From Azospirillum lipoferum 4B (lineage in GTDB: Bacteria; Pseudomonadota; Alphaproteobacteria; Azospirillales; Azospirillaceae): DNA of 64,000 bases. Positions 1-64,000 of the stretch are shown piece by piece. The notes under the pieces were generated by a model that was not told the DNA's origin, did no database searches, and worked only from the letters and a program-made list of their open reading frames with translations. Made by a program: the position numbers and the translations under genes. Location: positions 2,802,501 through 2,866,500 of the forward strand of contig NC_016622.1 of NCBI RefSeq assembly GCF_000283655.1, written 5' to 3'. How positions within the stretch are numbered: the first letter of the stretch is position 1; each line of letters opens with the position of its first letter.

Positions 1-883
1 GATCGCTGATCGCCGGAGCGGAGGCGGGAGTGGGAGAGGCCGTTTCCTGCGGAGCGGTTTCCTTGGCGCGGACAGGCGCGTCGGGACGGCCGGAAATGGC
101 GCGGGCGACGCCGTCGGCGACCACGCGCTGGCAATGGTCCGCCAGAGCCTTGCGGCTGGAAAAGCCGTCGATGGTCACCGGCGGGTGGAACTCCACCTCG
201 ATCGTCATGCCGCCGAGGCGGAAGGCCTGCCACAGGTGCGGCACCAGATCCATGTCGCCGTACCACGCATAAAAGGGGCGGAAGGCGATGCCCATCGGGA
301 TGCCGTCAAGCCGGGTGGCGGCGACGCTGACCGGCTGGACGGTCAGCGGGCGGCCGTCGATGCGGCGGGCGGCGACGGCGAACAGCGCGGTCTTGAAGGG
401 GAGGGTGCGGTTGCCGTCGCTCGAGGTCCCCTCCGGGAACAGGATCAGGCTGTCCCCGGCATCCAGGCGGCCGCCGATGTCGTCGCGCTGCTTGTCGACC
501 GAGGTGCGCGCCTTGCGCTCCACGAAGACCGTGCGCTGAAGCCGGGCGAGCAGGCCAAAGAAGGGCCAGGTCCCGACCTCCGTCTTGGCGACGAAGGAAC
601 CGGGAATCAGCGAGCCCAGCACCGAAATGTCCAGGTAGGAGGAGTGGTTGGACACGAACAGCACCGGTCCGCCGGCGACCTGTTCGCCGCGCACCACCAC
701 GTCCAGCCCCATCAGCCGGGTGCAGACACGATGATAGAAGCGCGGCAGGGTGCGGCACAGACGCCATCCCCGTGCCACGGCCAACGCCTGGAGCGGGATC
801 AGCAGCAGGGTCCACAGCAGGTACAGGCTCAGGCGCAGGGCCCCGCGACCGGACGATCCCAGGGCGCGCGCGGTACGGGTCAT
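1..883 (-). CDS. olsA: Lyso-ornithine lipid / 1-acylglycerol-phosphate O-acyltransferase (partial)
   Basis: PlsC-family membrane acyltransferase that transfers a fatty acyl group to a lysolipid hydroxyl. Reading from the ATG at 883, a hydrophobic segment (about residues 15-37) is followed by the NHSSYLD box (H80, D85, the HX4D catalytic pair) and FPEGT (149-153), both diagnostic of the family. The frame stays open to base 1, so the C-terminus is outside the window. It starts 7 bases after the stop of the OlsB-like gene with a TGAGGCG ribosome-binding site. That pairing argues for ornithine-lipid synthesis (OlsA) rather than general phosphatidic acid synthesis; the substrate is inferred from context only. 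Confidence 0.8.
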   Translation of the reverse strand, partial: MTRTARALGSSGRGALRLSLYLLWTLLLIPLQALAVARGWRLCRTLPRFYHRVCTRLMGLDVVVRGEQVAGGPVLFVSNHSSYLDISVLGSLIPGSFVAKTEVGTWPFFGLLARLQRTVFVERKARTSVDKQRDDIGGRLDAGDSLILFPEGTSSDGNRTLPFKTALFAVAARRIDGRPLTVQPVSVAATRLDGIPMGIAFRPFYAWYGDMDLVPHLWQAFRLGGMTIEVEFHPPVTIDGFSSRKALADHCQRVVADGVARAISGRPDAPVRAKETAPQETASPTPASAPAISD

Positions 884-890
884 GATCGCC

Positions 891-1793
891 TCAGCTGCCC
901 TGGCTGTCGCGGCTGCGACGTTCGTAATGCTTGAAGTACTTGTCGGTGATCAGCTCGGTCTTCACCACGATGCAGACATCGGTGGTGTTGAACTGATGGT
1001 CGATGACCGCACCGTCGCCGATGAACCCGCCCAGGCGCAGATAGCCCTTGATCAGCGGCGGCAGGATGTTCAGTGCCCGCCGGGGATCGATGCGGTCCTT
1101 CGGCATGCGGTCGAGCGAGACGTGGCGTTCCGGCAGGGCCGTCGCCCGCAGCTCCGGCGGGGCGAGGTGATGGTGGTACAGGTAGGACAGCGGCTCCGCC
1201 AGGGCATCGGGATCGGTGCCGGGCAGGCTGGCGCAGCCGAACATCAGGGCGATGTCATGCTGGAAGACATAGGCGGCGATGCCCTGCCACAGAAGCTGCA
1301 TGCTGCCGCGCGAGCGGTAGCCGGCATCGACGCAGGACCGGCCCAGCTCCAGCACCTCGCCGGGATAGCTGGCGAGTCGGCCGATGTCGTATTCGTCGCT
1401 GGAATAGAAGCGCCCGACCTTCTCGGCGGCCGGCCGGCGGATCAGGCGATAGGTGCCGACCACCATGTCCGGACCGTTGCCGCGCGCATGGTCGATGACC
1501 AGCAGATGGTCGGCCACATCGTCGTAGTCGTCGAAGTCGCGGCCCTGGGCCTGCATCGCGGGCGAGGGGATCGCCGCCATCTCTTCATAGAAGACGCGGT
1601 AGCGAAGGGCCTGCGCCCAGTCGATCTCCTCCGCCGAACGGGCCAGCCGCACCTCCAGCGTGCCCAGGCGGATGCCGTCCGCGAGCCTGCCGGAGACCGC
1701 CGCATCGGAATCGACGGCGTCCAATGTGGATGCTTCGCCCCGCTCCGGGCTGGTCCGGGTCATGTCCGGCTGGTCCAAGCTTGCATCAGCCAT
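891..1793 (-). CDS. olsB: L-ornithine N-alpha-acyltransferase (OlsB-like, GNAT fold)
   Basis: Predicted first enzyme of ornithine-lipid synthesis: transfers a 3-hydroxyacyl chain from acyl-ACP to the alpha-amino group of ornithine. The core (LGTLEVRLARSAEEIDWAQ, then ALRYRVFYEEM, later ELGRSCVDAGYR) is the arrangement of the OlsB/hemolysin-like acyltransferase family, and about 300 residues is the usual length. The downstream partner is the olsA-like gene, 7 bases away. The start is uncertain: the frame is open to 1967, ATG codons occur at 1793 and 1763, and none has a clear ribosome-binding site; 1793 is chosen because the sequence upstream of it looks unconserved. Confidence 0.8.
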   Translation of the reverse strand: MADASLDQPDMTRTSPERGEASTLDAVDSDAAVSGRLADGIRLGTLEVRLARSAEEIDWAQALRYRVFYEEMAAIPSPAMQAQGRDFDDYDDVADHLLVIDHARGNGPDMVVGTYRLIRRPAAEKVGRFYSSDEYDIGRLASYPGEVLELGRSCVDAGYRSRGSMQLLWQGIAAYVFQHDIALMFGCASLPGTDPDALAEPLSYLYHHHLAPPELRATALPERHVSLDRMPKDRIDPRRALNILPPLIKGYLRLGGFIGDGAVIDHQFNTTDVCIVVKTELITDKYFKHYERRSRDSQGS

Positions 1794-2182
1794 GTCGACG
1801 GTCCGCTGCGATGGTTCGGGACGATGCGCCGCGCCGCCTGTTTCCGCCGTGGCCCGGGCGGCCACGCCGGGACGAACAGCGTCGCACCCAGCGCAAGGGA
1901 TAACACGATCAGGCGGTTCCCGGTCAACCGACATCGTATGGCGCCGCCGGCCGGCCGGGATCGGCATCCGCGGTCCTGCAGGCAGCGGCTTCGGGCCTAT
2001 GGTTTGGGGGCGATCGCCTGCCCGGGACGGTTTTCAGGTAACCGCGATTGGGATGATCACGAAAGCGTTCGGGTCGGCCGCCCAGGAAGCAGGGCGCACC
2101 GGAAGAGGACCGGCCCGAAGAGGATGGACCAGAGCGGGGGCACCATGTTCGGCGCCCGCCCGCTCTGCGAAAATTCCGATCC
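1794..2182. other. Intergenic region, no confident gene
   Basis: A 389-base gap between the olsB and mucR-type genes. Open frames cross it on both strands but none resembles a known protein. On the minus strand a 55-codon frame (1927-1760, TTG start) would encode a short hydrophobic helix and ends by overlapping the ATG at 1763; this is too weak to call. The region presumably holds the olsBA promoter. Confidence 0.4.
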
Positions 2183-2596
2183 TCAGGCGCCGCGGCGGGC
2201 GCGGGTGCCGAGACCGATCTGCTTGGCCAGCGAGCTGCGCTGGCGCGCGTAGTTCGGCGCAACCATCGGGTAGTCGGCCGGCAGGCCCCAGCGGTCGCGG
2301 TATTCTTCTGGCGTCATATTGTACGCCGTCTTCAGATGACGCTTCAGCATCTTCAGCTTTTTGCCGTCTTCCAGGCACACAATATAGTCCGGCGTGACCG
2401 ACTTCTTGATCGGCACTGCAGGCTGCGGCCGCTCCTCCGCCACCACCGGTTCGGTGCCGACGTTGGCCAGCGACTTGTAGACCTGCTCGATCAGGGTCGG
2501 AAGATCGGTCAGTGCGACTGTATTGTTGGAGACATGCGCCGCCACGATCTCCGTGGTCAGAGACAACAGCGCGTTGGAAGGGGACCCGTTGCTCAT
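2183..2596 (-). CDS. mucR: MucR/Ros family transcriptional regulator
   Basis: 137-residue DNA-binding protein of the Ros/MucR family, regulators of exopolysaccharide, motility and cell-cycle genes in alphaproteobacteria. The family core is at about residues 70-106: CLEDGKKLKMLKRHL followed by MTPEEYRDRWGLPADYPMVAP. The prokaryotic zinc finger is incomplete: C74 and H87 are present, but the second ligand position is Asp (CLED) and the usual second His is absent (HLKTAYN), as in Ros paralogues that fold with Asp or without zinc. The ATG at 2596 has a GGAGCAAGCTTAC leader. The regulon cannot be read from the sequence. Confidence 0.9.
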   Translation of the reverse strand: MSNGSPSNALLSLTTEIVAAHVSNNTVALTDLPTLIEQVYKSLANVGTEPVVAEERPQPAVPIKKSVTPDYIVCLEDGKKLKMLKRHLKTAYNMTPEEYRDRWGLPADYPMVAPNYARQRSSLAKQIGLGTRARRGA

Positions 2597-2685
2597 GTAA
2601 GCTTGCTCCGCGGCATTCGTACCTCACCATATAAAGAGGTTTTCTGCGGCGTGCAATATCCATCCTTTGGAACAAAGAGGAATCG

Positions 2686-2940
2686 GTGACCGAAAAAAGC
2701 TCCACAGACTTGTTTCTCGACATCACCTCGCAGGTTTGTCCGTTAACCTTCGTCAAGACCAAGTTGATGGTGGAGCGGATGGACGCGGGGCAGACTCTCG
2801 AAGTCCGGCTGAATGCAGGCGAACCCTTGGAAAACGTTCCACGATCCTTGATGGAGTTGGGTCACAGCATTCTATCTGTCCACCCCGAACGATTGGATGA
2901 GCCGGAGGGAGTCCACCGCCTGATCCTGCGGAAAAATTAA
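2686..2940 (+). CDS. TusA/SirA-like sulfurtransferase family protein
   Basis: 84-residue protein of the TusA fold (small sulfur-carrier proteins). The signature Cys lies at residue 18 in SQVCPLTFVKTKL. The canonical motif is CPxP; here the fourth residue is Thr, a variant of unknown effect, so an assignment to tRNA 2-thiolation would be speculative. The start is GTG at 2686, preceded by AAAGAGGAATC, a good ribosome-binding site. It lies divergent from the MucR gene with an 89-base shared control region and convergent with rimI, whose stop is 3 bases beyond its own. Confidence 0.8.
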   Translation: MTEKSSTDLFLDITSQVCPLTFVKTKLMVERMDAGQTLEVRLNAGEPLENVPRSLMELGHSILSVHPERLDEPEGVHRLILRKN

Positions 2941-2943
2941 CCC

Positions 2944-3414
2944 CTATGCCCCGTCGAGATTGCGGCGCAGGACAAGCGCCGCGACCCGGCCGTCAGGTCG
3001 TTTGTAGTATCCGGGACGGCGTCCGACGGAAAAGAAGCCGCAAGCCTTGTATAGAGTCCATGCCGCCTGATTGTCTTCGGCGACCTCCAGAAACAGCGCA
3101 GTCGCTCCCAGGTCACGGGACCCGGCAACCGCGGCTTCGACCAGCTGGCGGCCGACGCCGCCCCGCCGGGCCTGCGGCAGAACGCCGATGGCCAGGATCT
3201 CCGCGTCCTCCGCCGCGACGCGGGCCATGACGAAACCGACCGGCTGGTCCTGCATGTCCAGCGCGATGACGGCGAAACCGGCAGGCGGGGCGGTCAGGGT
3301 GGCGACCGACGCCTCGTCCCAGGGATCCTCGGGGAAGCAGACATGCTGCAGGGCGGCGACCACCGCGGACTCCAGCGGGCCTGCGGGGTGAAGGCGGACG
3401 GCGGGTGCGGTCAC
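2944..3414 (-). CDS. rimI: Ribosomal protein-alanine N-acetyltransferase RimI (GNAT)
   Basis: 156-residue GNAT acetyltransferase that acetylates the N-terminal amino group of ribosomal protein S18 in E. coli. Motif A with the acetyl-CoA loop is visible as QARRGGVGRQLVEAA, and the C-terminal NQAAWTLYKACGFFSVG followed by RPGYYKR is typical of RimI. The start is GTG at 3414, overlapping the tsaB stop by four bases (GTGA), so the pair is probably translationally coupled. The tsaB-rimI pairing is conserved in many bacteria and supports the identification. Confidence 0.9.
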   Translation of the reverse strand: MTAPAVRLHPAGPLESAVVAALQHVCFPEDPWDEASVATLTAPPAGFAVIALDMQDQPVGFVMARVAAEDAEILAIGVLPQARRGGVGRQLVEAAVAGSRDLGATALFLEVAEDNQAAWTLYKACGFFSVGRRPGYYKRPDGRVAALVLRRNLDGA

Positions 3415-4157
3415 GGCCCGTTTCCCGGACCGGTTTCGGCACCGGACTTCGCACCGGCGGCCTTCGGCAGGGTGACGTCGGGCGGACGAAGATAGAAGGG
3501 CTCGGCCGGCAGGCCGGTCGGACGGGCGGCTCCCAGCGCCGCCACCACCGCGGCATCCGGCAACCCGTCGCCCGCCGCCACCTCCAGCCCGGCCCGTCCG
3601 GCCAGCAGGGGGACCAGCGCCGCCGCCGCGTCGCCGGCCAGCAGCAACGGTCCGGCCGGGCACAGCGCATCGAGCCAGCCGGGGATCGCCGCCGGGTCCG
3701 GCATCGCCGGCTCCCCCACCGGCGCCAGCGCAGCGTCGTAGAGCTGCAGGAAGGGCTCGGCCCGCCGGCTGTCGACGGCGATCAGCAGGGGGCGCCCGGC
3801 GCGCTCGGCCTCGGGCACGCCATGGGCGATGGCGTCGAAGCTGGTGATGCCGACCACCGGAAGATCCCGCGCGACGGCGATCCCGCGGGCGGCGGCCAGC
3901 GCGATGCGCAACCCGGTGAAGGCCCCCGGCCCGACGGTGACGGCGATGCGGTCGAGGTCGTCGAACGCGGTGCCGGCTTCCGCCAGCACCTCCTGCGCCA
4001 GCGGCACCAGCACCTCCGCCTGCCCGCGCGCCATCGGGGCGCTGCGCCGCACCGTGACGCGCGGCGCACCACCCGGGGCACCCGCCAAGCCGACAGTCCC
4101 CTCCCACAGCGCGGCCGAACAGCCGGACGTCGCCGTATCCAGACCCAGAACCTTCAT
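3411..4157 (-). CDS. tsaB: tRNA threonylcarbamoyladenosine biosynthesis protein TsaB
   Basis: 248-residue partner of TsaD and TsaE in forming N6-threonylcarbamoyladenosine at position 37 of ANN-decoding tRNAs. The N-terminal ASKHA fold starts MKVLGLDTATSGCSAALW and contains the family motif GPGAFTGLRIALAAARGIA. The C-terminal half is Ala/Leu-rich and diverged, as usual in TsaB. The ATG at 4157 is preceded by GGAAGGTGGGGCG; the frame is open further upstream but that part is not conserved. It overlaps rimI by four bases and is transcribed away from the dipeptidase gene. Confidence 0.92.
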   Translation of the reverse strand: MKVLGLDTATSGCSAALWEGTVGLAGAPGGAPRVTVRRSAPMARGQAEVLVPLAQEVLAEAGTAFDDLDRIAVTVGPGAFTGLRIALAAARGIAVARDLPVVGITSFDAIAHGVPEAERAGRPLLIAVDSRRAEPFLQLYDAALAPVGEPAMPDPAAIPGWLDALCPAGPLLLAGDAAAALVPLLAGRAGLEVAAGDGLPDAAVVAALGAARPTGLPAEPFYLRPPDVTLPKAAGAKSGAETGPGNGP

Positions 4158-4386
4158 CGCCCCACCTTCCTTGCGGCCGTCGTATCGGGATTGCCGCCAC
4201 GCCGGCCCATCTTCATACGAGACTGCCTTCACCATGGATTGCCGGCGGGGCACAACCCCTTATCGGCCGGCATGGGCCCGCATCGGCCGCCGGCCCCGGC
4301 ATGGCAGATCCGCGACCATGGCAGGCGGCGCCGGCGCCATGCTAGAGGTCCTGCCTCTTCCCAACACGCCGACGATTGCCCTTTCC

Positions 4387-4935
4387 ATGCTGACCGAAAT
4401 CGCTCCCCCGGCCTTCGACATCGACCTGGAGCTTCTCTACGCCACCGCCGACAACCTGTCGGGCGCGCCGATCTACCGATCGGCGGTGTGCCTGCTGCAC
4501 CCCGACGCGGCGCACCGGCTGACCGAGGCCATCAGGCTGGCGCGCGGGATCGGCTGCCGGTTGCGGGTGTACGATGCCTTCCGGCCGGCAGAGGCGCAAT
4601 GGCGGCTTTGGCACGCCTTTGCCGATCCGACCTACATCGCCGACCCCCGGCTGGGCTCCAACCACACCCGCGGCGTGGCGATCGACCTGACGCTGGCCGA
4701 TGCCGCCGGCGTGCCGCTGGACATGGGCACCGGGTTCGACGCGATGACGGAGCGGTCGCATCATGGCCGCAGCGACCTGACCGCGGAGCAGCAGCGCAAC
4801 CGCGCCATGCTGCTGGGGGTGATGGTCGCCGCGGGCTGGGAGCACTACCCGTCCGAATGGTGGCATTACCAGCTGCCGGATGCCGGGCGCTACCCCCTGC
4901 TGACCGACGCCGCCGCCGGCGGCCGGCTGATGTAG
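4387..4935 (+). CDS. ddpX: D-alanyl-D-alanine dipeptidase (VanX/DdpX type, M15D)
   Basis: About 182-residue zinc dipeptidase hydrolysing D-Ala-D-Ala, probably in peptidoglycan turnover. Three family blocks are present: RVYDAFRPAEAQ, the zinc motif SNHTRGVAIDLTL (SxHxxGxAxD), and EWWHYQLP, which supplies the catalytic Glu and last zinc His. Overall similarity to E. coli DdpX is clear along the whole length (LLYATADN, LDMGTGFD, QRNRAML). In-frame ATGs also occur at 4318 and 4339; 4387 is chosen because it fits the length of DdpX. No secretion signal is seen from this start. Confidence 0.88.
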   Translation: MLTEIAPPAFDIDLELLYATADNLSGAPIYRSAVCLLHPDAAHRLTEAIRLARGIGCRLRVYDAFRPAEAQWRLWHAFADPTYIADPRLGSNHTRGVAIDLTLADAAGVPLDMGTGFDAMTERSHHGRSDLTAEQQRNRAMLLGVMVAAGWEHYPSEWWHYQLPDAGRYPLLTDAAAGGRLM

Positions 4936-5144
4936 GAGCGGCCGACACAGGCAGGGCGCCATTCCGACGGCGCCCGTATCGGTGCGTGTGCTGCGGATCA
5001 CCCGTTCCATTGTTGCACGCGCGCACCGCATCGCTGCCCACAGCGGGAAAGTGGCGGTCGGCGCTTGTTCGCATGGCGGAGACTATGGCACACCCTTTGC
5101 GTCGGGACGGAGGTCGTCCCGGCCAGCCTATTCCGCAGGGCGCC

Positions 5145-6197
5145 ATGCCGTTCCGTCGTGCCGTCAGGGTTTTCGCCGCCGCCGCGCTGTCCTTCTGGAC
5201 TGCGCTCGTGCCGGCGTTGCGGCCGGCAGTGGCCGACTCCGCCCCTCCGCCGGGCGCCAGCGCGGTCGTCTTCGCCTATGACCGTTTCGGCGAGGACCAG
5301 AACCCCTCGATCAGCATCCGCATCGACCAGTTCGAAGCCCATCTGGACGAGCTGACGGACGGCGACTACCGCGTGCTGCCGCTGCCGAAGATCCTGGAAG
5401 CCCTGCGCACCGGAAAGCCGTTGCCCGACCGCACGGTCGCCATCACCATCGACGAAGCCAGCCGCTCCGCCTTCACCGAGGCCTGGCCGCGGCTGAAGGC
5501 GGCCAATCTGCCCTTCACGCTGTTCGTCGCGACCGACGCGGTGGACCGCGGCTCTCCCACCCACATGACCTGGGGCGAAATCCGGCAGCTGGCGGCGGCC
5601 GGCGTCACCATCGGCGCGCTCGGCACCTCCACCCAGTCGATGCTGGCGCGCAGCCCGGAGCACTTGGCCGCCGACCTGCGGCGGATGTCCGACCGCTTCC
5701 AGGCGGAGCTGGGACGGCGCCCGACGATCTTCTCCTACCCGCAAGGGGAATATTCGCTGGCGGTGCGGCAGCTGGTGATGGACCAGGGCTTCGCCGCCGC
5801 CTTCGGACAGCAGTCGGGCGTGCTGCACGCCCAGGCCGATCCCTGGAGCCTGCCACGCTTCGTCATGAACGAGACCTACGGCAATGTCGACCGGTTCGAA
5901 CTGGCGGCCAATGCCCTGCCGCTGCCGGTGTCGGACCTGACGCCCGACGATCCCCTGGTCACCGTCAATCCGCCCCCGCTGGGCTTCACCATCGCCGACG
6001 GGGTAGGGGACAGTTCGAAGCTGGCCTGCTTCGCCACCGGCCAGGGCCGCACCGCACTGGAACGCATCGCGGAGGACCGGGTGGAGGTCCGCATCAAGGA
6101 CCCCTTTCCGCCGGGCCGCGCCCGCGTCAACTGCACCCTGCCGACCGCCGATGGCCGCTGGCGCTGGCTGGGCGTGCAGTTCCTGATCCCGGAATGA
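5145..6197 (+). CDS. Exported polysaccharide-deacetylase-fold protein, catalytic motifs degenerate
   Basis: 350-residue protein with a signal peptide (MPFRRAVRVFAAAALSFWTA then LVPALRPAVADS) and a NodB-like domain at about residues 40-250. The framework is recognisable (ISIRIDQFEAHLDEL, RTVAITIDEASRS, FSYPQGEYS). The first catalytic motif, normally TFDDG, reads TIDEA; the metal-binding HxxxH motif is replaced by GALGTSTQSM; the usual early YHxV histidine is absent (FAYDRFG). A C-terminal region (about 270-350) with two Cys has no assigned domain. Deacetylase activity is therefore doubtful; a binding or regulatory role in the envelope is possible. The start has a CAGGG site at usual spacing. 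Confidence 0.72.
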   Translation: MPFRRAVRVFAAAALSFWTALVPALRPAVADSAPPPGASAVVFAYDRFGEDQNPSISIRIDQFEAHLDELTDGDYRVLPLPKILEALRTGKPLPDRTVAITIDEASRSAFTEAWPRLKAANLPFTLFVATDAVDRGSPTHMTWGEIRQLAAAGVTIGALGTSTQSMLARSPEHLAADLRRMSDRFQAELGRRPTIFSYPQGEYSLAVRQLVMDQGFAAAFGQQSGVLHAQADPWSLPRFVMNETYGNVDRFELAANALPLPVSDLTPDDPLVTVNPPPLGFTIADGVGDSSKLACFATGQGRTALERIAEDRVEVRIKDPFPPGRARVNCTLPTADGRWRWLGVQFLIPE

Positions 6198-6335
6198 CGG
6201 TCTGAAGCCTTTCGCCGGGGATTGCCTCGAAGCCCAAGGGCTCCGATAGGGCATTGGCGACGCAGCCGGCGGCGCCTATGGTGCCGGCCCTGGCGCGCCG
6301 TTGCGGCGTGCGCGGCGAATTTCCGGGAGGGAGCG

Positions 6336-6881
6336 ATGGCGCAAGGCCCCCACATGCAGGACGGACAAGTGACGAATGGACAGGGCTCCGACATCGGCTG
6401 GGCCGATACGGTGCGCTTCCGCCTGCCACCGGGATGGGCGGTCGATGTGGAGGAGCATGAGGGCCAGCCCGTCGGCACCTTCCGGCCGCCGTCGCCTGCC
6501 GCGGGCGTGCTGCGGCTGGTGACCGACAGGGTGACGCCGCGGCCGGAGTCCGGCGGCGCGGCCGGTACCCTGCAGGAGATGGCCCTTCGCTTCGTCAGGC
6601 CGCAGGATCCGCGGGCCGGCGACCGGACGGTGGAAAGCCGTGCCGACGGTGCGGTGATCGCCCAAGCGATGATGAGGACTGAAGAAGACGGGCGGGCCGA
6701 GACCCATTACCTGTGGCTGGTCGGCGCGGAACGCGTGGAAGCGGCAGGGGCCGTTGGAGGAACAGTGGCCGCGGTCGCGATGTTCAGCTTCGCGCTGCCC
6801 GCCCTGATGGATGGCGACGACTCCTGCGCCGAAATGCTGGGCCGGATCGACGACGCCATCCGCAACGCGGAAATACTGTAA
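6336..6881 (+). CDS. Hypothetical protein, 181 residues
   Basis: Not recognised. The ATG at 6336 follows GGGAGGGAGCG, a strong ribosome-binding site. The sequence opens with a short polar stretch and then WADTVRFRLPPGWAVDVEEH, a pattern seen in small proteins that evaluate or bind at membranes, followed by alternating beta-like segments and a hydrophobic stretch near residues 140-160 (GTVAAVAMFSFALPALMDGD). No signal peptide or catalytic motif is evident. Codon use is GC3-rich like the neighbours. Its flanks (deacetylase-like gene upstream, short minus-strand gene downstream) give no functional hint. Confidence 0.65.
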   Translation: MAQGPHMQDGQVTNGQGSDIGWADTVRFRLPPGWAVDVEEHEGQPVGTFRPPSPAAGVLRLVTDRVTPRPESGGAAGTLQEMALRFVRPQDPRAGDRTVESRADGAVIAQAMMRTEEDGRAETHYLWLVGAERVEAAGAVGGTVAAVAMFSFALPALMDGDDSCAEMLGRIDDAIRNAEIL

Positions 6882-6920
6882 CTCCCGACGGCTGCCGCGC
6901 CCAGGTCGCCGGTATGCCGC

Positions 6921-7124
6921 TCAGCAGTGGCCCGCGCCGGTGGCCATCAGCGCTTTCAAGCGGACGGACTTCGGATCGTGGGCGACCGCCGCCTCTTCCG
7001 CGGCCAGGGCGGCGAGGCTGATGAAGCGCGCCAGGTCGTCCAGATCGCAACGCGTCGCGTCGCTCATCAGGCTGTCCAGGCAGGACTTGATGGCCAGGGC
7101 CACATCGCGTCGTTCGTCCATCAT
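6921..7124 (-). CDS. Small hypothetical protein, 67 residues
   Basis: Unrecognised acidic, Ala/Leu-rich, probably helical protein starting MMDERRDVALAIKSCLDSLM. An AAGGGAAG ribosome-binding site lies upstream of the two tandem ATG codons. It is transcribed away from dnaK, and the long AT-richer region upstream of it contains a CtrA-type motif (7343-7358), so it may belong to a cell-cycle or motility regulon; that link is inference only. Confidence 0.55.
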   Translation of the reverse strand: MMDERRDVALAIKSCLDSLMSDATRCDLDDLARFISLAALAAEEAAVAHDPKSVRLKALMATGAGHC

Positions 7125-7342
7125 CGCGCTTCCCTTTCACACCTGTGTGTCCAGCTTTGCATGGAACCGCATTCTGTGGTGGCCGGGACGCGAACGTCGC
7201 CGGCCTGACCCTTTGCGGCCTTCCCCTATAGCGCAAAGGAGATAGCATATTCCTTTCGTGGTTTCACTAATAGATTTGCCGTTCCATGAATAATCACAAC
7301 AACCGCGAATTGATTTAAAGCAGCTTTGCACGCCGTTGCTTG

Positions 7343-7358
7343 TTAATGAAAGGTTAAC
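7343..7358 (+). promoter_or_regulatory. CtrA-type binding site (TTAA-N7-TTAAC)
   Basis: Exact match to the CtrA consensus TTAA-N7-TTAAC: TTAA at 7343, seven bases, TTAAC ending at 7358. CtrA is the cell-cycle and motility response regulator of alphaproteobacteria. The site lies between the divergent 67-residue gene and dnaK, so either could be the target. A single motif match in AT-richer DNA can be chance. Confidence 0.4.
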
Positions 7359-7568
7359 TTCAGAAGATGGTTCATGGTCGAACCATTATTCACTTGTAAC
7401 ACTTGTGACGAGTTGAATCAGATGCGGAGAATATCGGGATATTCATCTTCGCAGATTTGAATACACCGGTATTCTACTGCAACGGGGCGCGGTACGGCAA
7501 CGCCTGCGGGAAGGACGGGACTGCAGCGTTTTTCCCCGCTTTTGCGGGCTGAAAGGCGCGCCACCCTG

Positions 7569-7596
7569 TTGCAGCCCGAAACGGCTCCGCCTATAT
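7569..7596 (+). promoter_or_regulatory. Candidate heat-shock (RpoH-type) promoter of dnaK
   Basis: TTGCAG at 7569-7574, a 16-base spacer and CTATAT at 7591-7596, preceded by C (CCTATAT). This resembles alphaproteobacterial sigma-32 promoters, which have a TTG-type -35 and a CC-rich CCTATAT-like -10. It would give a leader of roughly 140 bases before the dnaK ATG. Not tested by any transcript data here. Confidence 0.35.
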
Positions 7597-7745
7597 CTCC
7601 GCCAGCACGGGCCGGACCCCACGGATCAGACCTCCATGGGCCAGACCCTCAAGCGCTCCACCGACGTTTCACCGACCCAATGGGGATCGCGGCGGTGCCG
7701 GACCAGACGGGCCGCCACGCATCTGCCGAACGAAAGAGGCTGAAC

Positions 7746-9662
<1,917 letters not shown>

Positions 9663-9710
9663 TCCCGACACCAGCTTCTTTTTGATACGGACCTGACGCG
9701 AGCATCGATG

Positions 9711-9740
9711 GCCCGCCGCCTTTTCCCGGCGGCGGGCCTT
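9711..9740 (+). terminator. Hairpin between dnaK and dnaJ (terminator or attenuator)
   Basis: Perfect 10-base stem GCCCGCCGCC (9711-9720) / GGCGGCGGGC (9728-9737) with a 7-base loop, followed only by CTT. It probably causes partial termination, giving more dnaK than dnaJ transcript, or protects the dnaK mRNA end. Confidence 0.65.
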
Positions 9741-9814
9741 CGGTATGCTGGGTCAGGTTCTCAGCTTCGACGCGGACAGTTTGGACCAGAACGACTCAAA
9801 GGCGGTCGGCCCCC

Positions 9815-10966
9815 ATGGCGAAACAGGATTATTACGAGCTGCTCGGTGTGGCGAAGAGCGCCAGCGCGGATGAGCTGAAAAAGGCTTATCGCAAGATGGC
9901 GATGCAGTACCACCCGGACCGCAACCAGGGTGACAAGGACGCCGAGCAGAAGTTCAAGGAAATCAGCGAAGCGTATGACGTCCTGAAGGACGATCAGAAG
10001 CGCGCGGCCTACGACCGGTTCGGCCACGCCGCCTTCGAGGGTGGCCGTGGTCCGGGTGCGGGCGCCGGGGCCGGCGGCTTCAACTTCGACTTCGGCGGCG
10101 GCGGCGGCTTCGCCGACATCTTCGACGAGATGTTCGGCGAGTTCATGGGCGGGCGCCGCGGCGGCGGCGGTGCGTCCGGCCGCGGCCAGGACCTGCGCTA
10201 CAACCTGGAGATCGGGCTGGAGGAGGCCTTCAAGGGCACCCAGACCACCATCCGCGTGCCCACCACCGTGCAGTGCGACGGCTGCAACGGCTCCGGTGCG
10301 GCGGCGGGAACCCAGCCGATCACCTGCCCGACCTGCCAGGGCCATGGCAAGGTGCGGGCGCAGCAGGGCTTCTTCACCATCGAGCGGACCTGCCCCGGCT
10401 GCCACGGCGCCGGCAAGGTCATCAAGGACGCCTGCAAGAGCTGCGGCGGCTCCGGCCGGCTGCGCAAGGAAAAGACCCTGCAGGTCAACATCCCCGCCGG
10501 CGTCGAGGATGGTACCCGCATCCGTTTGGCGGGCGAGGGGGAGGCGGGCTTGCGCGGGGCGCCGGCCGGCGACCTCTACATCTTCCTGGCCATCGCACCC
10601 CACCCGATCTTCCAGCGCGACGGCGCGAACATCCACTGCCGGGTGCCGATCCCGATGACTACGGCGGCTCTCGGCGGTTCGGTGGAGGTGCCGACCATCG
10701 ACGGCACCCGTACCAAGGTGACGGTGCCGCCGGGCACCCAGTCCGGCCACCAGTTCCGCATCAAGGCCAAGGGCATGTCGGTGCTGCGCAGCGCCCAGCG
10801 TGGCGACATGTACATCCAGGCGGTGGTGGAGACCCCGGTGAACCTGACCAAGCGCCAGCAGGAACTGCTGCGCGAGTTCGAGGGCGCCGCCAAGGAAGGG
10901 TCGAATCCGCAGTCGGAGGGTTTCTTCGCCAAGGTGAAGGAGCTTTGGGAAGACCTGAAGGACTGA
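9815..10966 (+). CDS. dnaJ: Chaperone protein DnaJ (Hsp40)
   Basis: 383-residue co-chaperone that delivers unfolded clients to DnaK and stimulates its ATPase. The J domain has HPD at residues 33-35. A Gly/Phe-rich linker (about 70-130) follows. Four CxxCxGxG zinc repeats are present in order: [24 protein letters not shown] and CKSCGGSG. The C-terminal substrate-binding domains are complete, and the length is typical for a type I DnaJ. Transcribed with dnaK but separated by a hairpin; a strong terminator follows. Confidence 0.98.
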
Positions 10967-10991
10967 TCCGCCGTCAATCGCGGATCCGTTG

Positions 10992-11031
10992 AACGGGCGG
11001 CGTGTCGGTGACGCGCCGCCCGTTACTTTTT
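10992..11031 (+). terminator. Rho-independent terminator after dnaJ
   Basis: 11-base stem AACGGGCGGCG (10992-11002) / CGCCGCCCGTT (11014-11024), followed by ACTTTTTG. It closes the dnaK-dnaJ unit before the diguanylate cyclase gene. Confidence 0.85.
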
Positions 11032-11181
11032 GTCGCATGGCCGGAGCTTTCCGTGCTTTCGGAGGGCGGTGACGCCATTTCTGCGCGAAAGCCGTTGAAG
11101 GGATGGTCATGCGCGTGTAATCACCCATCATGGCTATCTCTTCGGCGACATGCCCGGCTTACACCGGGGACAGGCGGCTGC

Positions 11182-12357
11182 ATGCGGGTTGACAGGCTCC
11201 TCGCTGCCCTGTTCGACGCGTTCGTCCGGGGCGACGAACTGCCCACGCTGATCCATCCGGCCAACCACACGCCCATCCTGCAACGGCGGCGCGCCGCGAT
11301 GATCCAGTCGCGCGTACGGATGGTGGCGCTGATCTTCGGCATCCTGACCCCCATGTGGATCGCCATCGACGTCACCGTCTTCGAATGGTCTCTGGCGATC
11401 TGGCTGATCGTCCTGCGCCTGACCGCCAGCGCCGCTTTCCTGGCCCTCGCCTTCGACCGCCGGTCTTGCGAGGACATGACCTGCGCCTGGTGGCGGCTGA
11501 CAGCGCTGCTGGCGATCCCGACGCTGTTCTTCGCCATCTCGCACCCGCTGCTCTACAACCAGGGTGTCGACGATCTGCGCATCGCCGTCAGCGCCGGCTA
11601 CGGCTATCTGCCTTTCGTGATGGTGGCGGGTCTCAGCGTCTTTCCGCTGACCGCGCTGGAGGGCGCGCTGTTCGCCACGCCGATGCTGGGCGCCCATCTG
11701 GCCGCCGGCTTCTACGGGTCGCTGGTGATGCCGTTCCCCTCCTACATCAGCGCGCTGTGGCTGCTGGCGCTGATCGCAGTGGTGGCGACGCTGGCGGCGA
11801 TCAGCCAGCTGCATTTCATGATCGCGCTGCTTGAGCAGGCGGCGCACGATGCGCTGACCGGCGCCTTTTCCCGCCGCATCGGCGAGGAGTTGCTGAAACT
11901 CCAGGTCGCCCATGCCGAGCGGACATTACAGCCGCTGACGGCGATCTTCGTCGACCTCGACGATTTCAAGGCGGTCAACGACCGCTATGGGCATGAGGAG
12001 GGCGACCGGGTCCTGCGCCATGCCGCCAACACCATCCGCAGCCTGCTGCGCCAGTCCGATGCGCTGGTCCGCTGGGGCGGGGAGGAATTCCTGATCGTCT
12101 TGCCCGACACCCCGATGGAGGGTGCGATGATCGCGGTGGAACGGATGCGCCGCGCTGGGTTCGGCAAGCGGCCGGACGGCAGCCTGCAGACCGCCAGCAT
12201 CGGCATCGCCGAACAGACGGCCGACCGCCCCGCCGATTGGGAAGCCCTGGTGGAACTGGCCGACCAGCGCATGTACCGGGCCAAGCAGGACGGCAAGAAC
12301 CGCGTCATCGGGCCGGGCAGGACCGGAGACGAGCCCCGGGACAGCATCGTCGCCTGA
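11182..12357 (+). CDS. Membrane-anchored diguanylate cyclase (GGDEF)
   Basis: 391-residue enzyme predicted to make cyclic di-GMP from two GTP. The N-terminal half (about residues 45-220) is hydrophobic with around six membrane segments and no named sensor domain. The C-terminal GGDEF domain has an intact active site, RWGGEEF (GGEEF at 299-303), and an RxxD inhibitory site (RQSD, R290-D293) five residues upstream, so product inhibition is expected. The start is the ATG at 11182; the frame is open back to 11002 but that part runs through the dnaJ terminator. It stands alone downstream of dnaJ. Confidence 0.92.
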   Translation: MRVDRLLAALFDAFVRGDELPTLIHPANHTPILQRRRAAMIQSRVRMVALIFGILTPMWIAIDVTVFEWSLAIWLIVLRLTASAAFLALAFDRRSCEDMTCAWWRLTALLAIPTLFFAISHPLLYNQGVDDLRIAVSAGYGYLPFVMVAGLSVFPLTALEGALFATPMLGAHLAAGFYGSLVMPFPSYISALWLLALIAVVATLAAISQLHFMIALLEQAAHDALTGAFSRRIGEELLKLQVAHAERTLQPLTAIFVDLDDFKAVNDRYGHEEGDRVLRHAANTIRSLLRQSDALVRWGGEEFLIVLPDTPMEGAMIAVERMRRAGFGKRPDGSLQTASIGIAEQTADRPADWEALVELADQRMYRAKQDGKNRVIGPGRTGDEPRDSIVA

Positions 12358-12363
12358 AGTCCG

Positions 12364-13260
12364 TCAATCCTGCCCCCCGTCCGGCGATGTCGTCTTTCGT
12401 TCGGCTTCGACCCTCCGACGGACCAAGGTCCTGATCCGCTCTTTGACCTCCTCATCCAGCGGATTGTAGACCATGAGCCCGAGATCCGGACGGCCGTCGA
12501 CGGCAAAGGCCGAGTATTCCATCCGGACATTGCCGAGCTGTGGATGCTTGAGCTGCTTGATCCCCTCGCTCGGCGCATAGACATCGGTCTCCGCCCAGAA
12601 GGTGGCAAAGTCCGAGCTGGTCCGGCACAACTCGTCGACGAGGCTGGTGATCTCCTCGGCGGCACCCACCCGTGCGGCATCGACCCGGAAGGCGCCGACC
12701 AGAAAGCGTGCCATGCCTTCCCAGTCCGTCTGCTTGGCACGGATTGTCGGATTGCAGAAGACGAGGCGCAGTATGTTCCGCTGATCTGCCGGCAGCGTGC
12801 CGTAATCGGTCAGAACGATCGCAGCGGCGTCGTTCCAGGCGACCACGTCCCAGGTCGGGGTCTTGATGAAGGCCGGGGAGGCATCGAAGACATCCAACAG
12901 CCGTTGCAGCCGTGGGCTGACCCCGTCCACCGGCCGGTACCGCAGTTCCGGCGGCCGGCCGAGCGCGAGGACGAACAGATGCTCGCGCTCCAGATCGGTA
13001 AGCATCAGGCCGGTGGCGATGCGGTTCAGCACGTCGGCGGACGGCGCACCGCCGCGCCCCTGCTCCAGCCATGTGTACCAGGTCGGGCTGATGTTGGCGC
13101 GCTGCGCCACCTCCTCCCTGCGTAGTCCCGGCGTGCGGCGGCGTCCCGAGAAACCGAAGGCCGCCGGGTCCAGCCGCATGCGGCGGTCGCGCAGGAAGGC
13201 AGCGAGCGTGTTGGCCTTGACGGTCTGCTTCGGCTCCGGCTGCTTGGACTCTGTCGGCAT
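12364..13260 (-). CDS. XRE-type regulator with MmyB-like ligand-binding domain
   Basis: 298-residue helix-turn-helix repressor of the MmyB-like class. The N-terminal XRE domain (about residues 15-85) includes RTPGLRREEVAQRANISPTW then YTWLEQGRG, the usual opening of this family. The C-terminal PAS-like MmyB domain (about 100-275, SPAFIKTPTWDVVAWNDAA) binds a fatty-acid-like ligand in characterised relatives. It is divergent from the SDR gene at 13381 with a 120-base AT-richer spacer, the classical layout for a regulator controlling an adjacent oxidoreductase. A GTG at 13275 is an alternative start. Confidence 0.88.
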   Translation of the reverse strand: MPTESKQPEPKQTVKANTLAAFLRDRRMRLDPAAFGFSGRRRTPGLRREEVAQRANISPTWYTWLEQGRGGAPSADVLNRIATGLMLTDLEREHLFVLALGRPPELRYRPVDGVSPRLQRLLDVFDASPAFIKTPTWDVVAWNDAAAIVLTDYGTLPADQRNILRLVFCNPTIRAKQTDWEGMARFLVGAFRVDAARVGAAEEITSLVDELCRTSSDFATFWAETDVYAPSEGIKQLKHPQLGNVRMEYSAFAVDGRPDLGLMVYNPLDEEVKERIRTLVRRRVEAERKTTSPDGGQD

Positions 13261-13380
13261 CGGCAATCCCGGCACTCATTGTACCCAGGTGATCATTATA
13301 ATAGGAAAAGGTCACTACTTTAACAGGATAACACGCCGCATCAGACTTGGAGGCGACGCTCAATGAAGAGGTGATGGTCC

Positions 13381-14268
13381 ATGCGTATCTTTCTTACCGG
13401 TGCCACCGGCTTCATCGGCTCGGCCGTGCTGTCCGAGCTTCTGCGGGCCGGCCATCAGGTCGTCGGCATGACCCGTTCCCGGGACGGCGCCCGCAGGCTG
13501 GAAGCCGCCGGTGCCGAGCCGTTCCACGCCACGCTGGAGGAGCCGGCCGGCATTCGCCCCGGTGCCGAGACGGCCGACGCGGTGATCCACACCGCATTCG
13601 ATCACGACTTCTCGCGCTACGCCGAGAATTGCGAGAAGGACGGCCGAGTCATCGGCGCCCTCGGCGACGTGCTCAAGGAGTCGGATCGCCCGCTTCTGAT
13701 CACCTCGGCGGTCGGTATGGGCGGTATCGGTCAGGGTCGGCCAGCCCGCGAGGACGTCTTCGACGAAGGCCACCGCCATCCGCGCATCGCCTCTGAACGG
13801 GCCGGCAACGCGCTGCTGGAGGACGGCGTCAACGTCTCGGTGTTGCGTCTACCGCAGGTCCACGATACGGAGAAACAGGGGCTGATTACCCCGCTGATCG
13901 CGATGTTCCGCGAAGCCGGCACTGCCTGCTACATCGGCGAGGGGAGCAACCGCTGGTCCGCCTGCCACCTGGATGATGCGGCCCGCCTCTATCGCTTGGC
14001 GATCGAGAGGAAGGAGCCCGGAGCACGCTATCACGCCGTCGGCGAAGAGGGGATCGGCTTCCGCGAAATCGTGGAGACGCTGGCGCGCGGCCTCGGCATC
14101 CCGGCGGTTTCCGTGCCGCAGGACAAGGCGGCCGACCATTTCGGCTGGCTGGCGGCCTTCGCCGGTATGGACATGTCCGCCTCCAGCGTCCAAACCCGAA
14201 CTAAGCTCGGATGGCAGCCGCAGGGACCGGGCCTGATCGCCGATCTCCAGGCGACGCGATACGCCTAG
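13381..14268 (+). CDS. NAD(P)-dependent epimerase/SDR family oxidoreductase
   Basis: 295-residue atypical short-chain dehydrogenase. The Rossmann motif GATGFIGSAV is at residues 7-16, and a TSA-VGMGG segment (about 108) takes the place of the catalytic Ser region. The canonical YxxxK is not evident (EDVFDEGHRHPRIASERAG lies where it should be), as in several atypical SDRs that act on unknown substrates. The ATG at 13381 is preceded by GAGGTGATGGTCC. It is probably controlled by the divergently encoded MmyB-like regulator. Substrate unknown. Confidence 0.85.
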   Translation: MRIFLTGATGFIGSAVLSELLRAGHQVVGMTRSRDGARRLEAAGAEPFHATLEEPAGIRPGAETADAVIHTAFDHDFSRYAENCEKDGRVIGALGDVLKESDRPLLITSAVGMGGIGQGRPAREDVFDEGHRHPRIASERAGNALLEDGVNVSVLRLPQVHDTEKQGLITPLIAMFREAGTACYIGEGSNRWSACHLDDAARLYRLAIERKEPGARYHAVGEEGIGFREIVETLARGLGIPAVSVPQDKAADHFGWLAAFAGMDMSASSVQTRTKLGWQPQGPGLIADLQATRYA

Positions 14269-14326
14269 ATCGGATCGCGCAAAATCGGGATCGATTTAGA
14301 GCGTGAATCCGATCGCCAAACACAAA

Positions 14327-14370
14327 GCTACAGCGTCGTGCGTTTCATATTAAACGCACGACGCTGTAGC
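14327..14370. repeat. Perfect 19-bp palindrome with 6-base loop (bidirectional terminator-like repeat)
   Basis: GCTACAGCGTCGTGCGTTT (14327-14345), loop CATATT, and its exact reverse complement (14352-14370). It sits between the convergent SDR and thpR genes. It probably terminates transcription from both sides; the flanking AT-richer context and perfect symmetry resemble dispersed palindromic elements of alphaproteobacterial genomes. Confidence 0.8.
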
Positions 14371-14373
14371 CCG

Positions 14374-14916
14374 TCAGGACTCCGCCAGCGGATACTCCCG
14401 CAAGGCCTCATACACCGCGCCGCCATTGCCGAGATGGCTGCGGTAGAGCGTGACATGCTCCACCGACATCGGCCCGGCGCGGAACAGGCCGCGGTCGGAC
14501 AGGAAGCGGCCGATGCGGTCGGCCGGCGCGTCCTTCAACCGGGCCAGCGTGATGTGGGGTGAGAATTTCCTCTCCTCCGCCGGCAGGCCGCAGCGGACGA
14601 GCGCGGATTCGACCTTGGCCTGCAGATGGGCCAGCGCCTCGCTGCGCTCCACCCCCGCCCACAGAACCCGCGCCCGGCGCGCGCTGCCGTACACGCCGAC
14701 CCCGTCGAGGGTAAGCGGGAAGGCCGGTGCGCGAATCTCGGCCAGCGCGGCGTCGATGTCCATCGCCTGATCCTCCGGCACCTCGCCGATGAAGCGCAGG
14801 GTGAGGTGCAGGTTGTCGGACTCGGTCCAGCGCGCACCGGGCACCCCGCCGGCCAGCCCCGCCAGCCGCTGGCGTAGCTCTTCCGTCAGGTCGATGGCGA
14901 CGAACAGGCGGAGCAT
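14374..14916 (-). CDS. thpR: RNA 2',3'-cyclic phosphodiesterase ThpR (2H family)
   Basis: 180-residue member of the 2H phosphoesterase/LigT family that opens 2',3'-cyclic phosphates on RNA to 2'-phosphates. Both catalytic HxTx motifs are present: HLTL at residues 37-40 and HITL at 121-124, with the spacing expected for a two-lobed fold. Start MLRLFVAIDL is the standard family start. The gene lies downstream of a GC-rich palindromic repeat pair (14949-15052) that separates it from the aldo/keto reductase gene. Confidence 0.92.
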   Translation of the reverse strand: MLRLFVAIDLTEELRQRLAGLAGGVPGARWTESDNLHLTLRFIGEVPEDQAMDIDAALAEIRAPAFPLTLDGVGVYGSARRARVLWAGVERSEALAHLQAKVESALVRCGLPAEERKFSPHITLARLKDAPADRIGRFLSDRGLFRAGPMSVEHVTLYRSHLGNGGAVYEALREYPLAES

Positions 14917-14948
14917 GGGACACCTCCGGGGTTGCCGACGGGGTTAGA

Positions 14949-15052
14949 CCCCCACCTATCCTCCCCCGCTTCGCAGGGGAGGGACTGCCGCTAAACGCCG
15001 ACAAAGGTCCATTTCCCTCCCCCGCCCAGCAGGGGAGGGTTAGGGAGGGGGC
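14949..15052. repeat. GC-rich palindromic repeat pair (copy 1)
   Basis: Two related units, one around CTCCCCCGCTTCGCAGGGGA and the second CCCTCCCCCGCCCAGCAGG continuing into GGGAGGGTTAGGGAGGGGGC. Each can form a hairpin with its own arms and the pair can fold on each other. The same motif recurs near 18.9, 23.3, 29.0, 38.4 and 48.7 kb. Confidence 0.8.
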
Positions 15053-15078
15053 AAGCGGCTTGAAACTTTACCAACAGC

Positions 15079-16134
15079 TCACGGGCACGGATCCGGCATG
15101 CGGTTGTGCACGGCGTCGATCTCCGCCATCACCTCCGGCGACAGGGTCAGGTCGATGGAGTCGATGTTGGAGATCAGCGTCTCCATCGTCGTCGCCCCGA
15201 TCAGGGACGAGGTGACGAAGGGTTGCTGCACCGTGAAGGCGATGGCCATCTGGTTGGGCGCCAAGCCGTGGCGGCGGGCGATGTCCAGATAGGCTTCCGT
15301 CGCCGCATCCGCGTTGACGGTGGCGTAGCGCGACGGCCGGTGGTCGAGCGCGCGGCGGCTGCCCGGCGGGATGGCGCCGTTCAGGTACTTGCCGGTCAGC
15401 GTGCCGGCGGCCAGCGGCGAATAGGCCAGCAACCCCACATCCTCGCGCAGGGCCACTTCCGACAGCCCGTTCTCGAAGGTCCGGTTCAGCAGGTTGTAGG
15501 CGTTCTGGATGGAGGCGACGCGCGGCAGGCCCGCCACATCCCCGGCAACCTCGGCGGCGCGCAGCCAGCGCATCACCCCCCAGGGGCTTTCGTTCGACAG
15601 GCCGACATGGCGGATCTTGCCGGCTTGCACCAGTTCGGCCAGGGCCGCCAGCGTCTCCTCGATCGGCACGCCGTCATGCTGCGGCTTGTGCTGGTAGGTG
15701 CGGACGCCGAAGCGGTTGGTGACGCGGTCGGGCCAGTGGATCTGGTAGAGGTCGATGTAGTCGGTCTTCAGCCGCGACAGGCTGGCCTCCACCGCCGCGA
15801 AAAGGTTGGCGCGGTCCAGCCGCGACTTGCCATCGCGCACCCAGCCGAAGCCGCCGGCCGGCGCGCCGATGATCTTGCTGGCGAGGATCACCCGGTCGCG
15901 CTTGCCGCGCGACTGGAACCAGCTGCCGATCACCTCCTCCGTCTTGCCATAGGTGTCGGCGGTGGGCGGGATGGCGTACATCTCCGCCGTGTCCCAGAAA
16001 TTGATGCCGCGGTCGAGTGCCGCGTCCATCTGGGCATGGCCTTCGGCCTCGGTGTTCTGGCGGCCCCAGGTCATGGTGCCCAGGCCGATGGCGCTGACCG
16101 ACAGGCCGGTTCGGCCGAGCGGACGATACTGCAT
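15079..16134 (-). CDS. Aldo/keto reductase (Tas-like)
   Basis: 351-residue NADP(H)-dependent oxidoreductase with a TIM-barrel fold. The AKR tetrad is visible: D48 and Y53 (FWDTAEMY), K87 (ILASKIIG) and H133 (LYQIHWPDR). The sequence resembles E. coli Tas over its full length, including the long loop after the first strand and YQHKPQHDG. Start MQYRPLGRTGLSVSAIGLGT is standard, with AAGGAACG upstream. It lies 28 bases after the FIST gene and may be co-transcribed with it and with the esterase gene. Substrate unknown. Confidence 0.92.
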   Translation of the reverse strand: MQYRPLGRTGLSVSAIGLGTMTWGRQNTEAEGHAQMDAALDRGINFWDTAEMYAIPPTADTYGKTEEVIGSWFQSRGKRDRVILASKIIGAPAGGFGWVRDGKSRLDRANLFAAVEASLSRLKTDYIDLYQIHWPDRVTNRFGVRTYQHKPQHDGVPIEETLAALAELVQAGKIRHVGLSNESPWGVMRWLRAAEVAGDVAGLPRVASIQNAYNLLNRTFENGLSEVALREDVGLLAYSPLAAGTLTGKYLNGAIPPGSRRALDHRPSRYATVNADAATEAYLDIARRHGLAPNQMAIAFTVQQPFVTSSLIGATTMETLISNIDSIDLTLSPEVMAEIDAVHNRMPDPCP

Positions 16135-16162
16135 CCGGAACGTTCCTTATTCGAAATGATCT

Positions 16163-17314
16163 TTACAGAAACAGCGTCAACACGCCGGTGTAGCCATAGA
16201 GCCGGTTGTGCGACACCTCGCCCGACGCGAAGAAACCCGTCAGCGGGATGTCGCCGAAGGTCTCGCGGATCATCGACAACTCGGCATTGGCGGCACCGAA
16301 CAGGCTGGGACCGCGGGCGATGCAGCTGACATACACCGCACCCTTCGGCGTCGCCTTCACCCGTTTCTTGAGGCTGTCCAGCATCCGGCGCATGTCGGCG
16401 GCGGCGGTCTCACGATCGCGGCGGGTGAACATCACCGGCTGGCCGGTCGTTACCCGTTCGGCGATGGAGATCCAGCCGGCGCGCGGATCGATGGCGATCA
16501 GGTCGCGGACCAGATAGTCCTGGGTGTCGGACCCGGCGATGGGCAGCCCGGCGCAGATCAGCCCGGACACCTGCCGCAGGTCGGCGGCAAGCTCCGGACC
16601 GATGTCCTCCTTGAAGACGTCCAGCGCCGGGCGCCCGTCGATCTCCAGGATCACGTTGTCGTCGCTGGCGGTGACGGTGCGCGTCGGCCCGATGGGACGG
16701 CAGCCCTGGGTCAGGGCGGTGGCGACCGGCAGATTGGGCGCGAACAGCACCCCCGACACGCCGCCGTCGGTGACCGGATCGCCATCCTCCGCCCCGGCGG
16801 CGATCTGCGGGAACTCCCCGCGCGAGGCGGTCAGCCCGCCGACCAGGAAGACGCCGGCCTCCTCCGACAGGCGGGACACCAGCCCGGCCATGTCGGCATG
16901 GTGCGGATCGACATGGACCAGCGCCAGCGCCGCGCCATGCTTGTCCAGCCAGCCGCCGGCACTGCCGCGCAGCGGCTCCAGCCCGTCGGTCAGGGTGGGG
17001 AACAGGCGGAAGCTGTCCTCCGGCAGGCGGGCGGCCATGATCGCCAGCCCCGGCTCGTCGAACAGGGCGGCGCCGTTCGCCATCACGCCGATGCCGGCGG
17101 TTCCCACCCAATGGCGGATGCCGGTGACGCCGCGCAGCAGGGTGACGATGCTGGTCGCATGCTCCGCCAGCCCGTCGGTCAGGTAGAGAAAGCCCAGGTT
17201 GCAGCCGGCGACCGGCCCCAGCCGGTCCAGGCAGGCCTTGACCGTCGGTCCCCACTCCACCCCGGCGGCGCAGGCGGCGTGAAAGCGGGTGTCGCTGTCC
17301 AGGGTAACGGTCAT
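16163..17314 (-). CDS. FIST domain sensor protein
   Basis: 383-residue protein made of a FIST N domain (about 20-220) and FIST C domain (about 230-375). Typical markers are GGLTASRGEFPQ in the first domain and FFASGEVSHNRLYGYTGVL at the end. FIST domains are proposed to sense small ligands, perhaps amino acids, and are often fused to or beside signalling proteins; here the protein is alone, with no kinase, GGDEF or chemotaxis gene adjacent. It starts 6 bases after the esterase stop, with its GGAGG site inside the esterase end, so the two are co-translated. Confidence 0.88.
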   Translation of the reverse strand: MTVTLDSDTRFHAACAAGVEWGPTVKACLDRLGPVAGCNLGFLYLTDGLAEHATSIVTLLRGVTGIRHWVGTAGIGVMANGAALFDEPGLAIMAARLPEDSFRLFPTLTDGLEPLRGSAGGWLDKHGAALALVHVDPHHADMAGLVSRLSEEAGVFLVGGLTASRGEFPQIAAGAEDGDPVTDGGVSGVLFAPNLPVATALTQGCRPIGPTRTVTASDDNVILEIDGRPALDVFKEDIGPELAADLRQVSGLICAGLPIAGSDTQDYLVRDLIAIDPRAGWISIAERVTTGQPVMFTRRDRETAAADMRRMLDSLKKRVKATPKGAVYVSCIARGPSLFGAANAELSMIRETFGDIPLTGFFASGEVSHNRLYGYTGVLTLFL

Positions 17315-17320
17315 GATGGG

Positions 17321-18055
17321 TCAGCCTCCGGGTTTTTCGGTAGTCTTCTGGATTTGCGGCAGACTGTCGAGCAGGGCGGTGACGGACGGCAGGATTCGCT
17401 CCACGATCACCGCCACGCCCTGGGCATTGGGATGCAGCCCGTCCTGCTGGATCAGCGACCGTTCCAGCGCCACCCCGTCGAGGAAGAAGGGGTAGAGCGG
17501 CAGGTCATAGCTCTTCGCCAAGTCCGGGTAGATGGCGTTGAACTTGTCGGTATAGGGCTTTCCCAAACTGGGGGAGGCGTACATGCCGGCCAGCAGGGTC
17601 GGAATCTTGCGATCCTTCAGCGTCTTCAGGATGGCGTCGAGATTGTCCTTCGCCTGAGCGGGATCGAGCCCGCGCAGCATGTCGTTGGCACCCAGCTCCA
17701 CGATGGCGGCGTCAGGCTTGTCGGCCAGCGCCCAGTCCAGCCGTGCCCGACCGCCGGCGGTGGTGTCGCCCGACACGCCGGCATTGATGACGGTGACGCT
17801 GTATCCCTTGTCGGCCAGCGCCTTTTCCAGTTGGCGGGTGAAGCCCTGCGGTTCCGGCAGGCCGTAGCCGGCGGTCAGGCTGTCGCCCAGCGCCAGCAGC
17901 TTCACCGGCTGCGCGGCGTCCGCACGGGTCGGAACGGTCATCGATACCCCTGACGCAAAAACGAAGGCGAGCACGGCGCCGAACGCGCCCATGTTGAAAG
18001 CCCGGCGGGTCGTGCCATATGGCGATGGTCCGTTCCGCTTGTGCGAGAGTCGCAT
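17321..18055 (-). CDS. tesA: Arylesterase / lysophospholipase TesA-like (GDSL, SGNH hydrolase)
   Basis: 244-residue periplasmic SGNH hydrolase. Block I with nucleophile S59 is LALGDSLTAGYG, block III is ELGANDMLRG, and the Asp-His pair is DGLHPNAQG. The N-terminus has a TTRRAFNMGAF pattern followed by a hydrophobic stretch and DAAQP cleavage region, which could be a Tat-type signal. The ATG at 18055 shares the bases CATG with the start codon of the divergent ABC gene; a shorter start at 17992 would lose the positively charged end. The arrangement with a YbbA/YbbP-type transporter matches E. coli tesA-ybbA-ybbP. Confidence 0.88.
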   Translation of the reverse strand: MRLSHKRNGPSPYGTTRRAFNMGAFGAVLAFVFASGVSMTVPTRADAAQPVKLLALGDSLTAGYGLPEPQGFTRQLEKALADKGYSVTVINAGVSGDTTAGGRARLDWALADKPDAAIVELGANDMLRGLDPAQAKDNLDAILKTLKDRKIPTLLAGMYASPSLGKPYTDKFNAIYPDLAKSYDLPLYPFFLDGVALERSLIQQDGLHPNAQGVAVIVERILPSVTALLDSLPQIQKTTEKPGG

Positions 18056-18836
18056 GTCCAAGGTCCAATCCTCTGCAACGTCGTCCAATTCCATCGCCCG
18101 ACCCCTCCCCGATTCAATCGGCAACGATTCCATCGTGGAACTCGACGACGTCCACTTGAGATTGGACAGCGGTGCCGGGCCCGTCAACATCCTGCGGGGC
18201 GTGAATCTTCAGGTGGCGGCCGGGGAGCGGGTCGGCGTCGTCGGCCCCAGCGGCTCCGGCAAGTCGACCATGATGATGGTGATGGCAGGTCTGGAACGCC
18301 CCAGCGGCGGCACCGTCCGCGTCGCCGGACAGGAACTGAACCGGCTGGACGAGGACGGCTTGGCGCGCTTCCGCCGCCAGCATGTGGGGATCGTCTTCCA
18401 GGCTTTCCATCTGGTCCCGACCATGACGGCGCTGGAGAATGTCGCCATCCCGCTGGAATTCGCCGGGGTCGCCGACGCCTTCGACCGCGCCCGCATCGGA
18501 CTGGAGCAGGTCGGCCTGGGCCACCGCATCCACCATTATCCCGGCCAGCTTTCGGGCGGCGAGCAGCAGCGCACCGCACTGGCCCGCGCCTTCGTGACCG
18601 AGCCGTCGCTGCTTTTGGCCGACGAGCCGACCGGCAACCTCGACATCGACACCGGCGCCACCATCGTGAAGCTGCTGTTCGATCTGGCCGAACGGCGCGG
18701 CACCACGCTGGTGCTGATCACCCACGACCCGAGCCTCGCCGCCCGCTGCGACCGGACCGTCCGGCTGGCCGACGGCCGCATCGCCGACGACGGGCAGGCG
18801 GCACGGCGCGCAAGGCTGCAGGCGGCGGGGGAGTGA
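18054..18836 (+). CDS. ABC transporter ATP-binding protein (YbbA/LolD type)
   Basis: 260-residue nucleotide-binding subunit. Walker [10 protein letters not shown] is at 64-72, the signature LSGGEQQR at 166-173, and Walker [13 protein letters not shown] ends at about 197, with [14 protein letters not shown] as the switch region. The class is the MacB/LolD/FtsE group, which energises FtsX-like permeases. The first 25 residues are not conserved, so the start could lie later. Its partner permease follows after a palindromic repeat pair. A role in exporting a lipid- or envelope-linked substrate beside an esterase is inferred. Confidence 0.9.
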
Positions 18837-18862
18837 GGGGGATGATGGTCCAAGCGCAGGGT

Positions 18863-18984
18863 GCCCCCTCCCTCCCACGGCTTCGCCGCGGGTCCCTCCC
18901 TCCCCCGCTTCGCGGGAGAGGGACGAATTGCAGTGCAGCGGCAGTCCCCTCTCCCGCGAAGCGGGGGAGGGTTAGGGAGGGGGC
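18863..18984. repeat. GC-rich palindromic repeat pair (copy 2), inside an operon
   Basis: Paired inverted units: CCCTCCCCCGCTTCGCGGGA continuing into GAGGGA, and the mirror CCCTCTCCCGCGAAGCGGGG continuing into GAGGGTTAGGGAGGGGGC. A third partial arm precedes them (CTCCCACGGCTTCGCCGCGG). It lies between the two ABC genes and ends 6 bases before the permease ATG, so its GGGAGGGGG serves as the apparent ribosome-binding site. Confidence 0.85.
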
Positions 18985-18990
18985 AACACG

Positions 18991-21516
18991 ATGACCAACC
19001 TCACCCTTGCCATCCGCCTTGCCCGGCGGGAGCTGCGCACCGGCCTGAAGGGCTTCTGGGTCTTCCTCGCCTGCCTCGCCCTTGGCGTCGCGGCCATCGC
19101 CTCGGTGCAGTCGGTGTCGAGCGGGCTGCTCGACGGGCTGGCCAATGACGGGCGCTCCATCCTCGGCGGCGACGTCGCGTTGCGGCAACTCTACAGCCCG
19201 CCGGCCGACGAGCAGATGGCGGCGCTGACCGCCGGCGGCCGGGTGTCGACCTCCGCCGAGATGCGGGCGATGGCGCGCGCCGATGACGATGTCCGGTCTT
19301 CGCTGGTCGAGCTGAAGGCGGTCGACGACGTCTACCCGCTCTACGGGACTGTCACACTGGTGGGCGGCGGCGACCTGCAGGACGCGCTGGCACAGAAGGA
19401 CGGCCGCTGGGGTGCGGTGATCGAGGCGAGCCTCGTCGACCGGCTGGGCGTGAAGACCGGCGACACCATCCATGTCGGCGAGGGCGCCTATCGCGTCGCC
19501 GCCGTGCTGGACCGCGAGCCGGACCGCGCCTCCTCAAACGCCTTCTCGCTTGGGCCGCGCCTGATGGTGGCGCTGCCGTCGCTGCAGGGCACCGGGTTGC
19601 TGCAACCCGGCAGTCTCACCTGGTGGAGCGCCAAAGTCGCGCTGCCGCCGGAAACCGACCTGAAAGCGTGGCAGGAGAGCCTGCGCACCCGCTTTCCCGA
19701 CGCGCCCTGGCGGATGCGCGACTACACCAACGCCTCACCGCAGATCGAGCGCTTCATCGACCGCATGACGCTGTTCCTGACGCTGGTCGGGCTGACGGCG
19801 CTGCTGGTCGGCGGCGTCGGGGTGGGCAACGCCGTGCGCAGCCATCTGGACTCACGCGCCCGCACCATCGCCATGATGAAGTGCATCGGCGCGCCGGGCG
19901 CCCTGGTGTTCCAGCTCTATCTGGCGCAGATCCTGGTGCTGGCGTTGCTGGGCATCGTCATCGGGCTGGCGCTGGGCGCCGTGGCGCCGCTGGCGCTGGG
20001 CCGTCTGCTCGACGGCGTGCTGCCGGTGTCCGCCCAGATCGGCGTCTATCCCGGCGCCCTGGCGCTGGCCGCCCTCTACGGCGTGCTGACGGCGCTGACC
20101 TTCTCGCTCTGGCCGCTCGGTCGGGCGCGGGAAGTGCCGGCGGGTGCCCTGTTCCGCGACGTGATCGCCCCGGCCGCTGGCCGGCCGCGCCTGCCCTATA
20201 CGCTGGCGATGATCGGCTCGGCGGTGGCGCTGGCCGGGCTGGCGGTGCTGACCGCGCACAACAAGCTCTTCGCCCTGTGGTTCGTCGGCGGCTCCATCGC
20301 CACCTTCATCGCCTTCCGCGTCGCGGCCGCACTGGTCACCTGGGGGGCGAAGCGCGTAGGCCGCGTCCGTCGTCCGGGATTGCGGCTGGCGCTCGCCAAC
20401 CTGCACAGGCCGGGCAACCCGACGGCGGCGGTGGTGCTGTCGCTGGGGCTCGGCCTGACGGTGCTGGTCGCCATCGCGCTGATCCAGGGCAATTTCTCCC
20501 GCCGGGTGTCGGAGACGATCCCGCAGGACGCCCCCAGCTTCTTCTTCGTCGACATCCAGCGCGACCAGTTCGACCCCTTGCGCGACCTCGTCACCGGCAT
20601 TTCCGGCACCAGCGCCTTCGAGGCGGTGCCGAGCCTGCGCGGCCGGATCGAGCGGGTGAACGGACAGGAGGCCGAAAAGGCGCTGGTCAACCCGGAGCAG
20701 GCCTGGATCCTGGCCGGCGACCGCGGCATCACCTATTCGGCGACGCTGCCGAAGCATTCCACCATCACCGCCGGCAGCTGGTGGGCGGCCGACTATGCCG
20801 GCCCACCGCTGATCTCGATCCACCAGAGCGTCGCCGAGGCCTTCGGCATCGGCCCCGGTGCCACGCTGTCGATCAACATCCTGGGCCGCAGCATCGAGGC
20901 CACGGTCGCCAACGTCCGCGCCGCCGATTTCAGCAGCATGGCGATCAACTTCACCATGGTCTTCGCCCCCGGCACGCTGGAAGGCGCACCGCAGACCTGG
21001 GTCGCCACCGTCCGCGCGACGCCGGATGCCGAAACGCAGGTGCAGCGCGCTGTGCTGCAGCGCTTCCCCAACATCACCATGGTCCGGATCAAGGACGCGC
21101 TCGACACCGTGTCGGAGATGCTGGGCCATATCGGCACCGCGGTGCGCATCGTCGCCGGCATCACGCTGACCGCCGGCACGCTGGTGCTGGCCGGCGCGGT
21201 CGCCGCCGGCCATCGCCGCCGGGTCTACGACGCGGTGGTGCTGAAGGTGCTGGGGGCGACGCGCGGCGACGTGCTGCGCGCCTTCCTGCTGGAATACGGG
21301 TTGCTGGGCCTGCTGACCGCGGTCATCGCCGGCGGCATCGGCACGCTGACCGCCTGGGCGGTGCTGCGCTTCCTGATGCATTGGGAGTGGAGCTTCCTGC
21401 CGTCGGCGGTGGTCACCACGGCCTTGCTCAGCACGGCGATCACACTCGCTTTCGGGTTCTATGGTACTTGGCGGGCTCTGGGCCAACCATCCGCGCCGTT
21501 GCTTCGGAACGAGTGA
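18991..21516 (+). CDS. ABC transporter permease (YbbP-like, FtsX domains)
   Basis: 841-residue membrane protein with the layout of YbbP: N-terminal helix (about 20-45), a large periplasmic region, a first FtsX-type block of helices (about 250-410), two further central helices, another periplasmic region (about 500-690) and a second FtsX block (about 715-835). [16 protein letters not shown] and [20 protein letters not shown] are the paired FtsX coupling motifs. It works with the ATP-binding subunit encoded upstream. Its translation start sits directly after a palindromic repeat. Confidence 0.9.
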
Positions 21517-21661
21517 CTCATACGGCGGAACGCCATAGCAAAAACGAATCGTGAAAGCTTTTTCATCTTGGAAAACCGCTGCCGATTCCTATTGAACCGA
21601 ATTGCGGACTCGCCAATATGTCATGGCGACGGGATCACCCTATTCCACCGAGGAAACCAAC

Positions 21662-22399
21662 ATGGCAGACCCGACCTATAACCGCTTCGCGACCGCAGGC
21701 CGCGCGACAGATCGGGGATACTTCGACGAAGGCCTGCGCCAGCACATGCTGCGCGTGTACAACTACATGGGCGCCGGCCTGATCCTGACGGGCCTGGTCG
21801 CCGCGCTCGTGTCGTCCAGCCCGGCCATGATGGCGGCCATCTTCGGCACTCCGCTGAAGTGGGTGGTGATGCTGGCCCCGCTGGCGTTCGTGATGGTGCT
21901 GTCCTTCGGCATCCAGCGCCTGTCCTTCGCATCGGCACAGATGATTTTCTGGGCCTACTGCGGCGCGATGGGCCTGTCGATGTCGGCCATCTTCCTGGTC
22001 TTCACCGGGGCGTCGATCGCGCTGACCTTCTTCGTCACCGCCGCGACCTTCCTGGCGATGAGCCTGTACGGCTACACCACGAAGGCCGACCTGTCGAAGA
22101 TGGGCTCGTTCCTGATGATGGGCGTCATCGGTCTGGTGATCGCCGGCTTGGCGAACATCTTCTTCCAGTCGCCAGCCCTGCACTTCGCGATCTCCGCCAT
22201 CGGCGTGCTGATCTTCACCGGCCTGACCGCCTACGACACCCAGGCGATCAAGGAAAGCTACGCCGAGGGCTACGATCACGAGAGCACCGGCAAGCTGGCC
22301 CTGATGGGCGCCCTGACGCTGTACCTGGACTTCATCAACCTGTTCCAGTTCCTGCTGCAGTTCCTGCTGCAGTTCCTGGGTCAGCGCAACAACGACTGA
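21662..22399 (+). CDS. Bax inhibitor-1 / YccA family membrane protein
   Basis: 245-residue protein with seven hydrophobic helices and the BI-1 family signature in the last third (FTGLTAYDTQAIKESYAEG, then LYLDFINLFQFLLQFL). Related bacterial proteins are inner-membrane modulators of FtsH or pH-sensitive calcium leak channels; the function here is not known. GAGGAAACCAAC precedes the ATG at 21662. It is followed by a strong terminator. The upstream 145 bases contain an AT-richer promoter-like stretch (GTGAAAGCTTTTTCATCTTG). Confidence 0.92.
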   Translation: MADPTYNRFATAGRATDRGYFDEGLRQHMLRVYNYMGAGLILTGLVAALVSSSPAMMAAIFGTPLKWVVMLAPLAFVMVLSFGIQRLSFASAQMIFWAYCGAMGLSMSAIFLVFTGASIALTFFVTAATFLAMSLYGYTTKADLSKMGSFLMMGVIGLVIAGLANIFFQSPALHFAISAIGVLIFTGLTAYDTQAIKESYAEGYDHESTGKLALMGALTLYLDFINLFQFLLQFLLQFLGQRNND

Positions 22400-22443
22400 G
22401 CCTGAAGACGCCTGATCGGACAAGCATCGCATCAATACAGCAG

Positions 22444-22478
22444 CCGCCCGGAAGCACCCGCTTCCGGGCGGTTTTCTT
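22444..22478 (+). terminator. Rho-independent terminator after the BI-1 family gene
   Basis: 12-base perfect stem CCGCCCGGAAGC (22444-22455) / GCTTCCGGGCGG (22460-22471), loop ACCC, then TTTTCTTTT. It also lies just beyond the stop of the convergent gene at 22480. Confidence 0.9.
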
Positions 22479-22479
22479 T

Positions 22480-23217
22480 TCAGGACCCGACCGTCACCGC
22501 ATCGCCGACCTTGAGACCAAGCGCTTGATCGGCCCGCCCGCGGTTGACGGCGATCTCGGCCAGCCCGTTGGAGTTCTCGTACCACAGCGGCTCGCCCGGC
22601 CCGACGGCGCCGAAGGTGCGGGCGCGGGCGATGCGGGTGCCGGCGGCGGTCAGCATGGCGGCGGCGGGCAGGGTGGACGCCCGCATGCCGGTCATGGCGT
22701 TGCCGTAGACATCGACATAGACGATGCGCGCCAGCTCGTCCGGCCAGTCGGGGCGGTCGATGGCAGCGAGGGTGAGGCGGCTGCGCTGCACCGGCCGGCC
22801 GGTCGCCAGATCGGCGGCCACGGGGGCGAACAGGTCGCGGCCGTGGAAGCTGGCGGACAGCCGGTCCGGAATCCAGTCGATGGTCCAGGCCTTTAGCGAC
22901 GTTGCGCGGCGGGCGATCAGGGCGAAGAGGCCGTTGTCGGGGCCGACGAACCACCGCCCATCGGCCTCCACCATCACCGGCCGCCGGTCGGTGCCGACAC
23001 CCGGATCGACGACGCAGAGAAAGACGCTGCCGGCGGGGAAGGCCGGGGCGTAGGCGGCCAGAAGGTAGGCCGACAGCTGCGGGTCGAAGGCGGGGGCGTC
23101 GGCGAACAGGTCGATGACCGGGACGGTTGGCGCCTGCTGCGCCAGCACCGCCTTCATCTGGCCGGTGTAGGGGCCGGAGAGGCCGAAGTCGGTGAAGAGC
23201 AGGATCATGGAGGGCAT
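22480..23217 (-). CDS. SAM hydroxide adenosyltransferase / SAM hydrolase family protein (DUF62)
   Basis: 245-residue protein of the family that includes the fluorinase and SAM-hydroxide adenosyltransferases, which cleave S-adenosylmethionine to adenosine and methionine. Visible family segments are ILLFTDFGLSGPYTGQMKAV, DPGVGTDRRPV, GPDNGLFA and FHGRDLFAPVAADLATG near the middle, then VYVDVYGNAMTG. The ATG at 23217 has GGTGAGA upstream; a second ATG at 23208 lacks a site. The physiological role of these enzymes is uncertain. Confidence 0.88.
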   Translation of the reverse strand: MPSMILLFTDFGLSGPYTGQMKAVLAQQAPTVPVIDLFADAPAFDPQLSAYLLAAYAPAFPAGSVFLCVVDPGVGTDRRPVMVEADGRWFVGPDNGLFALIARRATSLKAWTIDWIPDRLSASFHGRDLFAPVAADLATGRPVQRSRLTLAAIDRPDWPDELARIVYVDVYGNAMTGMRASTLPAAAMLTAAGTRIARARTFGAVGPGEPLWYENSNGLAEIAVNRGRADQALGLKVGDAVTVGS

Positions 23218-23239
23218 TCTCACCAGTGTCGGCGGTCTT

Positions 23240-23303
23240 GCCCCCACCCTAACCCTCCCCCGCTGGGCGGGGGAGGGGACAAGTGCTTGTGCGGGGGAGG
23301 TTA
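23240..23303. repeat. GC-rich palindromic repeat (copy 3)
   Basis: CCCCCACCCTAACCCTCCCC followed by GCTGGGCGGGGGAGGGG, then a partial second unit GCGGGGGAGGTTAGGCGGGG. It lies downstream of phoB and upstream of the SAM-hydrolase gene, where it could terminate the long pst-phoB transcript. Confidence 0.75.
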
Positions 23304-23323
23304 GGCGGGGATCTGACCCCGAA

Positions 23324-24028
<705 letters not shown>

Positions 24029-24137
24029 GGAGGCTCCGTTCACAGCGCGCGTCTCGACGTTAACCGGCATGGGACAGCCTTTTCAACAAAGGAGGGAAGG
24101 GGCGCAAAATCAGGCAAGGCTTTTAGGAGCAGGGCTC

Positions 24138-25004
<867 letters not shown>

Positions 25005-25011
25005 GGGGCGC

Positions 25012-26325
25012 TCACCACCGTCTCTCGAAAATCTTGCGCAGGATCACGGCCGTCCCGTTCAGCAGGATCAGGACGCCGAGCAGGATCAGGATCGCCGCCG
25101 AGGTGCGTTCGGTGAAGGCACGCTCCGGGCTGTCGGCCCACATGTAGATTTGAACGGGCAGCACCGTGGCACTGTCGGTCAGCCCATGGGGCACGTCGAC
25201 GATGAAGGCGACCATGCCGATCATCAGCAGCGGTGCCGTCTCGCCCAGCGCGCGGGCCATGCCGATGATGGTGCCGGTGAGGATGCCGGGCATCGCCAGC
25301 GGCAGCACATGGTGCAGAACCGTCTGCAAGGGCGAGGCGCCGATGCCCAGCGCCGCCTCGCGGATCGACGGCGGCACCGCCTTCAGCGCGACGCGGGCCG
25401 AGATGATGATCACCGGCAGCGTCATCAGCGCCATCACCAGCCCACCGACCAGCGGCGCCGAACGCGGCATGCCGAAGAAACCCAGGAAAACGGCAAGACC
25501 CAGCAGGCCGAAGATGATCGACGGCACCGCGGCGAGGTTGTTGATGTTCACCTCGATCAGGTCGGTCCAGCGGTTCTTCGGCGCGAACTCCTCCAGATAG
25601 ACCGCGGCGGAGATGCCGACCGGCACCGACAGCGCCATGGTCACCAGGAGCGTCAGCAGCGAACCGACGATGGCGCCGCCGATGCCTGCCTGTTCCGGCT
25701 CGCGGCTGTCGCCGGCGGTGAACAGGGTGGTGTTGAAGCCCTGCGCCAGCGCGCCGGAGGCCAGCAACGCATCGGCCGCGGCGATCTTGGCATCGCTGAG
25801 CCCACGCTCGCTCTCCGGCAGGTCGCGGCGGTAGCGGCCCTTCACCAGCTGGTCGATCTCGTCGTCGGCGCGCACCCAGACGGTCAGGGTGGTGCCGACC
25901 AGCGCCGGGTTCTTGGCGACCATCGCCTCCAGCTCGTACGGCGCGCCCGACGACAGCAGGTCGTTCAGCACGCGTTTGCCGGCGCGGTCGGTCACCTGCG
26001 GGAACTGGGCATGGAGCGCCCGGCGCAGCAGGGGAGTGTAGTTGCGCTCGGCGACCTCGGCCGGGTCCAGCGTCACCTCCAGCCTGATCCGCGCTTCCCA
26101 GAAGGCGGTGCTGCCCTTGGCGACGATGGAGCCCAGCAGAACCACCAGCATCAGCGCCGCCAGCGCCACCGCCGCCGCCCCGGCCAACCGGAAGCGGCGT
26201 TCCGCGGCATGGCGGGCGCGCAGGCGGCGGGCGAAGGCTTCGCTCCGGACCCGCGACTTCGCCGCACCGTTGGAGCCGGGGGAGGGCGCCACGGCCGCCG
26301 CGTCCTGCTCGACGAGGTCAGTCAT
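25012..26325 (-). CDS. pstA: Phosphate ABC transporter permease PstA (with N-terminal extension)
   Basis: 437-residue inner-membrane permease, much longer than E. coli PstA (about 296). The N-terminal extension has one membrane helix (about 43-70) and a soluble region of about 120 residues, as in alphaproteobacterial PstA proteins carrying a DUF3333-type domain. The canonical permease follows ([20 protein letters not shown], then [20 protein letters not shown] and the EAA loop [20 protein letters not shown]). It overlaps pstC by 8 bases. Confidence 0.95.
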
Positions 26326-27700
26326 ATTTTTCCCGATAGGTCCGGACCACCCGCAGGGCGACCATGTTGAGGCAGAGCGTGACGAGGAACAGCACGAGGC
26401 CGAGGCCGAAGGCCGACAGCGTCTTCGGGCTGTCGAACTCCTGGTCGCCGACCAGCAGCGTGGCGATCTGGGTGGTGACGGTGGTCACCGCCTGCAGCGG
26501 GTTGGCGGTCATGTTGGCGGTCAGGCCGGACGCCATGGTGACGATCATCGTCTCGCCGATGGCGCGGCTGACCGCCAGCATCACCGCGGCGACGATGCCC
26601 GGCAGCGCCGCCGGCAGAACCACCTGCTTGATCGTCTCCGACTTGGTGGCGCCCAGCCCGTAAGAGCCGTCGCGCAAGCTCTGCGGCACCGCGTTGATGA
26701 CGTCGTCGGACAGCGAGCTGACGAAGGGGATGATCATCACCCCCATGACGATGCCGGCCGCCAGCGCCGATTCCGAACTGACGTCCAGCCCCAGCGCCTC
26801 GCCCACCGAGCGGACGAAGGGCGCCATGGTCAGCGCGGCGAAGAAGCCGTAGACCACGGTCGGAATGCCGGCCAGGATCTCCAGAGCCGGTTTCAGCCAG
26901 GTGCGCACGCCGCGTCCGGCATATTCGGACATGTAGATCGCCGCCATCAGCCCGACCGGCACCGCCACCAACATGGCGATGACGGTAATCAACAGCGTGC
27001 CGGCGAACAGCGGAATCGCGCCGAAGGAGCCGCTGGAGCCGACCTGATCGGCCCGCATCGCCATCTGCGGGCTCCAATGGGTGCCGAACAGGAAGTCGAG
27101 CGGCGAGACGACGGTGAAGAAGCGCAGCGCCTCGAACAGCAGCGACAGGACGATGCCGACCGTGGTCAGGATGGCGACCATCGAACAGACGACCAGCGCC
27201 ACCCGCACCACCCGCTCCACCACCGGGCGGGCGCGCAGGTCCGGCCCGATGCGGTGGCGGCCCCAGGCGAGGCCGGCGACCGCCAGGCTGGCGCCGACGG
27301 CCAGCAGGCTCCAGTCGGCAAGCTCGCGCAGCTCCGCATAGCGGCGGGCGGCGTCCCGCACCAGCGGGTCGGGCTCGCGCCCGGTGGCGACGCCGCGGGC
27401 GAGGTTGAGGATGTCGGCCTTCAGCAGGGCGACCGACTGGCCGTCGCCGGTGGTCAGCCGCTCCGGCAGGGAGGACAGGACCAGCTGCATGGCGAGCCAG
27501 CCTTCCGACGCCGTCCAGGCCACGAACAGCAGCAGCGCCGGCAGCCCGGCCCACAGAGCCACATAGACACCGTGGTAGGAGGGCACCGAATGCAGTTCCG
27601 CCACCCGCCCGCCGACGGACGCCGCCGCGCGCGATCGGCCGGACATGAAGCCGATCACGGTGAGCAGGGCCAGGATCATGGCGAGGAGGGTCAGCTGCAT
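26318..27700 (-). CDS. pstC: Phosphate ABC transporter permease PstC (with N-terminal extension)
   Basis: 460-residue permease, partner of PstA. An extra N-terminal membrane region (helices near 1-20, 48-68 and 135-150, then a segment starting at about 165) precedes the usual PstC core with GSSGSFGAIPLFAGTLLITV and the EAA loop SYGLGATKSETIKQVVLPAA. The last 25 residues end in a helix and a charged tail. Both permeases in this locus carry matching extensions, suggesting a combined extra domain in this transporter type. The upstream gene is pstS, 28 bases away. Confidence 0.94.
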   Translation of the reverse strand: MQLTLLAMILALLTVIGFMSGRSRAAASVGGRVAELHSVPSYHGVYVALWAGLPALLLFVAWTASEGWLAMQLVLSSLPERLTTGDGQSVALLKADILNLARGVATGREPDPLVRDAARRYAELRELADWSLLAVGASLAVAGLAWGRHRIGPDLRARPVVERVVRVALVVCSMVAILTTVGIVLSLLFEALRFFTVVSPLDFLFGTHWSPQMAMRADQVGSSGSFGAIPLFAGTLLITVIAMLVAVPVGLMAAIYMSEYAGRGVRTWLKPALEILAGIPTVVYGFFAALTMAPFVRSVGEALGLDVSSESALAAGIVMGVMIIPFVSSLSDDVINAVPQSLRDGSYGLGATKSETIKQVVLPAALPGIVAAVMLAVSRAIGETMIVTMASGLTANMTANPLQAVTTVTTQIATLLVGDQEFDSPKTLSAFGLGLVLFLVTLCLNMVALRVVRTYREKYD

Positions 27701-27728
27701 GCGGGATGCCCGGAGGAAGACTGGGTGG

Positions 27729-28784
27729 TCAGAACTGCAGCGGCGTCAGGCCGACCGCCTGGGTGCGGGCGGCGTCGCGCAGGGCCTTCGGCTCCGGAAT
27801 CAGGCCCTTGTCGACCAGATAGCCGTCCTCGCCCATCGCGCGCTCGGAGGTATATTCGCCGATGAACTCGCGGATGCCCGGAATGACCCCGGCATGGGCG
27901 TTCTTGACATAGATGTAGAGCGGACGTGCCAGCTCGTATTTGCCGGCCGCCACCGTTTCCGCCGTCAGCTCCACCCCGTCCATCTTCGCCGCACGCAGCG
28001 TGTCGCGGTTCTGGTCGAGATAGCTATAGCCGAACACGCCGAAGGCGTTGGGATTGGCGGTCAGTTTCTGGACGATCAGGTTGTCGTTCTCGCCGGCCTC
28101 GACATAGCCGCCGTCCTCACGGATGGTCATGCAGGCACGCTCGCGCGCCTTCTCGTCGGGGATCGCCTTGGCGACCTCGGCCACCTTCTTGCAGCCTTCC
28201 AGCATCGCCAGCTCGTTGAAGGTGTCGCGCGTTCCGGAGGTGGGGGGCGGGCCCAGCACCTCGATCGCCGCCTTGGGCAGCGACGGGTCGATGTCCGACC
28301 ACAGCTTGTACGGGTTGGCGGCCATGGCGCCGTTCACCGGCACCTCCTTCGCCAGCGCCTTCCACAGCACGACCGTCGACAGGGACACCGGGGCCGCCTT
28401 CTTGGACGAGGCCAACGCGATGCCGTCATAGCCGATCTTCAGCTCGGTGATCGTGGTGACGCCGTTGGCGGCGCACTGGTCGACCTCGGACTTCTTGATG
28501 CGGCGCGAGGCGTTGGCGATGTCGGGATGGGCCGGGCCGACACCGGCGCAGAACAGCTTCAACCCGCCGCCGGTGCCGGTCGATTCGACGACCGGCGTCT
28601 TGAACTTGCCGGTCTTGCCGAAGGCCTCGGCCACCGCGGTGGTGAAGGGGAAGACGGTGGAGGAGCCGACTGCGCGGATCTGATCGCGCGTCTGCGCAGA
28701 AGCGGGGACGGCGGCGAGGCCGAGGGCAATGCCCAATCCCAGGCTCAAGGCGGTCGCGGCGAAGACGTGGGTCCGGGTGGTCAT
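27729..28784 (-). CDS. pstS: Phosphate-binding protein PstS
   Basis: 351-residue periplasmic binding protein that captures phosphate for PstCAB. A Sec signal peptide (about 1-30, ending VPASAQ) precedes the phosphate site segments AVGSSTVFPFTTAV and ESTGTGGGLKLFCAG, with PPPTSGTRDTFNEL later. Six Cys codons in the mature region include a likely disulphide pair around GCKKVAE and RACMTI. First gene of the pst operon; a PHO-box-like direct repeat (28871-28889) lies between it and phoR. Confidence 0.95.
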   Translation of the reverse strand: MTTRTHVFAATALSLGLGIALGLAAVPASAQTRDQIRAVGSSTVFPFTTAVAEAFGKTGKFKTPVVESTGTGGGLKLFCAGVGPAHPDIANASRRIKKSEVDQCAANGVTTITELKIGYDGIALASSKKAAPVSLSTVVLWKALAKEVPVNGAMAANPYKLWSDIDPSLPKAAIEVLGPPPTSGTRDTFNELAMLEGCKKVAEVAKAIPDEKARERACMTIREDGGYVEAGENDNLIVQKLTANPNAFGVFGYSYLDQNRDTLRAAKMDGVELTAETVAAGKYELARPLYIYVKNAHAGVIPGIREFIGEYTSERAMGEDGYLVDKGLIPEPKALRDAARTQAVGLTPLQF

Positions 28785-28870
28785 GGGTGCCCCTCCTTAA
28801 GGAAACGGAGACTGGTCCATCGGAATGGCGCGGACCATAGACCCGGAGGGCGACCGATTGATTGCGTTTT

Positions 28871-28889
28871 TATGACACTTTCATGACTC
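28871..28889 (-). promoter_or_regulatory. PHO-box-like PhoB site upstream of pstS
   Basis: On the minus strand this reads GAGTCATGAAAGTGTCATA: two TCAT-centred heptamers, GAGTCAT and GTGTCAT, 11 bases apart, as in the CTGTCAT-N4-CTGTCAT PHO box. It is 87 bases upstream of the pstS ATG, in the right orientation for PhoB activation of pstSCAB-phoB. Confidence 0.6.
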
Positions 28890-28904
28890 AGTCACAGAGC
28901 CGCT

Positions 28905-30551
28905 TCACCCCTCTCGCCCAGCTCCAAATCCTCTCTCCCCCCCGGAGAGAGGGTTAGGGTGAGGGGGTCGCGCGGCGGGAGCTCTGGAGAATGCACGCAG
29001 TGCCTCCCCCTCACCCCGGCCCTCTCCCCGGGGGGAAGAGGGGGATTGGGCCTCTCCCGCCGCGGGCAGATAGACGGTGAAGGCGCTGCCCACCCCCACC
29101 TCGCTTTCGATGGTCAGGCGGCCACGGTGTCGGTTCAGGATATGCTTGACGATGGCAAGCCCCAGCCCGGTGCCGCCCATGGCGCGGGACCGCGCGGCAT
29201 CGACCCGGTAGAAACGCTCGGTCAGGCGGGGCAGGTGGGTGCGGGCAATGCCGTCACCATGGTCGCGCACCGACACCGACACCATGGATGTGCCGCTGCG
29301 CACCACGCGCTTGTCCTTCGCCATGATACCACTCGGAGTGGGCAAGCCCGCAAAGCCGACGGCCGCGCCGTCCGCCAGCGCCACGGTGACGGTCACGTCG
29401 GTGTCCTCGCGCGTGTACTTGATTGCGTTGCTGACCAGATTTTGGAAGACCTGGGTCAGCTGGTCCTCGTCGCCGACAACATAGGGCAGGGTCTCCGGCG
29501 CCTCCAGCCGCAGGCGGATGCGGCGCTGGGCGGCCTTCAGCTCCAGTGCGGCGATGACGTTCTCCAGCTCCTCCACCACATCGACCCGGCCGTTGGGCGG
29601 CATATGCTCGTCCAGCTCGATGCGGGACAGCGACAGCAGGTCGTTGACCAGCCGGGTCATGCGGCTGGCCTGATCGTGCATGATCGACAGGAAGCGGTCC
29701 TGCGCCTCGGGATCGTCGCGCGCCGGGCCGCGCAGCGTCTCGATGAAGCCCAGCAGCGAAGACAGCGGCGTGCGCAGTTCGTGGCTGGCATTGGCGATGA
29801 AGTCGGCCCGCATCTGCTCCGACCGGCGGGCGGCGGTGACGTCGTGCAGGGTCAGGATCGCCATGCGGGCGACGGTGGGCGGACGCGGCGCCGGCTCCTC
29901 CTCGATCTCGCCGTCCAGCAGCGAGGGATCGGGTTCCGGCACCAGCCGCTGGAAGGGCTTGACCTGTGCCTCGAAGCTGCGCTCCACCGGCACCGGCAGC
30001 GTGAATTCGATGATGCGGGACGCACCGCCGCGCAGGACCGAGTCCACGGCCTCCAGCACCGCCGGCGTGCGCAGGGAGGAGGCGAGGTCGCGGTCCACCA
30101 CCTTGTCGCCGAACAGCTCCCGCGCGGTCTGGTTGGCGCGCACCACCTGCCGTTCCGCATCCATCAGCAGCAGCGGGGCGGGCAGGGCGTCGATCACCGC
30201 TTCATCCGCGTCCAGCTGCATCCGTACGCTTTCCGCCCGGCGCAGGCCGACCCGGTGCAGCCGGCCGATGGTCGCGGTCAACGCCTTCAGGGCGGGCCGC
30301 GTACCGGCCGGAACCAGCGGCTCGTCGGCTTCCGCCAGCCGGGCGGCGTAATCGGTCATCGCATCGGCATCGCGCCGGTAGGTGCGCAGCACCAGCATTG
30401 CACCCGTCAGCGCCAGCGCCGCTGCGACCAGTGCCAGCCCGCCATGCAGCACCCCGGCATGGACCGCCCAGGCCAGCACGCCCAGCAGGGGCGCCAGCAT
30501 CAACAGGATCGCGGTCAGCAGCGGGGTGGGCGGCGACGCCTTCAGGCGCAT
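28905..30551 (-). CDS. phoR: Phosphate regulon sensor histidine kinase PhoR
   Basis: 548-residue kinase. Two N-terminal membrane helices (about 10-55) are followed by a PAS-like region (VIDALPAPLLLMDAERQVVR), the dimerisation domain with the phosphorylated His in ASHELRTPLSSLLGF (about residue 255), and the ATPase domain (NLVSNAIKYT, DHGDGIA, GGTGLGLAIVKHI). The natural fold ends near VGSAFTVYLPAAGE. The last about 50 residues (PRGEGRGEGE, PHPNPLSGGERG) are encoded by the palindromic repeat at 28925-29055 read in frame, so this tail is a repeat insertion. A PHO-like site lies upstream of the gene. Confidence 0.93.
   Translation of the reverse strand: MRLKASPPTPLLTAILLMLAPLLGVLAWAVHAGVLHGGLALVAAALALTGAMLVLRTYRRDADAMTDYAARLAEADEPLVPAGTRPALKALTATIGRLHRVGLRRAESVRMQLDADEAVIDALPAPLLLMDAERQVVRANQTARELFGDKVVDRDLASSLRTPAVLEAVDSVLRGGASRIIEFTLPVPVERSFEAQVKPFQRLVPEPDPSLLDGEIEEEPAPRPPTVARMAILTLHDVTAARRSEQMRADFIANASHELRTPLSSLLGFIETLRGPARDDPEAQDRFLSIMHDQASRMTRLVNDLLSLSRIELDEHMPPNGRVDVVEELENVIAALELKAAQRRIRLRLEAPETLPYVVGDEDQLTQVFQNLVSNAIKYTREDTDVTVTVALADGAAVGFAGLPTPSGIMAKDKRVVRSGTSMVSVSVRDHGDGIARTHLPRLTERFYRVDAARSRAMGGTGLGLAIVKHILNRHRGRLTIESEVGVGSAFTVYLPAAGEAQSPSSPRGEGRGEGEALRAFSRAPAARPPHPNPLSGGERGFGAGREG
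28925..29055. repeat. GC-rich palindromic repeat pair (copy 4) inside the phoR 3' end
   Basis: Two inverted units: CTCTCTCCCCCCCGGAGAGA leading to GGGTTAGGGTGAGGGGGT, and CCCCCTCACCCCGGCCCTCT leading to CCCCGGGGGGAAGAGGGGG. Both are translated as part of the phoR C-terminus, a recognised route by which such repeats add low-complexity protein tails. Confidence 0.8.
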
Positions 30552-30635
30552 GGGAACGGCACCGGATCAGTGGGGGAATAGGTGGGCAGCTTGACGATCA
30601 GCCCTTCTACACCATCGTCGTGCATGCCGCGCGAG

Positions 30636-30654
30636 GGTCATAAAAGATTCATGA
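30636..30654. promoter_or_regulatory. PHO-box-like repeat between phoR and the XRE-cupin regulator
   Basis: GGGTCATAAAAGATTCATGAC has two TCAT cores 11 bases apart, the spacing of PhoB half-sites. It is 85 bases upstream of the phoR start and 57 bases upstream of the divergent regulator, so autoregulation of phoR or control of the regulator are both possible. Confidence 0.4.
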
Positions 30655-30710
30655 CCGGCTCTGTGCGCTCCCTCGTTGACTCCAGTATCATGGAACTTCA
30701 TTCTATCATC

Positions 30711-31316
30711 ATGGAGAACACGAAGACCGACATCGACAGGCGCATTGCCGTCCGCCTTCGAGCCCTGCGGGGCGAGCGCGGGCTGACCCTCGACGGCTTG
30801 GCCGAACGATCGGGCGTCAGCCGTTCCATGATCTCGCTGGTCGAACGGGGGGAAAGCAGCCCGACCGCCTCCGTCCTCGACCGGCTCGCCGCCGGGCTGG
30901 GCGTGACGCTGGCCGCCTTGTTCGCGGAGGCCGAACGGGCAGACGCCAACCCCGTCGCTCGCCGCACCGATCAGATTGCCTGGACCGACCCTGCCACCGG
31001 CTACCGCCGCCGCAACCTGTCGCCGCCGGGCTTCCCGTCCCCCATCGAACTGGTGGAGGTGGAGTTGCCGCCGGGTGCCCGCGTCTCCTACGACAGCGGC
31101 AACCGCGCCGCGACGGTGGAGCAGCAGGTCTATCTTCTGGACGGCACAATCGACCTGACGGTGGGGGAGGCGACGCACCGCCTGTCGACCGGCGACTGCC
31201 TCGCCATGCGGCTCGACCGGCCGACCGGCTTCCACAACCCGACCGACCGCGCCGCCCGCTACATCGTGGCGCTGACCACCGACGGCCGCCCCGCCTTAAA
31301 CGCCTTTAAACGCTGA
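30711..31316 (+). CDS. XRE family regulator with C-terminal cupin domain
   Basis: About 201-residue transcription factor. The helix-turn-helix (about residues 10-65) reads RLRALRGERGLTLDGLAERS then GVSRSMISLVERGESSPTASVL; the cupin fold (about 110-195) includes PPGARVSYDS, YLLDGTIDLTVGE and GDCLAMRLDRPTGFHNP, a small-molecule-sensing module. It is followed 11 bases later by a GNAT gene, the probable target or partner. No Shine-Dalgarno is visible before the ATG at 30711; an upstream ATG at 30690 is the alternative. Confidence 0.85.
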   Translation: MENTKTDIDRRIAVRLRALRGERGLTLDGLAERSGVSRSMISLVERGESSPTASVLDRLAAGLGVTLAALFAEAERADANPVARRTDQIAWTDPATGYRRRNLSPPGFPSPIELVEVELPPGARVSYDSGNRAATVEQQVYLLDGTIDLTVGEATHRLSTGDCLAMRLDRPTGFHNPTDRAARYIVALTTDGRPALNAFKR

Positions 31317-31327
31317 AGGAGCATGCC

Positions 31328-31897
31328 ATGGACAGTGCTTGCGCGGAAGCCGGACGAGTGAGTGAGGGGAGCGGGGCGACCGCCGTGACGGTGCGCATGC
31401 TCTCGGGTCCGCAAGCCCATGCCGCCGTGCCGGGGCTGACCGATGTGCTGCTGGATTGCGTGGCGGGTGGCGCCTCCGTCAGCTTCATGGCACCGCTCGA
31501 CCGCGCCACCGCCGAAGACTTCTGGCGGAACGTGGCGATGGGAGTGGAGCAGGACGACCGCATTCTGCTGGTGGCTGAGGACGGGGAGGGCGTGCTGGGC
31601 ACCGTCCAGCTGGTGGTCGGCCAGCCGCCGAACCAGCCCCACCGCGCCGACCTGTCCAAGATGCTGGTCCATCGCCGCGCCCGCCGCCGTGGCGTCGGCG
31701 CCATCCTGATGCAGGCCGCCGAGGATGCCGCCCGCGCCGCCGGCAAGACCCTGCTGGTGCTGGACACCTCCTCACCCGATGCCGAACGCCTGTACACCCG
31801 CGCCGGCTGGGTGAAGGTGGGAGTCATCCCGAACTACGCCCTGTGGCCGGAGGGCGGGTTCTGCGACACGACATACTTCTACAAGGCGTTGCGGTGA
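31328..31897 (+). CDS. GNAT family N-acetyltransferase
   Basis: 189-residue acetyltransferase with the acetyl-CoA loop in RRARRRGVGAILMQAAEDAA (RxxGxG/A) and the terminal strand LYTRAGWVKVGVIPNYAL. The last segment (EGGFCDTTYFYKAL) is typical of a GNAT subgroup of unknown substrate, some of which inactivate antibiotics or small amines. It begins just after the XRE-cupin gene, with AAGGAGCATGCC as the ribosome-binding region, so the two form an operon in which the regulator probably responds to the enzyme's substrate. Confidence 0.85.
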   Translation: MDSACAEAGRVSEGSGATAVTVRMLSGPQAHAAVPGLTDVLLDCVAGGASVSFMAPLDRATAEDFWRNVAMGVEQDDRILLVAEDGEGVLGTVQLVVGQPPNQPHRADLSKMLVHRRARRRGVGAILMQAAEDAARAAGKTLLVLDTSSPDAERLYTRAGWVKVGVIPNYALWPEGGFCDTTYFYKALR

Positions 31898-31912
31898 TGA
31901 CGGGCGGGGCCT

Positions 31913-32368
31913 TTAGGACGTAAGGACCTCTTCAAGAGCCGAGGCGTTGGCCGGAGCGAACGGGTTCAGGAACCGGACTCCTTCAAGCTCCCGACCATCC
32001 TGCAGATCCTCGCTGAAGAGGACACGACCACCGGCACGCTTGACGACCGACCAGATCATGCCGTCCCAGAACTGGACACCATGGTCCCGGTGCACTCGCA
32101 TGGCATCGGTGACATCCGCGAAAACAGCTTCACGCACGGGAAATACGCTGCTCCACACGTCTACGTAACGCGAGGCCCGGTCTGGCGGAGCATGGTACTT
32201 CCTGACCGCAACCGAATAGAACTCCGTCAATGTCTGAAGCGGCAGCAACCCGCGCCCGCTCGCACCAAGCCGATCCAGAAGATCGACCGCTCTCCGATGC
32301 TTTACCGGGTCGCCGGCGCCATCGGCGGCATAGAGGAGAATGTTGGTATCGATGCCGGCCAGCATCAT
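31913..32368 (-). CDS. PIN-domain ribonuclease toxin (VapC-like)
   Basis: 151-residue PIN domain nuclease. The acidic metal-binding residues are present: D7 (GIDTN), E49 (LTEFYSV), D102 (QFWDGMIW) and D121 (FSEDLQDG). In characterised modules such toxins cleave tRNA or rRNA and are neutralised by the preceding antitoxin. The start overlaps the antitoxin stop by four bases (ATGA). The acidic centre appears intact, so the toxin is probably functional. Confidence 0.88.
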   Translation of the reverse strand: MMLAGIDTNILLYAADGAGDPVKHRRAVDLLDRLGASGRGLLPLQTLTEFYSVAVRKYHAPPDRASRYVDVWSSVFPVREAVFADVTDAMRVHRDHGVQFWDGMIWSVVKRAGGRVLFSEDLQDGRELEGVRFLNPFAPANASALEEVLTS

Positions 32369-32616
32369 CGGGAATGCACGTCGTCACGGTCGACTCCGCC
32401 TCGGAAGTCAAGCGGCAGCCCTTGCGCAAGCAGTTCCATCATCCGTCGATGCGCCGTGCTGCGATCGGTATCCGCGGTGGATGCATCGGCGGGCAACAGA
32501 ATGGCGACCGGTTTTCCATCCTTGGTGATGGTGATGCGGGCACCATCCTGGACCTCGCGCAGCATTTTCGGGAAGTCACGGCTCGCTTCCGCCGCGCTGA
32601 CAAGACCGTCCGGCAT
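32365..32616 (-). CDS. Phd/YefM-type antitoxin
   Basis: 83-residue antitoxin. The N-terminal Phd fold (about 1-50) reads SAAEASRDFPKMLREVQDGA then RITITKDGKPVAILLP, which binds the operator; the C-terminal tail (about 50-83) is expected to wrap the PIN toxin encoded immediately downstream. Start ATG at 32616. The pair sits between the GNAT gene and maeB on its own, as a typical small type II module would after horizontal gain, although base composition is like the host. Confidence 0.85.
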   Translation of the reverse strand: MPDGLVSAAEASRDFPKMLREVQDGARITITKDGKPVAILLPADASTADTDRSTAHRRMMELLAQGLPLDFRGGVDRDDVHSR

Positions 32617-32721
32617 GGGCAGCCCTCAATCACAGGATTGCGCTCTACGCAATATAGAGCGCCCAGGCCCGAAATGCCATGTTCCCCCCTCCGCTAGGAC
32701 GGAGGAGGGAACGCTATCACC

Positions 32722-34986
32722 TCACCACGGCAGCGAGTCATGCGCCGCCAGGGCCGCGGCGGTGACGATGTCGTTCACCGAGGCGCCCATGCTGACGATC
32801 TGCGCCGGCTTGTCCAAGCCGATCAGCAGCGGGCCGATCATCTGGCCGCCGGCCATCTTGTTCAGCAGCTTGGCCGAGATGTTGGCCGAATGCAGGCCGG
32901 GCATGATCAGCACGTTGGCCGGACCGGACAGCCGCGAGAACGGGTAGACCCGCTTCATCAGCTGGTAATCCAGCGCCACGTCGGCCGACATCTCGCCGTC
33001 ATACTCGAAATCGACCCGGCGGCTGTCGAGGATCGACAGGGCCTCGCGCAGCGGATCGGTGTTCGGGTGCGGCGTCTGGCCGAAGTTGGAGAAGGACAGC
33101 AACGCCACCCGCGGCTCATGCCCCATCTGCCGGGCCTTGGCCGCGGCACCGACAGCGATGTCGGCCAGCGTCTTGCCGTCGGGGCGGACATGGACGGTGG
33201 TGTCGGCGATGAAGACGGTGCGGTTTCGGGTGATGAACAGGTGCAGGCCGAAGACCGGCTCGTTCGCCTTCGGGTCGATGACGCGACGGAGCTCCTCATA
33301 GGCGACGCCGAAGCTGCGGGTCAGGCCGGTCACCATGGCATGGGCATCGCCCTGCGCCACCATGCAGGCGGCGAAGACGTTGCGGTCCTGGTTGACCATC
33401 CGCTGGCAGTCGCGCAGCAGGGCGCCCTTGCGCTGCAGGCGGCGGTAGAGATGGTCGGCATAGCGGCGGTTGGCGTCCGACAGGCGGGCGTTGTGGATTT
33501 CGAACTGGACGTTGGGCTGGCCCATCGCCACCAGCTGTTCCCTGATCACCTCTTCGCGGCCGATCAGCACCGGCGTGCCGTAGCCGTGGGCGCGGAAGGC
33601 CATGGCGGCGCGGATCGTCCGCTCCTCCTCGCCCTCGGCGAAGACGACGCGGCGCGGGTTGGTCCGCACCTTCTCCAGGATCAGCTCCAGGCTGTCGGCG
33701 GTCGGGTCCAGACGGGTGCGCAGGGAATGCTTGTAGCTGGTCAGGTCGAGGATCGGCTTGCGCGCCACGCCGCTTTCCATCGCCGCCTGGGCGACCGCGG
33801 CCGGAACGGTGACGATCAGGCGCGGGTCGAAGGGCACCGGAATGATGTAGTCGGGGCCATAGCGCAGCCGGCGCCCGGAATAGGCTGCATCGACCTCGTC
33901 CGGCACATCCTCGCGCGCCAGCGCCGCCAGCGCCTTGGCGGCGGCGACCTTCATCGCCTCGTTGATGGTGGTGGCGCGGACATCCAGCGCGCCGCGGAAC
34001 AGATAGGGGAAGCCCAGGACGTTGTTGACCTGGTTCGGATAGTCGGACCGGCCGGTCGCGACGATGGCGTCGCTGCGCACCGCCTTGACCTCCTCCGGCG
34101 TGATTTCCGGATCGGGGTTGGCCAGAGCGAAGATGATCGGCTTGGCCGCCATCGACTTCACCATCTCCGGCGTCATCGCCCCCTTGGCCGACAGGCCGAC
34201 GAAGACGTCGGAGCCCGCCACCGCCTCTTCCAGCGTGCGCTTGTCGGTGTCGACGGCGAAGGACGACTTCCACTGGTTCATGCCGCTGGTGCGGCCGCGA
34301 TAGACCACGCCCTTGGTGTCGCACAGGATGATGTTTTCACGTGAAACACCCATCGTGCAGAACAGCTCGGCGCAGGCGATGCCCGCCGCACCGGCGCCGT
34401 TCACCACCATCTTCACGTCCTCGATCTTGCGGCCGGTGATGTCGCAGGCGTTGATCAGGCCGGCGGCGGCGATGATCGCGGTGCCGTGCTGGTCGTCATG
34501 GAAGACCGGAATGTCCAGCAGTTCGCGCAGCCGCTCCTCAATGATGAAGCAGTCGGGCGCCTTGATGTCTTCCAGGTTGATGCCGCCGAAGCTGGGGCCG
34601 AGGAAGCGCACGCAGTTGACGAACTCGTCCACGTCGCGGGTGTCGACCTCCAGGTCGATGCCGTCGACGTCGGCGAAGCGCTTGAACAGCACCGCCTTGC
34701 CTTCCATCACCGGCTTGCCGGCGAGCGCGCCCAGGTCGCCCAGCCCCAGCACCGCCGTGCCGTTGGAGATGATGGCGACGATGTTGCCCTTCGCCGTGTA
34801 GTCGTAGGCGAGCGACGGATCCTCGGCGATGCGCAGGCAGGGCACGGCGACGCCGGGCGAATAGGCGAGCGCCAGATCGCGCTGGGTCGTCAGCGGCTTG
34901 GTCGGGGTGATTTCCAGCTTGCCGGGCCGGCCGCTGGAATGCAGCAGCAGGGCCTCTTCGTCGGTGACGCGCTTGGTGTCGGACAT
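32722..34986 (-). CDS. maeB: NADP-dependent malic enzyme MaeB (malic enzyme fused to a phosphotransacetylase-like domain)
   Basis: 754-residue enzyme converting malate to pyruvate and CO2 with NADP. The malic enzyme part (about 1-425) has TQRDLALAYSPGVAVPCL, FHDDQHGTAIIAAAGLINAC and the nucleotide-binding VNGAGAAGIACAELF. The C-terminal PTA-like domain (about 430-754) is the regulatory, non-catalytic module typical of large bacterial MaeB. The ATG at 34986 (MSDTKRVTD) follows GAGGAACACG. A 14/16 parS site lies within the coding region (34333-34348), encoding GVSRE. Confidence 0.96.
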   Translation of the reverse strand: MSDTKRVTDEEALLLHSSGRPGKLEITPTKPLTTQRDLALAYSPGVAVPCLRIAEDPSLAYDYTAKGNIVAIISNGTAVLGLGDLGALAGKPVMEGKAVLFKRFADVDGIDLEVDTRDVDEFVNCVRFLGPSFGGINLEDIKAPDCFIIEERLRELLDIPVFHDDQHGTAIIAAAGLINACDITGRKIEDVKMVVNGAGAAGIACAELFCTMGVSRENIILCDTKGVVYRGRTSGMNQWKSSFAVDTDKRTLEEAVAGSDVFVGLSAKGAMTPEMVKSMAAKPIIFALANPDPEITPEEVKAVRSDAIVATGRSDYPNQVNNVLGFPYLFRGALDVRATTINEAMKVAAAKALAALAREDVPDEVDAAYSGRRLRYGPDYIIPVPFDPRLIVTVPAAVAQAAMESGVARKPILDLTSYKHSLRTRLDPTADSLELILEKVRTNPRRVVFAEGEEERTIRAAMAFRAHGYGTPVLIGREEVIREQLVAMGQPNVQFEIHNARLSDANRRYADHLYRRLQRKGALLRDCQRMVNQDRNVFAACMVAQGDAHAMVTGLTRSFGVAYEELRRVIDPKANEPVFGLHLFITRNRTVFIADTTVHVRPDGKTLADIAVGAAAKARQMGHEPRVALLSFSNFGQTPHPNTDPLREALSILDSRRVDFEYDGEMSADVALDYQLMKRVYPFSRLSGPANVLIMPGLHSANISAKLLNKMAGGQMIGPLLIGLDKPAQIVSMGASVNDIVTAAALAAHDSLPW
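34333..34348. other. parS: parS-like ParB-binding site (14/16) in maeB
   Basis: Matches TGTTTCACGTGAAACA except at the first two bases; the right half and the central CACGTG are exact. It is about 18 kb from the proposed origin. Confidence 0.7.
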
Positions 34987-35317
34987 GGATGTCGTGTTCC
35001 TCAACGGAGTGTGCAGCCCGTCGGTCGTCGTTGATGCCTTTTTGTGCGGTGCGCTGCCGACGGTGGGGCAGCGATGGTATACGCCGAATGCGCAACTCGC
35101 CAAGCCTCCATCAACGCCATTTTGTACGAATCATGCATTTTTTTACCGATTAACGACACATCCAGTTTGCTTGCCTTCCCATCCAAGTCGCTTCCGCCCG
35201 GCGCACGGCCGGGCTCGCATGCCCATGGCGACGGGTATGCGGGACGCCATGCTGGACGGGAACGGACGGAGCCGTTAGCTTGCCGCCCCATTGCAACCGA
35301 CCTTCGGAATGATGCCC
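34987..35317. other. Divergent control region between maeB and rph
   Basis: About 330 bases without a confident gene. It has an AT-richer block (CATTTTTTTACCGATTAACG, 35135-35154) suited to promoters for either side. Short frames cross it but resemble nothing known. Confidence 0.4.
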
Positions 35318-36037
<720 letters not shown>

Positions 36038-36064
36038 GGCCGTATCAGCCAGAGGTTCATAACC

Positions 36065-36664
36065 ATGTCCGCTCCCCGCCGCTTCACCGGCGACACCCTC
36101 GTCATCGCCAGCCACAACAAGGGCAAGGTGCGCGAGATCGCCGACCTGCTCGGCCCCTATGTCGCCACCTTCACCTCGGCCGGGGAGCTGGGCCTGCCCG
36201 AACCGGAAGAGACCGGCTCCACCTTCATCGCCAATGCGGAGCTGAAGGCCAAGGCTGCGGCCGCCGCCGGCCATGTCGCGCTCGCCGACGACAGCGGGCT
36301 GGTGGTGCCGGCGCTGAACGGCGATCCCGGCATCTACTCCGCCCGCTGGGCCGGCCCGGCCAAGGACTTCGCCATGGCGATGCAAAAGGTCGAGGACGGT
36401 CTTGCCGGAAAGAGCGACCGCAGCGCCTATTTCGTCTGCGCCCTGTCGCTCGCCTGGCCGGACGGCCATGTCGAGACGGTGGAGGGCCGCTGCTACGGCA
36501 CGCTGGTCTGGCCGCCGCGCGGGCCGCATGGCTTCGGCTATGACCCGATGTTCCTGCCGGACGGCCACGGCCTGACCTTCGGCGAAATGGATCCGGCCAA
36601 GAAGCACGAGATGAGCCACCGCGCCGATGCCTTCCGCCAGCTGGTGGAGCGGTGTTTCCGGTGA
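36065..36664 (+). CDS. rdgB: Non-canonical purine NTP pyrophosphatase RdgB/HAM1
   Basis: 199-residue housecleaning pyrophosphatase that removes ITP, dITP and XTP. The phosphate-binding [10 protein letters not shown] (about residues 16-25), metal-binding [12 protein letters not shown], and the substrate loop [15 protein letters not shown] with [11 protein letters not shown] at the end identify the family. It follows rph by 27 bases, a conserved pairing, and overlaps the hemW start by four bases (GTGA). Confidence 0.95.
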
Positions 36665-37821
36665 GTGCATCCGATCCCGGGTTTGCCGTCTACGTCCATT
36701 GGCCCTTCTGCAAGTCGAAGTGCCCCTATTGCGATTTCAACAGCCATGTCCGCGAGCGTGTCGACCATGACCGCTGGCGGGCCGGGCTGCTGCGCGAGCT
36801 GGACCATTACGCCGACCTGACCGCCGGGCGCACCGTCACCTCGATCTTCTTCGGCGGCGGCACCCCGTCGCTGATGGAGCCGGCAACGGTGGGCGCCATC
36901 ATCGACCGCGTCGCCCAACGCTGGCCGGTCGCCGAGCGGCTGGAGGTGACGCTGGAGGCCAACCCGACCTCCGTCGAAGCCGACAAGTTCCGCGCCTTCC
37001 GCACCGCCGGGATCAACCGCGTTTCTCTCGGCATCCAGGCGCTGGACGATGCCAGCCTGAAGTTCCTCGGCCGTCAGCATAATGCCGCGGAGGCCACCGG
37101 CGCCATCGAACTGGCGGCGCGGACCTTCGACCGCTTTTCCTTCGACCTGATCTATGCCCGCCCCGGCCAGACGGTGGCGGCCTGGCAGGCGGAGTTGGCG
37201 CGGGCGCTGGATTACGCCGTCGGTCATCTCTCGGTCTATCAGCTGACGATCGAGGAGGGGACGGCCTTCTACCCGATGCATGCCCGCGGCGATCTGGTGC
37301 TGCCCGACGAGGATCTCGCCGGCGACCTCTACGAGGCGACGCAGAGCCAGCTTACGGCGGCGGGGCTGCCGGCCTATGAGATTTCCAACCACGCCCGTCC
37401 GGGCGAGGAAAGCCGCCACAACCTGACCTATTGGCGCTATGGCGACTATGTCGGCATCGGCCCCGGTGCCCATGGGCGTCTGACGCTCGACGGCGAGAAG
37501 TTTGCGACCCGCGCCCATCGTGCCCCGGAAATCTGGCTGGAGCGGGTGGAACGCGACGGCCATGGCGCCTCCGCTCCCGATCCGATTGACCATGATGCCC
37601 GTGGCACCGAGCTGCTGATGATGGGGCTGCGCCTGAGCGAAGGGGTGTGGCTTGCCCGTCTGGTGGAGGAATCCGGCCGGACGCTGGACGATTTCGTGGA
37701 GCCGGCGGCGTTGTCCCGCCTGATCGAAGGCGGCTTCCTCATCCGCGATAGGGATCGCCTGTCTGCGACATCGGAGGGGCTACAGCGACTGAACGCGGTG
37801 CTCAGCGCAATTTTGGCGTAA
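36661..37821 (+). CDS. hemW: Radical SAM family heme chaperone HemW
   Basis: 386-residue radical SAM protein. The 4Fe-4S motif is [10 protein letters not shown] (CX3CX2C), followed by [10 protein letters not shown]. The family was long annotated as HemN-like coproporphyrinogen oxidase, but the HemW group lacks the residues needed for that reaction and delivers heme to apoproteins. The start is GTG at 36661, overlapping the rdgB stop. No anaerobic-coproporphyrinogen companion gene is present, consistent with the HemW assignment. Confidence 0.93.
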
Positions 37822-37855
37822 GATCTGCCCGTTCCGAACCACGAAAGGGCAGGGG

Positions 37856-38350
37856 ATGCGCATCAGTCTGATTGTGGCCGCTGCGATGAACGACGTGATC
37901 GGCCGCGATGGCCGATTGCCCTGGGCTCTGCCCGGCGATCTGCGCCGGTTCAAGCAGCTGACCATGGGCAAACCGGTGCTGATGGGTCGCAAAACCTGGG
38001 AGTCGCTGCCGCTGCACCCGCTTCCCGGCCGCGACAACCTCGTCGTCAGCCATCAGGCCGCAGTCGGGGAGCATGACGGCGCCCGCTGGTTCTCCGGCTT
38101 GGGAGCCGCGATTGCCTGGGCGCAAGAGTCCGGCGCGGCGGAACTCTGTGTCATCGGCGGCGCTGCGCTGTTCCGCGAGACTCTGCCCATCGCCGACTGC
38201 CTGCACCTGACCCGCGTGGAGAGCGCGATGGAGGGCGACACGCTGATGCCGCCCATCGGTGCGGAGTGGGTGGAGGTCTGGTCGAGCGCGCCCATGGAAG
38301 AGAACGGGCTGTTCTACCGCTACATCGACCTGGAGAAGGCGCAGGGATAG
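37856..38350 (+). CDS. folA: Dihydrofolate reductase
   Basis: 164-residue enzyme reducing dihydrofolate to tetrahydrofolate with NADPH. The active-site block is RDGRLPWALPGDLRRFKQLT, with catalytic D28, then MGRKTWESLP and IGGAALFRETLP (the NADPH-binding Gly pair). Start ATG at 37856; 34 bases separate it from hemW, so it may be the last gene of that operon. It ends before a palindromic repeat and converges on parB. Confidence 0.95.
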   Translation: MRISLIVAAAMNDVIGRDGRLPWALPGDLRRFKQLTMGKPVLMGRKTWESLPLHPLPGRDNLVVSHQAAVGEHDGARWFSGLGAAIAWAQESGAAELCVIGGAALFRETLPIADCLHLTRVESAMEGDTLMPPIGAEWVEVWSSAPMEENGLFYRYIDLEKAQG

Positions 38351-38363
38351 GGAAAGTGCCTTT

Positions 38364-38467
38364 GCCCCCTCCCTGACCCTCCCCCGCGTTCCGCGGGAGA
38401 GGGAACTCCGCTGTTCTGGCCCTCAACTCCCTCTCCCGCGGAGCGGGGGAGGGTTGGGGAGGGGGAA
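38364..38467. repeat. GC-rich palindromic repeat pair (copy 5)
   Basis: CCCTCCCCCGCGTTCCGCGG continuing to GAGAGGGA and the mirror unit CCCTCTCCCGCGGAGCGGGG continuing to GAGGGTTGGGGAGGGGG. It lies between the convergent folA and parB genes and probably acts as a terminator for both. Confidence 0.85.
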
Positions 38468-38487
38468 AAACCCTTACGAACCTCCCC

Positions 38488-39399
38488 TTACTCCTCTCCC
38501 CCCAGCCGGTGCAGCACGTCATCCAGCTGGTCGAGCGTCTGGTAGTGGATGGTGATCGTCCCGCGCTGACCCTGCGGATTGATTGCGACCTTCAGCCCGA
38601 TGCGGGCGGAGATCTCCTCCTCCAGATTGATCAGATCGACGTCCTTCATCGCCGGGGCGGTGCCGGATCCGTCATTCGCGGCCTTGCCCTTCTTCGCCTT
38701 GGGCTGGTCGCCACGCATCAGGTCTTCGGTCTGGCGGACGTTCAGGCCACGGCTGACCACCTCGCGGGCGGCTGCGGCCGGATCCGGGGCGGTCAGCAGG
38801 GCGCGGGCATGGCCGGCAGTCAGCGCGCCGTCCTGCACCATCGACTTGACCGGATCCGGCAGAGCCAGCAGGCGCATCATGTTGGCGACATGGCTGCGGC
38901 TCTTGCCGACGGCGCGGGCCAGATCCTCCTGCGTGTGCTCGAACTCCTCCATCAGGCGGCGGTAACCCTCCGCCTCTTCCAGAGGGGTCAGATCCTGGCG
39001 CTGGATGTTCTCGATCAGCGCGATTTCCAGCGCCTCGCGGTCGCTGAGATCGCGGATGATGACCGGCACCTCGTGCAGGCCGGCGATCTGCGCGGCGCGC
39101 CAGCGGCGTTCGCCGGCGATCAGCTCGTAGGAGTTCGCGTCCTCGGCGTCACGGCGCACCAGCAGCGGCTGAAGGATACCCTTGTCGCGGATGGACTCGA
39201 CAAGGCCGCTGATCGCCTCTTCGTCGAACTTCCGCCGCGGCTGGTATTTGCCGGGGTGGACGAACTCGATCGGCACCTGCTTGGACTGCCGCACCTTGTC
39301 GAGCGCCGAATAATCCTCGGTCGCCTCGCCGAACAGGGCGGAGAGGCCGCGGCCCAGGCTGGCGCGGCGGGCGCCTCCTTGCTTGGTGTCGTCGATCAT
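38488..39399 (-). CDS. parB: Chromosome-partitioning protein ParB (CTPase, parS binding)
   Basis: 303-residue centromere-binding protein. It begins with [11 protein letters not shown]; the CTP-binding GERRWRAA box is at 96-103; the parS-reading helix-turn-helix is at about 157-178 ([20 protein letters not shown]). The C-terminal dimerisation domain ends [19 protein letters not shown]. Five putative target sites are present in the window. It is the last gene of the mnmE-mnmG-rsmG-parA-parB set, overlapping the parA stop by four bases. Confidence 0.97.
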
Positions 39400-40193
39400 G
39401 CGGTCAGTCTCTTCTCACGGCGCAGCACCTCGCCCGCCAGATGGATGTAGGCCTGGGATCCGGGGCAGCGCATGTCATAGATCAGCACCGGCTTGCCGTG
39501 CGACGGCGCTTCGGAGACCTTGACGTTGCGCGGGATCACGGTGTCGTACACCTTCTCCCCGAAGAAACCACGAACGTCCGCCGCCACCATGTCCGACAGG
39601 TTGTTGCGCTTGTCGAACATGGTCAGTACGACGCCGTGGATGTCGAGGTTCGGGTTGAAGGCGCGCTTCACCCGCTCGATGGTGCGGACCAGATGGCTGA
39701 GACCCTCCAGCGCGTAGAACTCGCACTGCAGGGGAACCATCACGGCATGAGAGGCGACCAGCGCGTTCAGCGTCAGCAGACCCAGCGCCGGCGGGCAGTC
39801 GATCAGGACATAGTCGTATTCCAGCGCGCTGTTGGCGACCGCCTCGCGCAGGCGGAACTCACGCCGCTCGGCGCCGACCAGCTCGATCTCCGCACCCGAC
39901 AGGTCGACCGACGAGGTGATGATCGACAGGTTCGGCACTGAGGAAGGGGTAGCGGCATCCTCCAGCGACACGTCGTCGAACAGCACGTCATAGATGCCGA
40001 CGCGGCGGTCGGAGCGCGAAATGCCGAGCCCGGTGGACGCATTGCCCTGCGGGTCGAGATCGATCACCAGCACCCGCTTGCCGATGACGGCGAGCGCGGT
40101 GGCAAGGTTGATCGTCGTCGTGGTCTTGCCCACGCCGCCCTTCTGGTTGGCAATCGCAACCACACGGGCAAGGGGACGGGTGACGGCAGACAT
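39396..40193 (-). CDS. parA: Chromosome-partitioning ATPase ParA
   Basis: 265-residue deviant-Walker ATPase that pulls ParB-parS complexes across the nucleoid. The Walker A NQKGGVGKTTTTINLATALA contains the signature lysine (K18), and LIDCPPALGLLTLNAL carries Walker B. The start MSAVTRPLARVVAIANQ matches the family. An ATG at 40262 overlaps the rsmG stop by four bases and would add 23 unconserved residues; that coupling leaves the start open. Transcribed before parB. Confidence 0.96.
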   Translation of the reverse strand: MSAVTRPLARVVAIANQKGGVGKTTTTINLATALAVIGKRVLVIDLDPQGNASTGLGISRSDRRVGIYDVLFDDVSLEDAATPSSVPNLSIITSSVDLSGAEIELVGAERREFRLREAVANSALEYDYVLIDCPPALGLLTLNALVASHAVMVPLQCEFYALEGLSHLVRTIERVKRAFNPNLDIHGVVLTMFDKRNNLSDMVAADVRGFFGEKVYDTVIPRNVKVSEAPSHGKPVLIYDMRCPGSQAYIHLAGEVLRREKRLTA

Positions 40194-40258
40194 GGCAGCC
40201 TCTCGGGAGTCCGGTTGGCGGGAAGAAGGCGGGGGAACAACAGTGTCAGGCACGGTCT

Positions 40259-40869
40259 TCATGCACGCTCAAGGTGACTCACACGCAGGATGGTTCCGCT
40301 CGGATCGGTGCGGCTGTCAAATCGCTCAGAGTTCATTGTCCAATATTGCGTGGTGGCGGTCAATTCGTCGTCCAGTGCCGCGCCCTTGAGAAACAGGCAC
40401 TTGCCGCGCGATCCGATGAAGGGATGGGCCCAGGCGAACAGGTCGGCCAGCGGCGCCAATGCACGGGCTGTGACGACATCGGCCTCGATCCCGGTGACGG
40501 TCTCGATCCGCTTGGTGTGAACGGTGACCGGCGCTTCGCAGACGCGGGCGACCTCGCGGAGGAAGGCGCATTTGCGCACATCGCTCTCGATCAGATGCAC
40601 CTGCGGCACACCGAGAATGGCGAGCACCAGACCGGGAAAGCCGGCGCCGCTGCCGAGATCGACCAGAACCCGCGTGCCCTCCGGCAACAGCGGATAGAGC
40701 TGGGCGGAATCGAGGAAGTGACGCTTCCAGGCATCGGGCAGGGTGGAGGGGCCGACCAGATTGATCTTCGGCTGCCACTTGCGCAGCAGCCCCTCATAGG
40801 CAATCAGGCGGTCGAGTGTTTCACGTGAAACACCGGTGGCCTCCTGAAATGCGACGGCATCGAACCCGC

Positions 40870-40873
<4 letters not shown>
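40259..40873 (-). CDS. rsmG: 16S rRNA (guanine527-N7) methyltransferase RsmG
   Basis: 204-residue methyltransferase modifying G527 of 16S rRNA with SAM. The SAM-binding motif is [20 protein letters not shown] (about residues 69-88), followed by [17 protein letters not shown]. Residues 15-20 (VSRETL) are encoded by a perfect parS site (40817-40832). It overlaps mnmG by four bases and parA's upstream ATG by four bases, forming a tightly coupled run. Confidence 0.95.
40817..40832. other. parS: parS site (16/16) in rsmG
   Basis: Perfect TGTTTCACGTGAAACA palindrome within the rsmG coding sequence. One of two exact sites in the window, about 12 kb from the proposed origin. Confidence 0.93.
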
Positions 40874-42765
<1,892 letters not shown>

Positions 42766-42876
42766 GCGCGGGACCATAGCGGAATGGACGCTGGGATCCA
42801 AGAGGCGGGGCAGGGATATCGTGGGGTGGGGGAGTTACGGAAAGGTTGGGGGCAATCGCCTCAACACCCCACCCGC

Positions 42877-42892
42877 TGTTTCACGTGAAACA
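42877..42892. other. parS: parS site (16/16) between mnmE and mnmG
   Basis: Perfect TGTTTCACGTGAAACA, 5 bases beyond the mnmE stop and 111 bases upstream of the mnmG start. Two kb from the other perfect site. Confidence 0.94.
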
Positions 42893-42897
42893 CGCCC

Positions 42898-44226
42898 TCA
42901 CTTCCCGATGCAGAAGTCCCGGAAGATCACGTCCAGCAGATCCTCCACATCCACCCGTCCGGTGATGCGCCCAAGCGCCCGGCTGGCGAGACGCACATCC
43001 TCCGCTGCCAGTTCGGGAAGTGGCGCATCCAATGCCCGCAGCAGCGACTCACGACACTCGGTCAGCGCCGCACGGTGACGGGCGCGGGTCAGGGAGGGCG
43101 CGCTGCCGATCGCAAGGCGGTCGGCGCTGAACTCCGTCAGCTTCTCCTCCAGAGCCTTCAGCCCAGCCCCGGTCCGGGCAGAGACCAGGATCGGGGACAG
43201 ATCCGGCCGCAGGTCGGTGGCGGTCGCAAGGTCGGTCTTGTTGAACACCACCACCGTGTCGCGGTCGATCAGGTCCAGCGTCGCCGGATCCAGGTCGGGC
43301 AGGGTCGTTGCGTCGAACACCGCCACCTTCACGTCGGCCCGCGCCGCCCGGTCGCGGGCGCGGCGGATGCCTTCCTCCTCCACCTCGTCGGCGGCCGCCT
43401 CGCGCAGGCCGGCGGTATCGGCCAGCACGACCGGATAGCCGCCAAGATCGAGATGCACCTCGATGATGTCGCGGGTGGTTCCGGCGCGGGCAGAGACGAT
43501 GGCGGCGTCACGCCGGGCGAGCGCGTTCAACAGGCTCGACTTGCCGGCATTCGGCGCACCGACGATGGCGATGTGCAGCCCCTCGCGCAGACGCTCACCG
43601 CGGCCGCCGTCGTCGAGATGGGCGGCAATCTCCCCGGCCAGACCGGCGATCACCGGTCGGACGGCGTCGGCGACACCGCCGGGCAGGTCATCTTCGGCGA
43701 AGTCGATGTCGGCTTCGATGTGGGCCAGCGCGCGGGTCAGCCGCTCCCGCCAGCCATCATAGAGCCGGCCGAGCGCACCCCCCATCTGCCGCAGAGCCTG
43801 ACGGCGCTGGGCGTTGGTCTCGGCATCGATCAGGTCGGCGACCGCTTCGGCCTCCGTCAGGTCGAGCTTGCCGTTCTCGAAAGCGCGGCGGGTGAACTCG
43901 CCGGGTTCGGCCAGCCGCAAGCCCGGCAGGGTGGCAAGCGCCTCGATCACGCCGCTGACGACGGCACGGCCGCCATGCAGGTGCAGCTCCACCACATCCT
44001 CGCCGGTGAAGCTGGCGGGGGCGGTGAAGCGCAGAACCAGCGCATCGTCCAGCGCGTCGCCGCTCCGCGGATCGCGCAACTTGGTCAGCACGGCACGGCG
44101 TGGTGCAGGCAGGGGACGGCCGGTCAAGGCGGCGAGGGCGGATCCCGCCTCCGGTCCCGAAATGCGAACCACCGCCACACCGGATCGGCCGGGGGCAGTG
44201 GCGAGCGCGTAGATGGTGGTGAACAT
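42898..44226 (-). CDS. mnmE: tRNA modification GTPase MnmE (TrmE)
   Basis: 442-residue GTPase working with MnmG on U34 of tRNA. The tetrahydrofolate-binding N-domain starts MFTTIYALATAPGRSGVAVV; the G domain has GAPNAGKSSLLNALA (about 225-239), DTAGLREA and FNKTDL; the C-terminus is CIGK, whose Cys is catalytic. An alternative GTG start at 44244 would overlap the upstream [2Fe-2S] gene. Last in a short run that begins with a DUF6489-like gene and a ferredoxin-like gene. Confidence 0.96.
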   Translation of the reverse strand: MFTTIYALATAPGRSGVAVVRISGPEAGSALAALTGRPLPAPRRAVLTKLRDPRSGDALDDALVLRFTAPASFTGEDVVELHLHGGRAVVSGVIEALATLPGLRLAEPGEFTRRAFENGKLDLTEAEAVADLIDAETNAQRRQALRQMGGALGRLYDGWRERLTRALAHIEADIDFAEDDLPGGVADAVRPVIAGLAGEIAAHLDDGGRGERLREGLHIAIVGAPNAGKSSLLNALARRDAAIVSARAGTTRDIIEVHLDLGGYPVVLADTAGLREAAADEVEEEGIRRARDRAARADVKVAVFDATTLPDLDPATLDLIDRDTVVVFNKTDLATATDLRPDLSPILVSARTGAGLKALEEKLTEFSADRLAIGSAPSLTRARHRAALTECRESLLRALDAPLPELAAEDVRLASRALGRITGRVDVEDLLDVIFRDFCIGK

Positions 44227-44236
44227 CGCTGTCAGA

Positions 44237-44611
44237 TCAGCCACGCTGCTCGGGCCGCAGCTCCCGCTGCTCCGTCGTCAGCAGCAGCCGCTCGACGCGG
44301 CGACCTTCGACCAGATGGGTCTGCAGGATTTCGTCCACGTCGCCGGTGCTGCGATAGGTGTACCAGACGCCTTCGGGATAGATCACCAGCGTCGGGCCCA
44401 GTTCGCAGCGGTCGAGACAGCCGGCTGAGTTGATCCGCACCTTGCCGTCGAAGCCGAGTTCGCGGGCGCGGGCCTTCATATAGTCGCGCAGCTTCTCCGA
44501 CCCGTGGGCGGCGCAGGATCCGCGCTTGTGCCCATCGGGACGGCGGTTGGTGCAGCAAAATACGTGGGCTTCGAAATACGGCTTTTGCGCTTCAATAGTT
44601 TGGTCGGTCAC
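44237..44611 (-). CDS. Thioredoxin-like [2Fe-2S] ferredoxin protein
   Basis: 124-residue protein of the thioredoxin-like ferredoxin class. The cluster ligands are CX12C (from C in HVFCCTNRRPDG to C in KRGSCAAHG) and CX3C (GCLDRCELG), with LVIYPEGVWY at the strand that follows. The partner and electron path are unknown. GTG start at 44611 has AGGAAGAAA upstream and overlaps the stop of the next gene by four bases. It precedes mnmE by 10 bases or less, an unusual neighbour for a tRNA-modification gene. Confidence 0.87.
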   Translation of the reverse strand: MTDQTIEAQKPYFEAHVFCCTNRRPDGHKRGSCAAHGSEKLRDYMKARARELGFDGKVRINSAGCLDRCELGPTLVIYPEGVWYTYRSTGDVDEILQTHLVEGRRVERLLLTTEQRELRPEQRG

Positions 44612-44859
44612 TTTCTTCCTTCCTGCCCCAGGGCAGACGCCATCTGGGACCAAAACATCTTCTGCATCTGCTCCATGCCCTGGATACCGGCGGGAAGCCA
44701 GGTTTTCAGCATGGTCTCCGGGTCCATGGCCTGGAGGTTCGCACGCATCCGCTCCTGGATCTCGTGCATCATGGCATCCTGCATCGGCTTCACGTCGGGC
44801 AGGCCCAGGAAGTGCCGGGCTTCATCCGGGGTGCAGTCGATATCGACGGTGATTTTCAT
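44608..44859 (-). CDS. Small conserved protein, DUF6489-like
   Basis: 83-residue protein starting MKITVDIDCTPDEARHFLGL and containing Met-rich helices (IQGMEQMQKMFWSQMASAL). This opening is shared by small alphaproteobacterial proteins of unknown function; the DUF6489 label is from memory of that pattern. The ribosome-binding site is GGAGGGGGTCAC. Its stop overlaps the [2Fe-2S] gene's GTG start. It has sequence features like phasin or granule-associated helices, but no evidence supports such a role. Confidence 0.75.
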   Translation of the reverse strand: MKITVDIDCTPDEARHFLGLPDVKPMQDAMMHEIQERMRANLQAMDPETMLKTWLPAGIQGMEQMQKMFWSQMASALGQEGRK

Positions 44860-45043
44860 GTGACCCCCTCCAGAACCCGGGACCTGGCGCCAAAGGAGGC
44901 ACCGGTCCAGGCATTGGCCGTGTTGATTTTGGGGTTGAGCGCCGCGGCGGCTCATGCCCCACTATACAGATAGGATGCACTGGCGCAACGCCACCCCGGC
45001 GCCACCTATTGAGTCTCGACACACCAACAGATCGGACACCGCC

Positions 45044-47095
<2,052 letters not shown>

Positions 47096-47113
47096 ACTTT
47101 GCGGGAGGAAACC

Positions 47114-47626
47114 ATGGCGCGTCTTTCCATCGACAGCCCGCTCGGCCCCCTGATGCTGACCGGGGACGGATCCGCTCTGACCTCGGTCGGCTGGGGTCGT
47201 TTCGACCATGACGAACCCGATGCGGTGCTGATCGAGACGGCGCGCCAGTTGGAGGCTTATTTCGCCGGCCGGCTCCATCGTTTCGACCTGCCGCTGAAAC
47301 CGGCCGGCACCCCGTTCCGGCAGAGCGTTTGGGACGCGATGCTGGCAATCCCCTATGGCGGCACCGCGACCTATGGCGGAATGGCGAAGCTGCTGAGCAG
47401 CGCGCCGCGCGCGGTCGGCGGGGCCTGCGGGGCCAACCCGATCCCGATCATCATTCCCTGCCACCGGGTGCTGGCCAGCGGCGGAGCGCCCGGCGGCTAT
47501 TCCGGCCATGGCGGGCTCGACACCAAGGCGTGGCTGCTGGCGCTGGAACGCCGGCATGCCGGCCCAGCGAATTCCAGCAGGGGGCAGGGCAACGGCGCGG
47601 CGGCGGAGCAGTTCGCGCTGCTGTAA
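47114..47626 (+). CDS. ogt: Methylated-DNA-protein-cysteine S-methyltransferase
   Basis: 170-residue suicide repair protein that moves alkyl groups from O6-alkylguanine to its own Cys. The reactive centre is IIIPCHRVLASGG with C116; GGACGANPIP precedes it. The N-terminal Ada-like half is present but short. The last 20 residues (ANSSRGQGNGAAAEQFALL) are a low-complexity tail. The ribosome-binding site GGGAGGAAACC lies before the ATG. It is 18 bases after the DUF255 gene, so co-transcription is likely. Confidence 0.93.
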   Translation: MARLSIDSPLGPLMLTGDGSALTSVGWGRFDHDEPDAVLIETARQLEAYFAGRLHRFDLPLKPAGTPFRQSVWDAMLAIPYGGTATYGGMAKLLSSAPRAVGGACGANPIPIIIPCHRVLASGGAPGGYSGHGGLDTKAWLLALERRHAGPANSSRGQGNGAAAEQFALL

Positions 47627-47672
47627 GGCTCACGCCAAATCAACGATCAACGTTAAGGGATACCAAACCACC

Positions 47673-48647
47673 ATGGTTCACGCGATCCGCATCCACGAAC
47701 ACGGCGGGCCGGAGGTTCTGCGCTGGGACGAGATCGAGGTGGGAGAGCCCGGCTCCGGTCAGGTGCGAATCCGCCAGACCGCGGTCGGGCTGAACTACAT
47801 CGACACCTATCACCGCTCCGGCGCCTACAAGCTGCCGGATCTGCCGGCGGTGATCGGCATGGCCGGTACCGGCGTGGTCGAGGCGCTGGGTCCGGACGTC
47901 ACCACGCTGAAGGTCGGCGACCGCGTCGGCTACGCCATGTCCATCGGCGCCTATGCCGAGAGCCGCCTGATCGCCGCCGACCGGCTGGTGCCGCTGCCGA
48001 GCTGGCTCGACGAGCAAGCGACCGCCGCCACGCTGCTGCAGGGGTTGACCGCACAGTATCTGCTGCGCAGCACCCATGTGGTGCAGCCCGGCGACACCAT
48101 CCTGGTGCAGGCCGCAGCCGGCGGGGTGGGACTGCTGCTGTGTTCCTGGGCGCGGCATCTCGGCGCCACGGTGATCGGCACGGTCGGATCGGCGGAGAAG
48201 GCCGAGTTGGCGAAGGCCCATGGCTGCCACCACACCATCGACTATACCCGCGAGAACTTCGTCACCCGGGTGAAGGACCTGACGGACGGGCAGGGCGTGC
48301 CGGTCGTCTATGACGGCGTCGGCAAGACGACCTTCCTGGACGGGTTGGACTGCCTTCGGCCGCGCGGCCTGATGGTGCTGTTCGGTGCCGCATCCGGCGC
48401 GCCGGCACCGCTGGATCTGGGGCTGCTGGCGGCGAAGGGGTCGCTGTATGTGACCCGGCCGACGCTGGCGACCTACACCGCCAAGCGGGAGGATTTGATG
48501 GCGTCTGCCGCGGATCTGTTCGACGCGGTGAAGAATGGCGGGGTGACGTTCACGGTGAACCAGCGCTTTGCGCTGAAGGACACCGCGGAGGCGCATCGGG
48601 CGCTCGAGGCGCGGGCGACGACGGGGTCGACGGTGCTGGTGCCGTAA
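47673..48647 (+). CDS. qorA: NADPH:quinone oxidoreductase (zeta-crystallin type)
   Basis: 324-residue zinc-free medium-chain reductase. The N-terminal domain starts MVHAIRIHEHGGPEVLRWDE, has GLNYIDTYHRSGAYK, and the nucleotide-binding motif is AAAGGVGLLLCSWARHLGA. Cys zinc ligands of alcohol dehydrogenases are absent. It reduces quinones by one or two electrons in characterised relatives; the true substrate here is unknown. It follows ogt by 46 bases and is convergent with dnaQ across a palindromic repeat. Confidence 0.93.
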   Translation: MVHAIRIHEHGGPEVLRWDEIEVGEPGSGQVRIRQTAVGLNYIDTYHRSGAYKLPDLPAVIGMAGTGVVEALGPDVTTLKVGDRVGYAMSIGAYAESRLIAADRLVPLPSWLDEQATAATLLQGLTAQYLLRSTHVVQPGDTILVQAAAGGVGLLLCSWARHLGATVIGTVGSAEKAELAKAHGCHHTIDYTRENFVTRVKDLTDGQGVPVVYDGVGKTTFLDGLDCLRPRGLMVLFGAASGAPAPLDLGLLAAKGSLYVTRPTLATYTAKREDLMASAADLFDAVKNGGVTFTVNQRFALKDTAEAHRALEARATTGSTVLVP

Positions 48648-48663
48648 GGTTTCGGCCGGCGAT

Positions 48664-48768
48664 TGCCCCCACCCCAACCCTCCCCCTCTTCGAGGGAGAG
48701 GGTGCCTTATGCGAGGCGGCGGCAGTCCCCTCTCCCGCGCCAGCGGGGGAGGGTTAGGGAGGGGGTCG
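48664..48768. repeat. GC-rich palindromic repeat pair (copy 6)
   Basis: CCCCACCCCAACCCTCCCCC followed by TCTTCGAGGGAGAGGG, then the mirror unit CCCTCTCCCGCGCCAGCGGG followed by GGAGGGTTAGGGAGGGGG. It lies between the convergent qorA and dnaQ genes. Confidence 0.83.
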
Positions 48769-48778
48769 CGGACGTGCG

Positions 48779-49462
48779 CTACTCCACCGCCCAAAGCGGG
48801 TTCTTCATCTTCTTCAGCATCTCCGCATGCGCTGCGGCCTCCTCCTCGCTGACGGCGAAGACGCGGGCTTCGCGGAAGGGGCGGTCGATGCGGACCGGGC
48901 CGGCGGATCCGCCCTTCGATGCCGGACCGCCGGCGAAGGACAGGCCGGTCTGCCGCCCGCCCAGCAGCTCCAGATAAACCTCGGCCAGCAGCTGGGCGTC
49001 GAGCAACGCGCCGTGCAGAGTGCGGTTGGAGTTGTCGACGCCGAAACGCTTGCACAGCGCATCCAGCGTGGCGGGCGAGCCGGGGAACTTCTGTCGGGCC
49101 ATCAGCAGCGTGTCGATGGCCCGATCCTTCGGCATCACCGGGTAGCCGGCAATCTTCAGCTCCCAGTTCAGGAAGTGCATGTCGAAGGCGGCGTTGTGGA
49201 TCACCAGCGGGGAATCGCCGATGAAGGCGACGAAGTCGGCGGCGACGTCGTTGAACAGCGGCTTGTCGGCCAGAAATTCCGTGCTCAGCCCATGGACGGC
49301 GAAGGCCTCCGGCGGCATGTCGCGTTCGGGGTTGAGGTAGACGTGGAAGCGTTCACCGGTGGCGAGGTGGTTGACCAGCTCGATGCAGCCGATCTCGACC
49401 AGCCGGTGACCCTCCTCCGGCTTGAAGCCCGTGGTTTCGGTGTCGAGAACGATTTCACGCAT
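48779..49462 (-). CDS. dnaQ: DNA polymerase III epsilon subunit (proofreading exonuclease)
   Basis: 227-residue 3'-5' exonuclease of the replicative polymerase. Exo I is IVLDTETTGFKPEEGHRLVE with D7 and E9; Exo II HNAAFDMHFLNWEL; Exo III is NRTLHGALLDAQLLAEVYLE with the catalytic His-Asp. The C-terminal region (about 180-227), which normally binds the alpha subunit, is rather diverged. Start MREIVLDTETTG; it overlaps coaE by 8 bases and is the last gene of the run ppsR-maf-aroE-coaE-dnaQ leading away from the origin. Confidence 0.95.
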   Translation of the reverse strand: MREIVLDTETTGFKPEEGHRLVEIGCIELVNHLATGERFHVYLNPERDMPPEAFAVHGLSTEFLADKPLFNDVAADFVAFIGDSPLVIHNAAFDMHFLNWELKIAGYPVMPKDRAIDTLLMARQKFPGSPATLDALCKRFGVDNSNRTLHGALLDAQLLAEVYLELLGGRQTGLSFAGGPASKGGSAGPVRIDRPFREARVFAVSEEEAAAHAEMLKKMKNPLWAVE

Positions 49463-50099
49463 GATGGATTTGCCCTGGTTGATAGCCGCGCGGCGGCCAA
49501 TGTCTGCCCGGCCGCCGCATCACGTTCCGCACAATGCCCTGAAGTGCCCGCCGCGTCACCAGCCGACCGGCGCCGGTCGGTACGACATAGTCGGCACGCC
49601 GCCGCTTCTCCGCATCCGGCATCTGGCGGGCGAGGATGCCGGCGAACTTCTCCGCCGTCATTCCCGGCCGGGCCAGCACGCGGGCGCGCTGCACGGCGAA
49701 GGGAGCGGAGACCACGACGGTGGCGTCGACCCGCCGCTCGCCATGGGTCTCGAACAGCAGCGGGATGTCCAGCACGGCGATCTTCACACCACGGCGTGCC
49801 GCACGGGCGAGGAAGTCGCGCTGCGCCGCCTGGACCATCGGATGCAGGATCGCCTCCAGCCGCTTCAGCGCATCCGGATCACGGAACACCGCGGCGCCAA
49901 GCGCCGGCCGGCTGACCGCCCCGTCGATCACCACGCCGGGGAAGGCGGCATCGATGACCGGCACCGCCCGGCCGCCGCGGCCGAGCAGCCCATGCACCAC
50001 CGCATCGGAATCGCAGACCGGGGCGCCCATCGCCTGCAGCATGCGGGCGGCGGTGCTCTTGCCCATGCCGATGGAACCGGTCAGGCCCAGCACGATCAT
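49455..50099 (-). CDS. coaE: Dephospho-CoA kinase
   Basis: 214-residue kinase that completes coenzyme A synthesis by phosphorylating dephospho-CoA. P-loop GSIGMGKST is at residues 8-16, followed by DSDAVVHGLL, VLDIPLLFETHGE and the acceptor region near VVVSAPFAVQRARVLAR. Length is normal. It starts 9 bases after the aroE stop and overlaps dnaQ by 8 bases. Confidence 0.95.
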   Translation of the reverse strand: MIVLGLTGSIGMGKSTAARMLQAMGAPVCDSDAVVHGLLGRGGRAVPVIDAAFPGVVIDGAVSRPALGAAVFRDPDALKRLEAILHPMVQAAQRDFLARAARRGVKIAVLDIPLLFETHGERRVDATVVVSAPFAVQRARVLARPGMTAEKFAGILARQMPDAEKRRRADYVVPTGAGRLVTRRALQGIVRNVMRRPGRHWPPRGYQPGQIHHA

Positions 50100-50108
50100 G
50101 GCCGTGCC

Positions 50109-51005
50109 TCAGTCTTCCGAAACGGACGGGGCCAGAACGAAGCGGGTCAGTTCCGCCGTCACCTGCGGCTCGACGCCGAACCAAGCCTTGAAGCCGGGAC
50201 GCGCCTGGTGCAGCAGCATGCCGATGCCGCCCGCCACCGGATTGCCGCGCGTCCTGGCCTCGGCCAGCAGCGGGGTTTCCAGCGGCACATAGACGATGTC
50301 GTTGACGACCGCCGCGAGGGGCAGGGCACGCAGGGACAGGTCCAGCGCCGGCTGGCCCGCCATGCCCTGGGTGGTGGTGTTGACCAGCAGCGCGGCACCG
50401 TCGAGCGCCGTTTCACGTGAAACCCAATCGACCACCGTCACGCCGCCGTTCAGCCCGACCGCGGCCAGATCCGCCGCCAGCTCTTCGGCACGGGCACGGG
50501 TGCGGTTGACCAGACGGACCTCCGGCGCACCGGCGTCGAGCAGGGCGACCACCACGGCACGGGCAGCACCGCCGGCGCCGATCACCACGGCCGGACCGCT
50601 CTCGGCCGTCCAGCCAGGCTGTTCGGCGCGCAAATTCTCGATGAAGCCGAAGCCGTCGGTGTTGCCACCCTCCAGCGCGCCGTCCTCTGCCACCACGATG
50701 GTGTTGACAGCACCCATGCGCCGCGCGGTCTCATCAAGCCGGTCGACGGTGCGATAGGCGATCTCCTTCAGCGGGACGGTGACGTTGCAGCCGCGAAAGC
50801 CCAGCGCGGGCAGGGCACGGATGGCCTGCTCGGCGCGCTCCGGCGCCACCGCCAGAGGGACATAGGCGCCGTCGATCCCATACTGCCGCAGCCAGAATCC
50901 GTGAAGCCGGGGAGACCGCGAATGGCCGATCGGCCAGCCCATGACGCCGGCGATCTTCGCCTTGCCGCTGATAGCCCCACCGCTGTTTGAAGGAACCGCC
51001 GTCAT
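50109..51005 (-). CDS. aroE: Shikimate dehydrogenase
   Basis: 298-residue NADP enzyme of aromatic amino acid synthesis. The shikimate site is WPIGHSRSPRLHGFWL (Ser about 29-31) and NVTVPLKE with K80, followed by GAGGAARAVVVALLDAG for NADP. A 14/16 parS lies inside the frame (50409-50424) encoding VSRET. The start ATG at 51005 overlaps the maf stop by four bases (ATGA), and AAGGA precedes it; the frame continues further upstream but is not conserved there. Confidence 0.95.
   Translation of the reverse strand: MTAVPSNSGGAISGKAKIAGVMGWPIGHSRSPRLHGFWLRQYGIDGAYVPLAVAPERAEQAIRALPALGFRGCNVTVPLKEIAYRTVDRLDETARRMGAVNTIVVAEDGALEGGNTDGFGFIENLRAEQPGWTAESGPAVVIGAGGAARAVVVALLDAGAPEVRLVNRTRARAEELAADLAAVGLNGGVTVVDWVSRETALDGAALLVNTTTQGMAGQPALDLSLRALPLAAVVNDIVYVPLETPLLAEARTRGNPVAGGIGMLLHQARPGFKAWFGVEPQVTAELTRFVLAPSVSED
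50409..50424. other. parS: parS-like site (14/16) in aroE
   Basis: CGTTTCACGTGAAACC differs from the consensus only at the two outermost bases, leaving a perfect 14-base core. About 2 kb from the proposed origin. Confidence 0.8.
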
Positions 51006-51604
51006 TCCTTGCCAACCCCATGCACGCGCAGAAACCCGAGCAGCGGCAGCAGCGGCAGCCCGAGGATGGTGAAGAAATCGCCTTCGACCCGCTGGAACAG
51101 CTGCGCTCCCAACCCTTCCAGCTGATAGGCACCGACCGAGTGCAGCACCTCGTCGCCGACGCGGTCGAGATAATCGTCGAGGAAGGATTCGGAAAAGTTG
51201 CGCATGGTCAGCCGGGCGCTGTCGACCTTGTGCCACATCCGCTCGCCGTCACGCACCACCACGGCACAGCTGACCAACCGATGGGTCTTGCCACGCAGGT
51301 CGAGCAGCTGCGCACGCGCCGCCGCCCGGTCGGCCGGCTTGTCGAACCAGCGCCCCTCGCATTCCAGCATCTGGTCGGCGCCGACCACCAGCGCGCCGGG
51401 ATGGCGGCGGGTGATGCGCTGGGCCTTCAGTTCGGCCAGGGCCTCGGCGACCGCATCGGCCGGCACGCCTTCCGCCCGGCCGGCGGCCTTAACCTCGTCC
51501 TCGTCGACCAGCGGCTTGTCGAGGATGGCGCTGACGCCGGCCTGCTCCAGCATCGCCGCCCGCGTGCGCGAGCCGGACGCCAGCACCAGAACGGGCGCGC
51601 TCAC
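51002..51604 (-). CDS. maf: Maf-like nucleoside triphosphate pyrophosphatase
   Basis: 200-residue Maf-family housecleaning pyrophosphatase. It begins VSAPVLVLASGSRTRAAMLE (GTG at 51604), with GVSAILDKPLVDEDEVKAAG (about 24-43) and VVGADQMLECEGR (about 75), the active-site Asp region. Start overlaps the ppsR stop by four bases (GTGA) and its stop overlaps aroE. The ppsR-maf-aroE-coaE-dnaQ order is conserved near alphaproteobacterial origins. Confidence 0.92.
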   Translation of the reverse strand: MSAPVLVLASGSRTRAAMLEQAGVSAILDKPLVDEDEVKAAGRAEGVPADAVAEALAELKAQRITRRHPGALVVGADQMLECEGRWFDKPADRAAARAQLLDLRGKTHRLVSCAVVVRDGERMWHKVDSARLTMRNFSESFLDDYLDRVGDEVLHSVGAYQLEGLGAQLFQRVEGDFFTILGLPLLPLLGFLRVHGVGKE

Positions 51605-52440
51605 GTCTTCTTTCCTTCGGGGCTGAAGTTGGCGCTTTGGCGCCGGGCCAGCAGCATCATGATCTCGGCCGCCGTCTCCTCGATGGACCGGCGGGAGACG
51701 TCGATCACCGGCCAGCCGCGCCGGCTGAACAGGCGCCGCGCTTCCTGCACCTCGGAGCGCACCACTTCGGGATCGGCGTAGCTGGAGCCTTCGCCCTGGT
51801 TGAGCAGCTTCAGCCGGTTGCGGCGGATCTGCACCAGCCGGTCGGGGTCCTTGGTCAGCCCGACGATCAGCGGCCGGGTCAGGAGATCGACCTCGGCGGG
51901 CAGCGGACTGCCGGGCACCAGCGGGATGTTGGCCGCCTTGATGCCGCGGTTGGCCAGATAGATGCAGGTCGGCGTCTTGGAACTGCGCGACACCCCGATC
52001 AGCACCACATCGGCCTCGTGCAGGTCCCAGTTCGACTGGCCGTCGTCGTGCGACAGGGCGAAGTCGACCGCGTCGATCCGGCTGAAATACTCGGCGTCCA
52101 GGACATGCTGGCGGCCGGGCTGGCGCTGCGATTCCACCCCCAGGAAGGCGGCGAGCGCGTTGATCAACGGATCGAGCACGGGGATGCAGGGCACCTGCAT
52201 CTCGCGGCAGAAATCCTGCAGGCGGCGGCGCAGCGTCTCGTCGACCAGCGTGAACATCACCAGCCCGTGATTGTCCCGGATCCCTTCCAGGACAAGGTCG
52301 AGCTGGCGGTCTGTCCGCACCAGATTCCAGAAATGCTCGATCGGCCGGACGTCGTCGAACTGGATGACGCAGGCGCGCGCCACGCTGTTGATGGTCTCGC
52401 CCGTCGCATCGGACACGAGATGTAGGTGGAACTCTTTCAT
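51601..52440 (-). CDS. ppsR: Pyruvate, phosphate dikinase / PEP synthetase regulatory protein (DUF299)
   Basis: 279-residue bifunctional kinase/pyrophosphorylase that switches PEP synthetase or pyruvate phosphate dikinase on and off by reversible phosphorylation. It begins MKEFHLHLVSDATGETINSV, and the nucleotide-binding loop is VLIGVSRSSKTPTCIYLANR (about 148-167). The gene starts at the left edge of the origin region and is transcribed away from it. The usual partner gene (ppsA or ppdK) is not in the window. Confidence 0.93.
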   Translation of the reverse strand: MKEFHLHLVSDATGETINSVARACVIQFDDVRPIEHFWNLVRTDRQLDLVLEGIRDNHGLVMFTLVDETLRRRLQDFCREMQVPCIPVLDPLINALAAFLGVESQRQPGRQHVLDAEYFSRIDAVDFALSHDDGQSNWDLHEADVVLIGVSRSSKTPTCIYLANRGIKAANIPLVPGSPLPAEVDLLTRPLIVGLTKDPDRLVQIRRNRLKLLNQGEGSSYADPEVVRSEVQEARRLFSRRGWPVIDVSRRSIEETAAEIMMLLARRQSANFSPEGKKT

Positions 52441-52891
52441 CCGTCCCCAACATTCTGTGGAGAACCCGGCCCAGATCTGTGGACAACCGGATCCGCCTGC
52501 GTTTCATCCCGACCGGGGGACTCCTCCTCCCCGATACGGCCAAGGGGAGAACAACTCCGCCGACCGCTTCGGAAGCTGGGAAGATCCGGCCCCGCCCGCG
52601 CTGTTATCCACGGGACTCCCGTTCGTCCAGCTATAGCATTTCCGCCGTTTCCCGCGGTAGTGCTCCGAATCGTCCACAGATCCGCGCACATGTCCGCACA
52701 AGCCCCCGGATCTGTGGATAGATTCGCGTGCCTCGGGGATCACCGTTATCCACAGCCATCCACCTCATCCTCTTCCTTTCTCCCTTTAAAAAATATAGTG
52801 AAGAAGAGGGGATAAACCCGTCCGAGATTCCGGGACCGATTCCGTGTTGGAATCGCGGAATCGAGATTCGCATTCAGGGGAACGCACCGCC
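52441..52891. other. oriC: Probable chromosomal replication origin (oriC)
   Basis: 451 bases between the divergent ppsR and hemE genes, without a gene. DnaA-box-like nonamers (consensus TTATNCACA): exact at 52746-52754, and single-mismatch at 52456-52464, 52478-52486, 52604-52612 and 52713-52721; a two-mismatch copy is at 52670-52678. A pyrimidine-rich tract and an AT-rich stretch (TTTAAAAAATATAG, 52785-52798) could be the unwinding element. GANTC sites cluster on the right side. The hemE-side position equals that of the Caulobacter origin, and parABS lies nearby. No CtrA TTAA-N7-TTAA was found here. Confidence 0.85.
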
Positions 52892-52922
52892 TTGTCCGAT
52901 TCCAGCTCCGCCGTCCAGAATC
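52667..52922. promoter_or_regulatory. Cluster of nine GANTC (CcrM-type methylation) sites
   Basis: GANTC at 52667, 52721, 52826, 52838, 52850, 52858, 52865, 52898 and 52918. Random expectation is about one in this length. They span the right part of the origin and the hemE start, and could couple hemE transcription or initiation to replication through CcrM methylation. Confidence 0.75.
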
Positions 52923-53968
52923 CGAAGTCCCCGCTGAAGCCGATGCTCGCCGCCCTGGCGGGAGAGGTGCGGTCGCGTCCGCCCTTCTGGCTGATGCGTC
53001 AGGCCGGACGCTACCTGCCGGAGTACCGGGAATTGCGGGCGAAGGCGGGCAGCTTCCTGGACCTCTGCTACAACCCCGACTTCGCGGTCGAGGTCACCCT
53101 GCAGCCGCTGCGCCGCTACGGCATGGACGCGGCGATTCTGTTCTCCGACATCCTGGTGGTGCCGCATGCCCTGGGCCAGCCGCTGGCCTATCTGGAAGGG
53201 GAGGGGCCGAAGCTGGATCCGGTCCGCAACGTCGAGGACCTGAAGCGCCTGTCGCGCGACCGCTTCCACGAGACGCTGGCGCCGGTCTACGAGACGGTGC
53301 GCCGGCTCTCCACCGCGATCCCCGAGGGCACGACGCTGATCGGCTTTGCCGGGGCTCCCTGGACCATCGCCTGCTACATGGTCGAAGGGGCCGGGTCGAA
53401 GGAGTATGCCCACGTGAAGCGCTGGGCCTATGGCGACCCGGTGGGATTCGGCCAGCTGATCGATCTGATCGTGGATGTCACCGCCGACTATCTCTGCCGC
53501 CAGATTGAGGCGGGGGCGGAAACGGTGCAGCTGTTCGACAGCTGGGCCGGCGTCCTGCCGGTCGGCGAGTTCCGCCGCTGGGTGATCGAGCCGACGCGGC
53601 GGATTGTCGCACTGGTGAAGGCCAAGCACCCGAACACGCCGATCATCGGCTTCCCGCGCGGGGCCGGCCACGCCTATGAGGATTACGTCGCCGACGCTGG
53701 CGTCGATGCCGTCGGGCTCGACACCACCGTCTCGCCGGTCTGGGCTGCCCGTACGCTGCAGCCCCGCCTGCCGGTGCAGGGAAACCTCGATCCGATCATG
53801 CTGGCCACCGGCGGCAAGGCGCTGGAGACGGCGACCCGCGACATCCTGGAGGCGTTGGCAGACCGCCCCTTCGTGTTCAACCTGGGCCATGGCGTGATCC
53901 AGTCCACCCCGCCCGATCATGTGGCGGCGCTGACCCGGATCCTGCGGGAGTGGCCGGACCGCGGCTGA
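52892..53968 (+). CDS. hemE: Uroporphyrinogen decarboxylase
   Basis: 358-residue enzyme that removes four acetate carboxyls from uroporphyrinogen III in heme synthesis. The signature PPFWLMRQAGRYLPEYRELR is near residue 28; GFAGAPWTIACYMVEG and FPRGAGHAYEDYV follow. TTG at 52892 is preferred because AGGGGAACG lies at ribosome-binding distance; the frame is open to a GTG at 52844. It flanks the origin, and its promoter must lie in the GANTC-rich stretch. First gene of hemE-hemH-hemJ. Confidence 0.94.
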   Translation: MSDSSSAVQNPKSPLKPMLAALAGEVRSRPPFWLMRQAGRYLPEYRELRAKAGSFLDLCYNPDFAVEVTLQPLRRYGMDAAILFSDILVVPHALGQPLAYLEGEGPKLDPVRNVEDLKRLSRDRFHETLAPVYETVRRLSTAIPEGTTLIGFAGAPWTIACYMVEGAGSKEYAHVKRWAYGDPVGFGQLIDLIVDVTADYLCRQIEAGAETVQLFDSWAGVLPVGEFRRWVIEPTRRIVALVKAKHPNTPIIGFPRGAGHAYEDYVADAGVDAVGLDTTVSPVWAARTLQPRLPVQGNLDPIMLATGGKALETATRDILEALADRPFVFNLGHGVIQSTPPDHVAALTRILREWPDRG

Positions 53969-54059
53969 CCGCTTTTCCGACGGCGGGCTCCAAAGGGTTG
54001 AAAAAGCGACGGCAGGGGTCTGGACAGAGGGACGGCGACGCTCCAGTTTAGCGGTCACC

Positions 54060-55175
54060 ATGAGCCAGCACCCCCCCCAGACCTCCGCCCCGCACTCCGT
54101 TCCCGGCGGCCGGCCGCGCCGTGTGGCCGTCGTGCTGTTCAACCTCGGCGGTCCCGACGCGCCGGAGTCGGTACGGCCCTTCCTGTTCAACCTGTTCGCG
54201 GACCCGGCCATCATCCGGCTGCCGAACCCGTTCCGCTACCTGATCGCCAGCCTGATCAGCGGGCGGCGGGCGAAGCCGGCGGCCGAGATTTACGCCCAGA
54301 TCGGCGGCAAGTCGCCGCTGTTGGAGAACACGGAGGCCCAGGCCGCGGCACTGGAGGCGGCGCTGGGGGCGGATCCGGGAGCAGATCCGGCAGCCGATGG
54401 CGCGGAGACCAAGGTCTTCATCGCCATGCGCTACTGGCATCCGATGAGCGCCGAGACGGCGGCACGGGTGAAGGCCTATGACCCGGATCTGGTGGTGCTT
54501 CTGCCGCTCTACCCGCAATTCTCCACCACCACCACGGCCTCCAGTGCCAAGGTCTGGCACGAGACGGCGAAGACCGTCGGGCTGACGGCGCCGACCAGGC
54601 TGCTTTGCTGCTACCCGACCCAGGCCGGCTTCATCGACGCGTCGGCCGACCTGATCCGCCCGCTGTACGAGGTCGCCAAGGCCCATGGCACGCCGCGCGT
54701 CCTGTTCTCCGCCCACGGGCTGCCGAAGAAGGTGGTGGCCGGTGGCGATCCCTATCAGTGGCAGTGCGAGCGTACGGCCGAATCCATCGCCGCGGCGCTG
54801 GGCATCGATCATCTGGATTGGGTGAACTGCTACCAGAGCCGCGTCGGCCCGATGGAGTGGATCGGCCCCAGCACCGACGCCGAGATCCGCCGGGCCGGGC
54901 AGGACGGGGTGCCGATCCTGGTCGTGCCGATGGCCTTCGTTTCGGAGCATTCCGAAACGCTGGTGGAGATCGAGATCGAATACCGCCACCTGGCCAAGGA
55001 AGCCGGGGTGCCGCACTTCACCCGCGTGCCGACCGTTGGGGTGCATCCCGGCTTCATCGACGGGCTGGCCCGGCTGGTGCGGCAAACGGTCGCGGGCAAG
55101 GCGCCGATCTGCGCCCAGAACGGCGACCGGATTTGCCCGTCCAACTTCCCCGGCTGCCCGCAGGCGCGGCGCTGA
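54060..55175 (+). CDS. hemH: Ferrochelatase
   Basis: 371-residue enzyme inserting iron into protoporphyrin IX. The N-terminus has RVAVVLFNLGGPDAPESVRP, the middle LFSAHGLPKKVV (catalytic His region) and SEHSETLVEIEIEY (catalytic Glu). The tail has three Cys (CAQNGDRICPSNFPGCPQ), resembling the [2Fe-2S] ligands reported for some alphaproteobacterial ferrochelatases. The internal stretch LGADPGADPAADGAE is a small low-complexity insert. It lies 91 bases after hemE. Confidence 0.95.
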   Translation: MSQHPPQTSAPHSVPGGRPRRVAVVLFNLGGPDAPESVRPFLFNLFADPAIIRLPNPFRYLIASLISGRRAKPAAEIYAQIGGKSPLLENTEAQAAALEAALGADPGADPAADGAETKVFIAMRYWHPMSAETAARVKAYDPDLVVLLPLYPQFSTTTTASSAKVWHETAKTVGLTAPTRLLCCYPTQAGFIDASADLIRPLYEVAKAHGTPRVLFSAHGLPKKVVAGGDPYQWQCERTAESIAAALGIDHLDWVNCYQSRVGPMEWIGPSTDAEIRRAGQDGVPILVVPMAFVSEHSETLVEIEIEYRHLAKEAGVPHFTRVPTVGVHPGFIDGLARLVRQTVAGKAPICAQNGDRICPSNFPGCPQARR

Positions 55176-55217
55176 ACCGCAAAGGCCGAACCGCAAAGTA
55201 AAGAGGGAACACGCCCG

Positions 55218-55646
55218 GTGCTGTACGAATGGATCAAGGCGCTGCACGTCATCAGCATCATCGCCTGGATGGCGGGGCTGCTCTACCTGCCGCGCCTGTT
55301 CGTCTACCATTGCGAGGTGCCGGCCGGATCCGACACGTCGGAACGCTTCAAGGTGATGGAACGCCGCCTGCTGCGCGCCATCATGAACCCGGCGATGATC
55401 TCGGCGTACGTGTTCGGCATCGCCATGATCGTGCTGACGCCGGAATGGATGAAGCAGGGCTGGCTGCACGCCAAGCTGCTGTTCGTCCTGCTGCTGACCG
55501 TCAGCCACATGATGATGGCCAAGTGGCGCCGGGAGTTCGCCGAGGACCGCAACACGCGGCCGCAGCGCTTCTACCGCATCGCGAACGAGGTGCCGACCCT
55601 GCTGATGATCGGCATCGTCATCTTCGTCATCGTCAAGCCCTTCTGA
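55218..55646 (+). CDS. hemJ: Protoporphyrinogen IX oxidase HemJ
   Basis: 142-residue integral membrane protein with four helices that oxidises protoporphyrinogen IX, replacing HemG or HemY. The conserved His is in KALHVISIIAWMAGLLYLPR and the conserved Lys in WLHAKLLFVLLLTVSHMM. Start is GTG at 55218. It follows hemH by 42 bases, completing a three-gene heme block beside the origin. A stem-loop terminator follows. Confidence 0.93.
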   Translation: MLYEWIKALHVISIIAWMAGLLYLPRLFVYHCEVPAGSDTSERFKVMERRLLRAIMNPAMISAYVFGIAMIVLTPEWMKQGWLHAKLLFVLLLTVSHMMMAKWRREFAEDRNTRPQRFYRIANEVPTLLMIGIVIFVIVKPF

Positions 55647-56026
55647 CCGGCGGCACGTGAACCACCGGTCTTCCACACCCCGGAAAAAGCGGAATCCGCG
55701 ACCGGCGCGGGTTTCGCTTTCGTTTGACTTGCGCCCGCCGATCCGATAACCATGTCAGGACCACGGGGTTTTCGCCCCGCGGCCTCCCACGCCCACATCT
55801 GCCGATCCGACGCTCTGTTCTTGAGCCGGGCCTGGTGGCTGGCGATCCGCTCCCGTGCGACCATCTTACCGGACGCCCTGGCGCGCATTCGCCAAAGCGC
55901 CACCCGCTGCCCACCCGACGCGACCGCGTTGCGGCTCCCGCCGCCTACAATCGCCGTCGGCCGGAATTCCAGGCACCTCCCATCCCCAAGGCCACTCCCC
56001 CGCATGACGATTTCACAGGCAATCCG
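55647..56026. other. hemJ-rho intergenic region
   Basis: 380 bases without a convincing gene. It holds the hemJ hairpin (55686-55720), a TTGACT-N16-ATAACC promoter-like pair (55724-55751) and about 270 further bases that would form a long rho leader, as expected if rho is autoregulated by its own termination. Short open frames here are not conserved. Confidence 0.45.
55686..55728 (+). terminator. Hairpin after hemJ
   Basis: 15-base stem AAAGCGGAATCCGCG / CGCGGGTTTCGCTTT (two G-T wobbles) with loop ACCGG. A short T-run follows. It can pair in both orientations. Confidence 0.65.
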
Positions 56027-57283
56027 ATGCATCTCCAAGAGCTGAAGTGCAAAAGCCCCGCCGAACTTCTGGCGTTCGCGGAGGAGCTGCAGATCGAGAA
56101 CGCGAGCACGCTGCGCAAGCAGGACATGATGTTCGCGATCCTGAAGCAGCTGGCCGAGAACGACATTCCGATCTTCGGCGACGGCGTTTTGGAGGTGCTG
56201 CAGGACGGGTTCGGTTTCCTGCGCTCGCCGGAGGCCAACTATCTGCCGGGTCCCGACGACATTTACGTCAGTCCCAGCCAGGTGCGCCGCTTCGGCCTGC
56301 GCACCGGCGACACGGTGGAAGGGCAGATCCGCTCGCCCAAGGACGGTGAGCGTTATTTCGCCCTGCTGAAGGTCAACACCATCAATTTCGACGCGCCCGA
56401 CAAGGTCCGTCACCGCATCAACTTCGACAACCTGACGCCGCTCTATCCGGAAGAACGCATCCGGATGGAGGTCGAGGACCCCACCAAGAAGAACCTCACC
56501 GGCCGCATCGTCGACCTGGTGGCGCCGCTCGGCAAGGGGCAGCGCGGGCTGATCGTGGCGCCGCCGCGCACCGGCAAGACGGTGATGCTGCAGAACATCG
56601 CCCACTCGGTCGCCACCAACCACCCCGAAGCCTATCTGATCGTCCTGCTGATCGACGAGCGTCCGGAAGAAGTGACGGACATGGCCCGCTCGGTCCGCGG
56701 CGAGGTCATCAGCTCCACCTTCGACGAGCCGGCCACCCGCCACGTCCAGGTCGCGGAAATGGTGATCGAGAAGGCCAAGCGTCTGGTCGAGCACAAGCGC
56801 GACGTGGTCATCCTGCTGGACAGCATCACCCGTCTTGCCCGCGCCTACAACACGGTGGTGCCGAGCTCCGGCAAGGTGCTGACCGGCGGTGTCGACGCCA
56901 ACGCCCTGCAGCGGCCCAAGCGCTTCTTCGGCGCCGCCCGCAACGTGGAAGAGGGCGGCTCGCTCACCATCATCGCCACCGCGCTGATCGACACCGGCAG
57001 CCGCATGGACGAGGTGATCTTCGAAGAGTTCAAGGGCACCGGCAACTCGGAAATCGTGCTGGACCGCAAGCTCTCCGACAAGCGCACCTTCCCGGCCATC
57101 GACATCTCCAAGTCGGGCACCCGCAAGGAGGAGCTGCTGGTCGACAAGGGCACCATGTCGAAGATGTGGATCCTGCGCCGCATCCTGATGCCGATGGGCG
57201 TGACCGACGCGGTCGACTTCCTGGTCGACAAGCTGAAGCACACCAAGTCGAACAACGAGTTCTTCGAAAGCATGAACCAGTAA
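56027..57283 (+). CDS. rho: Transcription termination factor Rho
   Basis: 418-residue hexameric RNA helicase. The N-terminal domain starts [20 protein letters not shown], the cold-shock-like RNA-binding domain has [20 protein letters not shown], and the ATPase domain has Walker A APPRTGKT (178-185), Walker [17 protein letters not shown] and the R-loop [16 protein letters not shown]. No extended insert is seen. The ATG at 56027 is the accepted-type start. It is followed by a hairpin and a shared terminator with secB. Confidence 0.97.
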
Positions 57284-57298
57284 GGTGCCATGCCGGAT

Positions 57299-57324
57299 CC
57301 GCCCTCTCCTTCGGGGGAGGGCGG
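57299..57324 (+). terminator. Hairpin after rho
   Basis: 11-base stem CCGCCCTCTCC / GGGGAGGGCGG (one wobble) with TTCG loop, 16 bases past the rho stop; no T-run follows. Confidence 0.6.
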
Positions 57325-57329
57325 CACGG

Positions 57330-57366
57330 AAAAAGGGCGGGGGCCTTTCGGCCACCCGCCCTTTTT
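57330..57366. terminator. Bidirectional terminator between rho and secB
   Basis: AAAAAGGGCGGG (57330-57341) pairs with the CCCGCCCTTTTT arm (57355-57366), with an inner GGCC-TTTC-GGCC hairpin. T-runs are present in both directions, so it can end both the rho and the convergent secB transcripts. Confidence 0.85.
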
Positions 57367-57393
57367 CATGGTCTCTCTGTCAGATCGGCCGGA

Positions 57394-57882
57394 TCAGAAC
57401 GGGGGCTGCTGCGGCTGTTCGGCCTGCTCGGCCGACTGGCGGTGGTACAGCTCGGCGAAGTCGATCGGGTTGATCATCAGCGGCGGGAAGCCGCCTTCGC
57501 GGGTCGCGCTGGAGACGATGGCGCGGGCGAACGGGAAGATCATCCGGGCGCCTTCGATCATCAGGACCGGGCGGTGATGCTCTTCCGGCAGGCCGGGGAA
57601 CTGGAACAGGGCGGCATAGGCCAGCTCGACCAGGAAGGCCACAGCCTCGCCCTGGCGGGCTTCGCAGCGCAGGTTCAGCGTCAGCTCGTAGATGTCTTCG
57701 CCGACCTTCTGACCCTGGACGTCGACGCCGATGTTCACCTGCGGCTGCGGCTGGTTGGGCAGCAGGCTCTGCGGGGCGTTGGGGTTCTCGAACGAGAGGT
57801 CCTTCACATACTGCGCGAGGACATGCATCGGCAGCGAGGACGCCTGCTGCTGCTCGGCGCCGTTGCTCATCTGATCGGACAT
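57394..57882 (-). CDS. secB: Protein-export chaperone SecB
   Basis: 162-residue tetrameric chaperone that holds preproteins for SecA. The sequence MHVLAQYVKDLSFENPNAPQ then NIGVDVQGQK is the hallmark, with LVELAYAALFQFPG and ARMIFPFARAIVSSATREGG then FPPLMINPIDF. The Gln-rich tails at both ends are usual for alphaproteobacterial SecB. It is convergent with rho. fxsA is encoded 184 bases upstream in the same orientation. Confidence 0.95.
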   Translation of the reverse strand: MSDQMSNGAEQQQASSLPMHVLAQYVKDLSFENPNAPQSLLPNQPQPQVNIGVDVQGQKVGEDIYELTLNLRCEARQGEAVAFLVELAYAALFQFPGLPEEHHRPVLMIEGARMIFPFARAIVSSATREGGFPPLMINPIDFAELYHRQSAEQAEQPQQPPF

Positions 57883-58066
57883 AACGGACTCCTAATCGCC
57901 GGCCTTCCTCCCGGCCCGGGTCCCGGCTTGGAACAGGGCAGGGGCGGCGGGCCGGCCCGGATGTGAGGTGACAGGGTTTGGTTCGCGACGGTTGTGCCTT
58001 CGCCCAATGGGCTGGCTATCACGGATCGGCCGTCCTGCCAACGGAAACCGCCGCCGATCCTGCGGC

Positions 58067-58702
58067 TCAGCGCCGCTCATCCGGGCGGTGCTTCCCCCAT
58101 TGGGAATCGGTCAGCCGCGGCGTGTCGGCATCCGCCTTTCCGCCGCCCGTTCCGCCCTCACCGGGGGTGACGTCCTGGTAATCGGCGTCGATCACGCCGG
58201 GCGCAGCGCGGAAGGGATCGTCGGCGCGGCGGACATCGCCCGGCCCGAATCCCGGCTCACCGAAACCACGGCCCGCCGTGCCGCCGAAACCGCCGCTTCC
58301 GAAGCCCGGCCGCCCGCCGCCGGCGGTCCCGCCCATGGTGAAGACCGGTATGCCGGCGCCCATGCGGCCGAGCAGCCAGCGTCCGATGCCCCGGCGCAGC
58401 GGTCCGATCAGCAGGACCAGCCCCAGTATGTCGGACAGGAAGCCGGGAATGATCAGCAGGATGCCGGCCAGAACGGCGCAGAAGCCGTCCAGCACCGTGC
58501 CGATGGGCGCCTCGCCGCGGGCCGCGGCGGCCTGCGCGCGTGACAGCGACGACAGGCCCCGGTGGCGGACCAGCAGCACGCCCACCACCGCCGACAGGGC
58601 GAGCAGCCCGATGGTCGGCCCGGCGCCGATCCAGTCGCCGACCTGGATGAATCCGACGATCTCCAGGATCGGCAGAAGAAGGATCAACAGCAGGGGATTC
58701 AT
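58067..58702 (-). CDS. fxsA: FxsA family membrane protein
   Basis: 211-residue protein with an FxsA domain (about 1-135): three or four hydrophobic helices beginning MNPLLLILLLPILEIVGFIQ and including FLSDILGLVLLIGPLRRGIG. The E. coli homologue binds F exclusion effects of phage T7; the cellular role is unknown. The C-terminal about 80 residues are Gly-rich (GGTAGGGRPGFGSGGFGG) and ends with an acidic, Asp-rich part, probably disordered. It is transcribed away from timA. Confidence 0.88.
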   Translation of the reverse strand: MNPLLLILLLPILEIVGFIQVGDWIGAGPTIGLLALSAVVGVLLVRHRGLSSLSRAQAAAARGEAPIGTVLDGFCAVLAGILLIIPGFLSDILGLVLLIGPLRRGIGRWLLGRMGAGIPVFTMGGTAGGGRPGFGSGGFGGTAGRGFGEPGFGPGDVRRADDPFRAAPGVIDADYQDVTPGEGGTGGGKADADTPRLTDSQWGKHRPDERR

Positions 58703-58947
58703 GGTGTCCTTGCTCTTCGGGCTCGCTGCCCCTATCTAGGTTTGGATAGGTCGTCCGGTCGAAAGGCCGGCGGCTCCATCCGGGATGGCGGATTCTGACG
58801 GGCAAGCAACACGTAATGCCGCCCGTCCGCAAGGTCCAGGGGTGGGGCAGGCGGTGACGCCGCGGCCACCGCCGGATATGCCGTTCCAAGGCCGCTTCCG
58901 CAGGTCGAATAGCTCAAATCGTTGGCTCAAGTCGTTGGAAGGAACAG

Positions 58948-59631
58948 ATGATGGGAGATGGGTTCGTGTTCATCGAGATCGTGATCTTCGCGATGATCGC
59001 GGCCTTCCTCGTTTATCGGCTGCGCAGCGTCCTGGGCCGACGGACGGGGGAGGAGCGTCAGCGCCCCAACCCGTTCACCCCGGCGCCCAGCACCGCGAAA
59101 CCCGACAATGTCGTGCCCCTGCCGGAGCGCAACCGGCCGCGGCCTGATGTCGCAGTCTCCCCGGACGAGCCGCTGTCGCTGGCCGCCTCCATCGAGCAGA
59201 TCCGGGCCGCCGACCCGACCTTCGAGGAGAAGCATTTCCTGGAGGGTGCCAAGGCTGCCTTCTCGATGATCGTCGATGCCTTCGCCCGCGGCGACACCGC
59301 GACGCTGCGGCCGCTGCTGGCCGACGACGTCTATGAGAGCTTCGCCCGTGTCATCCGCGACCGTCAGGCCGCCGGCGAGCAGCACGAGGCCCGCATCGAA
59401 TTCGTGCGCGAGGCCGAGGTGGTGGAAGCCAAGCTGGATGCCGGCCGCACCGCCCTGGTCACCGTCCGTCTGGTCACCGATCAGGTCAATGTGGTGCGCG
59501 ACCGCGACGGCACCGTCATCGACGGCGATCCCAAGGCGCTGGTGGAGAACGTCGATGTCTGGACCTTTGCCCGCAACATCCGCTCGCGCGACCCGAACTG
59601 GTCGCTGGTCGAGGTGCGGCCGGTTCAGTAA
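58948..59631 (+). CDS. timA: Tim44/TimA family membrane-associated protein
   Basis: 227-residue bacterial Tim44-like protein. A single N-terminal membrane helix (about 6-22, VFIEIVIFAMIAAFLVYRL) leads to a proline-rich linker and the Tim44-like domain (about 80-225, FEEKHFLEGAKAAFSMIVDA then FARGDT, WTFARNIRSRDPNWSLVEV). The mitochondrial relative anchors Hsp70 at the import channel; the bacterial protein is a membrane component of unresolved role, usually adjacent to mltA and secB as here. The stop shares one base with the mltA start (TAATG). Confidence 0.9.
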   Translation: MMGDGFVFIEIVIFAMIAAFLVYRLRSVLGRRTGEERQRPNPFTPAPSTAKPDNVVPLPERNRPRPDVAVSPDEPLSLAASIEQIRAADPTFEEKHFLEGAKAAFSMIVDAFARGDTATLRPLLADDVYESFARVIRDRQAAGEQHEARIEFVREAEVVEAKLDAGRTALVTVRLVTDQVNVVRDRDGTVIDGDPKALVENVDVWTFARNIRSRDPNWSLVEVRPVQ

Positions 59632-60857
59632 TGACCCTCCGTCATCGTACCGCATTCAGCGCCATCGCCCTCTTCGGGGCGGTGGCGTTGCTGTTTTCGG
59701 CCTGCACGCCGAAGGATGAAGCGAAACGGGAAGAGGCCAAGCCGCCGCCCGATGCCCTGACGCTGGCACCGCTGACCTTCGCCGAGCTTCCGGGCTGGCG
59801 GACCGATCCGGTTGCCCAGGCGATCCCGGCGCTCGCCCGTTCCTGCGCCCGTTTCAGGACCCAGCCGGCGGACCGGCCGGTCGGGCCGAACGGGGTGGCC
59901 GGCACCATCGGCGACTGGCAGGGCCCTTGCACCCGGCTGGCCGATCTGCCGCCCGGCGACGATGCCGCCCGCGCCTTCTTCGAAACCAACTTCACCCCCT
60001 ATGCCGCCGGCAACAACGGCACGCGGGAGGGGCTGTTCACCGGCTATTACGAAGCCGAGCTGGAGGGCAGCCGTCGGCCGGATCCGGCCTATCCCGTGCC
60101 GCTCTATCGCCGGCCGGCCGATCTGGTGATGGTCGATCTCGGCGACTTCTCCGACCGCTGGCGGGGGGAGCGCACCGCCGGCCGGGTGGTCGACGGGCGG
60201 CTGAAACCCTACGAGGACCGCGCCGCCATTGTCGCCGGCTCGCTCAAGGGCAAGGGGCTGGAACTGGTCTGGGTGAAGGATCCTATCGGCGCCTTCTTCC
60301 TGCAAATCCAGGGATCGGGCCGGATCCGTATGGTCAATGAAGGCAATGGCGGCAGCGAGATGCGCGTCGGCTACGCCGCCCAGAACGGCCACAGATACGT
60401 CGCCATCGGCAAGGAGCTGATCGACCGCGGCGCGCTGAAGCGGGAGGAGGTGTCGCTCCAGACCATCCGCGCCTGGCTGCTCGCCAATCCCGATCAGGCG
60501 TCGGCAGTGATGAACGTCAACCCGTCCTACGTCTTCTTCCAGCCGCTGACCGGCGACGGTCCCAACGGTGCCCAGGGCGTTGCGCTGACGCCGGGGCGCA
60601 GTCTGGCGGTGGACTCCAAGTTCATGCCCTACGGCGCACCAGTCTGGCTGGATGCCGAGGACCCGCTCGACGGACGGCAGCGGCTGCAGCGGCTGCTGAT
60701 CGCGCAGGACACCGGCGGCGCCATCCGCGGGCCGGTGCGCGGCGACGTCTTCTGGGGCCATGGGGCGGAGGCCGAGCAGAAGGCCGGGGTGATGAAAAGC
60801 CGCGGCACCTACGCGCTGCTGCTGCCGAAGAGCGTGAAGGTGGCGGCAGGCGGGTAG
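59631..60857 (+). CDS. mltA: Membrane-bound lytic murein transglycosylase A (MltA)
   Basis: 408-residue outer-membrane lipoprotein enzyme cleaving peptidoglycan glycan chains to 1,6-anhydro products. A lipoprotein signal ends LLFSAC (Cys 25). The MltA domain includes GLFTGYYEAELEGSR and the 3D domain near the C-terminus has SLAVDSKFMPYGAPVWLDAE and AQDTGGAIRGPVRGDVFWGH with the catalytic Asp. The gene is coupled to timA. A 14/16 parS lies 6 bases past the stop. Confidence 0.94.
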   Translation: MTLRHRTAFSAIALFGAVALLFSACTPKDEAKREEAKPPPDALTLAPLTFAELPGWRTDPVAQAIPALARSCARFRTQPADRPVGPNGVAGTIGDWQGPCTRLADLPPGDDAARAFFETNFTPYAAGNNGTREGLFTGYYEAELEGSRRPDPAYPVPLYRRPADLVMVDLGDFSDRWRGERTAGRVVDGRLKPYEDRAAIVAGSLKGKGLELVWVKDPIGAFFLQIQGSGRIRMVNEGNGGSEMRVGYAAQNGHRYVAIGKELIDRGALKREEVSLQTIRAWLLANPDQASAVMNVNPSYVFFQPLTGDGPNGAQGVALTPGRSLAVDSKFMPYGAPVWLDAEDPLDGRQRLQRLLIAQDTGGAIRGPVRGDVFWGHGAEAEQKAGVMKSRGTYALLLPKSVKVAAGG

Positions 60858-60862
60858 GGGAA

Positions 60863-60878
60863 TGTTTCACGTGAAGCG
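60863..60878. other. parS: parS-like site (14/16) between mltA and hslU
   Basis: TGTTTCACGTGAAGCG has two mismatches, both in the right arm; left half and core are exact. It is about 8 kb to the right of the proposed origin, the only site on that side. Confidence 0.7.
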
Positions 60879-60910
60879 GGGCGCCCGACGCGGGCGCCCT
60901 CCTCACCCCC

Positions 60911-62254
60911 TCACAGGATGAACTTCGACAGATCCGCGTTCTTCGCCAGACCGCCGACCCGCTCGCGCACCAGGGCGGCGTCGATGGTGATGGTCTCGCC
61001 GGCGCGGTCGCTGGCGGCGAAGCTGATTTCCTCCAGCAGGCGTTCCAGCACCGTGTGCAGGCGCCGCGCGCCGATGTTCTCGACCGAGCTGTTGATCTCC
61101 GCCGCCAGACGGGCCAGCTCGTCGATGCTGTCGTCGGTGAAGACCAGATCGACCTCCTCCGTCTTCATCAGCGCCTTGTACTGGCGGATCAGGCTGGCTT
61201 CCGGCTCGGTCAGGATGCGCTTGAAATCGTCCTGGCTCAGCGCCTTCAGCTCGACGCGGATCGGCAGGCGGCCCTGCAGTTCGGGCAGCAGGTCCGACGG
61301 CTTGGCGATGTGGAAGGCGCCCGACGCGATGAACAAAATGTGGTCGGTCTTCACCGGGCCATGCTTGGTCGACACCGTCGTGCCTTCGATCAGCGGCAGC
61401 AGGTCGCGCTGAACGCCCTCGCGGCTGACGTCGGCGCCGCGCGCGTCCGAGCGGGCGGAGATCTTGTCGATCTCGTCGAGGAAGACGATGCCGTTCTGCT
61501 CGACCGCGCGGATCGCCTCGGCCACCACCTTTTCCTGGTCCAGCAGCTTGTCGGACTCCTCGGCCATCAGCACGCCATGGCTTTCGGCGACCGACATGCG
61601 GCGGGTCTTGGTGCGGCCGCCCATCATCTTGCCGAACATGTCGTTCAGGTTCAGCATGCCCATCTGGGCGCCCGGCATGCCGGGGATGTCGAAGGTCGGC
61701 ATGGAGCCCGTCCCGGTATCGGCCACCTGGACCTCGATCTCCTTGTCGTTCAGCGTGCCTTCGCGCAGCATCTTGCGGAACTTGGCGCGGGTATCGGCAC
61801 TGGCGCTGTCACCGCACAGCGCGTCGAGAACGCGTTCCTCGGCGCGCAACTCGGCCTTGGCGGCGACCTCCTTGCGCAGGCGCTCGCGGGTCAGGCCGAT
61901 GGCGGCCTCCACCAGATCGCGGACGATCTGTTCCACATCGCGGCCGACATAGCCGACTTCCGTGAACTTGGTCGCCTCCACCTTCAGGAAGGGGGCCTGG
62001 GCCAGCTTGGCGAGGCGGCGGGCGATCTCGGTCTTGCCGACGCCGGTCGGGCCGATCATCAGGATGTTCTTCGGCAGCACCTCTTCCCGCAGGCCTTCCG
62101 GCAGCTGCTGCCGGCGCCAGCGGTTGCGCAGCGCGATGGCGACCGCACGCTTGGCGTCGTTCTGGCCGACGATGTAGCGGTCGAGCTCTGAGACGATCTC
62201 GCGCGGGCTGAAGGCGGCGGTGTCGGCGGACACGGAAGCGGTCTGAATCGTCAT
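60911..62254 (-). CDS. hslU: ATP-dependent protease ATPase subunit HslU
   Basis: 447-residue AAA+ unfoldase that feeds substrates to HslV. Walker A GPTGVGKT is at 68-75, Walker [16 protein letters not shown], and the sensor region [18 protein letters not shown]; the C-terminus ends LSKFIL, the HslV-docking tail. The insert I-domain (about 110-245) is present. Start could be ATG at 62254 or GTG at 62263, which would overlap the hslV stop by four bases. Confidence 0.96.
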
Positions 62255-62259
62255 GGCGC

Positions 62260-62823
62260 TCACAGCTTTTCCAGGGTGACGTTTTCATTGGTGTAGACGC
62301 AGATGCCGGCGGCGATCTTCATTGCCTTGCGCGCCACGGCTTCCGCATCCATCCCGTCGATGTCGATCAGCGCGCGCGCCGCCGACAGGGCATAGGACCC
62401 GCCGGAGCCGATGCCGATCAGCCCGTCCTCCGGCTCCAGCACGTCGCCGTTGCCGGTCAGCACCAGGCTGACGGACTTGTCGGCCACCGCCATCATCGCT
62501 TCCAGCCGGCGCAGGTAGCGATCGGTGCGCCAATCCTTGGCCATCTCCACGCAGGCGCGGGTCAACTGGCCTGGATACTGCTCTAGCTTGCCTTCCAGCC
62601 GTTCGAACAGGGTCAGCGCGTCGGCGGTGGCACCGGCGAAGCCCGCCATCACCGTGCCGCCAGCCAGCCAGCGGACCTTGCGCGCATTGGCCTTCATCAC
62701 CGTCTGGCCGACCGAGACCTGCCCGTCGCCGGCGATCACCACCTGACCGTTCTTGCGCACGGACAGGATGGTGGTGCCGTGCCATTGGATGGGATCGTGT
62801 GGATTGGACGCTGGGTAGGTCAT
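62260..62823 (-). CDS. hslV: ATP-dependent protease proteolytic subunit HslV
   Basis: 187-residue threonine protease of the HslUV (ClpQY) complex, degrading regulatory and damaged proteins. The catalytic Thr is residue 17 in [16 protein letters not shown], so a 16-residue propeptide must be removed. The rest is complete ([28 protein letters not shown]-like [15 protein letters not shown]). ATG at 62823; the frame is open to 62892. Pairs with hslU. Confidence 0.95.
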
Positions 62824-62925
62824 GCGCAAACCATGCTGGAAAAGGGGAGCCGCCCGCCGCCCCGGAAAGACGCACCATAATGTGGGGCGCAAATCTCCTT
62901 GAGCCGCGGCGGCAAGGCATCCGGT

Positions 62926-63987
62926 CTATGTGGGAGGGGCGCGGTCCCCGTCAAGAACATCGCCGTCAAGCTCCCCATCCTCCGCCAATGGATCGGCCCA
63001 GGGGTCGGCCCTGAGATCGGACCGATTGCCGCGGCTCAGCCGGTTCTGTTGCGCTTTCCAAGCGGTGTTGCGGCCCATTCGATCCCGCTTGGACGCCGGG
63101 GAAGATGCGCTTGGCGCGGCCGGATCCGGGCCTGCCAGATCCGGGCCTGTTGGATCCGCCCCCAGCCGGTCGAGCAGCGGACCGATCGCCAGGAACTCGA
63201 CCAGCCCGGCCGGCGTGGCGACCGAGCGGCCGGCGGCAGGCGCCACGCCGACCAGCATGCCGTCGCCATCCAGCAGCGGGTCGCCGGCCTCCGTCACCGC
63301 CGTGAACAGGGCGGCGGAGCCCAGATCCGCCTGGATCAGCGCGGCACCGCGGTTCTCCGCAGAATGCAGGCTGCCGACGATCCCCTCGATCTCCTTGCCC
63401 CGTCCGCCAGGGATCGCCCGCACCGGCTGGCTGACGCGCAAGCTCCCGGTGCGGACGGGAAGGGCCGTCAACCGCGCCGGTACCCTCACCAATGCGAAAC
63501 CGCTCGCCGTATCGCGCCCGACCACCCAGCCGGTCAACTCCACCCCGCGCGCCGGCCGGACGGTGACGGTGGGGTCGGATCCGGGGAGGGGAGCCAGCAG
63601 CACGGCCTGCACCTCGCCCGCCACATCGGTCTCGCCGATGACGAACCCGTGAGAAACGCCCGACGATCCTCCGACCGCCACCCGCGCCGATGCGACCCGG
63701 CCAGACCCGGATCCGGTCCGCAGCACAAGCCGCCCCGCTGCCGGGGAAGGGAAGGCCGGACCCGGCACGGGAGCACCTACTGCGGGAGCCAGCGATATGG
63801 GCCCGAATCCGGCCGCTGTTGCCGCAGAAATCGTCGCTGCCGGCGCCGCTGCCGGAATGGACAGGGTGCCGCCGGACAGCAGGTTGCGAAACCCTGCATC
63901 GGCGGCAAGTGCTTCCACCGCTGCGGCGAATGCCTCCTCCATCAACATGGTATCGCCCTGGGGCACGCCGCGCTCCTGGGTCGTCAC
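62926..63987 (-). CDS. Hypothetical protein with trypsin-like fold features (possible inactive protease), N-terminus may be outside
   Basis: About 353-residue frame from a GTG at 63987; upstream it stays open for the last four codons, so the true start may lie outside the window. The middle (about 85-270) has a pattern like the HtrA protease domain: GWVVGRDTASGFALVRVPAR resembles the usual VVGRDxxxDLALLKV strand, and AGDPLLDGDGMLVGVAPAAG resembles the GNSGGPLxxxxGxVVGI loop, but Ser is missing. No His-Asp-Ser triad could be identified. The Gly/Pro-rich head and the basic tail (KRDRMGRNTAWKAQQNRLSR) look disordered. Confidence 0.5.
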   Translation of the reverse strand: MTTQERGVPQGDTMLMEEAFAAAVEALAADAGFRNLLSGGTLSIPAAAPAATISAATAAGFGPISLAPAVGAPVPGPAFPSPAAGRLVLRTGSGSGRVASARVAVGGSSGVSHGFVIGETDVAGEVQAVLLAPLPGSDPTVTVRPARGVELTGWVVGRDTASGFALVRVPARLTALPVRTGSLRVSQPVRAIPGGRGKEIEGIVGSLHSAENRGAALIQADLGSAALFTAVTEAGDPLLDGDGMLVGVAPAAGRSVATPAGLVEFLAIGPLLDRLGADPTGPDLAGPDPAAPSASSPASKRDRMGRNTAWKAQQNRLSRGNRSDLRADPWADPLAEDGELDGDVLDGDRAPPT

Positions 63988-64000
63988 GCCGGTGGTGACA

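Follow-up and report, generated by a model that had tools for sequence, protein, structure and literature searches.

The experimentally identified origin of replication of Caulobacter, Cori, is flanked by hemE and a gene of the COG1806/DUF299 family, and the available part of the literature describes it as holding five boxes for DnaA, as many sites for CtrA, one for IHF and an AT-rich region of 40 bp (PMC1914354). The same portion of that source gives hemE as a boundary, together with DnaA boxes, for the origins of Rickettsia and Wolbachia, with COG1806 on the other side in Rickettsia prowazekii, and with COG1253 as the second flank and reported CtrA and IHF sites in Wolbachia (PMC1914354). 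Several GANTC motifs in the origins of C. crescentus and its close relatives are described in the part of a further paper available to us, in which the intergenic DNA of the class is given as, on average, more than 1.5-fold richer in GANTC (PMC3973325).

In the window analysed here (the whole 64-kb stretch of Azospirillum DNA), the same hemE/COG1806 pair encloses a gene-free gap of 451 bases, so that the Caulobacter-like hemE flank of the original prediction is borne out by the pair that borders Cori (PMC1914354, as far as available). The original prediction had further taken the gap to be oriC of the main chromosome. We consider this almost certain, as far as it can be judged from sequence, because strict parS sites cluster nearby, the DnaA-type boxes are conserved, the flanking pair is that of Cori, the GC skew of most sampled relatives favours a switch of sign at hemE, and the surroundings of dnaA lack a box cluster in the eight genomes inspected. 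The gap and its boundaries comprise the following features, a DnaA-type box being a match with at most one mismatch to TTATNCACA unless indicated.

51601 to 52440, minus strand: ppsR (DUF299/COG1806 family; Pfam Kinase-PPPase), the left boundary gene, with its start at 52440
52441 to 52891: the gene-free ppsR-hemE gap and candidate oriC, whose place matches that of the Caulobacter origin (available part of PMC1914354)
52456 to 52464, minus strand: DnaA-type box 1, TTCTCCACA, one mismatch, kept in all 24 gaps of the genus
52478 to 52486, minus strand: DnaA-type box 2, TTGTCCACA, one mismatch, kept in place, to within a single mismatch, in every genus gap except L024 (23 of 24)
52519 to 52869: nine GANTC sites, starting at 52519, 52614, 52667, 52721, 52826, 52838, 52850, 52858 and 52865
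52604 to 52612, plus strand: DnaA-type box 3, TTATCCACG, one mismatch, kept, to within a single mismatch, in every genus gap except L025 (23 of 24)
52639 to 52646, plus strand: conserved block TTTCCGCC, at least 95% in every column over 25 sequences
52670 to 52678, plus strand: a weak sixth DnaA-type box, TCGTCCACA, two mismatches
52713 to 52721, minus strand: DnaA-type box 4, CTATCCACA, one mismatch
52746 to 52754, plus strand: DnaA-type box 5, the exact TTATCCACA, closest of the boxes to the AT-rich stretch, kept, to within a single mismatch, in every genus gap except L025 (23 of 24)
52768 to 52787, plus strand: a pure pyrimidine tract containing the conserved CTTCCTTTCT (52772 to 52781)
52777 to 52816: the AT-richest 40-mer of the gap (70% AT), including TTTAAAAAATATAG at 52785 to 52798
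52892 to 53968, plus strand: hemE (Pfam URO-D), the right boundary gene, its start codon not settled

The reading frame of hemE is open from a GTG at 52844, and the start implied by the original prediction is the TTG at 52892; this later start appears plausible, since sequence conservation within the genus fades between about 52830 and 52880. Left of ppsR lie coaE, a dnaQ-type exonuclease gene and ORFs that are putatively maf and aroE, followed farther out by mnmE, mnmG, rsmG, parA and parB; on the right, hemE is succeeded by hemH, a UPF0093 gene, rho, secB and fxsA. The HemE protein of the window is 99% identical to that of the related genome G012 and 97% identical to that of G001. Of 80 named loci from across the class, 42 have ppsR standing divergently beside hemE with a gap in between. 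The arrangement is not universal, because ppsR is absent from the examined DNA of the other 38, full 13-kb loci among them. The Rickettsia and Wolbachia genomes are AT-rich, unlike the window. A search of the plasmid collection returned 39 records matching the query, none covering 80% of it in one place, and the annotated matches among the 20 listed of these 39 were hemE or ppsR genes. As a separate observation, the chromosome record G005:C1 ends within the 5' part of hemE; if it is circular, both of its ends join at or near the origin.

One exact and four single-mismatch nonamers had been claimed for the gap, together with a pyrimidine tract and the TTTAAAAAATATAG stretch, and all of these were recovered in place; the weak box at 52670 was not in that earlier list. 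The box total of the window is ordinary (10 matches, 7.46 expected), and five of the ten fall within the 451 bases, for which shuffles of the gap lead one to expect 0.14; no second cluster occurs in the 52 kb and the 11 kb of the window that flank the gap. Among 92 stretches of 20 kb from relatives, 91 reach at most two boxes per 451 bases, and the only one with five contains the orthologous gap. All 24 genus gaps (a further one, L011, was dropped as it ends in hemE) carry four to five boxes that differ from TTATNCACA in no more than one base, for the most part at matching offsets, against 0.09 to 0.23 expected from shuffles, box 4 missing the one-mismatch threshold in eight of them (L008, L016-L019, L021-L023). 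In 25 sequences compared over the first 359 bases, 34 of the 45 box columns are fully invariant, compared with 72 of the 314 other columns, and the weak box reads TC[GA]TCCACA in 13 of 14 aligned rows, with CCGTCCACA in L012. Six blocks of at least seven bases show at least 95% conservation in the 25 sequences; three lie inside boxes, and the others are TCCCCAA (52444 to 52450), TTTCCGCC and CTTCCTTTCT, the last adjoining the AT-rich stretch. We know of no binder for TTTCCGCC or TCCCCAA. An imperfect 21-base inverted repeat with a 4-base loop is also present (52673 to 52718), the outer ends of which lie inside two DnaA-type boxes.

The combination of hemE-ppsR flanks and a DnaA box cluster, as in other hemE-linked origins, is accompanied by an AT-rich element, the 70% AT of the stretch standing against about 65-70% GC in the window. 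The stretch at 52777 to 52816 is the probable unwinding element. Cori likewise has an AT-rich region and five DnaA boxes (PMC1914354, available part).

A further mark of a hemE-linked chromosomal origin, the presence of parS nearby, is found in the window as well:

34333 to 34348: parS-like site, motif match with two mismatches
38488 to 39399, minus strand: parB (Pfam ParB_N, HTH_ParB, ParB_C)
39396 to 40262, minus strand: parA (Pfam AAA_31/CbiA), named by its position beside parB
40817 to 40832: parS, exact motif match
42877 to 42892: parS, exact motif match
50409 to 50424: parS, motif match exact in the 14-base core GTTTCACGTGAAAC
60863 to 60878: parS-like site, motif match with two mismatches

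Only 0.04 such sites would be expected in the window, where five occur, the three strict ones at 12, 10 and 2.5 kb from hemE. In each of 25 genomes of the genus, all strict 14-base parS sites are located on the contig of hemE and within about 13 kb of it (three sites in 24 genomes, two in one; the distance in G005 was measured across the start of the record). A search that tolerates one mismatch yields seven sites in G012; five of them are no more than 20 kb from hemE, and the other two lie about 43 kb and about 0.7 Mb from it.

GC skew, named as a check in the original prediction, was examined on the chromosomes of six relatives (G003, G010, G011, G012, G015 and G021), sampled in 132 stretches of 20 kb, of which the one spanning hemE was omitted from the counts. 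Of the 131 stretches counted, 108 have the sign that an origin at hemE would give (20/20 in G003, 17/20 in G011, 18/20 in G021, 16/20 in G010, 15/20 in G015 and 22/31 in G012), the skew being positive in 51 of 65 to the right of the gene and negative in 57 of 66 to the left. As an origin hemE outscores dnaA in five of the six, G012 being contrary, and the switch of skew is accordingly a finding made in relatives only; within the 64-kb window the skew is noisy, with no change from minus to plus at the gap. The most telling case is G011, where dnaA is 0.64 Mb from hemE and the signs fit hemE in 17 of 20 stretches and dnaA in 11. In G012 the best-fitting origin is 18 kb from dnaA and 593 kb from hemE, in G021 it is 33 and 128 kb from these genes, respectively, and in G015 it is 230 kb from hemE; we judge the offsets in G021 and G015 to reflect coarse sampling. 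Among 300 permutations the best fit was equalled 34 times for G012, 14 for G015, 10 for G010, once for G021 and never for G011 and G003. Skew at fourfold sites is as expected in G003 and G011 and not clearly so in G021 and G012, and gene-strand bias gave nothing clear as an origin signal. The direction of rRNA operons marked the origin in none of 12 genomes, and was equally negative in the Caulobacter control, hence uninformative.

The skew of G012 favours dnaA over hemE (0.293 versus 0.243, and 0.425 versus 0.243 with the terminus left free), and is weak evidence because comparison with G015 suggests an extra block. The G012 chromosome is 476 kb longer; G015 stretches about 30 and 110 kb from hemE match G012 stretches at distances of 41 and 541 kb from the gene. 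G012 thus seems to carry additional DNA of anomalous skew, presumably inserted, to go by the 20 stretches of G015, although a 3.5-kb part of the stretch at +91 kb matches G015 at +405 kb. The segment concerned, at about 2.70-3.15 Mb of G012:C1 (L053-L058) between hemE and dnaA, seems to amount to about 0.43-0.48 Mb more than in G015; its skew is negative in five of six sampled stretches, clearly so in three, and it may stem from a translocation or from a second replicon that has integrated.

The genes dnaA and hemE are separated by about 640 kb in G011, by about 575 kb in G012 and by about 95-98 kb in G021 and G020. In all eight genomes inspected (G003, G009, G010, G011, G012, G015, G020 and G021), the DNA surrounding dnaA and upstream of it shows no more than two boxes per 451 bases, and the dnaA gene as the site of the origin was rejected on boxes, on parS, and on skew in five of six genomes. 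Position 1 of the record G012:C1 (L031) adjoins dnaA, some 573 kb from the likely origin.

DnaA also regulates genes, and the gap might instead be a divergent promoter for ppsR and hemE at which DnaA serves as a transcription regulator, replication starting elsewhere, for example at dnaA. The better fit of the sampled G012 skew to dnaA, the closeness of the G021 best fit to that gene and the lack of an IHF or CtrA consensus in the gap all speak for such a promoter; it is nevertheless very improbable, given strict parS beside hemE in all 25 genus genomes, the skew of G003, G011, G015 and G010, a dnaA locus devoid of a box cluster in eight of eight genomes, and a dnaA-hemE distance that varies from about 95 to about 640 kb while parS stays with hemE. 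That the true origin lies within tens of kilobases and the boxes in the gap are remains or serve another use, for which the resolution of 20-kb skew stretches (no finer than tens of kilobases) leaves room, can hardly be credited, as conservation of the boxes exceeds the background in 25 sequences and neither the 52 kb nor the 11 kb of remaining window contains another cluster.

With the gap as oriC, initiation and segregation may be pictured from what is established for DnaA and ParB. DnaA would bind the five to six boxes, which extend over some 300 bases, and would melt the AT-rich stretch at 52777 to 52816, starting from the exact box at 52746; helicase would be loaded there, and two forks would leave in opposite directions. 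ParB, bound to the parS sites at a distance of 2.5-12 kb on the side of ppsR and possibly to the weaker parS-like sites to the left and right as well, would then move the new origins apart.

The CtrA consensus is TTAA-N7-TTAA and the IHF consensus WATCARNNNNTTR; the gap contains no exact match to either, the best having three mismatches in both cases (for CtrA, to TTAANNNNNNNTTAAC). This sets it apart from Cori with its five CtrA sites and IHF site, and from the Wolbachia origin, as both are described in the available part of PMC1914354. The second peculiarity of the gap is its density of GANTC, which reaches 20 per kb where the window as a whole has 1.56 per kb, with two further sites just outside (52898 and 52918); seven control five-base palindromes occur zero to three times each in the gap. 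In 71,162 overlapping 451-base windows from 91 stretches of relatives that lack the origin, the mean is 0.65 sites, 19 windows reach seven and none reaches nine. Eight sites per 451 bases were seen far from the origin in L032 (offset about 4500; G012:C1, about 154.5 kb) and in L105 (offset about 575; G021:C1, about 900.6 kb). The 24 genus gaps have 6-11 sites each, 1.3-1.7 being expected; outside the genus, the gaps L026-L029 have 1, 4, 4 and 3 (1.7, 2.5, 1.5 and 2.6 expected), and that of Nitrospirillum (L139) has one (1.8 expected). Class-wide, 42 gaps hold 151 sites against 60.7 expected from base content, a figure that does not include the more than 1.5-fold richness of intergenic DNA; 32 of the 42 exceed expectation and 15 reach at least three times it.

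The origin of E. coli is likewise dense in adenine-methylation sites (Dam/SeqA), methylase and motif being different from those considered here. An overlap of GANTC with DnaA boxes, as in E. coli, was not upheld: class-wide, 13 of the 151 sites lie on boxes, with 26.7 expected (reached by 1000 of 1000 random sets), compared with three of four in the first 370 bases of the window gap (166 of 1000) and 29 of 57, 21.3 expected, in eight chosen genus gaps whose sequences are not independent (34 of 1000). PF18284 was discarded as a marker for CcrM, being the wrong family (found in none of 11 genomes and not in Caulobacter). The RAMA domain used in its place, which CcrM carries and which is not proof of CcrM, occurs in all 11 genomes examined and, among 14 controls, only in Caulobacter. 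GcrA was likewise detected in 11 of 11 and, among the controls, in Caulobacter and, oddly, Sulfolobus. GANTC is m6A-methylated in A. thiophilum, according to the available part of PMC4706337, so that, judging from relatives, the genus appears to use both the methylase and the motif that a methylation-timed origin calls for. It is conceivable, if rather unlikely, that CcrM methylation times the Azospirillum origin, the 6-11 GANTC having been selected to keep a freshly replicated, half-methylated origin refractory until CcrM acts late, as an independent counterpart of Dam/SeqA at a DnaA-dependent origin without recognisable CtrA sites. In itself, the enrichment has precedents: the GANTC richness of repABC origins is already in print, as are GANTC motifs in Caulobacter origins (PMC3973325, available part), which the gap resembles in having several such motifs, densities not being compared. 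The lack of CtrA and IHF consensus, by which the gap differs from Cori, and the dense GANTC cluster are worth a test.

In the literature searched, with subscription papers and origin databases outside its scope, no published account of an Azospirillum origin at hemE was found. The analysis places the main-chromosome origin of this multi-replicon, plant-associated genus at hemE and not at dnaA, beside which at least one chromosome record (G012) begins; this matters for gene-dosage, ori-ter and replichore analyses. Furthermore, a GANTC-dense origin without recognisable CtrA sites would offer a test bed for the question whether methylation times DnaA-dependent origins in the class.
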